The notes beneath the pieces are model-generated. The model was given only the letters and a program-made list of their open reading frames with translations. It had not been told where the DNA came from and did no database searches. Source: a virus. Taken from it: a DNA stretch of 40,282 bases. The DNA lies in the IMG/VR virus record IMGVR_UViG_3300044986_000412, positions 1 through 40,282 of that record. One strand, written 5' to 3'. The translations under genes were made by a program, and so were the position numbers. Each line of letters opens with the position of its first letter. Position 1 is the stretch's first letter. Positions 1-40,282 of the stretch are shown piece by piece.

Positions 1-127
1 CATTTGTTTTATTTTTAAGTGTTTATAATTTATCTATCTTGCCAATCCGTCCGCTGTTGGTCATCGTCAAGGCTGTTGTCGTTTGCCACGTGCCATTCGT
101 AATCCCAGTCGATGGAGTCGATTATAT
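1..127. repeat. Terminal direct repeat, left copy
   Basis: These 127 bases are identical to 40156-40282. An exact repeat of this size at both ends of a contig is what de Bruijn assemblers leave when a circular or circularly permuted molecule is closed (127 is a common maximum k-mer). I infer a complete genome of about 40,155 unique bp. A genuine short terminal repeat on the virion DNA is less likely but not excluded. The stretch holds the 3' end of the 30-341 gene and, across the join, the start codon of the gene at 39865-40158. Confidence 0.95.
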
Positions 128-341
128 CCCTAAAGGCTTCATCATTGACTTCGGCAAGGATATAGGACAAGTCACCGATGTATTTTCGGTCAATGTACAA
201 ATCAATGGCGAAATGCTCATGTGATAGGTCATAGGCTTCGCGTGGGCTGCTTACGTTGCAGCTAATCACGATTTCCTGTAGTTGGTTTTTACCGCCTTGT
301 TTAAGTGGTCTGAATTTCTGGAATGATGTTTGAATTCTCAT
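30..341 (-). CDS. Hypothetical early protein, 103 aa
   Basis: This is the first leftward gene after the divergent promoter region, followed 26 bases later (across the circle junction) by the gene at 39865-40158. The protein is acidic at its C-terminus, with a run of Asp and Gln near residues 86-97, and has no membrane segment or motif I recognise. Position suggests an early host-takeover or regulatory product, but nothing in the sequence proves this. The ATG at 341 lies 29 bases downstream of a good -7 box (370-377), which supports this start. A second, truncated copy of its 3' end appears in 40156-40282 only because the contig ends overlap. Confidence 0.75.
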   Translation of the reverse strand: MRIQTSFQKFRPLKQGGKNQLQEIVISCNVSSPREAYDLSHEHFAIDLYIDRKYIGDLSYILAEVNDEAFRDIIDSIDWDYEWHVANDNSLDDDQQRTDWQDR

Positions 342-369
342 GTTATTGGGGTTTTGTTGTTTGTGATAG

Positions 370-402
370 CAAAGATATATCGTGTATATATTCGTAGTTC
401 AA
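370..402 (-). promoter_or_regulatory. Leftward early promoter with AT dyad operator
   Basis: Read on the minus strand, TATCTTTG (370-377) fits the Bacteroidota -7 consensus TAnnTTTG, and TTG (400-402) lies 22 bases upstream as a -33 element. The spacer holds the AT-rich near-palindrome ATATATCGTGTATATAT (375-391, plus strand). It shares the 11-mer ATCGTGTATAT with the rightward promoter at 440-468. It would drive the 30-341 gene and, across the circle junction, the other early leftward genes. Confidence 0.6.
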
Positions 403-439
403 CTATATTGTTACTGAATTGTTAATAATAATAAATAGT

Positions 440-468
440 GTGTATATTGAAAACATCGTGTATATTTG
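440..468 (+). promoter_or_regulatory. Rightward promoter with GTGTATATT direct repeats
   Basis: TATATTTG at 461-468 matches the Bacteroidota -7 element. GTGTATATT occurs at 440-448 and 458-466, an 18-base period that puts both copies on almost the same helix face. No clear -33 TTTG is seen at the right distance, so an activator or repressor binding the repeats may matter. The 11-mer GTGTATATTTG (458-468) recurs exactly at two leftward promoters (31935-31945 and 32562-32572). The promoter should drive the helicase-methyltransferase-cassette operon. Confidence 0.55.
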
Positions 469-492
469 CAGAAACAAATAAAACCCCAATAT

Positions 493-1860
493 ATGAATGA
501 TTATTTAAAGTTCTTAGAACAAAAGCGGCACACAATAGGCAATTTTGGTTTTGATGCAAATTATATCCCTGATATTGCTTTTGATTTTCAGAAAGCTATT
601 ATTGAAAAGGCTGTACGAAAAGGCCGTATAGCTATTTTTGCTGATACAGGTTTAGGGAAAACATTGATTCAGTTATCTATTGCAAAGAATATCGTAAACC
701 ACACTAATAAAAAAGTTCTTATATTAACTCCTTTGGCTGTGGCTTTTCAATTCATAATAGAAGCAGGTAAGTTAGGTATTGATGACATTGAGTACTCAAA
801 AGACGGCATTCATTCAAAAAAAATAGTTATATGTAATTATGAGCGATTGCATTACTTTAATTCATCCGACTTCGTAGGCGTTATATTAGACGAAAGCAGT
901 ATTTTAAAAAACTTTGATGGTAAAATAAAAAATCAGGTTACATCTTTTGTGAAAAAAATACCTTATAGATATTTAAGTACCGCTACGCCAGCCCCTAATG
1001 ATTATATTGAATTTGGTACAAGTAGTGAGGCGTTGGGGTATTTGCCTTATATGGATATGCTTCAAAGGTTTTTTAGAAATAACGAAAATAATATAAGGCC
1101 TCAAGAGATTGGCAATAAATGGTATTTAAAGCCCCATGCAAAAGATGATTTTTTTAGCTGGCTAACTCAATGGTCTATATCAGTAAAAAAACCGTCTGAT
1201 TTAGGTTTTTCTGATGATAAATATAAGCTTCCTAAACTTATTGAAAATATGCATGAAGTGGTAAACCCAAATAATTGGGTGGTAAATAATCAAATAATGT
1301 TATTTAATGCCAAAGCCCGAACCATGAGCGAAGTAAGAGAGGAGCAGCAAGGAACATATAAAATAAGATGCGAAAAATCTGTTGAACTTGCCAAAGATAA
1401 AACGTCAGTATATTGGTGTCATTTTAATAATGAAGGAGATTTGATTGATGAATTAGATTCAGATGCAGTTCAAATAAAAGGTAGTGATTCAATTGAAAAA
1501 AAAGAAGATATTTTACAGGCATTTGCCAACGGTGAAATAAAGCGATTAATCACAAAACCTAAGATAACATCTTTCGGCTTAAATTGGCAGCATTGTAATC
1601 ATACCGTGTATTTTCCAACATGGAGTTATGAGCAGTACTATCAGTCTATCAGGCGTTTTTGGAGGTTCGGACAAAAGAAAGATGTAATTGTTGATTTAGT
1701 TTATTCTGATGGCCAGGAAAGAGTTTTAGAAGCATTGAGGTACAAAACGAATAAGGCAATAGAATTTAACAAAAGCATACACAAGGCAATAAATAAAGCA
1801 ATAGAAACAGAAACAAATAAAAATTTCACTCAATTAATTAACAAACCTAAATTTATTTAA
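493..1860 (+). CDS. SNF2-type DEAD/DEAH helicase (phage family)
   Basis: An ATP-dependent superfamily 2 helicase or translocase. From the ATG at 493 (455 aa), Walker A ADTGLGKT is at residues 50-57, a motif II variant DESS at 133-136, motif III-like STATPAPND at 162-170, and the SNF2-style motif VI QSIRRFWRFGQ at 384-394. An in-frame TTG at 466 would add nine residues but lies inside the -7 box, so it would precede the transcript; I reject it. The gene is AT-rich compared with the structural region. The next gene, a DNA methyltransferase, follows after one base. Helicase-methylase pairs of this kind recur in phages and prophages and suggest a joint role in DNA modification or replication. The exact role is unknown. 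Confidence 0.88.
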   Translation: MNDYLKFLEQKRHTIGNFGFDANYIPDIAFDFQKAIIEKAVRKGRIAIFADTGLGKTLIQLSIAKNIVNHTNKKVLILTPLAVAFQFIIEAGKLGIDDIEYSKDGIHSKKIVICNYERLHYFNSSDFVGVILDESSILKNFDGKIKNQVTSFVKKIPYRYLSTATPAPNDYIEFGTSSEALGYLPYMDMLQRFFRNNENNIRPQEIGNKWYLKPHAKDDFFSWLTQWSISVKKPSDLGFSDDKYKLPKLIENMHEVVNPNNWVVNNQIMLFNAKARTMSEVREEQQGTYKIRCEKSVELAKDKTSVYWCHFNNEGDLIDELDSDAVQIKGSDSIEKKEDILQAFANGEIKRLITKPKITSFGLNWQHCNHTVYFPTWSYEQYYQSIRRFWRFGQKKDVIVDLVYSDGQERVLEALRYKTNKAIEFNKSIHKAINKAIETETNKNFTQLINKPKFI

Positions 1861-1861
1861 C

Positions 1862-2857
1862 ATGAAAGTAAAAGACCAGAAACACGAAAAAAACTACTCA
1901 ATTTACAACGGTGATTGCATTGATGTAGTATCGGAATTAGATAATGAATGTATTGACCTGTCTGTATATTCGCCTCCATTCGCAGGGCTATATATTTATT
2001 CAAGTGATAAAAAAGACATGAGCAATAATGAAAGCCCTGAAGATTTTTTGACTCATTATGAATTTCTGATAAAAGAAATATCAAGGGTTACTAAACCCGG
2101 TAGAATTACTGCCGTTCATTGCTCTGATGTAATTACGCATACAACTAAGCATAACCTCTGGGATTTCCCGCATGAAATAATAAAACTACATCTCAAACAT
2201 GGGTTTACTTACAATAATCGTATTACTATTTGGAAGGAACCGCTTGAGGTTAGAATGAGAACTATGGTGCAAAGTTTGACTCATAAAAATATTGTTGAGG
2301 ATAGTACAAGGTGCTTTACTGCAATTCCTGATTATGTCTTAATATTCAGAAAAGGAGGTGAAAATAAAATACCTGTAACACACGATAATGGGTTAGTTGA
2401 TTTCCCTTACTTTGGTAGTACTCCTTTTTTGGATATGCATAAAGAAACATACGGAGATTACGAAACTTTTATGCAAAAATATAAAAACGAAAAAGACCCG
2501 AAAAAAAACAAATTAAGTCATCTAACATGGCAGCGTTATGCCTCAAGCGTTTGGGATGATATACGGAATTCCAATATATTGGAATTTAAAAGTGCAAAAG
2601 AAGAAGATGACGAGAAGCACGTACACCCATTGCAATTAGATGTAATTGACAGACTTGTTTATCTTTACTCCAATCCGAATGAAGTCGTATTAACTCCTTT
2701 CGCTGGTGTTGGTAGTGAGGTTTATAGCCCTGTTTCTTTAGGTCGCAAAGCAATAGGGATTGAGCTGAAAGATAGCTATTATAAACAGATGATTTTAAAT
2801 TTATCCGATGCAGATAAAAGATTCAAACAACCAGCAAAAAATATAACATTATTCTAA
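1862..2857 (+). CDS. DNA methyltransferase, SPPF type (N4-C or N6-A)
   Basis: A 331-aa S-adenosylmethionine-dependent DNA methylase of the beta arrangement. The catalytic motif IV SPPF is at residues 37-40 and the SAM-binding motif I FAGVGSE at about 280-286, followed by GIEL, the usual acidic ribose contact. The variable middle would hold target recognition. SPPF/SPPY occurs in both N4-cytosine and N6-adenine enzymes, so the methylated base cannot be told from sequence. Start ATG 1862 is one base after the helicase stop, so the two are translationally linked. No restriction endonuclease is adjacent, so it is probably an orphan protective methylase acting on the phage genome. Confidence 0.9.
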   Translation: MKVKDQKHEKNYSIYNGDCIDVVSELDNECIDLSVYSPPFAGLYIYSSDKKDMSNNESPEDFLTHYEFLIKEISRVTKPGRITAVHCSDVITHTTKHNLWDFPHEIIKLHLKHGFTYNNRITIWKEPLEVRMRTMVQSLTHKNIVEDSTRCFTAIPDYVLIFRKGGENKIPVTHDNGLVDFPYFGSTPFLDMHKETYGDYETFMQKYKNEKDPKKNKLSHLTWQRYASSVWDDIRNSNILEFKSAKEEDDEKHVHPLQLDVIDRLVYLYSNPNEVVLTPFAGVGSEVYSPVSLGRKAIGIELKDSYYKQMILNLSDADKRFKQPAKNITLF

Positions 2858-2873
2858 ACAAAAACAAATAACC

Positions 2874-3077
2874 ATGCAAGAAACAGAAACACAACGCAAA
2901 AACATCGACATCCCTTATCCCGTATTGCAAGCCCTTGAGATAATCGGACTGAAAGAGAAGCCAAACGGCAACAAGTACCCTAAACACATCATTGAGGGCT
3001 TATGTATTGATTACACGATTAATGCCGGCTATGTGAAGCGGGATAAACAGGGTAATTTAGTAAGGACCAATAAATAA
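2874..3077 (+). CDS. Small hypothetical protein, 67 aa
   Basis: Not recognised. A soluble 67-residue protein with mixed charge, no membrane segment and no cysteine pairs. It sits 16 bases after the methyltransferase and 6 before the next gene, with an A-rich leader (AAACAAATAACC) before its ATG, so it is clearly part of the rightward operon. Its base composition is less AT-rich than the methylase upstream or the cassettes downstream. That suggests it and the following gene are native phage genes between two acquired segments. Confidence 0.65.
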   Translation: MQETETQRKNIDIPYPVLQALEIIGLKEKPNGNKYPKHIIEGLCIDYTINAGYVKRDKQGNLVRTNK

Positions 3078-3083
3078 TATACC

Positions 3084-3428
3084 ATGCACTTCAACAACCT
3101 AAAAGAATTCCTCGAAAGCGGACTGAGCCAAAAACAATTTGCCATAAGTCAAGGCATAAGCGTAACCGGGATGGCTGATAGATTAACCCGCGAAATGAAG
3201 CGGTTATTATCAACAAACGTAATCGAAGCCAAACGGATCGTCGGCGAAGTATCCATTCACATTGATGACGTAAAACGTAATCGGGTTAATTGGCTCAAAG
3301 CTATTGATGCCTATAACCAAACAATGTGCGCACCAGTTGACATCAAAACCGATAACCGCAAGATAAGTGAGTTGACGGTGAGTGAGTTCGTGGGGGTGAT
3401 GATGAAGGTGATGGGGAATGACCGCTAA
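3084..3428 (+). CDS. Putative helix-turn-helix protein, 114 aa
   Basis: Residues about 8-38 (LSQKQFAISQGISVTG followed by a helix rich in Arg and Lys) look like a helix-turn-helix: a short helix, a glycine turn, then a recognition helix. I do not recognise a named family. It is the best regulator candidate in the window and could act on the shared operators near 370-468, 31935 and 32562, but that is inference. Its stop codon TAA (3426-3428) lies inside the R'' box of the first attC-like site, so its C-terminus may have been altered when the cassette array arrived. Confidence 0.55.
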   Translation: MHFNNLKEFLESGLSQKQFAISQGISVTGMADRLTREMKRLLSTNVIEAKRIVGEVSIHIDDVKRNRVNWLKAIDAYNQTMCAPVDIKTDNRKISELTVSEFVGVMMKVMGNDR

Positions 3429-3516
3429 CGTTTTCGGGCTTGGTGAAGTGCCGCTACTCGAAACTTAAATTTTAGCACTAACTGTCCTGCGGCATTTTGC
3501 CAAACCCGTGTTATGG
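3424..3516 (+). repeat. attC-like site 1
   Basis: R'' is GCTAAC (3424-3429) and R' is GTTATGG (3510-3516). Twenty-base arms at 3435-3454 and 3489-3508 are complementary at 16 of 20 positions. All four differences are transitions; three give G-T wobble pairs in the folded top strand. Spacers between R and arm are 5 bases left and 1 right. The loop is about 34 bases. The stop codon of the upstream gene lies in R''. Confidence 0.6.
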
Positions 3517-3563
3517 GATAGTTTTAAAAACCTTTTAGGGTGGGCATTTAAACAAATTTAAAA

Positions 3564-3911
3564 ATGGAAAATTTAGAAGTAAAAGCAAAAAATTACAAAC
3601 TTGGCTCAATTGGATGGGCAGAAGGATTTATGAGACCTAAAGGCGATGTTGGTTTCTTTATGGTAGCAGATTGGGATAAAGCAAAATCCATAATTGAAAA
3701 CCTAATTTCAGAAGGTAAAAACATTGACGAAGTTGAAATGGGATTAGATGGTTATTGGCGTGAAAACTCAATGACTGTTTGGCAAGATGGAGAATTTACA
3801 GAATACGATTTTTATGGTAGTTCAAAATGGGCAGAGCCAATCATTATCGTAAATTATAAAGATGCACCTTTTGAAACTTATTCGGTTTGGAAACGAGAAG
3901 CTAAATCGTAG
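3564..3911 (+). CDS. Cassette 2 hypothetical protein, 115 aa
   Basis: The only gene of the cassette spanning 3511-3949. Not recognised. It is a soluble protein rich in aromatic residues (several Trp and Tyr), with a middle part (residues about 60-90) that alternates as in a beta-rich fold. ATG 3564 has an A-rich leader after the cassette's left end. The cassette's ends form an almost perfect inverted repeat of about 26 bases (3510-3536 and 3924-3949), which includes the R boxes. Unlike the next two ORFs it starts inside its own cassette, because the reading phase entering from attC site 1 meets a TAG within four codons. Confidence 0.7.
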   Translation: MENLEVKAKNYKLGSIGWAEGFMRPKGDVGFFMVADWDKAKSIIENLISEGKNIDEVEMGLDGYWRENSMTVWQDGEFTEYDFYGSSKWAEPIIIVNYKDAPFETYSVWKREAKS

Positions 3912-3942
3912 CGGTGCGGTGGGAAAAGGTTTTTAAAATTTC

Positions 3943-4073
3943 CCATAACGTATGGTGCTATGAGAAGTAGCGGATTTTGAAAACGAAAATTTGAATTATG
4001 CAGAAAACTTTATTTGAAAACGAAATGTTGAATACACAACTGAACCCGCTATTTCTTATAGCACGTGTTAGTG
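3943..4073 (+). repeat. attC-like site 2
   Basis: R'' is CATAAC (3944-3949) and R' is GTTAGTG (4067-4073). The arm GTGCTATGAGAAGTAGCGG (3955-3973) pairs with 4046-4064 at 17 of 19 positions; positions 8 and 13 are G-T wobbles. Spacers are 5 bases left and 2 right. The roughly 70-base loop carries the ATG of the next gene (3998). The arms and wobble positions match site 3 in geometry though not in sequence. Confidence 0.65.
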
Positions 4074-4702
4074 GCAGTTTTTCTTCCATTACGTATAAAC
4101 AAGCGATTGATTTTTTATTACCTCGCCATTATTCAGGAAGAAAACCAAGTATTACTTTTTCTTTTGGGTACTTTGAAAATAACGAATTGAAAGCAGTATG
4201 TACATTTGGCAAACCTGCAAGTAATAGTTTATGTATTGGCGTTTGTGGCAAAGAATATAGCGAAAAGGTATTTGAATTAAACCGACTTTGTGTTGATGGA
4301 GAAATAGAAATACAACTATCTAAATTTGTGGCTTGGTGCTTAAATGAATTGAAAGCAAAAGATTTAATTTTGGTTTCTTATGCTGATACACAAATGAACC
4401 ATAACGGATATATTTACCAAGCTACAAATTGGATTTATACTGGAATGACAAAAGCACGAACTGATAAATATGTGGAAGGTGGCAAACATTCAAGGCACTA
4501 CGATAATGAAAATCAAAACGGTTTAAGAAAATACCGAAGTGCAAAACACCGATACATTTATTTTTCAACAAGTAAAACCAAAAGAAAAGAGTATATGAAA
4601 AAACTAAATTATCAAATTGAACTTTACCCAAAAGGCGAGAATAAAAAATACGAACTTGGCACATTTATCGAACCGATTGTTATTGGCACGGTCGTTTCTT
4701 AA
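3998..4702 (+). CDS. Mom-like DNA modification protein in a cassette
   Basis: Resembles the phage Mu Mom family, acyltransferase-fold proteins that modify adenine in DNA and protect it from restriction. Family-like features are HYSGRKPS (about 44-51), FGKPAS (about 69-74), ELNRL (about 91-95), and the C-terminal run SYADTQMNHNGYIYQATNW (about 128-146). The stretch TKARTDKY follows, then a Lys/Arg-rich tail. At 234 aa it fits the family. The ATG at 3998 (or 4025) lies in the loop of attC-like site 2; from there the frame crosses R' as codons for VSG. After R' no ATG, GTG or TTG is in frame before the conserved part, so the start must come from the upstream attC. A second, diverged Mom-like gene is at 30546-31334. 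Confidence 0.72.
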   Translation: MQKTLFENEMLNTQLNPLFLIARVSGSFSSITYKQAIDFLLPRHYSGRKPSITFSFGYFENNELKAVCTFGKPASNSLCIGVCGKEYSEKVFELNRLCVDGEIEIQLSKFVAWCLNELKAKDLILVSYADTQMNHNGYIYQATNWIYTGMTKARTDKYVEGGKHSRHYDNENQNGLRKYRSAKHRYIYFSTSKTKRKEYMKKLNYQIELYPKGENKKYELGTFIEPIVIGTVVS

Positions 4703-4708
4703 AATTGC

Positions 4709-4838
4709 CACTAACGTTTCGTGTATGGGTAGTGTGGGAATACGAAACACTACCCTGTCAAATTATAAATAACTTAAATACGAGAACAAATGATTGAATT
4801 ACCACAAAAACCCACATTACCTATACACGGTGTTAGCG
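4709..4838 (+). repeat. attC-like site 3
   Basis: R'' is ACTAACG (4710-4716) and R' is GTTAGCG (4832-4838). The arm CGTGTATGGGTAGTGTGGG (4720-4738) pairs with 4811-4829 at 17 of 19, with G-T wobbles again at positions 8 and 13. Spacers are 4 bases left and 2 right. A second hairpin nests inside: GGGTAGTGT (4728-4736) with ACACTACCC (4747-4755). The loop carries the ATG of the next gene (4790). Confidence 0.65.
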
Positions 4839-5104
4839 GTAGTATTTCTATTTATGACTACAAACCAAGACAAGGCTGTAAGGAAATAATTATAAATAGC
4901 AAATGGGCTAATGATGCAGAATATTTTATTGTTAGAAACAATGTTGATTGCCTTGTTATTCAAAAGTGTTATATGGAAATACCCAAAAATGCACTAAAGA
5001 TTAGCAAACAGAATCATTTAAGGATAGAAATAGAAGTTCCTAACGGCACTTTTGCTATAGATGAAGAAAGCACAGAAGATGAATTGGTGGTATATTACCG
5101 CTAA
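4790..5104 (+). CDS. Cassette 4 hypothetical protein, 104 aa
   Basis: Not recognised. A soluble, mostly beta-predicted looking protein with three cysteines, ending in an acidic stretch (DEESTEDE) and VVYYR. The start ATG 4790 lies in the loop of attC-like site 3, preceded by an A-rich leader. The frame runs through the right arm and R' box and reads VSGS there, exactly as the Mom-like ORF does at its own R'. The stop TAA (5102-5104) sits in the R'' box GCTAAC. The part past R' is the cassette proper; the first 14 or so residues are encoded by the upstream attC-like site. Confidence 0.6.
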   Translation: MIELPQKPTLPIHGVSGSISIYDYKPRQGCKEIIINSKWANDAEYFIVRNNVDCLVIQKCYMEIPKNALKISKQNHLRIEIEVPNGTFAIDEESTEDELVVYYR

Positions 5105-5138
5105 CTCCCAAATACACGAAGTACTCTGCGTCTATTCA
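5103..5138 (+). repeat. Direct repeat A at array end
   Basis: These 36 bases match 5240-5276 at roughly 30 positions with one gap; both contain CCCAAATACACG and end TGCGTCTATTCA. Copy A follows the R'' box of cassette 4 directly. The pair brackets about 100 bases and may mark the boundary between acquired cassettes and native phage sequence. Confidence 0.7.
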
Positions 5139-5166
5139 CAACAAATAAAAATAACAATCCCGATGG

Positions 5167-5201
5167 GGTATAATATATCGTTAACTAACCACAATTATAC
5201 C
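5167..5201. terminator. Possible bidirectional terminator hairpin
   Basis: GGTATAAT (5167-5174) is the exact complement of ATTATACC (5194-5201), with a 19-base loop. It lies between convergent genes ending at 5104 and 5330, where a terminator is expected. The stem is AT-rich and lacks a clear U-tract, so the call is weak. The rest of 5105-5329 holds the two direct repeats and no ORF that I can support. Confidence 0.35.
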
Positions 5202-5239
5202 AGATAGGGTATGAAAAGTCACTCAAATAAATTGCATGC

Positions 5240-5276
5240 AACCCCCAAATACACGCAATACCCATGCGTCTATTCA
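5240..5276 (+). repeat. Direct repeat B at array end
   Basis: This is the second copy of the repeat at 5103-5138. It reads AACCCCCAAATACACG then CAATACCCATGCGTC. Copy A has the attC-type R'' sequence CTAAC before it; copy B has TGCAAC. The two could be two left halves of attC sites whose right halves were lost, or a target duplicated during capture. Neither is provable here. Confidence 0.65.
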
Positions 5277-5329
5277 TCGTCCGAAATACCATACATTAAC
5301 CCGCATTATGCCCTACAATGTAGGGTTAA

Positions 5330-6529
5330 TCAATCAATACATGAATGATTGATGATGCATTCATTAATCACTTTCCTATCCTCATAGTAATTGAAACTTA
5401 TAAACCCGCTTATCCCTTGTTGGAAGTTTACTTGCACCCAGGATGATGATGGACTTAATGCCGGGTAGTTGTAATAGTTGAATCTTTGAGCGGTGCTGCT
5501 GTCAAATAAGTATTGATGCGAATCACCTTTACTGAATTCGATAACACCTTTTAGCCCATTTCGATCGAGGTAATTGTCTATTTTGTTTTCTTGTATCTTA
5601 TCCAATTTCGGCTTAAAACCAAACTTTAAAGAGACCGAATCCTTGCCATGACTGATGACAAATGTGTACTTCCCGACCTTGTAGTAATCAATGAACTTTC
5701 TGATATTAACTACCTCAACATTTGGGAGCATCATTTCAATGGCGGTCTTGAATGCTGAATTGAGAATGTACCCAAAACTTCCGGCATGATTGTCTTCGCA
5801 TACATTGTGGCAAATGATATTATCGTAATAAGGAGCCAACGATTGAACCAATTTAATCTTAAACCTCAATCCTACATCAAACGCTTTCTGATTGTCCATG
5901 TTTTGCGGTAAATGATGCCCTTTTCGCACCGTTTGCGCATCGTAGCCATCAAGGAAATCGCCTAAATCATCAATGTATAAAACCTTTGATTTTCTATTCA
6001 AGATTGTGTGCTGAATCATTCTATCGCACATCTTGTTCAGTTCATGTTCATCCCATAAACCGCCGTACAAACTATAATCGGTTACCATCATTCCAACGTG
6101 CGTATCTGTGTACACTAAGCGGTCAAACAAGGCCGTTTCTACTGATGGTTGCTTCTTATACTGCAAAGGCTTTATGTTCCCAAATAACGCCTTAAAATCA
6201 ATATCTTCAACTCTTATCTCACCCGCCTCCCGATAATTCGGATTAACTACAAACAATGATGCTTCTTTGTTTTTAATCCACATGTTCTTTGTGGACGTAT
6301 TCGGAACATCAAGATTATTAGTCGCATTGTACAGCCCTTCATGCTCATCTAACAACCGCTTTTCATGTCGGGCTATAAACCGCCTAAACCCTCGTACTAT
6401 CGGGTCTTCATCCCTTTTTGCGGTTGTGTTTAATATTTTCTCTACTATCTTCGAATGCCCCATGCCTTGCCGTAGCAATTCGGCTATTTGAGCATCGTAT
6501 TGGTAGTAGTCTATTGGTTTATGTGACAT
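5330..6529 (-). CDS. Calcineurin-like metallophosphoesterase
   Basis: A 399-aa protein with the metal-binding motifs of the metallophosphoesterase superfamily in order: D142-T-H144, G190-D191 with D194, N247-H248, H294 in SHG, and GDSH at 335-338 in place of the usual GxH. Several phage members act as DNA nucleases or phosphatases; the substrate here is unknown. The N-terminal 120 residues hold a helix-turn-helix-like segment (about 12-35: IAELLRQGMGHSKIVEKIL) that could bind nucleic acid. It is the last gene of the leftward late operon, 9 bases after the HExxH gene, and faces the cassette array. Confidence 0.8.
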   Translation of the reverse strand: MSHKPIDYYQYDAQIAELLRQGMGHSKIVEKILNTTAKRDEDPIVRGFRRFIARHEKRLLDEHEGLYNATNNLDVPNTSTKNMWIKNKEASLFVVNPNYREAGEIRVEDIDFKALFGNIKPLQYKKQPSVETALFDRLVYTDTHVGMMVTDYSLYGGLWDEHELNKMCDRMIQHTILNRKSKVLYIDDLGDFLDGYDAQTVRKGHHLPQNMDNQKAFDVGLRFKIKLVQSLAPYYDNIICHNVCEDNHAGSFGYILNSAFKTAIEMMLPNVEVVNIRKFIDYYKVGKYTFVISHGKDSVSLKFGFKPKLDKIQENKIDNYLDRNGLKGVIEFSKGDSHQYLFDSSTAQRFNYYNYPALSPSSSWVQVNFQQGISGFISFNYYEDRKVINECIINHSCID

Positions 6530-6538
6530 AGGGTAATT

Positions 6539-6790
6539 TTACCGACCTCTGTTATTTTTTGTCCTCTCATATCCGTTATCAATTAAAAATTTAGCCATTT
6601 CATTTCCAATCATTTCGACCTGAGCCTCATCAAGATACGGCTGTAAATAATGCGTGTATTCATGAATCAATGTGTTTAGCAGTTCTTCGCCTTCAAGTCT
6701 GCTATCAATCTCAATCTTGTTTTCAGGGTGGTAAAAATAACCCCTTGCATATCGTAGCTTTTTATATTCGACTTTTACTTTTCTGGGCAT
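6539..6790 (-). CDS. Mini zinc metallopeptidase-like, HEYTH motif
   Basis: An 83-aa protein with the zinc-binding HExxH signature as HEYTH at residues 43-47, followed by a possible third ligand region (DEAQVE, 54-59). This is the core of a zincin or SprT-like fold, with nearly everything else removed. The preceding strand (ENKIEIDSRL) also fits. It lies just after the terminator at 6812-6843 and before the metallophosphoesterase. It may be an active protease, a toxin-like effector or only a zinc-binding relic. The target is unknown. Confidence 0.65.
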   Translation of the reverse strand: MPRKVKVEYKKLRYARGYFYHPENKIEIDSRLEGEELLNTLIHEYTHYLQPYLDEAQVEMIGNEMAKFLIDNGYERTKNNRGR

Positions 6791-6811
6791 GACATTTGTT
6801 TATGTGGTGAT

Positions 6812-6843
6812 AAATAACAAACCCCGACTTAGACAAGTCAGGG
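6812..6843 (-). terminator. Rho-independent terminator after endolysin
   Basis: On the minus strand CCCTGACTT (6843-6835), a GTCT loop, and AAGTCGGGG (6830-6822) form a 9-bp stem with one G-T wobble, followed by TTTGTTATTT. It would end most late transcripts after the lysis genes. Confidence 0.7.
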
Positions 6844-6885
6844 CGTTCTTTTTAAACCTATACCTCAAAATTTTATGCATTATTT

Positions 6886-7449
6886 TTATTTTAGACCGTT
6901 AAAAAAAGCCTGAGCATATCCCGCAATCAATACATCCTTATCCCGCCCGTTGATGATCTTTCGGGCGTTAATCCAATCGGTTTTTGTTACGCTGAAATAT
7001 TGCGACAATTTCCGGCCTGTAAACCATCCGTGAATCATGCCTTCAAACATGATGTCGGTTGAAATTTGTAAATCACAAGCCAATTCAGGGTTGTTCAGCA
7101 AATCAACTCCCAATTTTTTACCCGCTTTCTGATAATTCTCATACCACGTTAGCTGAACGAATCCACGCCCATAGTATAATTGGTCGGGCGTTGTGTAAGG
7201 CTTTCGGTCCATTCGGATCTTGCTGCCATAAGGACGGCCTTTGCCTTTGCCAAATTCAACAATTGGTTGCATGGTCTTTGCGGTTTCATGAAACACGGTA
7301 GCCAAACAATACGCCAGTCCTTTAATGCCTATTTCTGAATACTTTTGTTCGTATTCATCAATTATAGCATCAATGCCCTGAATCTGCTTTGCGGTATACT
7401 TTACAAACAATGGCCTTACCGTATCGAATAATCTTTTGCGGTCAATCAT
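6886..7449 (-). CDS. Endolysin, GH19 chitinase-like lysozyme
   Basis: A 187-aa single-domain peptidoglycan hydrolase of the GH19 type, used for host lysis. HET at residues 54-56 carries the likely catalytic Glu55; a second acidic residue is Glu65 in VEFGKGKG. GRGFVQLTW (94-102) and NNPELA are family hallmarks. There is no signal peptide or membrane anchor, so export would need a holin; two small membrane genes lie just upstream. Its start overlaps the end of the 69-aa gene by four bases. A strong terminator follows. Confidence 0.88.
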   Translation of the reverse strand: MIDRKRLFDTVRPLFVKYTAKQIQGIDAIIDEYEQKYSEIGIKGLAYCLATVFHETAKTMQPIVEFGKGKGRPYGSKIRMDRKPYTTPDQLYYGRGFVQLTWYENYQKAGKKLGVDLLNNPELACDLQISTDIMFEGMIHGWFTGRKLSQYFSVTKTDWINARKIINGRDKDVLIAGYAQAFFNGLK

Positions 7450-7655
7450 AAATATACTTTTGTTGTTGGCCCGCCTTGTTCAATTCCGATATGTTCAAAA
7501 AAGATACCCGCTATGGTTAATTCATCTTTAAACACAACCGCATCTGTTACTGAGGTCGATACGGTTACTGCTTTCGGATTGTTGCAGTCATAGTGAACAT
7601 GATAGCTGATTCCTAAATTTGATAGGATAGTTGTAATGCGTTGGATGGGTGTCAT
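7446..7655 (-). CDS. Hypothetical lysis-region protein, 69 aa
   Basis: Not recognised. A soluble 69-residue protein, partly beta in pattern (AVTVSTSVTDAVVF), with one cysteine. It overlaps the 55-aa gene upstream by ATGA and the endolysin downstream by four bases, so translation of the three is coupled. Placement in the lysis cassette suggests a role in lysis timing or a virion-linked role, but no motif supports either. Confidence 0.7.
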   Translation of the reverse strand: MTPIQRITTILSNLGISYHVHYDCNNPKAVTVSTSVTDAVVFKDELTIAGIFFEHIGIEQGGPTTKVYL

Positions 7656-7819
7656 CGTGCTTCGTTTTCAGTTGTTTTATCAGGAATCAAACGCCCCAAC
7701 GTCGTAAACAGACTCCAACTTTTCGAGGTTGGAACTAAGCGGATAATGACTTCATAAACCGCTATTGCAGCCGTTGTAATTGGCTCCCAATGCTCCTTAA
7801 TTAATTGAATGATGTGCAT
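7652..7819 (-). CDS. Small holin-like protein, 55 aa
   Basis: ATG at 7819 to TGA at 7652-7654. The sequence begins MHIIQLIKEHWEPITTAAIA, continues with VYEVIIRLVPT, and ends in a charged tail. The middle (about residues 13-29) is hydrophobic and could be one membrane or amphipathic helix. It overlaps the next gene by ATGA and lies two genes before the endolysin, the usual place for a holin. The hydrophobic part is short, so a peripheral membrane protein is possible. Confidence 0.6.
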   Translation of the reverse strand: MHIIQLIKEHWEPITTAAIAVYEVIIRLVPTSKSWSLFTTLGRLIPDKTTENEAR

Positions 7820-7831
7820 GATTTATAGTTT

Positions 7832-8197
7832 TTAAGCGTTATTTAATTTCAATTTCGATACTGCCTTATTCATGGCGTTTTTTAGTTCGGTGTTATCAGT
7901 TACGGCTTTCTCAAGAAACGGCATCAATACATCAAAGGCTGAACGTATCTCAATCATTTGCGTTTGTATCTCCTCAAGTTGACCCATGACTAACTTAAAC
8001 TCCTTCTGCAGTTCATTGTATTGTGTCATTATTTCATCACGTCCCAATTTAGCCACTTCTTCTTTCTTTAGCTTAATCTTTCCGTCCGTTTCCGTTTTCT
8101 TTTTCGCAAGGTCAATCCATGCCCGAACCGCTGCCCCGATTAGTAAGCATATCGTCGTAATCCAACCCCCGTATTCCTTAATTTCGTCCGCTGCCAT
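7832..8197 (-). CDS. Membrane protein with coiled coil, holin or spanin-like
   Basis: A 121-aa protein with one membrane helix near the N-terminus (about 11-30, GWITTICLLIGAAVRAW), then a long charged helix (about 32-121) rich in Lys, Glu and Leu, as in a coiled coil. This TM-plus-coil layout is common among small phage lysis proteins. It is the first gene of the lysis cassette and is followed 12 bases later by the 55-aa holin-like gene. It could be the holin or part of a spanin-like system. Lack of a lipobox speaks against an outer-membrane spanin. Confidence 0.65.
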   Translation of the reverse strand: MAADEIKEYGGWITTICLLIGAAVRAWIDLAKKKTETDGKIKLKKEEVAKLGRDEIMTQYNELQKEFKLVMGQLEEIQTQMIEIRSAFDVLMPFLEKAVTDNTELKNAMNKAVSKLKLNNA

Positions 8198-8208
8198 GAT
8201 GGTTATTT

Positions 8209-8517
8209 TTATTCTGTAATTAAATCCAAAACCTTATTTGCCAATACTTGCGTAGTTGTTTCTCCGTGAGCTGTTCCGTTTACTTTAATTACGTTATCTT
8301 TTGTAAGGATAGGCGATTTGCGCCCTTCATGCGAAACGATTTGAAAGTAAGGTGCAACTTGTGTATCACCCGCAGCGTAATATATTATCGGGTCATGATA
8401 GTGCGAAAAAGAATAATTTTCAGCGGGTGTGCTTACTCCTGCTGAAGTGCATTCGGTAATGATGATTGATACATCAGTATTGCCGTGCGCGGTCGAGTCG
8501 ATGTTGTAAAATGCCAT
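8209..8517 (-). CDS. Hypothetical virion-region protein, 102 aa
   Basis: Not recognised. A soluble beta-rich protein with His-Tyr-rich stretches (FSHYHDP, about 37-43) and a near-repeat of THG/AHG motifs at both ends (STAHGNT, GTAHGET). It sits between the lysis cassette and the fibre genes, so a tail-tip or fibre accessory role is likely by position only. ATG 8517 follows a T/A-rich leader typical of this genome. Confidence 0.65.
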   Translation of the reverse strand: MAFYNIDSTAHGNTDVSIIITECTSAGVSTPAENYSFSHYHDPIIYYAAGDTQVAPYFQIVSHEGRKSPILTKDNVIKVNGTAHGETTTQVLANKVLDLITE

Positions 8518-8548
8518 GTTTGTTTATTTTTTAGTTTATGATTAATTT

Positions 8549-8740
8549 TTATTTCCAAATTCCTGATACCTTAATTTTCGGAGTTGATTGCTTCCAAGTC
8601 CCTGATACCTTAATCCACGTTATCGCCTGCTTCCATACGCCCGATACCTTAATCCACATTAGATTACCAACGGGCAATGCCACCAATGGCATTTGATTAA
8701 TCTCGATTGTCGCGCCGTCAAATAACCTCCTGCTTGCCAT
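8549..8740 (-). CDS. Repeat protein with IKVSGxWK units, 63 aa
   Basis: The C-terminal half is made of three near-identical 13-residue units, WIKVSGVWKQAIT, WIKVSGTWKQSTP and KIKVSGIWK. The DNA period is 39 bases. The Lys/Trp-Gly-Trp-Lys pattern recurs in Bacteroidota phage structural proteins and looks like a small beta-hairpin repeat. The N-terminal half (SRRLFDGATIEINQMPLVAL) is unlike it. It ends two bases before the next fibre-region gene, so it is probably a virion or fibre accessory protein. The number of units could change easily by slippage or recombination. Confidence 0.7.
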   Translation of the reverse strand: MASRRLFDGATIEINQMPLVALPVGNLMWIKVSGVWKQAITWIKVSGTWKQSTPKIKVSGIWK

Positions 8741-8742
8741 CT

Positions 8743-9549
8743 CTAAACTTCATTTAAGATTATATTGCCTGATAAGGACTGCACCCCGCTTTGAATCAGC
8801 ATCAAAGTTAAGCAAGCGTCGGGATTTATTTCTGCAAACTGCCCGATAACGCCACCCGTTGAAACCATATCTAAATCTGAACGCCCTGTGAATGACTCCA
8901 TTGATAACACGGCTAACGGCTTGAATAGGCATACACCGATTGCAGTACCTCCTATTGATGCTGCAAGGTTAATTGAATCAACTGACTTGACGCCCGTATC
9001 ACCTACGGCCAATGGGATAGGTATTATAGCCCCTGTCTCACGAAAGCCCGTACTTCCTATTGCCGTTGCCGTTGATGTTTGGCCTGATGTGCCTGCCTGA
9101 TTCGTATAACCGACGGTAAATGTAGTAGCAGTTGACCCGACCGTGTTTTGGATGTAAACACCTGCCATAACACCAACCCCGCTTGTATATCTTGTCAATG
9201 CTGCCGTTGGTAGGTTAGTCGTTTGTGAACCTGTTATGGATGAATTAATACCGCCTTGTAAGTTAAGCAAGTCGACCAACACGACACTCAAACCCGATGC
9301 GCCAACTGCTGCTAACCGCGCTCCAAGCAATTGCAAGCTACCTGACCCGATTAATGGCAATGGCCCAATGGCTTCATCACTTGACTTATCCAATGCAACG
9401 GGCGTGGTTCTTGTTGGTGGTGCTATTACAAAACCTCTCCAAGCAGCGGATAACCTTCCTGCACGACCCACGGAAGTATTCATCACGAAGTCTGCGCTTC
9501 TGTTGTCGCTTAACTTATCAATGTATTCGTCAAAATCTGATATTGCCAT
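8743..9549 (-). CDS. Structural protein, paralogue pair member B
   Basis: A 268-aa Gly/Ser/Thr-rich protein homologous to its neighbour at 9549-10397. Both share YTNQAGT, then a Ser/Thr-rich strand, REx(6)IPLAxGDTG, V(K/Q)SV, and a C-terminal DACLxLM segment. A virion surface or fibre-like protein is likely. The start ATG overlaps the stop of the paralogue by one base. The pair suggests tandem duplication followed by divergence, perhaps giving two alternating capsomer or fibre subunits. Confidence 0.7.
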   Translation of the reverse strand: MAISDFDEYIDKLSDNRSADFVMNTSVGRAGRLSAAWRGFVIAPPTRTTPVALDKSSDEAIGPLPLIGSGSLQLLGARLAAVGASGLSVVLVDLLNLQGGINSSITGSQTTNLPTAALTRYTSGVGVMAGVYIQNTVGSTATTFTVGYTNQAGTSGQTSTATAIGSTGFRETGAIIPIPLAVGDTGVKSVDSINLAASIGGTAIGVCLFKPLAVLSMESFTGRSDLDMVSTGGVIGQFAEINPDACLTLMLIQSGVQSLSGNIILNEV

Positions 9550-10397
9550 TATTTTTCTATTGTTCCAAGTGATCCAAATAATTCAACGGCAGTTCCGACG
9601 TTAGGGATGTACATCAATGCCAAGCAAGCGTTATCATCAATTACAGGTATGCCGGGCAGTCCTGTTGTGTAATCTCTCCATCCCATCAATCCGCTACCGG
9701 CAACTGGAATCCAGGCTAACGGTTGGGCAATTGTTATGCCGAAATTCCCTGCCGTTCCCGTTGTCGCACTTAACTGAACGCTCTGTACAGATTGAATGCC
9801 CGTGTCACCTGCTGCAAGTGGTATTCGTTGCATCCTCGTTGCCTCTCGGGAGTTAGTACCTCCGATGTTTATAGTTGATGTCCTTGAGCCTGTGCCTGCC
9901 TGATTAGTGTAAGTCATTGTCAGGGTTGTGCTTGTTGTTCCGATAATTGTATATATCTCATAAAAAGCTATATTACCCGCTCCGCCTGTATTTCGTGTTA
10001 ATGCAGGACTGGCTGGTGAACCTTGAACGGTTTGGGATGTAGTTAGCGTTGCATTTAACCCGCCAATGTGTAGCAGCCTATCATACAGAAGATAAACACC
10101 TGATACGGTTGGTGCAATGCTTGCGCCAATTAGGTGTTTATCCCGCCCTCCTGTTGGTGCTGTAAATGGTATTGCACCATTCGTTGCAAGCGTTGGAATC
10201 GCAGCCGTTGTAGGCACTGCTCCTGCTGCGGGCATACCATCATAAATCCACATTGAAGTCCCACGCCCTGCTATGGGTGCTGTTACTGCTGCTCCTGCAG
10301 TTCGGGGCACTTTATGGAAAAATAAATTTTCGGGCGTTCCTGAATTGCCCCCCGATTGTCGGTTTATTAAATCTGATAAATCTGTTATTGCTGCCAT
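9549..10397 (-). CDS. Structural protein, paralogue pair member A
   Basis: A 282-aa Thr/Ala/Gly-rich protein, paralogue of the next gene. Conserved blocks are YTNQAGTGSRTSTINIGG (about 162-179), RIPLAAGDTG (about 191-200) and a C-terminal DNACLALM. A lead segment with FFHKVPRTA at about 26-34 differs from member B. The fold is probably beta-rich. Position between the fibre gene (10595-11617) and lysis genes points to the virion exterior. It overlaps the 68-aa gene upstream by 13 bases. Confidence 0.7.
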   Translation of the reverse strand: MAAITDLSDLINRQSGGNSGTPENLFFHKVPRTAGAAVTAPIAGRGTSMWIYDGMPAAGAVPTTAAIPTLATNGAIPFTAPTGGRDKHLIGASIAPTVSGVYLLYDRLLHIGGLNATLTTSQTVQGSPASPALTRNTGGAGNIAFYEIYTIIGTTSTTLTMTYTNQAGTGSRTSTINIGGTNSREATRMQRIPLAAGDTGIQSVQSVQLSATTGTAGNFGITIAQPLAWIPVAGSGLMGWRDYTTGLPGIPVIDDNACLALMYIPNVGTAVELFGSLGTIEK

Positions 10398-10591
10398 ATA
10401 ATTCCGTTTTCAATCGCATGGGCTTTTGCCTCTACGATTAGTTTTGCTAAATTGTCCAAGTTAACGCCTGATTGATAAATCAATCCGCCTACCTGCGGGA
10501 GTATCTCATAGTTATTGTTTGAAACCATCAAGGCCCAATCACCTGTATCTGATAGGTAAGTTATGGATTCTGTTTGTTTAGTTATTATCAT
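10385..10591 (-). CDS. Hypothetical protein, 68 aa
   Basis: Not recognised. A soluble protein that starts with a beta-like half and ends in a helix (LDNLAKLIVEAKAHAIENG). It lies between the fibre gene and the paralogue pair, four bases after the fibre stop, and overlaps the downstream gene by 13 bases. Perhaps a fibre assembly or chaperone protein, by position only. Confidence 0.65.
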   Translation of the reverse strand: MIITKQTESITYLSDTGDWALMVSNNNYEILPQVGGLIYQSGVNLDNLAKLIVEAKAHAIENGIIWQQ

Positions 10592-10594
10592 TGA

Positions 10595-11617
10595 TTATGT
10601 GTATTGAAGGTAAATATCACCATCTGAACCGCCCGTTGGTGCTGCCGTTCCTGATGTTATTGATTTCTGTTTGCCGTTAAACGTATTCCAATCTGTTGAA
10701 GTTAAGTATCCACTATTAGCCGTTGCAGCAGCGCCCAATTTCGTTTCAATGGATGTTTTAGTTTCATCACCGGTATTAGTTCCTGATGTGTTATTTAAGA
10801 CCGTTTGTTGAGCGTCAGTGATGTATCTCTTATCTGTCGAATCTGCTATATCTGCTGTCGTAGCGTCTGCACCCGCAGTAACTAACCCCTTTGAATCATA
10901 AGTGATTTTAGTTTTAGTAGCCCCTGTTATCGCAGCGTTTGAAGTAACCTTTCCATCAAGGCCTGTTTTAAGTAGATTGACGGTTGGATATTTGCTTGTG
11001 GAATTATTAATCGTCGTATCTTCTTTATTGGCTACATCTTCAGGAGTGTAAGCTATGGCATTCTGCTTTGAATTAAACGTACTCCAATCGGTACTGCTTA
11101 ACTTCCCTGTATTAGCTGCTGATGCAACGGGTAAGTTAAATTGATGCGTAGAACCTGAACTGTTTACATTGAAGTCAGTCCCCGTTGTGCCTGTGTTAAT
11201 GCTTTGACTTGCACCTGTTAACCCATTCATTGAGGCTATACCTGTGATGCTTCCGCCAAACTGATTAGCTAACCCCCAACCCGTTTCTTTGCTATATTCC
11301 AGCGTTTCATCAGGAGCAATGGTCACCTTCACAATTACATAGTTATTTGCACTTACGTTTTTGCGTATGATTACCGTCTTAGATGTTGTGTCTGAATTAT
11401 AAATTGTGAGGTTAGTTACCTGAATTGTCTTTGACGACCCCGCTGCGGGCGTTATATCTACTGCGGTTGCGTTATTAGTAGAACCGTTAATTGATACCTG
11501 CGGGAGTTCCATTCCGTTTTCCGAGACAACATGATAAGAGCAAACGAATGTCAGCTGCGATGTTGTGACCGAAGCGGTTAAAAGTATCTGTAGTTTTTCA
11601 GGATTTTGCAAGTACAT
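10595..11617 (-). CDS. Tail fibre-like protein, 340 aa
   Basis: A Ser/Thr/Asn-rich protein with repeats seen in Bacteroidota phage fibres: GKLSSTDWSTFNSKQ (about 171-185) and GYLTSTDWNTFNGKQ (near 299-313), each a short helix followed by Lys-Gln. The N-terminal 110 residues look like a beta-rich attachment domain; the middle SGSTHQFNLP stretch is typical of fibre shafts. It ends SDGDIYLQYT, so a separate C-terminal receptor-binding domain seems absent. It probably works with the adjacent small genes in host recognition. Confidence 0.75.
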   Translation of the reverse strand: MYLQNPEKLQILLTASVTTSQLTFVCSYHVVSENGMELPQVSINGSTNNATAVDITPAAGSSKTIQVTNLTIYNSDTTSKTVIIRKNVSANNYVIVKVTIAPDETLEYSKETGWGLANQFGGSITGIASMNGLTGASQSINTGTTGTDFNVNSSGSTHQFNLPVASAANTGKLSSTDWSTFNSKQNAIAYTPEDVANKEDTTINNSTSKYPTVNLLKTGLDGKVTSNAAITGATKTKITYDSKGLVTAGADATTADIADSTDKRYITDAQQTVLNNTSGTNTGDETKTSIETKLGAAATANSGYLTSTDWNTFNGKQKSITSGTAAPTGGSDGDIYLQYT

Positions 11618-11618
11618 A

Positions 11619-11861
11619 TTATGATGCGTTTATAGCCATTATTTTACGCATAGCCGATGCGTTTAACTTCCAAACCGAACCGCTGCCTGATACGGTTATA
11701 TCACCCTTGTTGCCGTCGGAAACACCGCCACCGCCGCCTGAATTGGCATCAACATAAGCCTTAGATGCCGGGCCGTCTGAGGTTTGGTCAAGGTCGGAGT
11801 ATAACAATACCTCACGGGTTTTGTTCTCAATTAGGCTATTATCATCAATATATAATGGCAT
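11619..11861 (-). CDS. Short fibre-related protein, 80 aa
   Basis: An 80-aa protein with a pentaglycine stretch and the segment GDITVSGSGSVWKLN (about 53-67). That pattern is common in phage tail-fibre repeats. ASKAYVDAN (32-40) also matches fibre-type linkers. It ends one base before the start of the 340-aa fibre gene. It may be an N-terminal fibre segment encoded separately, or a remnant of fibre gene splitting. Confidence 0.7.
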   Translation of the reverse strand: MPLYIDDNSLIENKTREVLLYSDLDQTSDGPASKAYVDANSGGGGGVSDGNKGDITVSGSGSVWKLNASAMRKIMAINAS

Positions 11862-11864
11862 GGC

Positions 11865-12149
11865 TTACGCTGTTGGTGGTCTTGTAATTCCGTTGTTTAC
11901 CTGATAGTTTACGACCTGATAAAAGGCGTTCCCGTTATCATCTGTGATGTAATCGACCTCATTTAGTTGTGCAATTACGTCATCATCAAACGACCCGGAA
12001 TAGGTCGCAGATACGCTACCCGTTACGGTCGTTCCTTGACGTTTGAAAACCGTACCCATTACAGGACTTCGACTATATGCTAAGTAATCAAACCCGCTGT
12101 ACGTTAAGAGATAAACGGAATCACCCGCCCTGAATTGTTTTGTGGTCAT
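11865..12149 (-). CDS. Hypothetical virion-region protein, 94 aa
   Basis: Not recognised. A beta-rich protein with many aromatic and small residues; the start FRAGDSVYLLTYSG resembles a small SH3-like barrel, but that is only a visual impression. It lies three bases before the short fibre-related gene and overlaps the membrane protein gene upstream by four bases. Likely a tail or fibre accessory. Confidence 0.65.
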   Translation of the reverse strand: MTTKQFRAGDSVYLLTYSGFDYLAYSRSPVMGTVFKRQGTTVTGSVSATYSGSFDDDVIAQLNEVDYITDDNGNAFYQVVNYQVNNGITRPPTA

Positions 12150-12523
12150 AAATCAATGTTTTTTATGGTTTCATTAGGTTGCTTCTGCGCAAGTGCCTGA
12201 GCATAGAAGGATAGGCCGCCGAATAAGATATAGAAGCCGAACCATTCAAGGCATACCGCCCATGTTTGGCCCGGAAGTTCGAAGTGATAAATCAGGAACG
12301 CAAACGTGAGGTCTGTAAATCTTTGAACGGTGCAAACACCACAGCCCCCGATTGACTTGTAAATGAACTTCGAAAGTATGCCGGTTTTGTCGCTGAAATA
12401 TGCAAGTGGTTTCTGCATGAACGAAAATAACTGCGCAGGACGAATGAGATACAAATAAAGATTCCCGACCCCGACGGAGGCGAAGGCAAATATCAAATAA
12501 GTTAGTATAAATTCAGTTGTCAT
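12146..12523 (-). CDS. Membrane protein with Cys motif, 125 aa
   Basis: At least two, probably three, membrane segments: about 5-27, 68-82 and 86-105. Between the first two lies GGCGVCTVQRF (about 59-69), a CxxC pair. The gene sits inside the structural cluster, overlapping its neighbours by four bases on each side. It may be a holin, a superinfection-exclusion protein or an ejection-related factor. Similar small membrane proteins occur in Bacteroidota phage tail clusters, but I cannot name a family. Confidence 0.65.
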   Translation of the reverse strand: MTTEFILTYLIFAFASVGVGNLYLYLIRPAQLFSFMQKPLAYFSDKTGILSKFIYKSIGGCGVCTVQRFTDLTFAFLIYHFELPGQTWAVCLEWFGFYILFGGLSFYAQALAQKQPNETIKNIDL

Positions 12524-13206
12524 GGTGTATAAATGTATATTGGTGAATAAGGATTATTGCCTACGTTATAGCCCGCTGCAAGGCCGTCATAACTTTCTAC
12601 TTGTGTTTTGATGTCAATGGTATTAGTACATCCTGAGTTGTTGGTTTTAACCCTTACAACGCAGCCAGCGCCGGCAAACATAGCGGCGGCATCGAGAATG
12701 ATAATTTCGTTATCATTGTTTACATCAAGGTATGTAACGCCCGGCGGTACTTCAATATCGGGCGTAAATGAATCAATACTACTCACAAATCCCAACCGAA
12801 TAACCGTTCCGTCCTCAATGGCAGCGTTATCGCTGAATTGGATTGCAACTTGAAATGTAAGCGTATTAGTTGTGCATGAGATGAAGCCTATCAAACAACT
12901 TGTATCAACGGTGTTTTCTTCGGCATCGCCTGATTTCGCACATGGCATTATCTTGACCTTTGCACAGGCCAATTGAGTGCCGTTTTGGTCGAATACGCCA
13001 AAGGTTGTGTCTAAATCTTCGTTGAAGAAATCAGCGGGCAATGTAAGCACTTCGCTATCCATGTCAACTGTATAGGCTCGTTCAACTTCGGCCCCGTTTA
13101 GGTCGTAGCGGATAAATATCTTACGTTGCCCCGTTACGCCAATGTCAATCGAAATGGCTTCACAGCTATTTTTACAGCCTAAATCTGTTGGGTTATTGCA
13201 GCACAT
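12520..13206 (-). CDS. Cys-rich structural protein, tail tube candidate
   Basis: A 228-aa beta-rich protein beginning MCCNNPTDLGCKNSC and carrying several more cysteines. Cysteine-rich starts recur in this virion (compare 14244-15230, 15284-16357, 21041-21703). Position directly after the tail-terminator-like gene is where a tube or neck protein is often encoded. No decisive motif is visible. It shares one base with the gene upstream (stop/start TAATG type) and four with the gene downstream. Confidence 0.55.
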   Translation of the reverse strand: MCCNNPTDLGCKNSCEAISIDIGVTGQRKIFIRYDLNGAEVERAYTVDMDSEVLTLPADFFNEDLDTTFGVFDQNGTQLACAKVKIMPCAKSGDAEENTVDTSCLIGFISCTTNTLTFQVAIQFSDNAAIEDGTVIRLGFVSSIDSFTPDIEVPPGVTYLDVNNDNEIIILDAAAMFAGAGCVVRVKTNNSGCTNTIDIKTQVESYDGLAAGYNVGNNPYSPIYIYTP

Positions 13207-13688
13207 TAGCAGTCACATGGGTTTAGTGAACAATTACGACCTGATATGAGCTGAGTTATATTGAAGTCAACTGATACCAATGTCAAGTTTTTATTGGTCA
13301 AATCTTTGCCGGTTTCTTCTCTGAACACCGTTGTAGATTCTGTATTTGAACGCAAAACGGTATGGCCTTTAGCCGTTACCGAATTGATTAATGTAGTTAG
13401 TATTTCTTCGGCATCACCATTGGCATACACCCCAACTATCCGGCATTCACTTACTGCAGAATAGAACTGAACATTTGCGCCCCGTCGTTGTGCATCGTAG
13501 TTAGTTCGGCCCGTGAAACGGATGTAGAAATGTTTTGTTTTGGTATCGGTTATGCCTTCGAAGTTTTGCCCGTCGTAATCCGTGAGAATATCCTTGCCTT
13601 CTATTTTGCGCACAGGAGCCGACCCCGTTATAAACGTGGTGTACTTCGTGAGCGCAAAATCTCGTATGGCTTCTAATATCTCTTTCAT
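13206..13688 (-). CDS. Probable tail terminator / completion protein
   Basis: A 160-aa protein in the head-tail junction block. It has an alpha/beta pattern and length fitting tail terminator or minor tail proteins (gpU/gp17-like): a starting helix (KEILEAIRDFALTKYT), then alternating strands, a central helix (DAEEILTTLINSVTAKG, about 104-120) and a C-terminal strand set. The end is Cys-rich (RNCSLNPCDC). Assignment rests on position after the gp10-like gene and on shape, not on a signature motif. Confidence 0.5.
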   Translation of the reverse strand: MKEILEAIRDFALTKYTTFITGSAPVRKIEGKDILTDYDGQNFEGITDTKTKHFYIRFTGRTNYDAQRRGANVQFYSAVSECRIVGVYANGDAEEILTTLINSVTAKGHTVLRSNTESTTVFREETGKDLTNKNLTLVSVDFNITQLISGRNCSLNPCDC

Positions 13689-13689
13689 T

Positions 13690-14244
13690 TTAGTTCGTGC
13701 GTTTATCTATGATGATTGCTTGTTTTATTACGTCCTCACGCATGAATTGTTTTTCTTCGGTTGTGAGTGGGTAGATTTCGCCGTACTGATTAGTGAGTGC
13801 TTCGAACTTATCCGAAGCGCCCTGATTTGTTGTGCCGTAATAAACGGCTTCGCCTACTTTTACGACCTGAAAGCTGCGTTCTAAATCACCGCTATATTTT
13901 GTTTTCACATTGTCAATTTCACGCCCTTGTATTTGCCTGAATCCTGAATAACCCGTAGTTATAAACATGGATTTGCGCTCGTTTCCGTTCTTGAACTTAC
14001 CCTTCTTTTCTTTGCCTTGTTGCTTAAACGCGGCCTTTCTAATAAAAGCCGACTTTGAAAAATACGCAGGATCCGTTGAATATTCCCCAATCTGCACCCC
14101 GTCTGAATTCAATCCTAAATCAAATACCCTTTCTTTATGCATAGCCATAACTTCGGCCATTGTAGCTATTGCCAATACATCAGGCATTTGTCTGTCAAGA
14201 TTTTCGGCCATGCCTTCGATTCTATTGATGAACTCCTCCCACAT
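13690..14244 (-). CDS. Head-tail joining protein, virion morphogenesis-like
   Basis: The frame is open further up, but the ATG at 14244 is preferred. It overlaps the upstream stop as TAATG and gives a 184-aa protein starting MWEEFINRIEGM. The N-terminal helix, the KSAFIRKAAFKQQG basic stretch and the segment GDLERSFQV (about 118-126) fit the HK97 gp10/phage virion morphogenesis type, which joins head and tail. The neighbours (connector upstream, terminator-like downstream) agree. Confidence 0.6.
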   Translation of the reverse strand: MWEEFINRIEGMAENLDRQMPDVLAIATMAEVMAMHKERVFDLGLNSDGVQIGEYSTDPAYFSKSAFIRKAAFKQQGKEKKGKFKNGNERKSMFITTGYSGFRQIQGREIDNVKTKYSGDLERSFQVVKVGEAVYYGTTNQGASDKFEALTNQYGEIYPLTTEEKQFMREDVIKQAIIIDKRTN

Positions 14245-15230
14245 TATACATTCGATTTGATTTGTAAGCCTGAGCAGTCCACACATTTACAACCTCCATC
14301 CATACGGGTAAGATATTGCCTCATGCCCATCATGGCCTTATCCATGTAGTCACGATATGCCTCAAAACCTGCAACGGCCTGCGCCTTGATTTCTTCGGCT
14401 TTATAGATTGTCAAATAGTTCATTCGGTTGTTTCTCAACAATTCATCATAAGCCATTGCCCCACATAATTCATAAGCAGCTTGACCAATCAGTCCATCCG
14501 TTGCCATGTCACAAACCACGCTATCCAAATCACATTTCAAAATCATATCAACTTCAATTCCGTAGGTTTCATTTGAATTCAAAGTGTAGTTCCCACCGCT
14601 GTAACTTATGCCTTGTGTGAGCAGGTAGTTTTTATCAGCATGACACCCGCAATTAGGTTTAGAGCTGTAAAGGCTAATATCAGACGGTAAGGTTACCTGA
14701 ACTTCAACGCCTTCAAGCACCTTGTTTAGATTCAATGTGGTTATGTTACCTGCTACCAATGAAACCGATACGTTATAAGCCGTGCCGGTTCCTACATCGG
14801 TAATTCTCAATGTGGTATCTATTGTTTGATTTGAGTAGATACGCACACGGGTAACGCACATCTTAAACAACCTACACCAAACTTTCACCTTTGATACAAC
14901 CACCCCGCGCCGGTTACCTGTGCTTCCTGTTGTTCCCACCGTTGAAGGCGTTACGAATTCAGCGGCTTTATAAACATCAAACGGGATAGAATTAACGCGG
15001 TATTCCGAATTAATATAAGCCTTGATGTCTGCGTTCAGTTTCATCATTGCCCTGCGTCTTACGTCCTGAAGGAACTTTAACCCGGTCTGTGTGCGTTCAT
15101 CCGCTGCGTTGGCTGCGAATTGCATAGTAATGCCCGGGTAATCGTTGATATGGTAACCGCTTAAAGGCGTTACATCCGATACCCCTGTGCATGGGTCCTT
15201 AATCGCAATGATGTTATCTAAACAAGCCAT
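14244..15230 (-). CDS. Structural (connector-region) protein, 328 aa
   Basis: A conserved-looking Bacteroidota phage virion protein; the start MACLDNIIAIKDPC and HINDYPGIT (about 27-35) resemble a family that follows the capsid gene. A helical part (44-75), a beta domain (about 105-225) and a C-terminal helical part can be seen. It ends in GGCKCVDCSG (about 312-321), a CxCxxC pattern suited to metal or disulfide. It lies directly after the capsid gene and its terminator, where head-tail connectors are encoded. Precise role not known. Confidence 0.6.
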   Translation of the reverse strand: MACLDNIIAIKDPCTGVSDVTPLSGYHINDYPGITMQFAANAADERTQTGLKFLQDVRRRAMMKLNADIKAYINSEYRVNSIPFDVYKAAEFVTPSTVGTTGSTGNRRGVVVSKVKVWCRLFKMCVTRVRIYSNQTIDTTLRITDVGTGTAYNVSVSLVAGNITTLNLNKVLEGVEVQVTLPSDISLYSSKPNCGCHADKNYLLTQGISYSGGNYTLNSNETYGIEVDMILKCDLDSVVCDMATDGLIGQAAYELCGAMAYDELLRNNRMNYLTIYKAEEIKAQAVAGFEAYRDYMDKAMMGMRQYLTRMDGGCKCVDCSGLQIKSNV

Positions 15231-15245
15231 TTATTTTTGATTTTA

Positions 15246-15278
15246 AATGAAACAGGGCAGGCATAACCCGCCCTGTTT
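15246..15278 (-). terminator. Hairpin terminator after capsid gene
   Basis: AAACAGGGC (15250-15258) and GCCCTGTTT (15270-15278) form a perfect 9-bp stem with an 11-base loop. On the minus strand it is followed by CATTTAAAATC. It probably trims transcript level after the highly expressed capsid gene rather than stopping all transcription, because the structural genes downstream have no obvious new promoter. Confidence 0.65.
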
Positions 15279-15283
15279 ACTAA

Positions 15284-16357
15284 TTAACAAGATGGTTCAG
15301 CCCACGGACAAATATCGTATTTGATAATTCCGTTGAAATCCGCGAATTTACATCCGGTCAGATTCAGGATTAACCATTTGAATTTCAGGTCAATCTTCCA
15401 TGTGAACAACTTACAACGTGGGTCATAAACCAAGTCGTAATCAAACAACATGCCCGTCGCAGGGTCTTGTAAGACCGTATGCATGTAGCTGTCGTTGTTT
15501 GTGTTAATCAAGTCCATCGGGTCCATGTTTGACCAATCAATCTCCCCGTTACGGCTTGCGAACATGCCTGAATTCTCAGACCATGTTAACAGGTTCACGA
15601 TTTGCGGTTGGATTGCAAACACAACTTCGTTACCGCCCGATGTAGGCGCTGTATTGGTTGCGTTGATGTTGATGTCATAGAATGCAGGGATGTCCAACAA
15701 GTTTGCATTGTTGAATCCTTGATCGCTTACACCACCACGATTTGAGGCGTTACGCAAATAGTTGATTTGACGGTTACCGATTAAAAGCGGCATTGTCGGG
15801 TATCCTGCGTCTGCGAAATCGTTTTCAATCATGGTGATTGAGTGAGGGTAAGGTTTACCCGTTTCGTAATCCACCAACTTCAACAAGCGCGTAGCTGTTG
15901 TGCTGTTGATTTCACCGGCGTTTGTGTTCAAACTTGTGATACCGATTAAATCAGCCTCAGCCTTTAATTTCTGCATTTGCTGATAAACGGCATGAAACAT
16001 GTTTTGTTGAACGGTCAAGCTACCTAAGTCACGGAAACGAGAAACGCCCGTTTTAAACCAGATACTTGAACGACCTGTGAACGAATCAAATGATTCACAT
16101 GTTGGCGCGCCCGTTTCAACAGGGACATCACTACATGCAATCGTTGACGAATCAACAACGGCGTTACAAACCTCAGACGGGTAAGTGATTGAATACTTTG
16201 ATTCAAGTCCGTTTTGTTGAATCATTTGCGCTTGAACTTGAGCGCCGTTTTGAGCGGAGAAAGCCGCGTCGATTAGACCCGTTTGGGCCTGAAATCCTCT
16301 GTTTTGATAGAGGTCAAAAATCCCTTTCTGTACGTTAGGGGTGCAATTATTAGACAT
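15284..16357 (-). CDS. Major capsid protein
   Basis: A 357-aa protein taken from the ATG at 16357 (MSNNCTPNVQKG). A longer frame reaches 16408 but begins in a leader-like stretch. The ATG is preceded by AAAACACAAAACA, the typical leader in this genome. Support: it follows the scaffold gene, precedes a terminator and the connector genes, and has the length, Gly/Asn/Thr-rich composition and FRDLGSLTVQQNMFH segment expected of a capsid. Cysteines near the start and in EVCNAVVDSS and ACSDVPV may matter for shell stability. Identity is by context and shape, so other structural roles are not fully excluded. Confidence 0.75.
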   Translation of the reverse strand: MSNNCTPNVQKGIFDLYQNRGFQAQTGLIDAAFSAQNGAQVQAQMIQQNGLESKYSITYPSEVCNAVVDSSTIACSDVPVETGAPTCESFDSFTGRSSIWFKTGVSRFRDLGSLTVQQNMFHAVYQQMQKLKAEADLIGITSLNTNAGEINSTTATRLLKLVDYETGKPYPHSITMIENDFADAGYPTMPLLIGNRQINYLRNASNRGGVSDQGFNNANLLDIPAFYDININATNTAPTSGGNEVVFAIQPQIVNLLTWSENSGMFASRNGEIDWSNMDPMDLINTNNDSYMHTVLQDPATGMLFDYDLVYDPRCKLFTWKIDLKFKWLILNLTGCKFADFNGIIKYDICPWAEPSC

Positions 16358-16385
16358 TGTTTTGTGTTTTTGAAGTGAACAATTA

Positions 16386-16499
16386 TTAAATCTTTTGTTC
16401 CACTTCAAAGGCAGGAACCGCCAACATTTTTAATACTTGTGGGTGTTTATTAGGTACGCCCACGCACCAAATGTTGTTTGTTCTATGTGCCGTAACCAA
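16386..16499 (-). CDS. Possible small ORF or readthrough tail of scaffold
   Basis: After the scaffold stop TAA (16521-16523) the same frame stays open for 44 codons to a TAA at 16386. The reading includes RTNNIWCVGVPNKHPQ and ends VLKMLAVPAFEVEQKI, which looks like real protein. The only usual start inside it is a TTG at 16499, giving 37 aa. Either a small separate gene or a stop-codon readthrough extension would explain it; chance is possible, since the stretch is short. Confidence 0.35.
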   Translation of the reverse strand: MVTAHRTNNIWCVGVPNKHPQVLKMLAVPAFEVEQKI

Positions 16500-16520
16500 A
16501 CGGCGGGTTGCAAGTGTCTT

Positions 16521-17381
16521 TTAGTCTGCCGTCACACCAGCCATAACCTCAGCAAGTGAAGCGGCTGATTTCGCAGCGGCTCCCATTTGCTTTGGTTCCT
16601 GTTGTGATTGCGTTGGTATCTTCTCATTGCCTGCTGATTTCTTCGCCGGGAGTTCGTTTTCGCGGGCAATATCAGCTACAAGCGCATCAAAAGTATATAA
16701 TTCTGTTCCTGATTTCTTCAATGGTGTTTCCGGGTTCTTGATGTCGTAAAGGCTCAATCTTCCATCATTACCGGCCTTGATTACGGCACGCGCTTTGAGT
16801 TCTGAACGAATCAATTTAGCCGCTGCCGTTGGGTTCAGGCTTGTAATAGCTGAAACGGCACGAGATAATTCAGAATCCAAAGTTCGGTCGGTTTCAATCT
16901 CAGAAATACGGGCGTTCAAACGCTGTTCGTATTCGGTATCCTTCGCTTCAAGTTGTTCCTTTAATGTGTTTTTCTCCGCATTGGCAGCGTCCAACATTTG
17001 GCGCAATTCAGCGCTTTCCTTTGGTGACAACTGCTCAATGGCTTTGGCATGAATGGAGGCAATGACAGCATCAAATGTTTGTCCCTGATTTTCAGGGTTT
17101 GATAAAATCTTGTCGATTTCGCCCGATGTCAAAAGGTTACCGAATTGTTTGTTAAACTTTTGCACCATTTCTTTGAAGTACTTACCCTTCATTGATTTGC
17201 GTTCGTCACTCATCTTTTCGCTGAATTCAGACTCTAAAAACGGACGGGCATATGTTTGCGACTTAGATAACAAGTCCTGAACGGTGTCATCATCTTCGGC
17301 GTCGCCAGCCGTCAATTTGGCAATGAGTTCATCGCTGGGTTCGATTCCTAAATTTTGTAAATACTTTTTTAAGGTTAACAT
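16521..17381 (-). CDS. Prohead scaffold-like protein
   Basis: A 286-aa highly charged helical protein. Long coiled-coil stretches span about 45-80 and 120-175 (EKNTLKEQLEAKDTEYEQRL), and the C-terminus is Ala/Lys/Gln-rich and looks disordered. It lies directly before the capsid gene in transcription order. These are standard features of internal scaffolds. No protease motif is seen here, and no separate head protease gene is evident, so maturation may be protease-free or use an unrecognised enzyme. Confidence 0.7.
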   Translation of the reverse strand: MLTLKKYLQNLGIEPSDELIAKLTAGDAEDDDTVQDLLSKSQTYARPFLESEFSEKMSDERKSMKGKYFKEMVQKFNKQFGNLLTSGEIDKILSNPENQGQTFDAVIASIHAKAIEQLSPKESAELRQMLDAANAEKNTLKEQLEAKDTEYEQRLNARISEIETDRTLDSELSRAVSAITSLNPTAAAKLIRSELKARAVIKAGNDGRLSLYDIKNPETPLKKSGTELYTFDALVADIARENELPAKKSAGNEKIPTQSQQEPKQMGAAAKSAASLAEVMAGVTAD

Positions 17382-17424
17382 GTTTTGCAGGTTTGGTTTT
17401 TATAGGTTTGAAAAGAATGTACGA

Positions 17425-17661
17425 CTATTTTTTTTTATGTTCGACCACAATATCCCATTTACCTGATTTCTCATAAATAGGCCATTGTGTTTGATGGATG
17501 GTAACCTGTTCGCCTCCTGTTTTCAATGAGATGATAACATAACCGGGTCTTACCTGTGGGCTTTGCACGATTGCCGGAATCGTTACATCCACTTCGGGCA
17601 TGAGTTCAGCGGGTTGTTCCTGCTCAATTGGTTCCATTGCTTCTTTATCTTTTTTTGCCAT
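17425..17661 (-). CDS. Hypothetical head-region protein, 78 aa
   Basis: Not recognised. An acidic, probably disordered N-terminal half (EAMEPIEQEQPAEL) and a beta-type second half (PGYVIISLKTGGEQVTIH) ending in Lys. It lies between the 104-aa gene and the scaffold. It may be a head-decoration or scaffold helper by position. ATG at 17661 is three bases after the upstream stop. Confidence 0.6.
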   Translation of the reverse strand: MAKKDKEAMEPIEQEQPAELMPEVDVTIPAIVQSPQVRPGYVIISLKTGGEQVTIHQTQWPIYEKSGKWDIVVEHKKK

Positions 17662-17664
17662 AGC

Positions 17665-17979
17665 TTAATTTTTTTCTTCATCGATTTCAACGCGGTTCGG
17701 GTATTGCTTCACCTGCTCACGCGCCAACTTAATGTCGATTGGCCCCGCAATGATTCGTTTTGTAGTTTTAGATTTGAGATACACGCCCTGAGCCTTTAAT
17801 ATGCCCGACGCCGGCGCGGTGTGAGCCTGAGCCGTAACGCCTTGAGTATGGTCCTCAACGGGTTCGATAATGGTTTCAATCAGAGTCGGTTCTGCTGATG
17901 TCGTTTCAAAGACTTCAACGGCTTCCGCTGATTGTTCTTCGATAAGTTCAGGTGTTTTCTTTCGGGTTGCTTTAGACAT
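17665..17979 (-). CDS. Hypothetical head-region protein, 104 aa
   Basis: Not recognised. The first 55 residues are Glu/Thr/Ala-rich and look unstructured; the last 45 form a compact basic part (GVYLKSKTTKRIIAGP). The shape resembles the 78-aa neighbour, with an acidic lead and a small folded end, so the two may be distant relatives or partners in head assembly. It lies 44 bases after the minor head protein gene. Confidence 0.6.
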   Translation of the reverse strand: MSKATRKKTPELIEEQSAEAVEVFETTSAEPTLIETIIEPVEDHTQGVTAQAHTAPASGILKAQGVYLKSKTTKRIIAGPIDIKLAREQVKQYPNRVEIDEEKN

Positions 17980-18023
17980 TGCCTAAAAAGTTTTTACAAA
18001 GTTATAAAATTTTCAAATATCTA

Positions 18024-18887
18024 CTAAGTTTTTTTTGACGGAACTGCAGTATGTGTGCAATTGAACCCACCACGTTTTGCCATGAAGTTATCCACCGTTG
18101 TATTTGGCATCATTCCCGACCATTTATGACCCATCGGAAATTCCCGTTTTGCCTTCTCGAACTTGTATGCATTTCTGATTTCTTCCTGTAGTTTATCACG
18201 CGGTATTTTCCCATTGAGTTCACGCACCCAACGCCAACATTGACCCCTGCTATCTGTTTGCGTCCCACCGACATAAAGAACGGTATTGTAGCCTGTTTCA
18301 TTTGCAAGGCTCTGCATCTGTTGGCCTTGAAGTTGTGACACGCTATCCCGCGCCGTTTGTGTGATGTATGACTTTAGTTTGCCTGATGAATCAGCGCCGG
18401 ATTGGATGAATTCGGTTAATTGTTTCTTTGCGCCGTCTATTGATTCGCCGTAACTTATGGCATTGTCAAGTATCTGTAATATCGGGCGTTTAAAACTTTC
18501 GTTTATGCCCGAATTCATTAGCGTTTCTGCGGTCTGCGCCTTCCATTTCTTTTCAATCTTTGATAGCGGTAACTTCTGATGCGAATATCCGACGGCATCC
18601 AAAATGCCGCTTGTGTTGATGGTGATTTTGCCCAAATCATTTATAAATACTTCTGCTGTTTTATTATAACCGCCCGTTTTTAGTCCGGTATTTATAGCGT
18701 CCTCAAAACGTAGTAATTGTTCAGCGGTTAAAATTCCGTTTGAAAAGTTACCGCCTGTGGTATCTATTTTGTCCATCTCTTTGAAAATGGATTCCAATAT
18801 TGAGCGCTCAACTTCGGGCATCTTCTTTAGAATCGATTCAATCAATTCCTGCTTTAATGCCTCGTTTCTGCTGATTATTTTATTCAT
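18024..18887 (-). CDS. Minor head protein, Mu gpF / SPP1 gp7-like
   Basis: A 287-aa protein with a helical N-terminus and a C-terminal domain typical of the Mu F-like head morphogenesis family: YVGGTQTDSRGQCWRWV (about 205-221), then HKWSGMMPNTTVDNF (about 253-267) and a Gly-Gly-Phe-Asn-Cys-Thr-His ending. The Cys, Arg and His in these blocks are family hallmarks. Such proteins sit on or near the portal and aid head assembly or ejection. The gene overlaps the portal gene by eight bases, the usual partnership. Confidence 0.8.
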   Translation of the reverse strand: MNKIISRNEALKQELIESILKKMPEVERSILESIFKEMDKIDTTGGNFSNGILTAEQLLRFEDAINTGLKTGGYNKTAEVFINDLGKITINTSGILDAVGYSHQKLPLSKIEKKWKAQTAETLMNSGINESFKRPILQILDNAISYGESIDGAKKQLTEFIQSGADSSGKLKSYITQTARDSVSQLQGQQMQSLANETGYNTVLYVGGTQTDSRGQCWRWVRELNGKIPRDKLQEEIRNAYKFEKAKREFPMGHKWSGMMPNTTVDNFMAKRGGFNCTHTAVPSKKT

Positions 18888-20517
18888 AAATTCCTGTTGG
18901 AATCATACCCATAGCGCGTTGTGTTACCTCTGTAATCAATGCGTTTACATCGGATTCAATGAATGCCTTTTGCCCCTTTTCGTAGGCTATGTTTTTCAAA
19001 ATAACATATCCTTTTTCATGGATAGTTTTATCCATAGCGGTAAACACTCCTGAAAGTAGTTTAGACCTCAATGCATTACCTGAAACACCATATAAAGGGT
19101 CAACGTAATATAGCACATCATTTATTCGTATGCTTACGGGATCGTCACGAAACACCTTTGAATTGACCATGAAACACATCTCAGATAAAATCATGCCGTC
19201 ATCTGTTTTGCCCTGAACCGCTGCGAATTCATTGACCAAATCCGAATCAGACATTAAATCAAATTGTTTCGGCCTGATTAAATAAACCTCCTGCGGTGTG
19301 TAGCCCGTTGTGGTATAATTGATGTAAGCCGTTATGAACTTTAACCCGTATTCTATTTGGTTGAACAGGAAGTTTGATAGCGATAAAAGGAAATAGTATT
19401 GGTCTTTGCGGTCCTCACGTTTTGCATCCCCGCTTTCCGTAGCGTTTATTTTCTTACTCAAGAATAAAGCCTTTTCAGCACGTTCATAGAACACCTGCCA
19501 ACGGTCAAGATGATACTGAGGAATGCCTACGTCTGGCGTATGGAACTTAACCACGTCATACATTTGCCCGCCGTTTTTCGCCAATTTTTCCTCAGACATG
19601 GTGTAATTGTCGCCCGGATTGATTGAGATAGTGCCGCGCCCGTTACAGGAATCACAAATGCCTACCTTGTTATTCAGCGGATTATCTTTATCCTCAATGG
19701 TCTTATGACCTGAGCCAAAACATGTAGGACACGCAGGCAATACTACCTGTTTAATCGGGTAGCTATAATGTTTTGTCATGGCTTCGTCATCGTTCATGTT
19801 ACGAACGAGATTTTCAGCCCATATAACAAAGGGTTGCATGAATGCGTTATCGGTATTCCAAAACGGAATTACCCCGAAATTATGAGTAGTCTGAATGCCC
19901 GACAAAACATAGATTTGTTCTGTGGCATTCAGATAAATGATTTCTTTTTTGTATTTGAAAACAACCGATTCTTCATCAAGTTGTATAATGTCCTCACACT
20001 TGATAAACACCATTTTAGGCTTTATCTCTGTGCTGTCATCTTTTTCAAGGTTGTCCGATTCGATAACCGCTGTGTAACCCGTTGGATTGTTTAAGTAGAA
20101 TTCAAGCGCCTCCATTGCCATGATTCGCACGAATTCATTGGTAACATATTGACCGCTTGGGTCATCAACTGAAACGCTAAAGTTATTGGGCTGCAATATC
20201 GAACCCTTAGCCATTTCTAAAAATCGATCAAATAATTCTTTACCGATTGGTGCATAAACCGAACGCCTCCAGTTGTGATGCTCGTCGTTTTCATTGGGGT
20301 GTCGGTTCAGCAGTCTATACTTAAACACCTCATCAAAACGGGTGTCGTATGTTTCAGGTTTAATGCGCATCCCGTTCAATACGAAATCAGGGCGCGCTCC
20401 TGTTGAATGCACCTGAACTGCTAAGGACGTATCCACCCGCTGAACGAATCCAGCGGGTAGAAAATCCTTGTTTTTTTTGTTGGCTTTATAAAGCCTTTGG
20501 AATTCTTGGAATTGCAT
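18880..20517 (-). CDS. Portal protein with inserted zinc-ribbon-like module
   Basis: A 545-aa protein; position before the minor head protein and scaffold, size and helical C-terminal half fit a portal, the dodecameric DNA channel of the head. Unusual is the insertion at 263-295, with CPTCFGSG (263-270) and CDSCNGRG (288-295). This is two CxxCxGxG repeats as in the DnaJ zinc-binding domain, with four Cys suited to one metal ion. The sequences on either side read as continuous portal. The start ATG 20517 follows a T-rich leader. Portal identity is from context and shape rather than a catalytic motif. Confidence 0.75.
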   Translation of the reverse strand: MQFQEFQRLYKANKKNKDFLPAGFVQRVDTSLAVQVHSTGARPDFVLNGMRIKPETYDTRFDEVFKYRLLNRHPNENDEHHNWRRSVYAPIGKELFDRFLEMAKGSILQPNNFSVSVDDPSGQYVTNEFVRIMAMEALEFYLNNPTGYTAVIESDNLEKDDSTEIKPKMVFIKCEDIIQLDEESVVFKYKKEIIYLNATEQIYVLSGIQTTHNFGVIPFWNTDNAFMQPFVIWAENLVRNMNDDEAMTKHYSYPIKQVVLPACPTCFGSGHKTIEDKDNPLNNKVGICDSCNGRGTISINPGDNYTMSEEKLAKNGGQMYDVVKFHTPDVGIPQYHLDRWQVFYERAEKALFLSKKINATESGDAKREDRKDQYYFLLSLSNFLFNQIEYGLKFITAYINYTTTGYTPQEVYLIRPKQFDLMSDSDLVNEFAAVQGKTDDGMILSEMCFMVNSKVFRDDPVSIRINDVLYYVDPLYGVSGNALRSKLLSGVFTAMDKTIHEKGYVILKNIAYEKGQKAFIESDVNALITEVTQRAMGMIPTGIYE

Positions 20518-20529
20518 CCAAATTTGTTT

Positions 20530-21003
20530 TTAGTCCTGTGTAATTACTTCGGCCTCAACGCGGGTAGATTGTGTGCCTGTTCCGACACATGCCACGCGCA
20601 AATATAACACCCTACCCCAATTGGATAATACCGTTGGAGTTGGATTTAATGACCAGATGAAATAAGCAGGAGCAGCGGATGTAACCTGTAATGTATCGCA
20701 CTGAATCCCTGTTTGTCCGGCTGTGCCATAGAAATTAACCCAATTCGTTCCATCCAATGAACCCTGAAGGATTGCCTTAAATGTGGATGTACCTGAAATG
20801 TTAGCTGTTTTCAATGCCACACGATAACGGCCTGATTTACCTACATTGATTGCACCGCGTTGGGTGGTCAAATAAGTAGTGCCTGCATTTGTTACGGTAT
20901 CGAAGTAAGTATGTGAGCCGTACAACTTAGCCTGAGCGGTTGCTTTTTCGTTGCAAGCCGTGAAGCATAACACGGTGATAATGAAGAAAAATAACTTTTT
21001 CAT
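20530..21003 (-). CDS. Putative lipoprotein with lipobox, 157 aa
   Basis: The N-terminus MKKLFFFIITVLCFTAC is a lipoprotein signal with the acylated Cys17. The mature part is Thr/Ser/Gly-rich and beta-like (GSLDGTNWVNFYGT, about 86-99). It sits within the structural cluster, between the tail gene at 21041 and the portal. A phage-encoded lipoprotein may block receptors or superinfection. Alternatively the mature part is a virion protein that carries a signal by ancestry. A second lipoprotein is at 28252-28746. Confidence 0.7.
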   Translation of the reverse strand: MKKLFFFIITVLCFTACNEKATAQAKLYGSHTYFDTVTNAGTTYLTTQRGAINVGKSGRYRVALKTANISGTSTFKAILQGSLDGTNWVNFYGTAGQTGIQCDTLQVTSAAPAYFIWSLNPTPTVLSNWGRVLYLRVACVGTGTQSTRVEAEVITQD

Positions 21004-21040
21004 TTTTGTTTTGTTTTTTGTTTTTGATTGTTTAAAATAA

Positions 21041-21703
21041 TTAATTAGCGCGGTACATCCATGCCAAACCTAATGTATCGGTCGGGTCTGCTTGAAGCAA
21101 ATCCAGATATGGCAATTTCATTGTAGCGATAGGATCGCCTGTGAAATTGATGTTCATAGATTTGAATTCAACGACTTGGCCTTCTACTTCAATATCCTGA
21201 CCGTACCAATGATTCACGTCATAGGACATGAACTCCTGATTTACGTTCAGAAATAAGTAGATACGACCATCAGCAGTTACCCAACCTCTGTACTTCGTTG
21301 CTGGGTTTTGCAGTTGGTCAACAAATACGGTTCGGTCGTGGTATGGCGTTGCTGTACCTGATGCGTTTACATCCGTAGCGGTGTAATCACGAGCGGTTAA
21401 TGTTCGGCCTGTTGTGATTGTCTTAGCGGGACTGCGACGGCTACGATATTGCTTTGTAGTCGTTGTTGGGTCACTCCATGAGAACTCTGCAAGTTCAAAC
21501 GTAGCACTAATATTTCCAGTAGCTACTAAGGCTTCAAACGCCGTAGCTAAGGCAATATCATCATAAGTGCCCGTTGGAAACGCTGTGTTACATGTAGCCG
21601 TAATTAAACGCACAGGAATTTCCGAACGCTGATAAATATCGCATTGGTCTGTGGTTGTGAGTGTGAATGTATCTACACACGCACTATTACAAGTTGATAG
21701 CAT
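21041..21703 (-). CDS. Tail protein, possible tail tube, 220 aa
   Basis: A beta-rich 220-aa protein beginning MLSTCNSACVDTFTLTTTDQC, with cysteines at 5, 9 and 21. Its length and Thr-rich strands resemble tail tube or tail-tip proteins. It follows the two large tail genes and precedes the lipoprotein. The Bacteroidota-type leader TTTGTTTTTT lies upstream. The alternative tube candidate is 12520-13206; the sequence alone does not decide. Confidence 0.55.
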   Translation of the reverse strand: MLSTCNSACVDTFTLTTTDQCDIYQRSEIPVRLITATCNTAFPTGTYDDIALATAFEALVATGNISATFELAEFSWSDPTTTTKQYRSRRSPAKTITTGRTLTARDYTATDVNASGTATPYHDRTVFVDQLQNPATKYRGWVTADGRIYLFLNVNQEFMSYDVNHWYGQDIEVEGQVVEFKSMNINFTGDPIATMKLPYLDLLQADPTDTLGLAWMYRAN

Positions 21704-21748
21704 TTTGCTTATGTTTTTTGTTTTGTTATTAAATGGCTTGCAACCGGG

Positions 21749-22831
21749 TTAAGAACAAACAAAAGTTTTCTCGCACTTGCTTGACAGCAAAGGTACGTTC
21801 AAATTTTTGAATTCATAGCCCGGATTTTCAGGATTTTCTACAAAATTTTCTTGTTCAAAAAAGTATTCGATATTGTCAACGTAAAAGTTACGCGCTGATA
21901 ATAGATTCAGTATAGCAGACTCAAAGAATTCCGGGATAGGTTCAGATAACAACCGGTATTGTTTGGTGACCTCTGATTTATAGCAGAATTGCCTTTCGTT
22001 GTACGTTTTTTTAATTCGTGCCGGTTCGCGGTCAAGGTCTGCGGGTATGCGAAGGAATAATTTAGCCGCGTCCCAAAAAGAGCTGTTGCCGCTCGAATGC
22101 ACATGACCTTCGCAGTCCGTCATTGCAGCCGGAAATGTAGCGGTCAACATCGGGTAACTATCTTCACAATACGGGACCTTATAAGGTTTTGAATACCATG
22201 TTTTAACGACACCCAATGTCGAGAAATTAGCCGTAAATTTTACCCTGAAACATCCGAAGCCCTCATGCGTTCCGGTTGCAAGGGATGAGGCTATACTTGT
22301 GAGCGAAGCTACTGAATTATTTTTTTTATAGACTACGCCCCCCAATGTAGAAGTATTTAACCCAATACATAAACGCCCTGCTTTGAGTTCGACAAATGGC
22401 GGTGGCGTCTCTTGTGTGCCGTAGATAAAATAATACACGGTTCCGTTATCATCAAGTTCGATAATATCACCGGCCACCACATCGAAGTAATACACAGAGA
22501 AGTTTTGACCCGCGGCATTTGGTAATCGCATGGGTGCAAGGATTTGATATTCGGCATGCCCTGAAGCATTATAGGTCCCCAATAACCAACGGTTTGTCGA
22601 AGTCGCACCATAGCTGACATAAGTAGTCGAATCGGTTTCATCAACGATACTCAATGTGCAATTAGCCCCACTTGGCAAACCGCCTCCATTTTGGGTAACG
22701 TATTGATACGGAACAATAACGCGAAGCGCTAAAAAGTCGGTTCGTCGTATCGGGATAAAAAAAGGTTTATCGTTATCTGCTAAGCTACAATTAGCTAAAT
22801 CTGTATCTGATAATTCCCAAAGTTGGTTCAT
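21749..22831 (-). CDS. Tail-associated protein, 360 aa
   Basis: A soluble protein following the 586-aa tail gene by six bases. It has an N-terminal acidic helix (ELSDTDLANCSLADN), then mostly beta segments and several Cys (CEDSYP, DCEGHVHSSG). It ends KCEKTFVCS. No named family is recognised. Place after the tape measure and large tail protein makes a tail-tip or baseplate role probable. Confidence 0.6.
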   Translation of the reverse strand: MNQLWELSDTDLANCSLADNDKPFFIPIRRTDFLALRVIVPYQYVTQNGGGLPSGANCTLSIVDETDSTTYVSYGATSTNRWLLGTYNASGHAEYQILAPMRLPNAAGQNFSVYYFDVVAGDIIELDDNGTVYYFIYGTQETPPPFVELKAGRLCIGLNTSTLGGVVYKKNNSVASLTSIASSLATGTHEGFGCFRVKFTANFSTLGVVKTWYSKPYKVPYCEDSYPMLTATFPAAMTDCEGHVHSSGNSSFWDAAKLFLRIPADLDREPARIKKTYNERQFCYKSEVTKQYRLLSEPIPEFFESAILNLLSARNFYVDNIEYFFEQENFVENPENPGYEFKNLNVPLLSSKCEKTFVCS

Positions 22832-22837
22832 TTCGTT

Positions 22838-24598
22838 TTAGTTTTTAAGGTTACCCGTTAACTTTATTTGCCGTTTGCCATGATCGAATTCCACGCTTTC
22901 TATTTCGCCTTCATCCGTTCCGTTTGGCATTACGACAGTCTGAAATATGTCTAAGATGTTATATGTTTCTTTGCAATAATCCAATATAACTTCGAATTGA
23001 ATCACATCCTTTTTTGCGGGATCGGGCCTGTCGATTACATGGAATTCACTCCATAAGTTATCGTTTACCGTTGACGCATCGGGGTCATGCGACATCGGAT
23101 AGTTATAGTAGTAGCACTCAGCAGGGTTTATGATGGTTCCGCTTATATCGCTTGGGTCATCATCATCCAAAGCGGGTATAGTGAGATAATCGACATAAGG
23201 CGCTTTGATTGCCCTTGCATCTTCAAGGTCGCTTGATGGGTCATATATGATAAGTTTTGCAAGTTGCAAAGTGTCGGTCATTGATTTCAAACAATGCTTC
23301 CAATCATCACCGTTCCCCTGCCATATCAATAATTGATTTGCTATGGACTTAACGAGGTTTATATCCCAGGGCGAATCCTTACCATCCAAAACAAATGAAG
23401 CCGCGCCGTAATCCGTTGAAGTGAATTCAATCGTATCGGTATAATTCGGGCTTGAAGAATCCAAATATTCACCGTTAAATCGTTTCATTAATTCGTTCCC
23501 GATTGCGTCCGTTGCATCAAGTCCGTATTTGTTGTAGATTCGATATGGTTTGCCTTTTCCGTTCCACGAATAACACACAGATGAAAGCAGGTATTCCGCA
23601 TCCGCACCGCTTAAATCTATGGCCGGGGTTGTTCCCCAAATGTTCTCACCTATGCGGTCTTTGCGGTCGAAATACGCTGCCCCTGCTTCGCTGATATACC
23701 ACCGCGCATTAAACACCGGAACCAATGTTTTGAAAAAAGCCGTTAATGTCCATGAGGGTTGATTTGCCGGAATATATCCCTTAGCCGTTGACATCTTGAC
23801 GCCCTTCGTTGTGTACGCACTTAGTACTGCTGTATTGTAGTAGATACTGCCGGAATCGTGGAATATAGGGCTTTTGGTTCCGTCAATTGTGATTCCACAC
23901 TTTGAACATACATTACTCATATAATTACGGACAAACGGCGAAGGCCAGCCTCGCTCACAACCAAAAAAAGAATCAGCTAATGTACTTGGCAATGGTATCT
24001 GTGGAATGTTACTACCTATCACAGAAGTAAGCGCGCCCAATATCGCATTGATAGTTACCACAATGATATTGAATGAGGCCAATAGAAGCGTAATCAAATT
24101 AAAGAACGTCACCAACGCGCCGAATAAAAACGTGGGTTTGATAACGTCGCAATACCGAAATCTTGGGTGTGGGTAGCCGCTTGTAGGGAACTCCTGATAT
24201 TCATTTGCGTGGTTATCTGCAACGGCGGTAAAACTTGCACAATCGTTGTATAGATTTACTTCAGTTAGGTCGGCTTGAAACTCGCATTTGTCATCGTCAC
24301 ACCACCTGAGTAAACGATTTTCAAACTTAAACAAATACTGAGGTGAACCGCTGAAATTTAAATCCGTAATTCTTACACAAATATTATTTGAGGCCCGATT
24401 TGCGGAATCAATTAGGTTTGTTTTGATAAATACATAGGCTGCCCCGCTAAACAAAACGCTTGATATAGTCCGTCTAAGTGGTGATTTATCCGCATCTAAT
24501 TGTCGGTATCTGACCATCTTTGAAACGTCGGCATAGTCGCTATAATCTACCCACGTCAAGTTGTTACAATTGAGGCTTAGTTCTACTTTATAACTCAT
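22838..24598 (-). CDS. Large tail-tip / baseplate-like protein, 586 aa
   Basis: Overlaps the tape measure stop by four bases, the usual place of distal tail (Dit/Tal-like) genes. It has a beta-rich N-terminus and a strongly hydrophobic stretch at about 153-195 (LFGALVTFFNLITLLLA and beyond). A cluster of Cys follows (CERGWP, VCSKCGI). The hydrophobic part could enter the host membrane during DNA delivery. The remainder (about 240-586) is mixed alpha/beta, as in hub proteins. Function by position; no enzyme motif seen. Confidence 0.65.
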   Translation of the reverse strand: MSYKVELSLNCNNLTWVDYSDYADVSKMVRYRQLDADKSPLRRTISSVLFSGAAYVFIKTNLIDSANRASNNICVRITDLNFSGSPQYLFKFENRLLRWCDDDKCEFQADLTEVNLYNDCASFTAVADNHANEYQEFPTSGYPHPRFRYCDVIKPTFLFGALVTFFNLITLLLASFNIIVVTINAILGALTSVIGSNIPQIPLPSTLADSFFGCERGWPSPFVRNYMSNVCSKCGITIDGTKSPIFHDSGSIYYNTAVLSAYTTKGVKMSTAKGYIPANQPSWTLTAFFKTLVPVFNARWYISEAGAAYFDRKDRIGENIWGTTPAIDLSGADAEYLLSSVCYSWNGKGKPYRIYNKYGLDATDAIGNELMKRFNGEYLDSSSPNYTDTIEFTSTDYGAASFVLDGKDSPWDINLVKSIANQLLIWQGNGDDWKHCLKSMTDTLQLAKLIIYDPSSDLEDARAIKAPYVDYLTIPALDDDDPSDISGTIINPAECYYYNYPMSHDPDASTVNDNLWSEFHVIDRPDPAKKDVIQFEVILDYCKETYNILDIFQTVVMPNGTDEGEIESVEFDHGKRQIKLTGNLKN

Positions 24599-27189
24599 AG
24601 ACGTGCCATTTTAATGAGTAACCCCTGACGGTTCAGATGACCCGCAATTGATGTAGCAAACTGCCCCGAATCGAAGCCGTTGTAAATATTTATTTCGCGC
24701 TGTTTTAGCAACTCATTGGTCTTATCCAATTTGCTTTCGACGCCGCTTATATCCAATGACATAGATCGCGCTTGTTGATGGTCGCTTACTGCTTTGTCAA
24801 TGTCAAGGGTATCTGTTACGAAATATCCGTTACTTGCACGCATTACCTTTAGTTTGCGTTGGTGTATGCCCTCAAACATTTGTTTATGTTTGGCCGTTAA
24901 GTCATGGTCCATAACGAATTCGCGTTTGTGGTACTTATACGGCCTACGTCCTACGGCTGTGCTTTCTTGCTCAGCAGGACCGTCACCGGTGTATCCACCT
25001 TCATAGAATTCATATTCCTTCGAAGCGCTCCGAATAGCTGCAATGCTGGCGGTTATCCCCGCTGCAATAGCGATAACATTAGCTGCAATAAGTACAGGGT
25101 TTTTTGTATTGGCAATAGTAGCTATTGCTCCCGATATTGCAACGGCTTGATTTGCAACAATCACACCTGCATCAATAACACGCTGTTGTCGCTCGTATCT
25201 TTCGCGCTTGGCTAAAAGTTCATTTAATCGGTCCTCCTCAATATTTAACGATTCCTTAGACCCTTTCTCCTGACTATCTCTAATGGCTTCAACTCTTTTC
25301 TCCTGCAATTGAATGAGCCTATCGGTTTTGTTTTGTTCGGTTTCAAGAAGTGATTGCGTTGCATCTGCCAACGCCATTGTATTTTCCCATAACTCCTGAC
25401 GTGCTATTTGTTTGCGTTTTTCGGATTCGGATTTCGATATAGCCGTTTTGCGTTCTTCAGATGTTTTGTGTTCTTTCACACCGGCTTCGGCTCCTGATAC
25501 GGCTGTATCAAATACTTCCTGACGTGCTAATCCCTGCATCAACCGCGCTGAACTGATTTGAATGTTTAGTTCATCCTGTGATGCTTGTATTTGTCGGGCC
25601 TCCTTCGCGGCGCGTTCAATCAACTTGTAAAACGCCCATCCTGAACCCGGTTTATCCAACTCCTCAATAGGCGTTTCCCCTACAACAACTTTTATCTTTA
25701 TTTTATTTTCCGGCTTTGCAAGTACCTTGTTTGTTTTCTTTACTTCGCCCTCTACCTCATCATAAAGTTTTGCATTCGGATTCAAAGGTGCGTTATCACC
25801 TTTGCCCTGCGTGAGCTGATTAAACGCCCTTCTTAATGTGGTCGCCTTTTGGACATATTTGTTAAACTGCTCTAAATATTTGTCAAGGTCTTTGCGGGCT
25901 TGAATTTCATCCAATGGATTGCGCCGTCCTGCTAAGGCATCATCAAGTCGGGCCTGTGCTTTATCTGCAAATCCCTTGTATTGAATGGCTAAACGGGCGT
26001 ATGTCATAGCCTGCTCCTCCATCTTCTTAATACCGGCTGGGTCGTTTGCATACTTACCCGCTAAAGCGCCGGCATCTCTGTTTACATGCCTGTTAAATTG
26101 TTCATCAATACTTTCGAATGTGTAATTAATCCCGTTCAGAATCTCAGTCAAAAACGGCAAAAAACGCATCTTTACCGAATCCAAAGCACCGCCAAAATCT
26201 TCCTTGATGTTATTGATTAACATCTTGTTTTTCTGTTCAATCCCCTCAGTGGTTTGCGCATAGATAGCCGTTGACCCCTGTAACTTAGTATAGAACTCAC
26301 CCAATACAAGATTAAGCCTATCATGTTCGGACTTCACGCCCTTAATACTCAGACCGTAATCCCTGAGCGTTTGACCGCCCCGCCCCTCCATGATGTTCAC
26401 TACCTTTTCGGTCGCAGTCGCTAAATCAATTCTTTCGGCTGAAGCTAATTCGATAATAACCGGCAACAACTTGGACAATTCCTCACGGCTTACTTTTCCG
26501 TAATTAACTAAGGCTGTTTGCGCCTTCATGATGTCATCGTTATCAAATAGTCCGTTGAATTTAGCTGCTAATTGGTCGGCTTCGCGTTGTAGCCCAATGA
26601 GCATATCACCTTTACCGATGTTGTTTAGTGAACGGCTAAGGTCATTGGCCACCTGTGTGGCCTCGCGGAATTCGTCTGATGCATCAGATACAAATCCTGA
26701 TACAGCATTCATAGCAGTTTGAAACAAAGCCATGCCACCACCAATACCCAACCCCATCGCTAAACTACTCCCGAATGATGATACCTTGCTGCCAAAGGAC
26801 TGAGCCTTAGTTGACATCGCAGCCAATTGATTATCGACCTTGCCTAACTCCCTGAGTAATGCCTGAACATTTGCGGGGTCGTTTGTCTTTCGTAGCTGTT
26901 CGTATAAGTCTTTTTGCGAGCGCCGTAGTTTTTCGGTAAGGTCTAACTGCTTTTTTTGCGAAGTCGTAATGTTATCCGCTGCGGCCTGCATCTTCTTTAG
27001 TTCGCCTGTAAGCCGTTGAACCTTTGCGGGGTCATTTGTTTTGCGTAGTTGGTCCTCTAACTTTGCGCCGCCGGTCCTGAGTTCGTCTAATACTTTATCC
27101 TGATGCTTCATTTCATCAGTTACCTGCTTCAACTCCTTTAGGTTTGAATCCCAACTAATTCGGGCTATTGCGTCAAATATTTCGGCCAT
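24595..27189 (-). CDS. Tape measure protein
   Basis: At 864 aa this is the longest protein in the window. The N-terminal 130 residues are coiled coil and hold a doubled motif: QLRKTNDPAKVQ (about 47-58) and QLRKTNDPANVQ (about 98-109). A Gly/Ala/Met-rich hydrophobic segment follows near 140-170, then long helices. A second hydrophobic stretch (VIAIAAGITASIAAI, about 716-730) and the tail GGYTGDGPAEQE are common at tape-measure ends. Length predicts a tail of about 130 nm (0.15 nm per residue), so a siphovirus-like virion. It lies directly after the frameshifted chaperone genes, as expected. Confidence 0.88.
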   Translation of the reverse strand: MAEIFDAIARISWDSNLKELKQVTDEMKHQDKVLDELRTGGAKLEDQLRKTNDPAKVQRLTGELKKMQAAADNITTSQKKQLDLTEKLRRSQKDLYEQLRKTNDPANVQALLRELGKVDNQLAAMSTKAQSFGSKVSSFGSSLAMGLGIGGGMALFQTAMNAVSGFVSDASDEFREATQVANDLSRSLNNIGKGDMLIGLQREADQLAAKFNGLFDNDDIMKAQTALVNYGKVSREELSKLLPVIIELASAERIDLATATEKVVNIMEGRGGQTLRDYGLSIKGVKSEHDRLNLVLGEFYTKLQGSTAIYAQTTEGIEQKNKMLINNIKEDFGGALDSVKMRFLPFLTEILNGINYTFESIDEQFNRHVNRDAGALAGKYANDPAGIKKMEEQAMTYARLAIQYKGFADKAQARLDDALAGRRNPLDEIQARKDLDKYLEQFNKYVQKATTLRRAFNQLTQGKGDNAPLNPNAKLYDEVEGEVKKTNKVLAKPENKIKIKVVVGETPIEELDKPGSGWAFYKLIERAAKEARQIQASQDELNIQISSARLMQGLARQEVFDTAVSGAEAGVKEHKTSEERKTAISKSESEKRKQIARQELWENTMALADATQSLLETEQNKTDRLIQLQEKRVEAIRDSQEKGSKESLNIEEDRLNELLAKRERYERQQRVIDAGVIVANQAVAISGAIATIANTKNPVLIAANVIAIAAGITASIAAIRSASKEYEFYEGGYTGDGPAEQESTAVGRRPYKYHKREFVMDHDLTAKHKQMFEGIHQRKLKVMRASNGYFVTDTLDIDKAVSDHQQARSMSLDISGVESKLDKTNELLKQREINIYNGFDSGQFATSIAGHLNRQGLLIKMARL

Positions 27190-27274
27190 AAATAAACCTT
27201 TGTTTAGATTTACTCAGTTCAAATAGGCCGAAGCACGCCAAAGATTAGTACAAAATTAAACCCTTTCGATGGAA

Positions 27275-27517
27275 TTATTTTCTTTTTTTTGCGTTCATGG
27301 CCTCAGACCTGTTTTTATCCGACTTCTGTTTGGCTTCCAACCGTCGCACCGCTTGTGAATTAGCGTATAAGAACTGATAAAACGCCTCTACACTCCATTT
27401 CATTACCTCTTTGATTTCAGATGGTTTGCGGTCTGCTATGGTGAAGATAAGATAGTTATTTTCTTCAATACGCGCCTGTATCTCTAATCCAATGTCGGCA
27501 ACTGGCTTTGGCGCTCT
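27275..27517 (-). CDS. Tail assembly chaperone, -1 frameshift extension
   Basis: An 80-codon stretch with no ATG near its beginning, in the -1 frame of the gene at 27484-28008, ending TAA at 27275-27277. It codes a charged helical protein (IEENNYLIFTIADRK, VEAFYQFLY) ending in Lys/Arg. The shift could occur at AAA (27519-27517) in GTA-AAA-GAG: moving back one base keeps Lys-tRNA paired with AAA, after which AGA follows. The fusion would be 244 aa. Tail chaperones of many siphophages (lambda G/GT) use this arrangement just before the tape measure, exactly the place here. The shift itself is inferred; the open frame and position are seen. Confidence 0.7.
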   Translation of the reverse strand, partial: RAPKPVADIGLEIQARIEENNYLIFTIADRKPSEIKEVMKWSVEAFYQFLYANSQAVRRLEAKQKSDKNRSEAMNAKKRK

Positions 27518-28008
27518 TTTACGGCTTGGAATACGGCTAATATATCGCTGTTGGATATATCCGCTGAGTTGTTGATGTAGGCGAAGGCCTTTGTGATAAA
27601 AAAATCCCGATTAGATTCGTCCCTCCTCCAAACCTCTTTTTTCTTCTTTTGAAATTCAACATCCATCTCAATCGGTTCATCATCCATCATAAAATAAACA
27701 CAGGCCAAATCTTCGTAATGCTGCATTTCTGCTATGCGTTTGATTCGACCTTTGATGTTTTGCCCGATAGCAATACAATCCTGCTTTAGTTGCTTGATGT
27801 CATTGATTGACATAGCCCGGTCGATTAGTTCAGACATCATGTTATCAAGAAAGTCCTCAGATATTCCCATCCTGATGTATAACTCCTGTATTTCGGCCTC
27901 CATGTAGCGTTGATAAAGGATTTCATCTGCCTGATGGATTTCATAAAACTTGTGGCCGTCTATGACCTTAACGGGTTCACGCCTCAGTTGTGGGTGTATT
28001 GCCTCCAT
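27484..28008 (-). CDS. Tail assembly chaperone, zero-frame product
   Basis: A 174-aa helical, acidic protein ending QSQLPTLD. It occupies the slot just before the tape measure where gpG-type chaperones are found. The -1 frame is open beneath its last 40 or so codons and continues 70 codons beyond the stop. Sites that may promote slippage are GTAAAAGAG (27522-27514) and CCAAAG a little further on. It overlaps the 92-aa gene by 32 bases. Identity rests on location and the frameshift arrangement. Confidence 0.65.
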   Translation of the reverse strand: MEAIHPQLRREPVKVIDGHKFYEIHQADEILYQRYMEAEIQELYIRMGISEDFLDNMMSELIDRAMSINDIKQLKQDCIAIGQNIKGRIKRIAEMQHYEDLACVYFMMDDEPIEMDVEFQKKKKEVWRRDESNRDFFITKAFAYINNSADISNSDILAVFQAVKERQSQLPTLD

Positions 28009-28255
28009 TTGTAAGTTTGTTTAGTTGTTCTGTAATTCGGTCGCGTTCAGTTCCGGGCTTGTAATACGGCAGGATATAGTTAAGAATTCCCGGCCAACCA
28101 TTGATGATATAAGCAGCCCGCATGCGTTGATAGTGGTCAAGATGTTTAACCGCTCGTGGCATCTTTCCGGTTTCGATTAGGACATTTTTTGGCAATAGCT
28201 TTGCCATGTGCTTCATCTCAACTCTGACCTCTTTAGTGATTCCTGCTATAATCAT
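27977..28255 (-). CDS. Hypothetical tail-region protein, 92 aa
   Basis: Not recognised. A basic helical protein (VRVEMKHMAKLLPKNVLI) with a central HLDHYQRMRAAYIINGW segment. It overlaps its neighbours on both sides (four bases with the lipoprotein, 32 with the chaperone). A small tail assembly or adaptor protein seems likely from its place. Confidence 0.6.
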   Translation of the reverse strand: MIIAGITKEVRVEMKHMAKLLPKNVLIETGKMPRAVKHLDHYQRMRAAYIINGWPGILNYILPYYKPGTERDRITEQLNKLTNGGNTPTTEA

Positions 28256-28746
28256 GCGCGGTTAAATCTTACTACGTTAAACACGCCGTTATGAATCAGG
28301 ATCGTATCTGTGTTATTGTATAGCCTGAGTTGAAACAATCCAGACATGGTAGTGTCTGTAATCTCTGTGAATTCAATATATGAACTACCATCACCATGAC
28401 TCATTGTATAACCGATGTTACCATGCTTCGCCCATGCGTAAAATGGGCGCTGCGAACAGGTCCAGCTATCTGAATCGCTATAACAACCCGTTTTTAGCGT
28501 ATCTGTTACGATTTGGAACGTAATCCCGTTGTAAGCATTGCCGGGCTGTGCTTGACTGAATACAAACGGCTGGCAGGCCGTAATAGACCCCAACCAACCG
28601 AAGCTACCTGTTGTCCATGTAACGGTATCGGTCTGATTCACTACATACGAAATAGAACCCGACACAGGCGGTAATTGATAGTTTGGATTGCTTGATTGAT
28701 TGCATGACAATATCAGGACCGCTAAGGCCATTAATAGGTATTTCAT
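28252..28746 (-). CDS. Putative lipoprotein, 164 aa
   Basis: The N-terminus MKYLLMALAVLILSC is a lipoprotein signal with Cys15 at the lipobox, followed by NQSSNPNYQ. The mature domain is beta-rich with many Thr, Trp and Tyr and two Cys (GCYSDSDSWTCSQ, about 91-103). It overlaps the TerL stop by four bases. An outer-surface phage lipoprotein expressed with packaging genes could block adsorption or DNA entry by related phages (superinfection exclusion). That is inference. Confidence 0.7.
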   Translation of the reverse strand: MKYLLMALAVLILSCNQSSNPNYQLPPVSGSISYVVNQTDTVTWTTGSFGWLGSITACQPFVFSQAQPGNAYNGITFQIVTDTLKTGCYSDSDSWTCSQRPFYAWAKHGNIGYTMSHGDGSSYIEFTEITDTTMSGLFQLRLYNNTDTILIHNGVFNVVRFNRA

Positions 28747-30074
28747 AGTTTAAAAGTTTTCATATAGTCATTGAGATAGGTAGTTAATAGATATAAGAAG
28801 CCATCAGTTAAATGCATACCATATTCAGTATTGCCTGATGTCTTAAACATCTTATCTTTCCCTTCCTCAGTCGTTGCTAACTCAATATCAGCTATTAAGT
28901 CAACGGTCCCGACAGGACAAAAGTACAACTTTGGATGGTTCTGCAAAATAGTATTAACAAAAATCCTGATTTCCCTCCATGCATTCTCACCGGCATAGCT
29001 GATTTGGCACTTATCAATCTGATTCAAACTAATTTTTAGCGACTCCCTTATCATGGTGTACATCGTAGCATTCGGGCTGTTAAACCCCTGATTTCGGTTG
29101 TGGCCTGATGGGTCACCAGTAACCCTGAGCACCGCGCCGGGGAAATCAGTAAGTATGCGCTGACATAGCTGTGATATTGTGCAGTTCGGTATCTTGTATG
29201 CCTTCAAAATGAATATAAACGCACCCGGAACTAATTGAGATACGACGCATGTAGCGGGGTCGATATTGAAATCAAAACTGAGTATAAGCGGAAACGCTGG
29301 GTTAAACGGTATGCGCTCAGGGTACACATGCCTTGATTTATCGAATGCGTAGAACCATGGGTTTTTGTTTTCAAAGCTGTTCCAATCACCCTCAATCATT
29401 CGGGCCTTGATGTCTGGCGGCATTCGGTTCCACACCTCCCATTGTTGTTTAGTGTTTGACGGCTCATTCGTCGGGCTAAGTGGAACGAATAGTTCCGATT
29501 GTGGTAACGTCCCCGATTTGTAAGGCGTATAGATTTCTTTTTTAATCCACCCGGGGTGCGGATTACATGTAGTTAATACAAGCGGGTTCGGCTCATCAGG
29601 AATATGCCACGATCCGACACGCTGAAGGACGGCGTTATAATATTCAAAACTCACGTCCTCCAATTGGTCAAAGAATGCGCCGTTAATCTCAAGCCCTAAA
29701 GTATCTGTGAAATCTTTATCCCTGCTTTCGTTTGCGCCTATGAAGAATATCCGCGCGCCGTTTGGTTTGTACAACAAGTGATAGTTAGACCTTGATTTAC
29801 TCCAATGCCATTTCTTTGAGCCTCTGAGTATCTTTGAAAAGGTTTCAATTGTTGTGGATTCAAGGATAGTCAAATCCTTTCTGTGAACGCTCCATTTGCT
29901 TAGTGGGTACTGAATTGCCAACGTAATCAATGCAAGTGAATTGGTAACGGTCTTGCCGCCCCTAATTGCCCCGCCTGAGTGAATCCTGTTATATGGGTTA
30001 AGCCCCTGCGCTGCGCCTATAATGGTTTGGAACAGATTGAATTGTGTGGGCCTATCTTTAAAGCTAAATTGCAA
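28743..30074 (-). CDS. terL: Terminase large subunit
   Basis: A 443-aa packaging motor. The ATPase has Walker A GGAIRGGKT (34-42) and a Walker B/catalytic site with FFDQLED (134-140). The C-terminal RNase H-like nuclease has SFDFN with Asp268, GDPSG (320-324) and an Asp in LTDGF near the end. It cuts concatemers and drives DNA into the head. It follows TerS with one base between them. The next genes are tail genes, not the portal, which is unusual. The family subtype would predict whether packaging is headful; I cannot assign it by eye. Confidence 0.93.
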   Translation of the reverse strand: MQFSFKDRPTQFNLFQTIIGAAQGLNPYNRIHSGGAIRGGKTVTNSLALITLAIQYPLSKWSVHRKDLTILESTTIETFSKILRGSKKWHWSKSRSNYHLLYKPNGARIFFIGANESRDKDFTDTLGLEINGAFFDQLEDVSFEYYNAVLQRVGSWHIPDEPNPLVLTTCNPHPGWIKKEIYTPYKSGTLPQSELFVPLSPTNEPSNTKQQWEVWNRMPPDIKARMIEGDWNSFENKNPWFYAFDKSRHVYPERIPFNPAFPLILSFDFNIDPATCVVSQLVPGAFIFILKAYKIPNCTISQLCQRILTDFPGAVLRVTGDPSGHNRNQGFNSPNATMYTMIRESLKISLNQIDKCQISYAGENAWREIRIFVNTILQNHPKLYFCPVGTVDLIADIELATTEEGKDKMFKTSGNTEYGMHLTDGFLYLLTTYLNDYMKTFKL

Positions 30075-30075
30075 T

Positions 30076-30549
30076 TTATCCGATTGTGATTTTTGCGCCG
30101 TTTGGTAGTTCTAAGACCTGATGCTCTTTGTCTTTGCCTTCGGAGTCGGTGTTGGCTATTTTGGCGGGGGCATAGTCCCCATCTATTTTTGCCAAATAGT
30201 CCAAAGCCTTCAATTGGTCGCTTGGTGACGGCATTATGATTTGCCCCTCTACCCGCTTGGCTTTGCCCAATGCAATACTTTCAGCTATCTTCATTCGTGC
30301 GTATTTGTCCAATACAAGCGATTTGGCGGCCTCTGTCTCCGTCCTGATGCTTTCCTCGGCCTTTTGTTTATTAACGGATTCTCGGTGCGCTGAATACTCT
30401 TCGTTGGCAGATTTCCAATACCTTACAAACGTCTGTTCGGTTAACTCAAATTTACTAACGAAAGCTAACATAACTTCCTTATACTGAACATTTCCTTTAT
30501 TCAGCTCATCAATGATAAAATCTATGTATTGCCTTTTATTTGGTTTCAT
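30076..30549 (-). CDS. terS: Terminase small subunit
   Basis: A 157-aa protein directly before TerL. The N-terminal half has helix-turn-helix features (QYKEVMLAFVSKFELTEQ, then WKSANEEY), followed by a long charged helix, as in oligomeric TerS. The C-terminus is a short beta-like tail (VLELPNGAKITIG). It would recognise the packaging site on the phage genome. It overlaps the Mom-like gene upstream by four bases, so modification and packaging genes are co-translated. Assignment is by context and shape. Confidence 0.75.
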   Translation of the reverse strand: MKPNKRQYIDFIIDELNKGNVQYKEVMLAFVSKFELTEQTFVRYWKSANEEYSAHRESVNKQKAEESIRTETEAAKSLVLDKYARMKIAESIALGKAKRVEGQIIMPSPSDQLKALDYLAKIDGDYAPAKIANTDSEGKDKEHQVLELPNGAKITIG

Positions 30550-31334
30550 TTTAGTTTGAGCGAGGAGGTCGGTGTAACCGCCATCTCAATACTGGAAGTA
30601 TTGCGACTTTTATTTAGCCCACCCTCGCATATTTCTTTTCTGCTTTGTAAAGATACTTTTTTCCCTTTATACATTCCTGCTCCCATTTCATCTATTTTGC
30701 TAAATGGTAATATTGGAACGGTTATTTTGCAGGATTTGTCGATTAGGTAAATGTATCGGAGTTGGAAACCATCTACTTTTTTTGCCCCTGTTCTTTCTTT
30801 AAAATTGCTAAACTTTTCGCCTAATTTATAACCAACTTTCTTTTTTAAAAGATGGCTGCTTGCCCTTAACCCTATGTCGGCAAATCTAAACCCATCAGGC
30901 ATTTCATAAATAGTGCTGTTTTTTGTAACCCCCAATAATTTAAAACCACTTGCTCTATATATCGTACCGTCACCACATTGCGTTCCGTCTGCAAAAGAAA
31001 TAACCCACTTTATATGTGATGCGTTTTTCTTTAGCAATTTCATGCAAATCGAAATACATCTACTTTCGCTATACTTTGGCAAATATTCATCAAATGCCAT
31101 TCTGTTTAATTCTAAAAATTCATTCCATTTAGTGCCTTCTACATAATTAATGCAGTTTGATTTTTGCATTGATGGCCCAAATTGCAAAACTCCATGCAAC
31201 TTTTCATCTAAAAAACAACCAAAACAAACGGAAGGGTTAACTGCACTTTTACCCGAATAATGATGTTTCTTTACAAACTCATTTGCAATCTTTGACGGTA
31301 TTACCTTAACAATTATTTCCTTTGCTCTGCCCAT
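30546..31334 (-). CDS. Mom-like DNA modification protein (packaging region)
   Basis: A 262-aa protein of the Mom-like acyltransferase type. HHYSGK is at 24-29, followed by FGCFLDEKLHGVLQFGPS, ELNRMAF (about 74-80), then VISFADGTQCGDGTIYRASG (about 111-130). The C-terminal third is an extra basic domain ending SLKLK. Mu Mom converts adenine to a modified form that blocks host restriction. A similar role on this phage's DNA before packaging fits its place between a ParB-like gene and TerS. It is clearly diverged from the cassette-borne Mom-like protein at 3998-4702. The modified base, if any, is unknown. Confidence 0.78.
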   Translation of the reverse strand: MGRAKEIIVKVIPSKIANEFVKKHHYSGKSAVNPSVCFGCFLDEKLHGVLQFGPSMQKSNCINYVEGTKWNEFLELNRMAFDEYLPKYSESRCISICMKLLKKNASHIKWVISFADGTQCGDGTIYRASGFKLLGVTKNSTIYEMPDGFRFADIGLRASSHLLKKKVGYKLGEKFSNFKERTGAKKVDGFQLRYIYLIDKSCKITVPILPFSKIDEMGAGMYKGKKVSLQSRKEICEGGLNKSRNTSSIEMAVTPTSSLKLK

Positions 31335-31927
31335 TGCATTATAATTAAATAAAGTGCGTTACCATTTGAATTTTCGTTGCCCATTGTTTCGCAATATTTA
31401 TATTCTTCAGTTTCTTTAATATCTGATATTGCGTTTTTAATTTGGTCTGCTTGTTCATCTGCTAAAGTAAAAGTCATTTGTTGAAACGGTGCTTTATCTC
31501 CATCAGGCAGGGTGAAATCTGTTCCAAAATCATCGCTATCTTTTACACTATCCACTATCTCAACGCCCAACTCTTCAATATCCAAATCATATTCCACCGC
31601 AATTTCTTCAATGAGTTCAGTATCAAGGTCTATATTCTGTTTTGATGTCGTGTTTGCCAATATCTGAGCCTTGTAGTATAATTCGGTGTTATCCTCGATG
31701 TCATCCCTTACGATTACGGGGTACTCATTATCCGATAAATGTACTTCCTTTGGCTTTTTACCCTGTTTATCAAACGTGGCCTTTCTTGCATGACCGCTGA
31801 TTATTGTCCCTTCTTTTGTAACTGATATGGATTCAATCACCCCGATTTCATTGATTGATTTCTCAAGCAATTGCATACCCTTGTCGGTGTGTCGGTTTGT
31901 ATTCCGTTTGCTGGGCGTTATCTTCAT
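31313..31927 (-). CDS. ParB/sulfiredoxin-like domain protein
   Basis: From the ATG at 31927 the protein is 204 aa. An upstream in-frame GTG (31945) lies in the -7 box and is rejected. The N-terminus has the ParB/Srx fold pattern: KSINEIGVIESISV (about 24-37) then ISGHARKA (about 43-50), where the GHxR motif forms the nucleotide- or DNA-related site. The C-terminal part is acidic. Such genes often lie beside terminase or DNA-modification genes in phages and may bind DNA or act as a cofactor nuclease/CTPase. It overlaps the Mom-like gene by 22 bases, pointing to joint action. Confidence 0.78.
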   Translation of the reverse strand: MKITPSKRNTNRHTDKGMQLLEKSINEIGVIESISVTKEGTIISGHARKATFDKQGKKPKEVHLSDNEYPVIVRDDIEDNTELYYKAQILANTTSKQNIDLDTELIEEIAVEYDLDIEELGVEIVDSVKDSDDFGTDFTLPDGDKAPFQQMTFTLADEQADQIKNAISDIKETEEYKYCETMGNENSNGNALYLIIMQWAEQRK

Positions 31928-31934
31928 ACACCCG

Positions 31935-31964
31935 CAAATATACACAATATTTATTTAAACCAAA
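31935..31964 (-). promoter_or_regulatory. Promoter with shared GTGTATATTTG operator
   Basis: On the minus strand TTTG (31964-31961), 18 bases, then TATATTTG (31942-31935): a close match to the Bacteroidota consensus. The -7 box lies within GTGTATATTTG, the 11-mer shared with 458-468 and 32562-32572, and the arms AATAT and ATATT form a dyad. It should drive the ParB-Mom-terminase operon. A weak hairpin just upstream (31965-31989) may end the preceding transcript. Confidence 0.7.
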
Positions 31965-32034
31965 CAAGCCCCTAAAAAAGGGCCTGCTTAGAAAATGATA
32001 AAACAACAATTGAAAATGGATTTGGCAAAGGTAA

Positions 32035-32193
32035 TTAATAAACCCAAATAATACAAATCAAATCTAATACCATTGCGATATAGATTAGGTAATTGATTGC
32101 AAGATAATACTTTCGCTTCATCTTCTTTTCATTGTGTTCGATTACCGGAACGGCTGCGACAAGTAGCAGCATGATTGTTAGGAGGAGTTTCAT
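32035..32193 (-). CDS. Small membrane protein, 52 aa
   Basis: ATG 32193 to TAA 32035. The start MKLLLTIMLLLVAAVPVI is a membrane helix or signal; a short charged loop (EHNEKKMKRKYY) leads to a second hydrophobic segment (LIYIAMVLDLICIIWVY). Two membrane crossings with a basic loop suggest a hairpin in the inner membrane. The function is unknown; superinfection immunity and holin-like roles are possible. It lies 12 bases after the 47-aa gene. Confidence 0.65.
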   Translation of the reverse strand: MKLLLTIMLLLVAAVPVIEHNEKKMKRKYYLAINYLIYIAMVLDLICIIWVY

Positions 32194-32205
32194 TTGATTA
32201 TTGTT

Positions 32206-32349
32206 TTATTTTTTTAGCCATATTGTTAATACCAAATTGCAATATATTTTATCCTTACAAATTTCTGTTTGTGTGATTTTTTCAATATAATGAGCCATGT
32301 CACTACGGCTCATTTTTTCAAGTTCATCTTTTGTGTATTTAGTTTCCAT
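32206..32349 (-). CDS. Small hypothetical protein, 47 aa
   Basis: ATG 32349 to TAA 32206, starting METKYTKDELEKMSRSDM and ending LTIWLKK. It is helical and charged, with no motif that I recognise. Its start overlaps the stop of the 65-aa gene upstream (ATGGAAACTAA), a compact arrangement typical of real small phage genes. Confidence 0.6.
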   Translation of the reverse strand: METKYTKDELEKMSRSDMAHYIEKITQTEICKDKIYCNLVLTIWLKK

Positions 32350-32536
32350 ATCCATCAGGAGTTACATCTGTAATTACTACCGAAAAACTTGGTTTAAGAT
32401 TCCATTTTGGGGCAACTCTTTGAACTTTTGGCTCTGATTTCAGTTCTTGCATTCTTTCTTCAAATTTTGCAGTTGCTATTGCCGCTTCTTCGTTTGCTAA
32501 CTTTGTAAATTCAGCGAGGATTTGTTCGTTTGTCAT
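32339..32536 (-). CDS. Small hypothetical protein, 65 aa
   Basis: Taken from the ATG at 32536 (MTNEQILAEFTKL). The longer frame starts with a GTG inside the -7 box and would precede the transcript start. The first half is a charged helix (EAAIATAKFEERMQEL), the second half basic then beta-like (KPSFSVVITDVTPDG). Not recognised. The promoter at 32562-32592, which carries a perfect dyad, drives it, so it is probably a tightly regulated early product. Confidence 0.65.
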   Translation of the reverse strand: MTNEQILAEFTKLANEEAAIATAKFEERMQELKSEPKVQRVAPKWNLKPSFSVVITDVTPDGYGN

Positions 32537-32561
32537 TTTCTTATTGTTTTTAATTACTCCA

Positions 32562-32592
32562 CAAATATACACCGTATATTCAAACTAACAAA
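32562..32592 (-). promoter_or_regulatory. Promoter with perfect 7-bp dyad operator
   Basis: On the minus strand TTTG (32592-32589), 19 bases, TATATTTG (32569-32562). AATATAC (32564-32570) and GTATATT (32574-32580) form a perfect inverted repeat with a 3-base centre, lying over the -7 box and spacer. It is the best-defined operator of the shared family in this genome and drives the run of tiny genes at 32536-32035. Confidence 0.75.
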
Positions 32593-32593
32593 T

Positions 32594-32758
32594 TTATTTT
32601 GAAAATTCTTTGATTTTATTTTTTACCATTAACTTAATTTCTTCGACCCATTCGATGCGGACACGAAAGGCAATAGTTTTAGTTTGGTAAGGAGCAGGTT
32701 TGCGACCTGAGAAGGGGCGTTTACCCCCTCTCGTTTCTTTTTTAGTTTTAGTTTTCAT
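32594..32758 (-). CDS. Small basic protein, 54 aa
   Basis: ATG 32758 to TAA 32594. The N-terminus is Lys/Arg/Gly-rich (KETRGGKRPFSGRKPAPYQ), followed by IAFRVRIEWVEEIKLMV. It looks like a small DNA- or RNA-binding protein with a ribbon-helix-helix-like second half: a strand TIAFRV, then a helix. It overlaps the stop of the 111-aa gene upstream by 11 bases. Possible transcription regulator; this is a structural guess. Confidence 0.65.
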   Translation of the reverse strand: MKTKTKKETRGGKRPFSGRKPAPYQTKTIAFRVRIEWVEEIKLMVKNKIKEFSK

Positions 32759-33083
32759 CTATAAAATTACAATAATGGTTTTCAAATTCATTCCAAGCTG
32801 CCATTGTCATATATTCAATTTTGAATTTTTTATCATCTTCCTTTATTACTCTCGCTTCGCAAAAGATAGAACCGTCTTGATTGATCATAAAAATACCGGT
32901 CAATCCGTCTATTTTTATCGCTGTTGGTTTATACCATCCTGAATTAGTAGTATCTAAATTTATAGAGGTTAAACAAGCGTCTAAATTTGTGAATGTTGTT
33001 GTTCCTGCCCATTTAGTTTCAGCAATTTTTTTAAGTGCTTTAACTTTTGCATTGTTTTCTGTTGTTTTTGCTATTGTTGTCAT
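32748..33083 (-). CDS. Hypothetical protein, 111 aa
   Basis: Not recognised. A helical basic start (KVKALKKIAETKWAG) is followed by beta-type segments (GIFMINQDGSIFCEARVI). The start ATG 33083 lies 24 bases after the -7 box of the promoter at 33107-33138. Unlike others that promoter lacks the shared dyad, so the gene may be expressed independently of the common regulator. Confidence 0.65.
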   Translation of the reverse strand: MTTIAKTTENNAKVKALKKIAETKWAGTTTFTNLDACLTSINLDTTNSGWYKPTAIKIDGLTGIFMINQDGSIFCEARVIKEDDKKFKIEYMTMAAWNEFENHYCNFIDEN

Positions 33084-33106
33084 TTTGTTTGTTTTTAAAT
33101 CTGATA

Positions 33107-33138
33107 CAAATGTATAACCTTATTTTGAATTCTGCAAA
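33107..33138 (-). promoter_or_regulatory. Bacteroidota-type promoter without operator
   Basis: On the minus strand TTTG (33138-33135), 20 bases, TACATTTG (33114-33107). Both elements fit the consensus. There is no GTGTATATT motif or dyad, in contrast to the other promoters noted. Confidence 0.65.
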
Positions 33139-33144
33139 CTTTTT

Positions 33145-33669
33145 TCAAAATTCTTTCAAAATATTTTGCGTCACCAAATACATATCCTCAAATGATCGGA
33201 CGGTGTGGTATATCCCGCCACCTTCACGAACCCATTGCATAAAGTCCTGTTGGCTCTTTAGGTGCTTCTCATTGCGTTGCTTAGTTTCGATGTAAACGGC
33301 CCGACCCTTGTACATCCCATGCAGGTCGGCAAAGCCCTTGTTTGTACTCGGAATGAATCCAACACCGACCCGATACTTACCTTCTGATGATATGCGCTTA
33401 AGTACATTCCCGGTATAATACTGCCAAACCGCTTGGCAAAGAGCGTTGAAGTTATTTGTATTAAATGCCTTCTTTGATACTCCCGGGATGCGTTCCACCA
33501 ATGTAGGCACCCCGTTTTCATCTGCTTTGTAAATATCCTGCCGTTTCTTGATGACTTTAGTGGTTATAAGAGGGAATGATTTTTTGAAGAATCCGTCCTT
33601 CATTTGTTCTTTTCTGCGCTCATTGTATAGGGCTTCGAATTCGGATTGGGTGATTAGGTTTATACTCAT
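33145..33669 (-). CDS. VRR-NUC domain nuclease
   Basis: A 174-aa protein with the PD-(D/E)XK core of the VRR-NUC family: the acidic Asp115 in GFADLHG, Glu128-x-Lys130 in YIETK, and a later Gln140 in LKSQQDF. Family members cut branched or flapped DNA and often act as Holliday junction resolvases. It follows the prim-pol/helicase and the iteron-like region, so a role in resolving replication or recombination intermediates before packaging is likely. Confidence 0.85.
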   Translation of the reverse strand: MSINLITQSEFEALYNERRKEQMKDGFFKKSFPLITTKVIKKRQDIYKADENGVPTLVERIPGVSKKAFNTNNFNALCQAVWQYYTGNVLKRISSEGKYRVGVGFIPSTNKGFADLHGMYKGRAVYIETKQRNEKHLKSQQDFMQWVREGGGIYHTVRSFEDMYLVTQNILKEF

Positions 33670-33699
33670 ATTATGATTTTTTATAACTTTACACTTTTT

Positions 33700-33939
33700 T
33701 TACAAATTTGACAAAAATTTGACATCAAGAATGCCCTGTTTATAGGCCTTTCGGGCGAAAAGTGTCAAATTTTGACAAATTTTACATTTTTTATTTTTTT
33801 GACATTTTTATTTACTCTTAATTTTTCATTTTACATTTTGTCAACTTGACAAATCTTTTCTAACTCATTGATTTTCAACGCTTTACATATTACTGCGTTT
33901 TACACTTTTGACAAATTTGACATTTTTACATTTTGTCAA
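33700..33939. repeat. TTTGACA iteron-like cluster, possible replication origin
   Basis: An AT-rich stretch, mostly noncoding, with about ten copies of TTTGACA/TTGACAA in both orientations: direct at 33707, 33718, 33771, 33798, 33846, 33907 and 33916; inverted at 33763, 33838 and 33933. TTTTACATTTTGTCAA recurs at about 33829 and 33924. Repeats bracket a GC-richer core (33732-33760). It lies between the prim-pol/helicase and VRR-NUC genes and overlaps the end of the helicase gene. Clustered short repeats next to a replication initiator are typical of origins. The 33670-33925 gap holds no ORF that I can support. Confidence 0.55.
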
Positions 33940-36214
33940 GTTCTTTTTTCCAATTGTAAACCGTTTGTCGGCTTACCTCAAGTTGTGAGGCTACCGATGC
34001 CGTTTTGATCTTCGGGTTTTTGCGATACATAGCCTCAAATATTTCGAATGGCGTCCGGCCTTGATTGCTTTTCGATACCTCTTTTATTTGCGCCTCATCT
34101 CTGCTTGTTGACCTTATCTTTCGTGACATGGACGTGAAGTACTCCGCTAACCTTTCAGCCCCTAAAACAGCCTGTTTTGATACCTCCCTGATATTTACAT
34201 CCGTTTCAGTAACGGAGGCGTTCAGGAAGTGCAACAAAAGCGAAAAACGCGGGATATAAGATTTCATCTTTGGCAGTCCGCTTTTAGCGTATTCGTTTAT
34301 CTCGTCGCTGTTCTGTTGATGGGTTATCTTGTTAAATATCCGTATCCACTCCCGTTTTGCCTCCTGTGACCAATTACATAGCATCGGGACCACTTCGCCG
34401 TCCAAATCGAATTCGACCATCTCATTGCGGACGGTTTCATACATCGACACTACCGCCTCCTCATACCAATGGACAATTACGGGATCAATTTCGTTTTCAT
34501 TGTATTCATCGACCCGTAACTCCGGAAACGTGAGCAGCATCCTATCTACAAATCCATTCTCTTTGTTTTCTTCTGTGTACATCGAAGCCAATACACCGGG
34601 CTGTATTCCACCCAGTACCGGGATAATGGGCAAATCCACAAAAGCAGACTTTGCCATCTTCCTATTAAATGCCACCGACTTACCACTCCATGTACTTAGC
34701 CAGAATTCCAAATCCGAACCCGCCCTGTATTTGTTCATGTCCTTAAACCACCCGTTTAATTCATCCTTAAACACGCCAACCGATACCTTTGATTCACCAT
34801 GCAATTCTACAAGTGCCTCCAAAGTGATGTCGTTTGCAATGAATTGGGATTTCGTAGGCTCTTTAGCTTCTTCGGTGTACTGCTTTTCATCTTTAGTTAG
34901 CTTGCTGTATTCCTCAAACTTTTTCAGTGCCTTAATATACCGCTTAACCTCACGGCTGTTTTGCTTGAGCAGCGGAAATATAATACTATCAATGCTTGGG
35001 GTTTTACCAATTCCGGCCTGACCGACTACTGAAATCCAAACCGTTGCTATCTCACTCCAACCTGTTTTTACTTTGATTCGCATACTATTCCCAACTATTA
35101 CCGATAACATCCAAAGCATTGAAGCTCCCATGTAGTCAAAGCTATGGTTAAGATACTTGTTGCATTGTATCATGTATTCCTGAATTGGTGCAGGAAATAC
35201 ATCCAACGGAAAAGCCACCTCGCTTATATCTTCGATTTCGGTTTTTAATTCGGGTACTTTTATTTCCTTCGTACGACTACCGAATCCGTCCTTGTATAGC
35301 TGTGATGCCGACCTTGAGAAGTCACCATTATGGTGCTTGTAAGCGTATGCGCTGAATGGGCTGATTAGTTTCTCATGCGGGTAAATTGTTCCGGTGCTGA
35401 ATAGATACATACAGCCCGAATTCTTATAAACGTACCCGCTATGCGGACTTGTTGCACCATGCCGTCGGATGATGTATTTGTCGCTTAATTGCCTTACGAT
35501 GTCGAAATCGGGGCCAATAATGTCGAATATATCGGTTTTGTCGTTGAAGTCCTGCCACGGGGTTACGTCGGATTTCTCATATTGTTTTATCGGTCGCTCG
35601 GTTTCAATCGGTCTGCTTTCATCGATGTAATTGAATGTGGCACAAATATTCCAAAGTATCTCCCTATCTTGTTTGGTGATCTCCTGCACATCATTATAAC
35701 CCAATTGGCTTATCTGATTGTCATATATGAAAACATAACCGCCTACGCCTCTGGATTCAATAACGGCTTCGGTGTGTCCTTTTAGCTTTGCTATCTTGGT
35801 ATTCCCCGCTACGAATTCACATCGGTATAGGATATGATAACCCTGATTACGGGTTTTGACCACAACAAACTTTCGGTCGAAGTCATCAATGTTATCTGTA
35901 AGGTATGCGTATAGTTCATTCCAGAACGCCTGTTGTTCAGGGAGTGAGTTAAACACCTTCAAATCCACGTCTATGACCTCAAGGCCATTGAACCCGCATA
36001 CAAGCCCGACTCCGACGGTCGCTTGCATTTCTTCGCCGTCTTTCTTGATGTAGCCCCCTGCGTATTGATATTGTTTTTCAAACGCTGCTTTCTCAAGTGG
36101 TTTGTTTTGGCATGGCTTCCATGCATAGTTAGGGCGTTTATTTTCGCCAACCGTTATGAGGCTATATCCGCAGTCGAAGAGCCTATAACATCGGTCTAAT
36201 GTTGGTTTATTCAT
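33926..36214 (-). CDS. Prim-pol and DUF3987-like helicase fusion
   Basis: A 762-aa replication protein. The N-terminal archaeo-eukaryotic primase/polymerase domain has VIDVD with catalytic Asp (80-84) and ESRGVGGYV (about 153-161). A central ATPase of the DUF3987 type has Walker A GQAGIGKT (398-405). A C-terminal helix-turn-helix (about 735-762, VASQLEVSRQTVYNWKK) could bind the repeat cluster that overlaps and follows the gene. It probably primes and unwinds phage DNA. A dyad-containing leader (36228-36286) precedes it. Confidence 0.87.
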   Translation of the reverse strand: MNKPTLDRCYRLFDCGYSLITVGENKRPNYAWKPCQNKPLEKAAFEKQYQYAGGYIKKDGEEMQATVGVGLVCGFNGLEVIDVDLKVFNSLPEQQAFWNELYAYLTDNIDDFDRKFVVVKTRNQGYHILYRCEFVAGNTKIAKLKGHTEAVIESRGVGGYVFIYDNQISQLGYNDVQEITKQDREILWNICATFNYIDESRPIETERPIKQYEKSDVTPWQDFNDKTDIFDIIGPDFDIVRQLSDKYIIRRHGATSPHSGYVYKNSGCMYLFSTGTIYPHEKLISPFSAYAYKHHNGDFSRSASQLYKDGFGSRTKEIKVPELKTEIEDISEVAFPLDVFPAPIQEYMIQCNKYLNHSFDYMGASMLWMLSVIVGNSMRIKVKTGWSEIATVWISVVGQAGIGKTPSIDSIIFPLLKQNSREVKRYIKALKKFEEYSKLTKDEKQYTEEAKEPTKSQFIANDITLEALVELHGESKVSVGVFKDELNGWFKDMNKYRAGSDLEFWLSTWSGKSVAFNRKMAKSAFVDLPIIPVLGGIQPGVLASMYTEENKENGFVDRMLLTFPELRVDEYNENEIDPVIVHWYEEAVVSMYETVRNEMVEFDLDGEVVPMLCNWSQEAKREWIRIFNKITHQQNSDEINEYAKSGLPKMKSYIPRFSLLLHFLNASVTETDVNIREVSKQAVLGAERLAEYFTSMSRKIRSTSRDEAQIKEVSKSNQGRTPFEIFEAMYRKNPKIKTASVASQLEVSRQTVYNWKKELDKM

Positions 36215-36227
36215 TATTGAAAAACTA

Positions 36228-36286
36228 AATGCCCGACTTACATGGTGATGGGCTGTATGTCATACAGGTTCATGCAGTCGAGCATT
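36228..36286 (-). promoter_or_regulatory. Nested stem-loop in prim-pol leader
   Basis: On the minus strand AATGCTCGACT pairs with AGTCGGGCATT (11 bp, one wobble; 36276-36286 and 36228-36238). Inside, CTGTATG and CATACAG (36253-36267) form a second 7-bp dyad. TAGTTTTTC follows, then the ATG at 36214. It may be an attenuator, a translational operator or a protein-binding RNA. It is not a tRNA: no T-loop or acceptor end is seen. Confidence 0.5.
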
Positions 36287-36338
36287 CAGATTAAATGTCG
36301 TTTGGAATTATTCGCCATCACACGAATTAATTGAAGCG

Positions 36339-36503
36339 CTAAGATAGGAATTCTTCAGGAATATTATTCATCAAATCTTTTAATTCCTTTGGAACCAGAA
36401 TTATCCTAAAGTGTCTGATATACCACATAACAAAGGCCGAATCTGTTAAGTCATACAGATTGCAGCCCTTGTACTTGCAGTCGATTCGTATAATGTGTTG
36501 CAT
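36339..36503 (-). CDS. Small hypothetical protein, 54 aa
   Basis: ATG 36503 to TAG 36339. It starts MQHIIRIDCKYKGCNLYDL and ends NNIPEEFLS. Two Cys are spaced CxxxxC. Not recognised. The start overlaps the SSB-like stop by one base (TAATG), so it is translated with the SSB-like gene. About 52 bases downstream lies the structured leader of the prim-pol gene. Confidence 0.65.
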   Translation of the reverse strand: MQHIIRIDCKYKGCNLYDLTDSAFVMWYIRHFRIILVPKELKDLMNNIPEEFLS

Positions 36504-36898
36504 TAGAATGGCAGGTCGTTTTCAATGGGCGCTTGTTGCACTTGTGCTGGTCGTTGCACTTGTTGCAGTTGTTGCAGTTGTTGCATTGGCTGCGTTTGCT
36601 GCTCACTTGCACCGCTTAATGTGTCAACCTTCCATGCATCGAGTGATGAAAAGTATTTGACCTCCCCACTTGGCGAAGTCCATGCCCGCCCTCTGAGATT
36701 GAAATGTACCCGCACCTGATTACCTATGCTGAACTTGTCGGCCAATTCGGTTTTGGCGTTTGCAAGTTGGAACTCATGCAGGTTTGCATATTCGGGCGCT
36801 TGGTCATCAATGACGAATTTTCTTACGCTGAATTTTTCTGATTTAGTTTCTGTTTGGCCAATGGATATAACACGGCCTTCGATTGTGTAATTGCTCAT
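36503..36898 (-). CDS. SSB-like protein (DUF3127 type)
   Basis: A 131-aa OB-fold-like protein with an N-terminal strand pattern (YTIEGRVISIGQTETKS) and WTSPSGEVKYF. A Gln-rich linker (about 100-122) leads to an acidic-hydrophobic tip, ENDLPF. This end matches the tail by which single-strand binding proteins recruit replication partners. It should coat single-stranded phage DNA during replication and annealing. It sits between the DnaA-like gene and the prim-pol. Confidence 0.82.
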   Translation of the reverse strand: MSNYTIEGRVISIGQTETKSEKFSVRKFVIDDQAPEYANLHEFQLANAKTELADKFSIGNQVRVHFNLRGRAWTSPSGEVKYFSSLDAWKVDTLSGASEQQTQPMQQLQQLQQVQRPAQVQQAPIENDLPF

Positions 36899-36973
36899 GG
36901 TTTATGATTGTTTAATTATGATTGTTTTTTATTCCCCACATTTTCGGGGTCATTGTTGATAATATGCCACATT

Positions 36974-37369
36974 TTACGCCTGCAGCATTAATTTCGGATA
37001 AGGCTTGTGAAGCAATGCAGCGCCTGGAAATGGTGGTGTGATCCCCTTAGCGGGTTCAACAGGCGGGTGAAGCTTGTCCATCAATTTGAAGTAAATCAAT
37101 CCAAATCTTTGCTTAAGATATGGCTCTGTATCGATTAAATCGTTTATTTTTTGAATGCTATAAAGTACGGTTGTGTGGTCTCTACCTTCAAGCGTTTGAC
37201 CTATTGCGGCAAAAGGCATACCGGTAAATTTCTTCGCCAACTTACAATAGATTTGACGCGGTTCAACATATTCCCGCTTTCTTGATTTGGATTGTATTTG
37301 CTCAACGGTTACGCCCCATTCTTCGGCGACTGCATTAAGTATGTACTCAAGTTTTTGTTCGTTTGTCAT
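36974..37369 (-). CDS. Stand-alone DnaA domain IV protein
   Basis: A 131-aa protein consisting almost only of the DnaA C-terminal DNA-binding domain. The signature GRDHTTV is at 62-68, followed by YSIQKINDL, with the usual preceding helices. The AAA+ part of DnaA is absent, and a Pro-rich tail replaces it. It could bind DnaA-box-like sites at the phage origin or titrate host DnaA. The gene is placed between recombination and SSB genes and starts after the terminator at 37388-37423 has ended nothing of its own. I see no certain DnaA box beside it. Confidence 0.87.
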   Translation of the reverse strand: MTNEQKLEYILNAVAEEWGVTVEQIQSKSRKREYVEPRQIYCKLAKKFTGMPFAAIGQTLEGRDHTTVLYSIQKINDLIDTEPYLKQRFGLIYFKLMDKLHPPVEPAKGITPPFPGAALLHKPYPKLMLQA

Positions 37370-37387
37370 TGTATTTTCTTTTTAAGT

Positions 37388-37423
37388 TTAAAAATATGGG
37401 AGCGGCATCCTCACACCGCCCCC
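37388..37423 (-). terminator. Rho-independent terminator after the DnaA-like gene block start
   Basis: On the minus strand GGGGGCGG (37423-37416), a 10-base loop and CCGCTCCC (37405-37398) form an 8-bp GC-rich stem with one wobble, followed by ATATTTTTAAACTT. It lies between the exonuclease stop (37438) and the DnaA-like start (37369), so it should limit readthrough from the recombination genes into replication genes. A 6-bp hairpin (ACCGGG/CCCGGT, 37425-37447) lies just before it. Confidence 0.7.
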
Positions 37424-37437
37424 GACCGGGATTACCC

Positions 37438-38205
37438 CTAACCCGGTAATTTGTCAAATACGGTCACGTCCTTATCGTGGATGGTTAAGATTTGTGGGGT
37501 TGGAATCAAAGCCTCAGCCTGACAAGCAAGATAAATAAGTCTATCCCGATCCGCTTGAGGTATTTCAACGCTCAGGATATTAAGACTTTTATATTCGGAA
37601 TCAGATGGAAGAAATGGCAAATCAGACTTAGGAGCGCTGCCAATCCAATTAAAGCCCCACAATTGAGCCTCAGATACAACGGATTCGTAATGTTCATCAG
37701 TTGGGGCAAATACAATGAGTTCAGCGCTATCACTATTCGTTAATATAGAATTGTTCACCAATTGCCAGTAGAATTTTTCGCCGTCACTGTGTTTATCCCT
37801 TACCATATCAAACCCGCCCTGATTATAGGCTTCAATTAGTGTGCAAAAAGATTCCAAAGTTTCAGGGCATTTGATGTCACCGACTATTTTTTTCGGCTTA
37901 AATCTGATTGCATCAGGAGTTCCGGCAATGAACGGGAATTCAGAATGTACGATTGTTTCATTTGACTGCAAAACGTAATCAGTAGGCAGCATATCAAAAC
38001 AAACCTGTTCAACGCATTTACCCCACTGCAATGGACGTGGTGAACTGCTTGAATTCAAAGAGCGCTTTAGTTTACGCTCAAATCCACGCGAAGCAATATA
38101 TTTCTTTGCGGGGTCTCCGAATAATTCATCTTTGGCTTTGCCTTTTTTTGTTAGCTTGTAGATTTCACTTGATGTGAAACGTCCGTATCTTAATTCGTTG
38201 TTCAT
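37438..38205 (-). CDS. YqaJ/lambda-type recombination exonuclease
   Basis: A 255-aa nuclease of the YqaJ/lambda-exonuclease fold: WGKCVEQ with Glu66, AGTPDAI with Asp98, GDIKCPE with Asp110-x-Lys112, and the family Gln148 in YWQLVNN. It would resect double-stranded ends to give 3' single strands for the annealing protein. Its gene overlaps the annealing-protein stop by four bases, the usual pairing. Residues after 200 are mixed and may regulate partner binding. Confidence 0.88.
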   Translation of the reverse strand: MNNELRYGRFTSSEIYKLTKKGKAKDELFGDPAKKYIASRGFERKLKRSLNSSSSPRPLQWGKCVEQVCFDMLPTDYVLQSNETIVHSEFPFIAGTPDAIRFKPKKIVGDIKCPETLESFCTLIEAYNQGGFDMVRDKHSDGEKFYWQLVNNSILTNSDSAELIVFAPTDEHYESVVSEAQLWGFNWIGSAPKSDLPFLPSDSEYKSLNILSVEIPQADRDRLIYLACQAEALIPTPQILTIHDKDVTVFDKLPG

Positions 38206-38834
38206 TTGCTGAGGATTTTAAAGAGTTTAGAAAAAGAATTTACTTCATTGTTATTGATGATACGTTCAGCGTTTTCAATTTCATCAGGTGTTAGCTTTTC
38301 GTGGTTGGCTGAAAGCAATGAAGTCAACGTATCCAAATCGGGTTTAAGGATGGACATATAATCAGCAAACGAATCTTTGCGATTCAGGTCACGACCAAAT
38401 ATTTTTCCGAACTCTTCAGCAGCGTCTTTAATGGCATAGGCTTTTGCAGCGGGTATAGCTATCTGAACGCCGTTTGCTTTGGCAAAGTTCCAATCCATTG
38501 CGCCCTTACCTTTGTCCGTTTGGATGGGCGCAGCGCCTACGCCGTCGTTATGTTCAGTTTCTCCTGTTAATGGGTTACGGACAAAGAGCCGAACCGTAAC
38601 AGAAACAGAATTCGCAAACACCTGAGTATTTAGAACCTCAACCCACCATTTGCCATAAATCTTTGTGAGTAAATATTGAACCTTATCAATGGGTAGATAA
38701 ACCGTCTTTGACATTGGCTGTTCTTTAAGCCATGTTTGCGGTGGTGCATTGTTGAGCAGTACGGTTAGTTTGTTTTGTTGTAAACTCAATTGAGTTTCAT
38801 CAAGGATTTCGCTAAGCGTTGGGAGTTTTGTCAT
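38202..38834 (-). CDS. Single-strand annealing protein (Rad52/RecT-like)
   Basis: A 210-aa annealing protein. GVGAAPIQTDKGKGAMDWN (about 98-116) and PAAKAYAIKDAAEEFGKIFGR (about 127-147) match the core of phage single-strand annealing proteins with a Rad52-type fold. It anneals complementary single strands made by the YqaJ exonuclease for recombination-dependent replication and circularisation. A promoter with an operator-like dyad (38865-38896) precedes it at a short distance, so this module seems to have its own switch. Confidence 0.82.
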   Translation of the reverse strand: MTKLPTLSEILDETQLSLQQNKLTVLLNNAPPQTWLKEQPMSKTVYLPIDKVQYLLTKIYGKWWVEVLNTQVFANSVSVTVRLFVRNPLTGETEHNDGVGAAPIQTDKGKGAMDWNFAKANGVQIAIPAAKAYAIKDAAEEFGKIFGRDLNRKDSFADYMSILKPDLDTLTSLLSANHEKLTPDEIENAERIINNNEVNSFSKLFKILSK

Positions 38835-38864
38835 TTTTTAAAGGGGTTTTTAATTAATAATAAG

Positions 38865-38896
38865 CAAAGATAGTTAATGTATATCGGATATACAAA
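38865..38896 (-). promoter_or_regulatory. Promoter of recombination operon with perfect dyad
   Basis: On the minus strand TTTG (38896-38893), 20 bases, TATCTTTG (38872-38865). The spacer holds GTATATCCGATATAC, a perfect 7-bp dyad with a 1-base centre (38878-38892). It belongs loosely to the AT-rich operator family of the other promoters, though the centre differs. Confidence 0.75.
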
Positions 38897-38907
38897 TTTA
38901 TTTTTTT

Positions 38908-38934
38908 GTCGCAAATTTAGCTGACTTTTGCGAC
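38908..38934. other. Stem-loop between early genes and recombination promoter
   Basis: GTCGCAAA (38908-38915) and TTTGCGAC (38927-38934) form a perfect 8-bp stem with an 11-base loop, four bases after the stop of the 104-aa gene. No T-run follows on the minus strand (an A-run does). It may still act as a terminator or RNA stabiliser, or as a protein site upstream of the promoter. Confidence 0.55.
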
Positions 38935-38937
38935 GGG

Positions 38938-39252
38938 TTAGGCAATGATAACTAAATCTTCAATATTCATAAGGCTTTCTGCTCCATTGTATTCTTCAAT
39001 CGTAAAGGCCGTTCCAACTGGCAACCAAACTATTTGCAATGTGGCAGCACCATTGCAATAAACACCCTCAAGACCTAAGTTTTCTTTTACCCATTCCTCG
39101 GTAATACCCCCCCTTTTATCTTGTTCCACCATTGCGACCAACTTTGGGTGAAATAAAATTTCCTTATGGTCAAGATTCCATGAATACCATCCAGCGCCAA
39201 ATCCGTTTGAGATAAGCACGGCAACTTTTCCGTTTCTAATTACTTTTTCCAT
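38938..39252 (-). CDS. Hypothetical early protein, 104 aa
   Basis: Not recognised. A soluble alpha/beta protein with GFGAGWYSWNLDHKEILFHP (about 17-36) and a Val/Ile-rich C-terminus. It lies last in the early leftward operon, just before the stem-loop and the recombination promoter. Similar small proteins are common in Bacteroidota phages but I cannot name a function. Confidence 0.7.
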   Translation of the reverse strand: MEKVIRNGKVAVLISNGFGAGWYSWNLDHKEILFHPKLVAMVEQDKRGGITEEWVKENLGLEGVYCNGAATLQIVWLPVGTAFTIEEYNGAESLMNIEDLVIIA

Positions 39253-39310
39253 TTTGTTTTTTTATCTGTTTATAAGTTTACTTTTTTCACAACTTTGTCA
39301 ATCCATAGGC

Positions 39311-39538
39311 TTACACCGCAAACTCATGTGGATGCCATGCGTCCTCATCATGCGTTGGTCGGCGTTGATTCTTTCGGACCGATTCGGCCACCGGCATTCG
39401 TGAAGGCTGCCAAACTTTTATTTGGCCGTCTTCAAAGGTAATGTTCATAGGCCCTTTGATGCCATGTAGTATGCAGTACTGCTGCAATTCAGTTAGTTCT
39501 TCGGTTGTGGTTGCGATTGTGTTTGATATTAATTGCAT
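39311..39538 (-). CDS. Hypothetical early protein, 75 aa
   Basis: Not recognised. A helical start (TTTEELTELQQYCILHG), a short beta part (MNITFEDGQIKVWQP), and a charged tail with several His, Glu and Asp (THDEDAWHPHEF). It overlaps the upstream gene by ten bases. An anti-host role is possible by position only. Confidence 0.65.
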   Translation of the reverse strand: MQLISNTIATTTEELTELQQYCILHGIKGPMNITFEDGQIKVWQPSRMPVAESVRKNQRRPTHDEDAWHPHEFAV

Positions 39539-39750
39539 GATATTTGATTTATTAATTGATTAATTGTGATTCGATCCTCCAGCCCTCTTAGCTTGTTTGT
39601 TGCAAATTTGTAAGTGCATAGCCCTTGTTTACATTCACGGCTTAATTCAGAGCCTATCTTGTTGTACAGGTCGCAAAGTTGCTCATGGTCGGTGCTGCGT
39701 TTGTTCAGCAGGATATGTAGTTCCATTTCGGCTTCAAATCTGTTCATCAT
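39529..39750 (-). CDS. Hypothetical early protein, 73 aa
   Basis: Not recognised. Fully helical in pattern: EAEMELHILLNKRSTDHEQL, then LYNKIGSEL. It has three Cys, of which CKQGLC is a CxxxxC. It overlaps the 36-aa membrane gene by 17 bases and the 75-aa gene by ten. The ATG-ATG start gives two options one codon apart. Confidence 0.65.
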   Translation of the reverse strand: MMNRFEAEMELHILLNKRSTDHEQLCDLYNKIGSELSRECKQGLCTYKFATNKLRGLEDRITINQLINQISCN

Positions 39751-39844
39751 CTGGGGTTATTTTTGAGTAATGGCCCAAAACTATAGCGGAGTAGATTACC
39801 GCTATAGTTAGGATTGAAATGATTGTTATGTCTATTGGGGTCAT
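39734..39844 (-). CDS. Single-span membrane peptide, 36 aa
   Basis: ATG 39844 to TGA 39734. It begins MTPIDITIISILTIAVIYSA, continues IVLGHYSK, and has an acidic tail. One membrane helix (about 5-24) and an outward or cytoplasmic tip can be seen. It overlaps the next gene by 17 bases. The codons lie over a perfect inverted repeat (39779-39809). Such tiny membrane peptides in early phage operons often act on host envelope processes; here it is unproven. Confidence 0.55.
   Translation of the reverse strand: MTPIDITIISILTIAVIYSAIVLGHYSKITPDDEQI
39779..39809. repeat. Perfect 11-bp inverted repeat
   Basis: AACTATAGCGG (39779-39789) and CCGCTATAGTT (39799-39809), with a 9-base centre. It lies inside the 36-aa coding region. 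No T-run follows. It is a strong candidate for a protein-binding or RNA hairpin site. Confidence 0.85.
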
Positions 39845-39864
39845 GTGGTAAGGTTTAAAGTTAA

Positions 39865-40158
39865 TTAAATATTTGACTTGTTATAAACCTCTTCGCATAT
39901 TTCATAGGCCCGGTAAATATGGTCCCTGAATTCGCCTTCGCTGATTTCTTCATGCTTATAAGCCAATACGTCCTGAGCGCTGTTTCTCTGTTCGATTTGA
40001 CCCGCCTTGAAGGTCGGGCCATCCCAAACATGAGCGCAGATAACCTCTGTTTCTGATACTATCTTGCAGCATTGCCATTCGCTGATTCGGATGTAGTAAG
40101 GTAATTCGATTTCTCTTTCTTGAGTTGTTGTTGTTGTTGTTTTTACTTGAATTTTCAT
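39865..40158 (-). CDS. Hypothetical early protein, 97 aa
   Basis: Not recognised. It starts with a Thr-rich run (KTTTTTTQERE, coded by a GTT/GTTG tract on the plus strand that could slip), then a compact alpha/beta part with two adjacent Cys (WQCCKIV) and a helix ending EVYNKSNI. It is the second gene of the leftward early operon once the circle is closed, 26 bases after the 30-341 gene. Its start codon is the first three bases of the terminal repeat. Confidence 0.7.
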   Translation of the reverse strand: MKIQVKTTTTTTQEREIELPYYIRISEWQCCKIVSETEVICAHVWDGPTFKAGQIEQRNSAQDVLAYKHEEISEGEFRDHIYRAYEICEEVYNKSNI

Positions 40159-40282
40159 TTGTTTTATTTTTAAGTGTTTATAATTTATCTATCTTGCCAA
40201 TCCGTCCGCTGTTGGTCATCGTCAAGGCTGTTGTCGTTTGCCACGTGCCATTCGTAATCCCAGTCGATGGAGTCGATTATAT
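40156..40282. repeat. Terminal direct repeat, right copy
   Basis: This is an exact copy of bases 1-127. See the left copy. The truncated reading frame here is the same gene as 30-341 and should not be counted twice. Confidence 0.95.

Follow-up and report, generated by a model that had tools for sequence, protein, structure and literature searches.

The window, that is, the whole stretch of 40,282 nucleotides analysed here, is the contig of a phage, with genes for a terminase, a tape measure protein, a primase-helicase and an SSB. Three small genes, each accompanied by a hairpin, stand in it between resident phage sequences in the following arrangement.

3084..3428, + strand: left junction and resident phage gene, whose stop codon lies within GCTAAC; this 'up' segment is 90-94% identical in the relatives L483-L487 and ends there at the same base
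3426..3513, + strand: hairpin site 1, attC-like, with a 20-bp arm, part of cassette 1 (covariance model R1, 67.7 bits, E 3.4e-13)
3510..3949, + strand: cassette body 1, with 27-nt inverted ends GTTATGGGA...TCCCATAAC
3564..3911, + strand: cassette 1 ORF, 115 aa, without known family
3946..4070, + strand: hairpin site 2, with the start codon of the Mom-like ORF in its loop (R1 92.7 bits, E 6.4e-19)
3998..4702, + strand: ORF for a Mom-like DNA modification protein, 234 aa (PF25680 in Pfam, E 3e-29; phrog_1384, E 2e-56)
4067..4715, + strand: cassette body 2, which has exactly the same ends (649/649) in other viral contigs
4712..4835, + strand: hairpin site 3, in whose loop the cassette 3 ORF has its start codon (R1 82.5 bits, E 1.4e-16)
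4790..5104, + strand: cassette 3 ORF, 104 aa, without known family, its TAA stop within the terminal TAAC
4832..5105, + strand: cassette body 3, with 14-nt inverted ends GTTAGCGGTAGTAT...ATATTACCGCTAAC
5106..5138, + strand: right junction, a fixed phage motif YCCCAAATACACG...GCGTCTATTCA right after TAAC, in an attI-like position; in L483-L488, too, this motif comes after the final TAAC
5243..5276, + strand: the junction motif again, present only once in relatives, a possible trace of an earlier event

The first ~26 codons of the Mom-like ORF lie within hairpin 2 and its R box. The earlier note had proposed a search for the same cassettes in Bacteroidota chromosomes and metagenomes; cassette 2 does recur, in other viral contigs, and a search of genome contigs with its Mom protein found no relative, so that this cassette may be phage-specific. 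A second Mom-like gene lies at 30546-31334 on the - strand (phrog_1384, E 4e-50), in the structural half of the window and outside the cassettes. Cassettes 1 and 3 have no match in PADLOC, Pfam or PHROGs. The contig lacks an integrase, as had been claimed, no tyrosine recombinase being found in it (no PF00589 match). Of the array limits first given (3424 to 5105), the right end at 5105 stands and the start is moved to 3426.

All three hairpins share one layout, in which TAAC is followed by a spacer of 3-5 nt, an arm of ~20 bp, a loop, the other arm, a spacer of 1-2 nt and GTTA. At the places where the earlier note had seen three hairpins of the same architecture, they were detected (E 3e-13 to 6e-19) by the covariance model R1, which was trained on 26 hairpins from other loci with the window sites excluded and which scored at most 23.9 bits on the - strand, against the values listed above for the + strand. 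Dinucleotide shuffles of the window contain 0.03 such hairpins per 40 kb, against the 3 observed. Across 19 arm pairs, 17 change on both sides, and the covariation score (0.715, versus 0.155 after shuffling) also lies far above that of slid controls. Because the 26 aligned rows were picked partly for good pairing, the independent searches are the strongest evidence for the family.

Wobbles at fixed arm positions, first noticed in the window sites, extend to the family at large: in 324 viral hairpins, to which the counts of arm positions and R boxes are confined, G-T occupies position 14 in 65% of cases and T-G in none; at position 5 the figures are 29% for C-A and 0% for A-C. Because these imperfect pairs are strand-specific (G-T and never T-G, C-A and never A-C), one strand is, on this pattern, built for folding, as in attC. 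The suggested fold of the sites as single-stranded DNA does not favour that strand at site 1, where the + fold is not the better one (-13.8 versus -15.2 kcal/mol). Canonical attC sites from Pseudomonadota arrays, whose number did not suffice for a covariance model and which served for the comparison of polarity and bulges only, read AACG...TTGTT on their bottom strands, which is the polarity of the window + strand. The + strand thus corresponds to the bottom strand of canonical attC, and the R'' and R' labels first given to the sites have to be exchanged.

The R boxes RYYYAAC and GTTRRRY are found in 8% and 8% of the 324 viral hairpins, and the cores YAAC/GTTR and AACG in ~98-100%, YAAC/GTTR being preset by the selection. 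In place of the bulged bases of attC, the arms, as returned by a hairpin finder that permits no bulges, are unbroken over 18-20 bp and have G-T and C-A pairs at fixed positions. Hairpin lengths are quantised at about 124, 117-118, 85-88, 70-78, 184-188 and 196-203 nt. The VCRs of the Vibrio cholerae superintegron are likewise hairpin repeats of about 123-126 nt common to unrelated cassettes, but VCR arrays have hairpins of another sequence family, another group of hosts and another type of integrase, and also differ from the window family as regards presence in phages. Many loops of the 124-nt hairpins (alignment A1) contain a repeated GCACAAAACTTCA-type motif with a period of ~20 nt. A search of Rfam 15 gave no family match for the hairpins, and no description of the Bacteroidota hairpin family was found in journal literature open without subscription, preprints set aside. 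Of 198 Bacteroidota genomes, sampled evenly, 109 have R1 matches; of 150 Pseudomonadota genomes, 32 of them with IntI, none has one. Present in hundreds of viral contigs and in about half of the sampled Bacteroidota genomes, such hairpins are not special to the window phage.

The left end of each body matches its own right end, over 27, 15 and 14 nt in cassettes 1, 2 and 3, which agrees with the original observation that cassette ends are complementary to themselves and not to those of the neighbours. A match of at least 11 of 14 positions between own ends is found in 58% of viral and 77% of genome bodies, compared with 3% and 5% when the ends across a hairpin are paired. The locus is composed of tandem single-gene cassettes with one hairpin each and a common orientation, as in integrons. 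Inverted ends of 10-27 nt on each body would also be expected if the units were small MITE-like transposons that a DDE or HUH transposase mobilises by their terminal inverted repeats, and the ends of IS200/IS605 elements are hairpins resembling those described here. There is hardly any likelihood that such elements account for the array, because the inverted ends vary by cassette whereas a transposase requires a common end sequence, because the insertions seen adjoin another unit's TAAC or lie at a single fixed site, and because the arrays are linked to a tyrosine recombinase.

Other viral contigs hold cassette 2 with its 649-bp ends exact and among different neighbours. The upstream hairpin accompanies it in L006, L007, L010 and L042; the downstream one does so in none of the contigs. 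Four further contigs (L008, L009, L012 and L014) have the same cassette 2 with a loop 86% similar to that of 3946-4070 and with both arms completely replaced as a pair, and the cassettes of L044-L053 have in common with cassette 2 just its final 150 bp, right end included, which makes them chimeric. In L483-L487, flanks 90-94% identical to those of the window enclose none of the three window cassettes and hold other cassettes at the same junctions, which are GCTAAC followed by G and TAAC followed by [TC]CCCAAATACACG; L488 has the right junction in common. The window phage has no with/without pair, and its relatives differ in cassette content. Such pairs are provided by cultured Flavobacterium phages of the genus Lillamyvirus, namely hemulen, sniff and snork, in which at least 10 such hairpins are found. 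An exact 439-bp unit of hairpin and body distinguishes sniff9-1 from sniff9-2 and hemulen6-1 by its presence or absence, the flanks being 100% identical, and a 342-bp unit does so for snork6-1 and snork6-2, the flanks being 99.3% identical. These natural indels and exchanged contents point to exact excision and insertion. Because the sniff pair loses the hairpin 5' of the lost body, the cassette unit is a hairpin with the body downstream of it; the earlier assignment of each hairpin to the upstream body is at odds with this pair and with the contexts of cassette 2.

Judged by these comparisons, the region is a mobile cassette array and not a native operon. A native phage operon without mobility, punctuated by terminator or regulatory RNA hairpins, would agree with hairpins that lie between same-strand genes, where they would be in the mRNA, and with start codons in the loops. 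Its probability is nevertheless negligible in view of the exact gain and loss of cassettes between near-identical phages, the wholly different content held by relatives at fixed junctions, the movement of cassette 2 with exact ends, the lack of an Rfam family and the chromosomal ORFs that run opposite to the same hairpins. A gene block conserved in order among related phages had been named beforehand as the observation that would favour such an operon, and the opposite is seen in L483-L487, which carry other cassettes. A regulatory side role of the hairpins is possible; the operon as a full account is refuted.

Phage mosaicism, in which common hairpins and loops would let cassettes be exchanged through homologous recombination, could draw its homology from one hairpin type with many cargos, since among 449 viral cassettes there are 701 pairs that have one hairpin in common and bodies that are unrelated. 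This explanation is very improbable, because the indels in sniff and snork remove exactly one unit with a shared end sequence of ~5-12 nt, because the arrays hold one polarity and because a linked recombinase exists. The occurrence of the same hairpin with many cargos also bears on the origin of cassettes and of their hairpins. At L392 4621, L177 650, L178 1126 and L183 2304, hairpins ~97% identical to site 1 or to each other stand with unrelated genes, several of them with the same TIR (GTTATGGGATAGTT); the L183 hairpin is 97% identical to window site 1 and has other cargo.

The mobile array is connected with a tyrosine recombinase elsewhere in the family. In four array-bearing chromosomes the recombinase is on the same contig and at the same end of the array, and 66 of the 198 Bacteroidota genomes have relatives of one array recombinase (E<=1e-50). 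Because TIGR02249 alone is undiscriminating, control genomes matching at loose thresholds, flanks were compared with Xer and canonical IntI as controls. R1 hairpins were found in the flanks of 19 of the 20 closest array recombinases, 0 of 20 Xer-type recombinases and 0 of 31 canonical IntI (20 from Bacteroidota, 11 from Pseudomonadota), the last with one sub-threshold match (E 0.068). In bacteria, 45 of 47 hairpins are on the 3' side of the recombinase and in a single orientation. Viral contigs found by the recombinase alone have 151 upstream hairpins on the + strand and 0 on the - strand, with 13 downstream, and hairpins are present at 54 of the 66 viral recombinase loci with enough upstream sequence. 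An array adjacent to its recombinase at fixed polarity is thus seen with the array recombinase and not with IntI. Terminase, RecT or phage RNA ligases are encoded on some of the recombinase-bearing viral contigs, which are therefore genuine phage contexts; many viruses encode the recombinase beside their own array, whereas the window phage does not. The viral contig L421 has the chromosomal layout, with the array 3' of the recombinase, and is possibly a prophage or a bacterial fragment.

In a tree built without misframed, very-long-branch IntI rows, chromosomal and viral array recombinases form two clades on one branch (97/84), to which canonical IntI is nearest, with Xer outside (100/100) and other recombinases sparsely sampled. 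The array recombinase scores 179.5 bits against the TIGR02249 cut-off of 265, which is reached in 0 of the 15 array genomes first checked, and ~43 residues of the IntI-specific segment are absent from array recombinases when compared with IntI4. This additional segment is needed for IntI activity according to a passage of PMC9668308 that cites Messier and Roy (2001). The chromosomal enzymes L305, L307, L346, L347 and L349 have a ~70-residue N-terminal domain (RIAVYFEKN...GARWSQ...WHLPDT), which could be DNA- or site-sensing, and the viral ones are without it. Simple recombinases related to IntI are also described as an 'integron-like' subgroup by Smyshlyaev et al. (2021; PMC8138268), whose passages on that subgroup report no link to these hairpin arrays.

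The array had initially been read as a CALIN open to an integron integrase. A CALIN is defined by two or more attC sites with no integrase close by, and the window has three attC-like hairpins and no PF00589 gene. An integrase-less mobile array is what is found; canonical IntI as its partner is contradicted by the flanks (0/31 versus 19/20). A classical CALIN of ordinary attC sites, mobilised by canonical IntI, would fit the TAAC/GTTA cores, the cassette logic and hairpins of about Vibrio VCR length, and canonical IntI above the curated cut-off is present in 57 of the 198 Bacteroidota genomes. That number exceeds what the relevant passages of the cited literature suggest; IntegronFinder 2.0 lists a single complete integron in Bacteroidetes proper, in Salinibacter ruber (PMC9024848), and the published taxon-specific attC models are without Bacteroidota (PMC8352920). 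Canonical IntI as owner of the arrays, suspected from the same number, was excluded by the flank test. In the part of Qi et al. (2023; PMC9892861) that deals with it, the Bacteroidota phage P12002L, which infects Polaribacter, is reported to carry a CALIN, one site of which was recombined by IntI1; this phage is comparable in its DNA methyltransferase cassettes, its Mom-like gene, hairpins of like form and the lack of an integrase. The same paper, in its sections on virulent-phage CALINs, treats them as canonical attC and counts 17 CALINs in 10,705 phages; those sections leave the hairpin family, its recombinase, the phage-encoded versions and the inverted orientation undescribed.

Such a CALIN is unlikely to be the explanation, because R1 hairpins are present in 0 of 20 Bacteroidota and 0 of 11 Pseudomonadota canonical-IntI flanks and in 0 of 150 Pseudomonadota genomes, and are not enriched together with canonical IntI (26 of 57 genomes with it, 83 of 141 without). 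Canonical attC has single-base bulges, whereas the family arms are unbroken, and the P12002L hairpins, although similar in form, gave no R1 match at E<0.01.

Phage and chromosomal arrays are mirror images of each other. The dominant ORF is on the hairpin folding strand in 167 of 171 viral bodies, with 67 starting inside the hairpin, and opposite to it in 123 of 139 bacterial bodies (Fisher p about 2e-62). Because the canonical attC bottom strand shares the polarity of the + strand, chromosomal cassettes would on that reading have the classical orientation, with the site after the gene, and phage cassettes would be inverted. Between the two forms the recombinase gene changes direction as well, and it is therefore co-directional with the cassettes in both.

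With canonical integrons and CALINs, the family shares arrays of single-gene cassettes with one hairpin per cassette, TAAC/GTTA cores, the folding-strand polarity AACG...TGTT, complementary ends belonging to the cassette itself, a tyrosine recombinase flanked by the array on one side and array recombinases nearest to IntI. It differs from them in that the recombinase is without the IntI segment and oriented otherwise relative to the array, the R-box consensus is absent, G-T wobbles replace bulges in the arms, cassette ends are complementary over ~10-27 nt, and phage cassettes are inverted, with the start codon in the hairpin. By this comparison the system works like an integron cassette array, and is not canonical when judged by the IntI segment and the R boxes.

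Most likely, therefore, the window holds a three-cassette mobile array that belongs to an integron-like system common to Bacteroidota and their phages, moved by a recombinase that is a sister of IntI. The folding strand would be the hairpin + strand, like the bottom strand of canonical attC; the IntI-sister recombinase would bind this strand in folded, single-stranded form, cut at TAA^CG and join it to another site. Whole cassettes would be excised and inserted as circles, whose two ends would pair to form a stem consisting of the arm and a further 10-27 bp. Many phages and bacteria encode the recombinase at a fixed end of their array. For hemulen6-1 and sniff9-1 the enzyme presumably acts in trans, because no recombinase gene (PF00589) was found in either, and in the window phage it would have to come from the host or from a co-infecting phage. 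The phage array would be read through as an operon in which the hairpin often supplies the start codon, so that a cassette inserted anywhere could be translated. The Mom and DNA methyltransferase cargo would, to judge from the family names, protect against host restriction.

In wider terms, Bacteroidota probably possess a second branch of integrons, with an IntI-sister recombinase and hairpins of its own, in chromosomal and phage mirror forms, and with a phage cassette pool, including DNA-modification genes, that is separate from the bacterial pool. The hairpin and recombinase system is widespread yet, it appears, undescribed. Integrons are usually regarded as bacterial systems that IntI defines and that phages seldom carry, and the Bacteroidota family departs from that picture; if this reading is true, phages gain a gene-swapping device for anti-restriction genes. 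It raises the questions of which features of IntI and attC are essential and of how the phage and host cassette pools stay apart, and the cultured sniff and snork phages, with their natural cassette gain and loss, make the system testable.

A fixed right junction motif, in a position like that of attI, is present in the relatives of the window. At the right end of the window array there is no hairpin, TAAC being followed by the fixed phage sequence. The motif there is doubled, the two copies starting 137 bp apart and the intervening stretch ending in GCAAC, whereas relatives have one copy; the doubling may have been left behind by a recombination event at the attI-like end.
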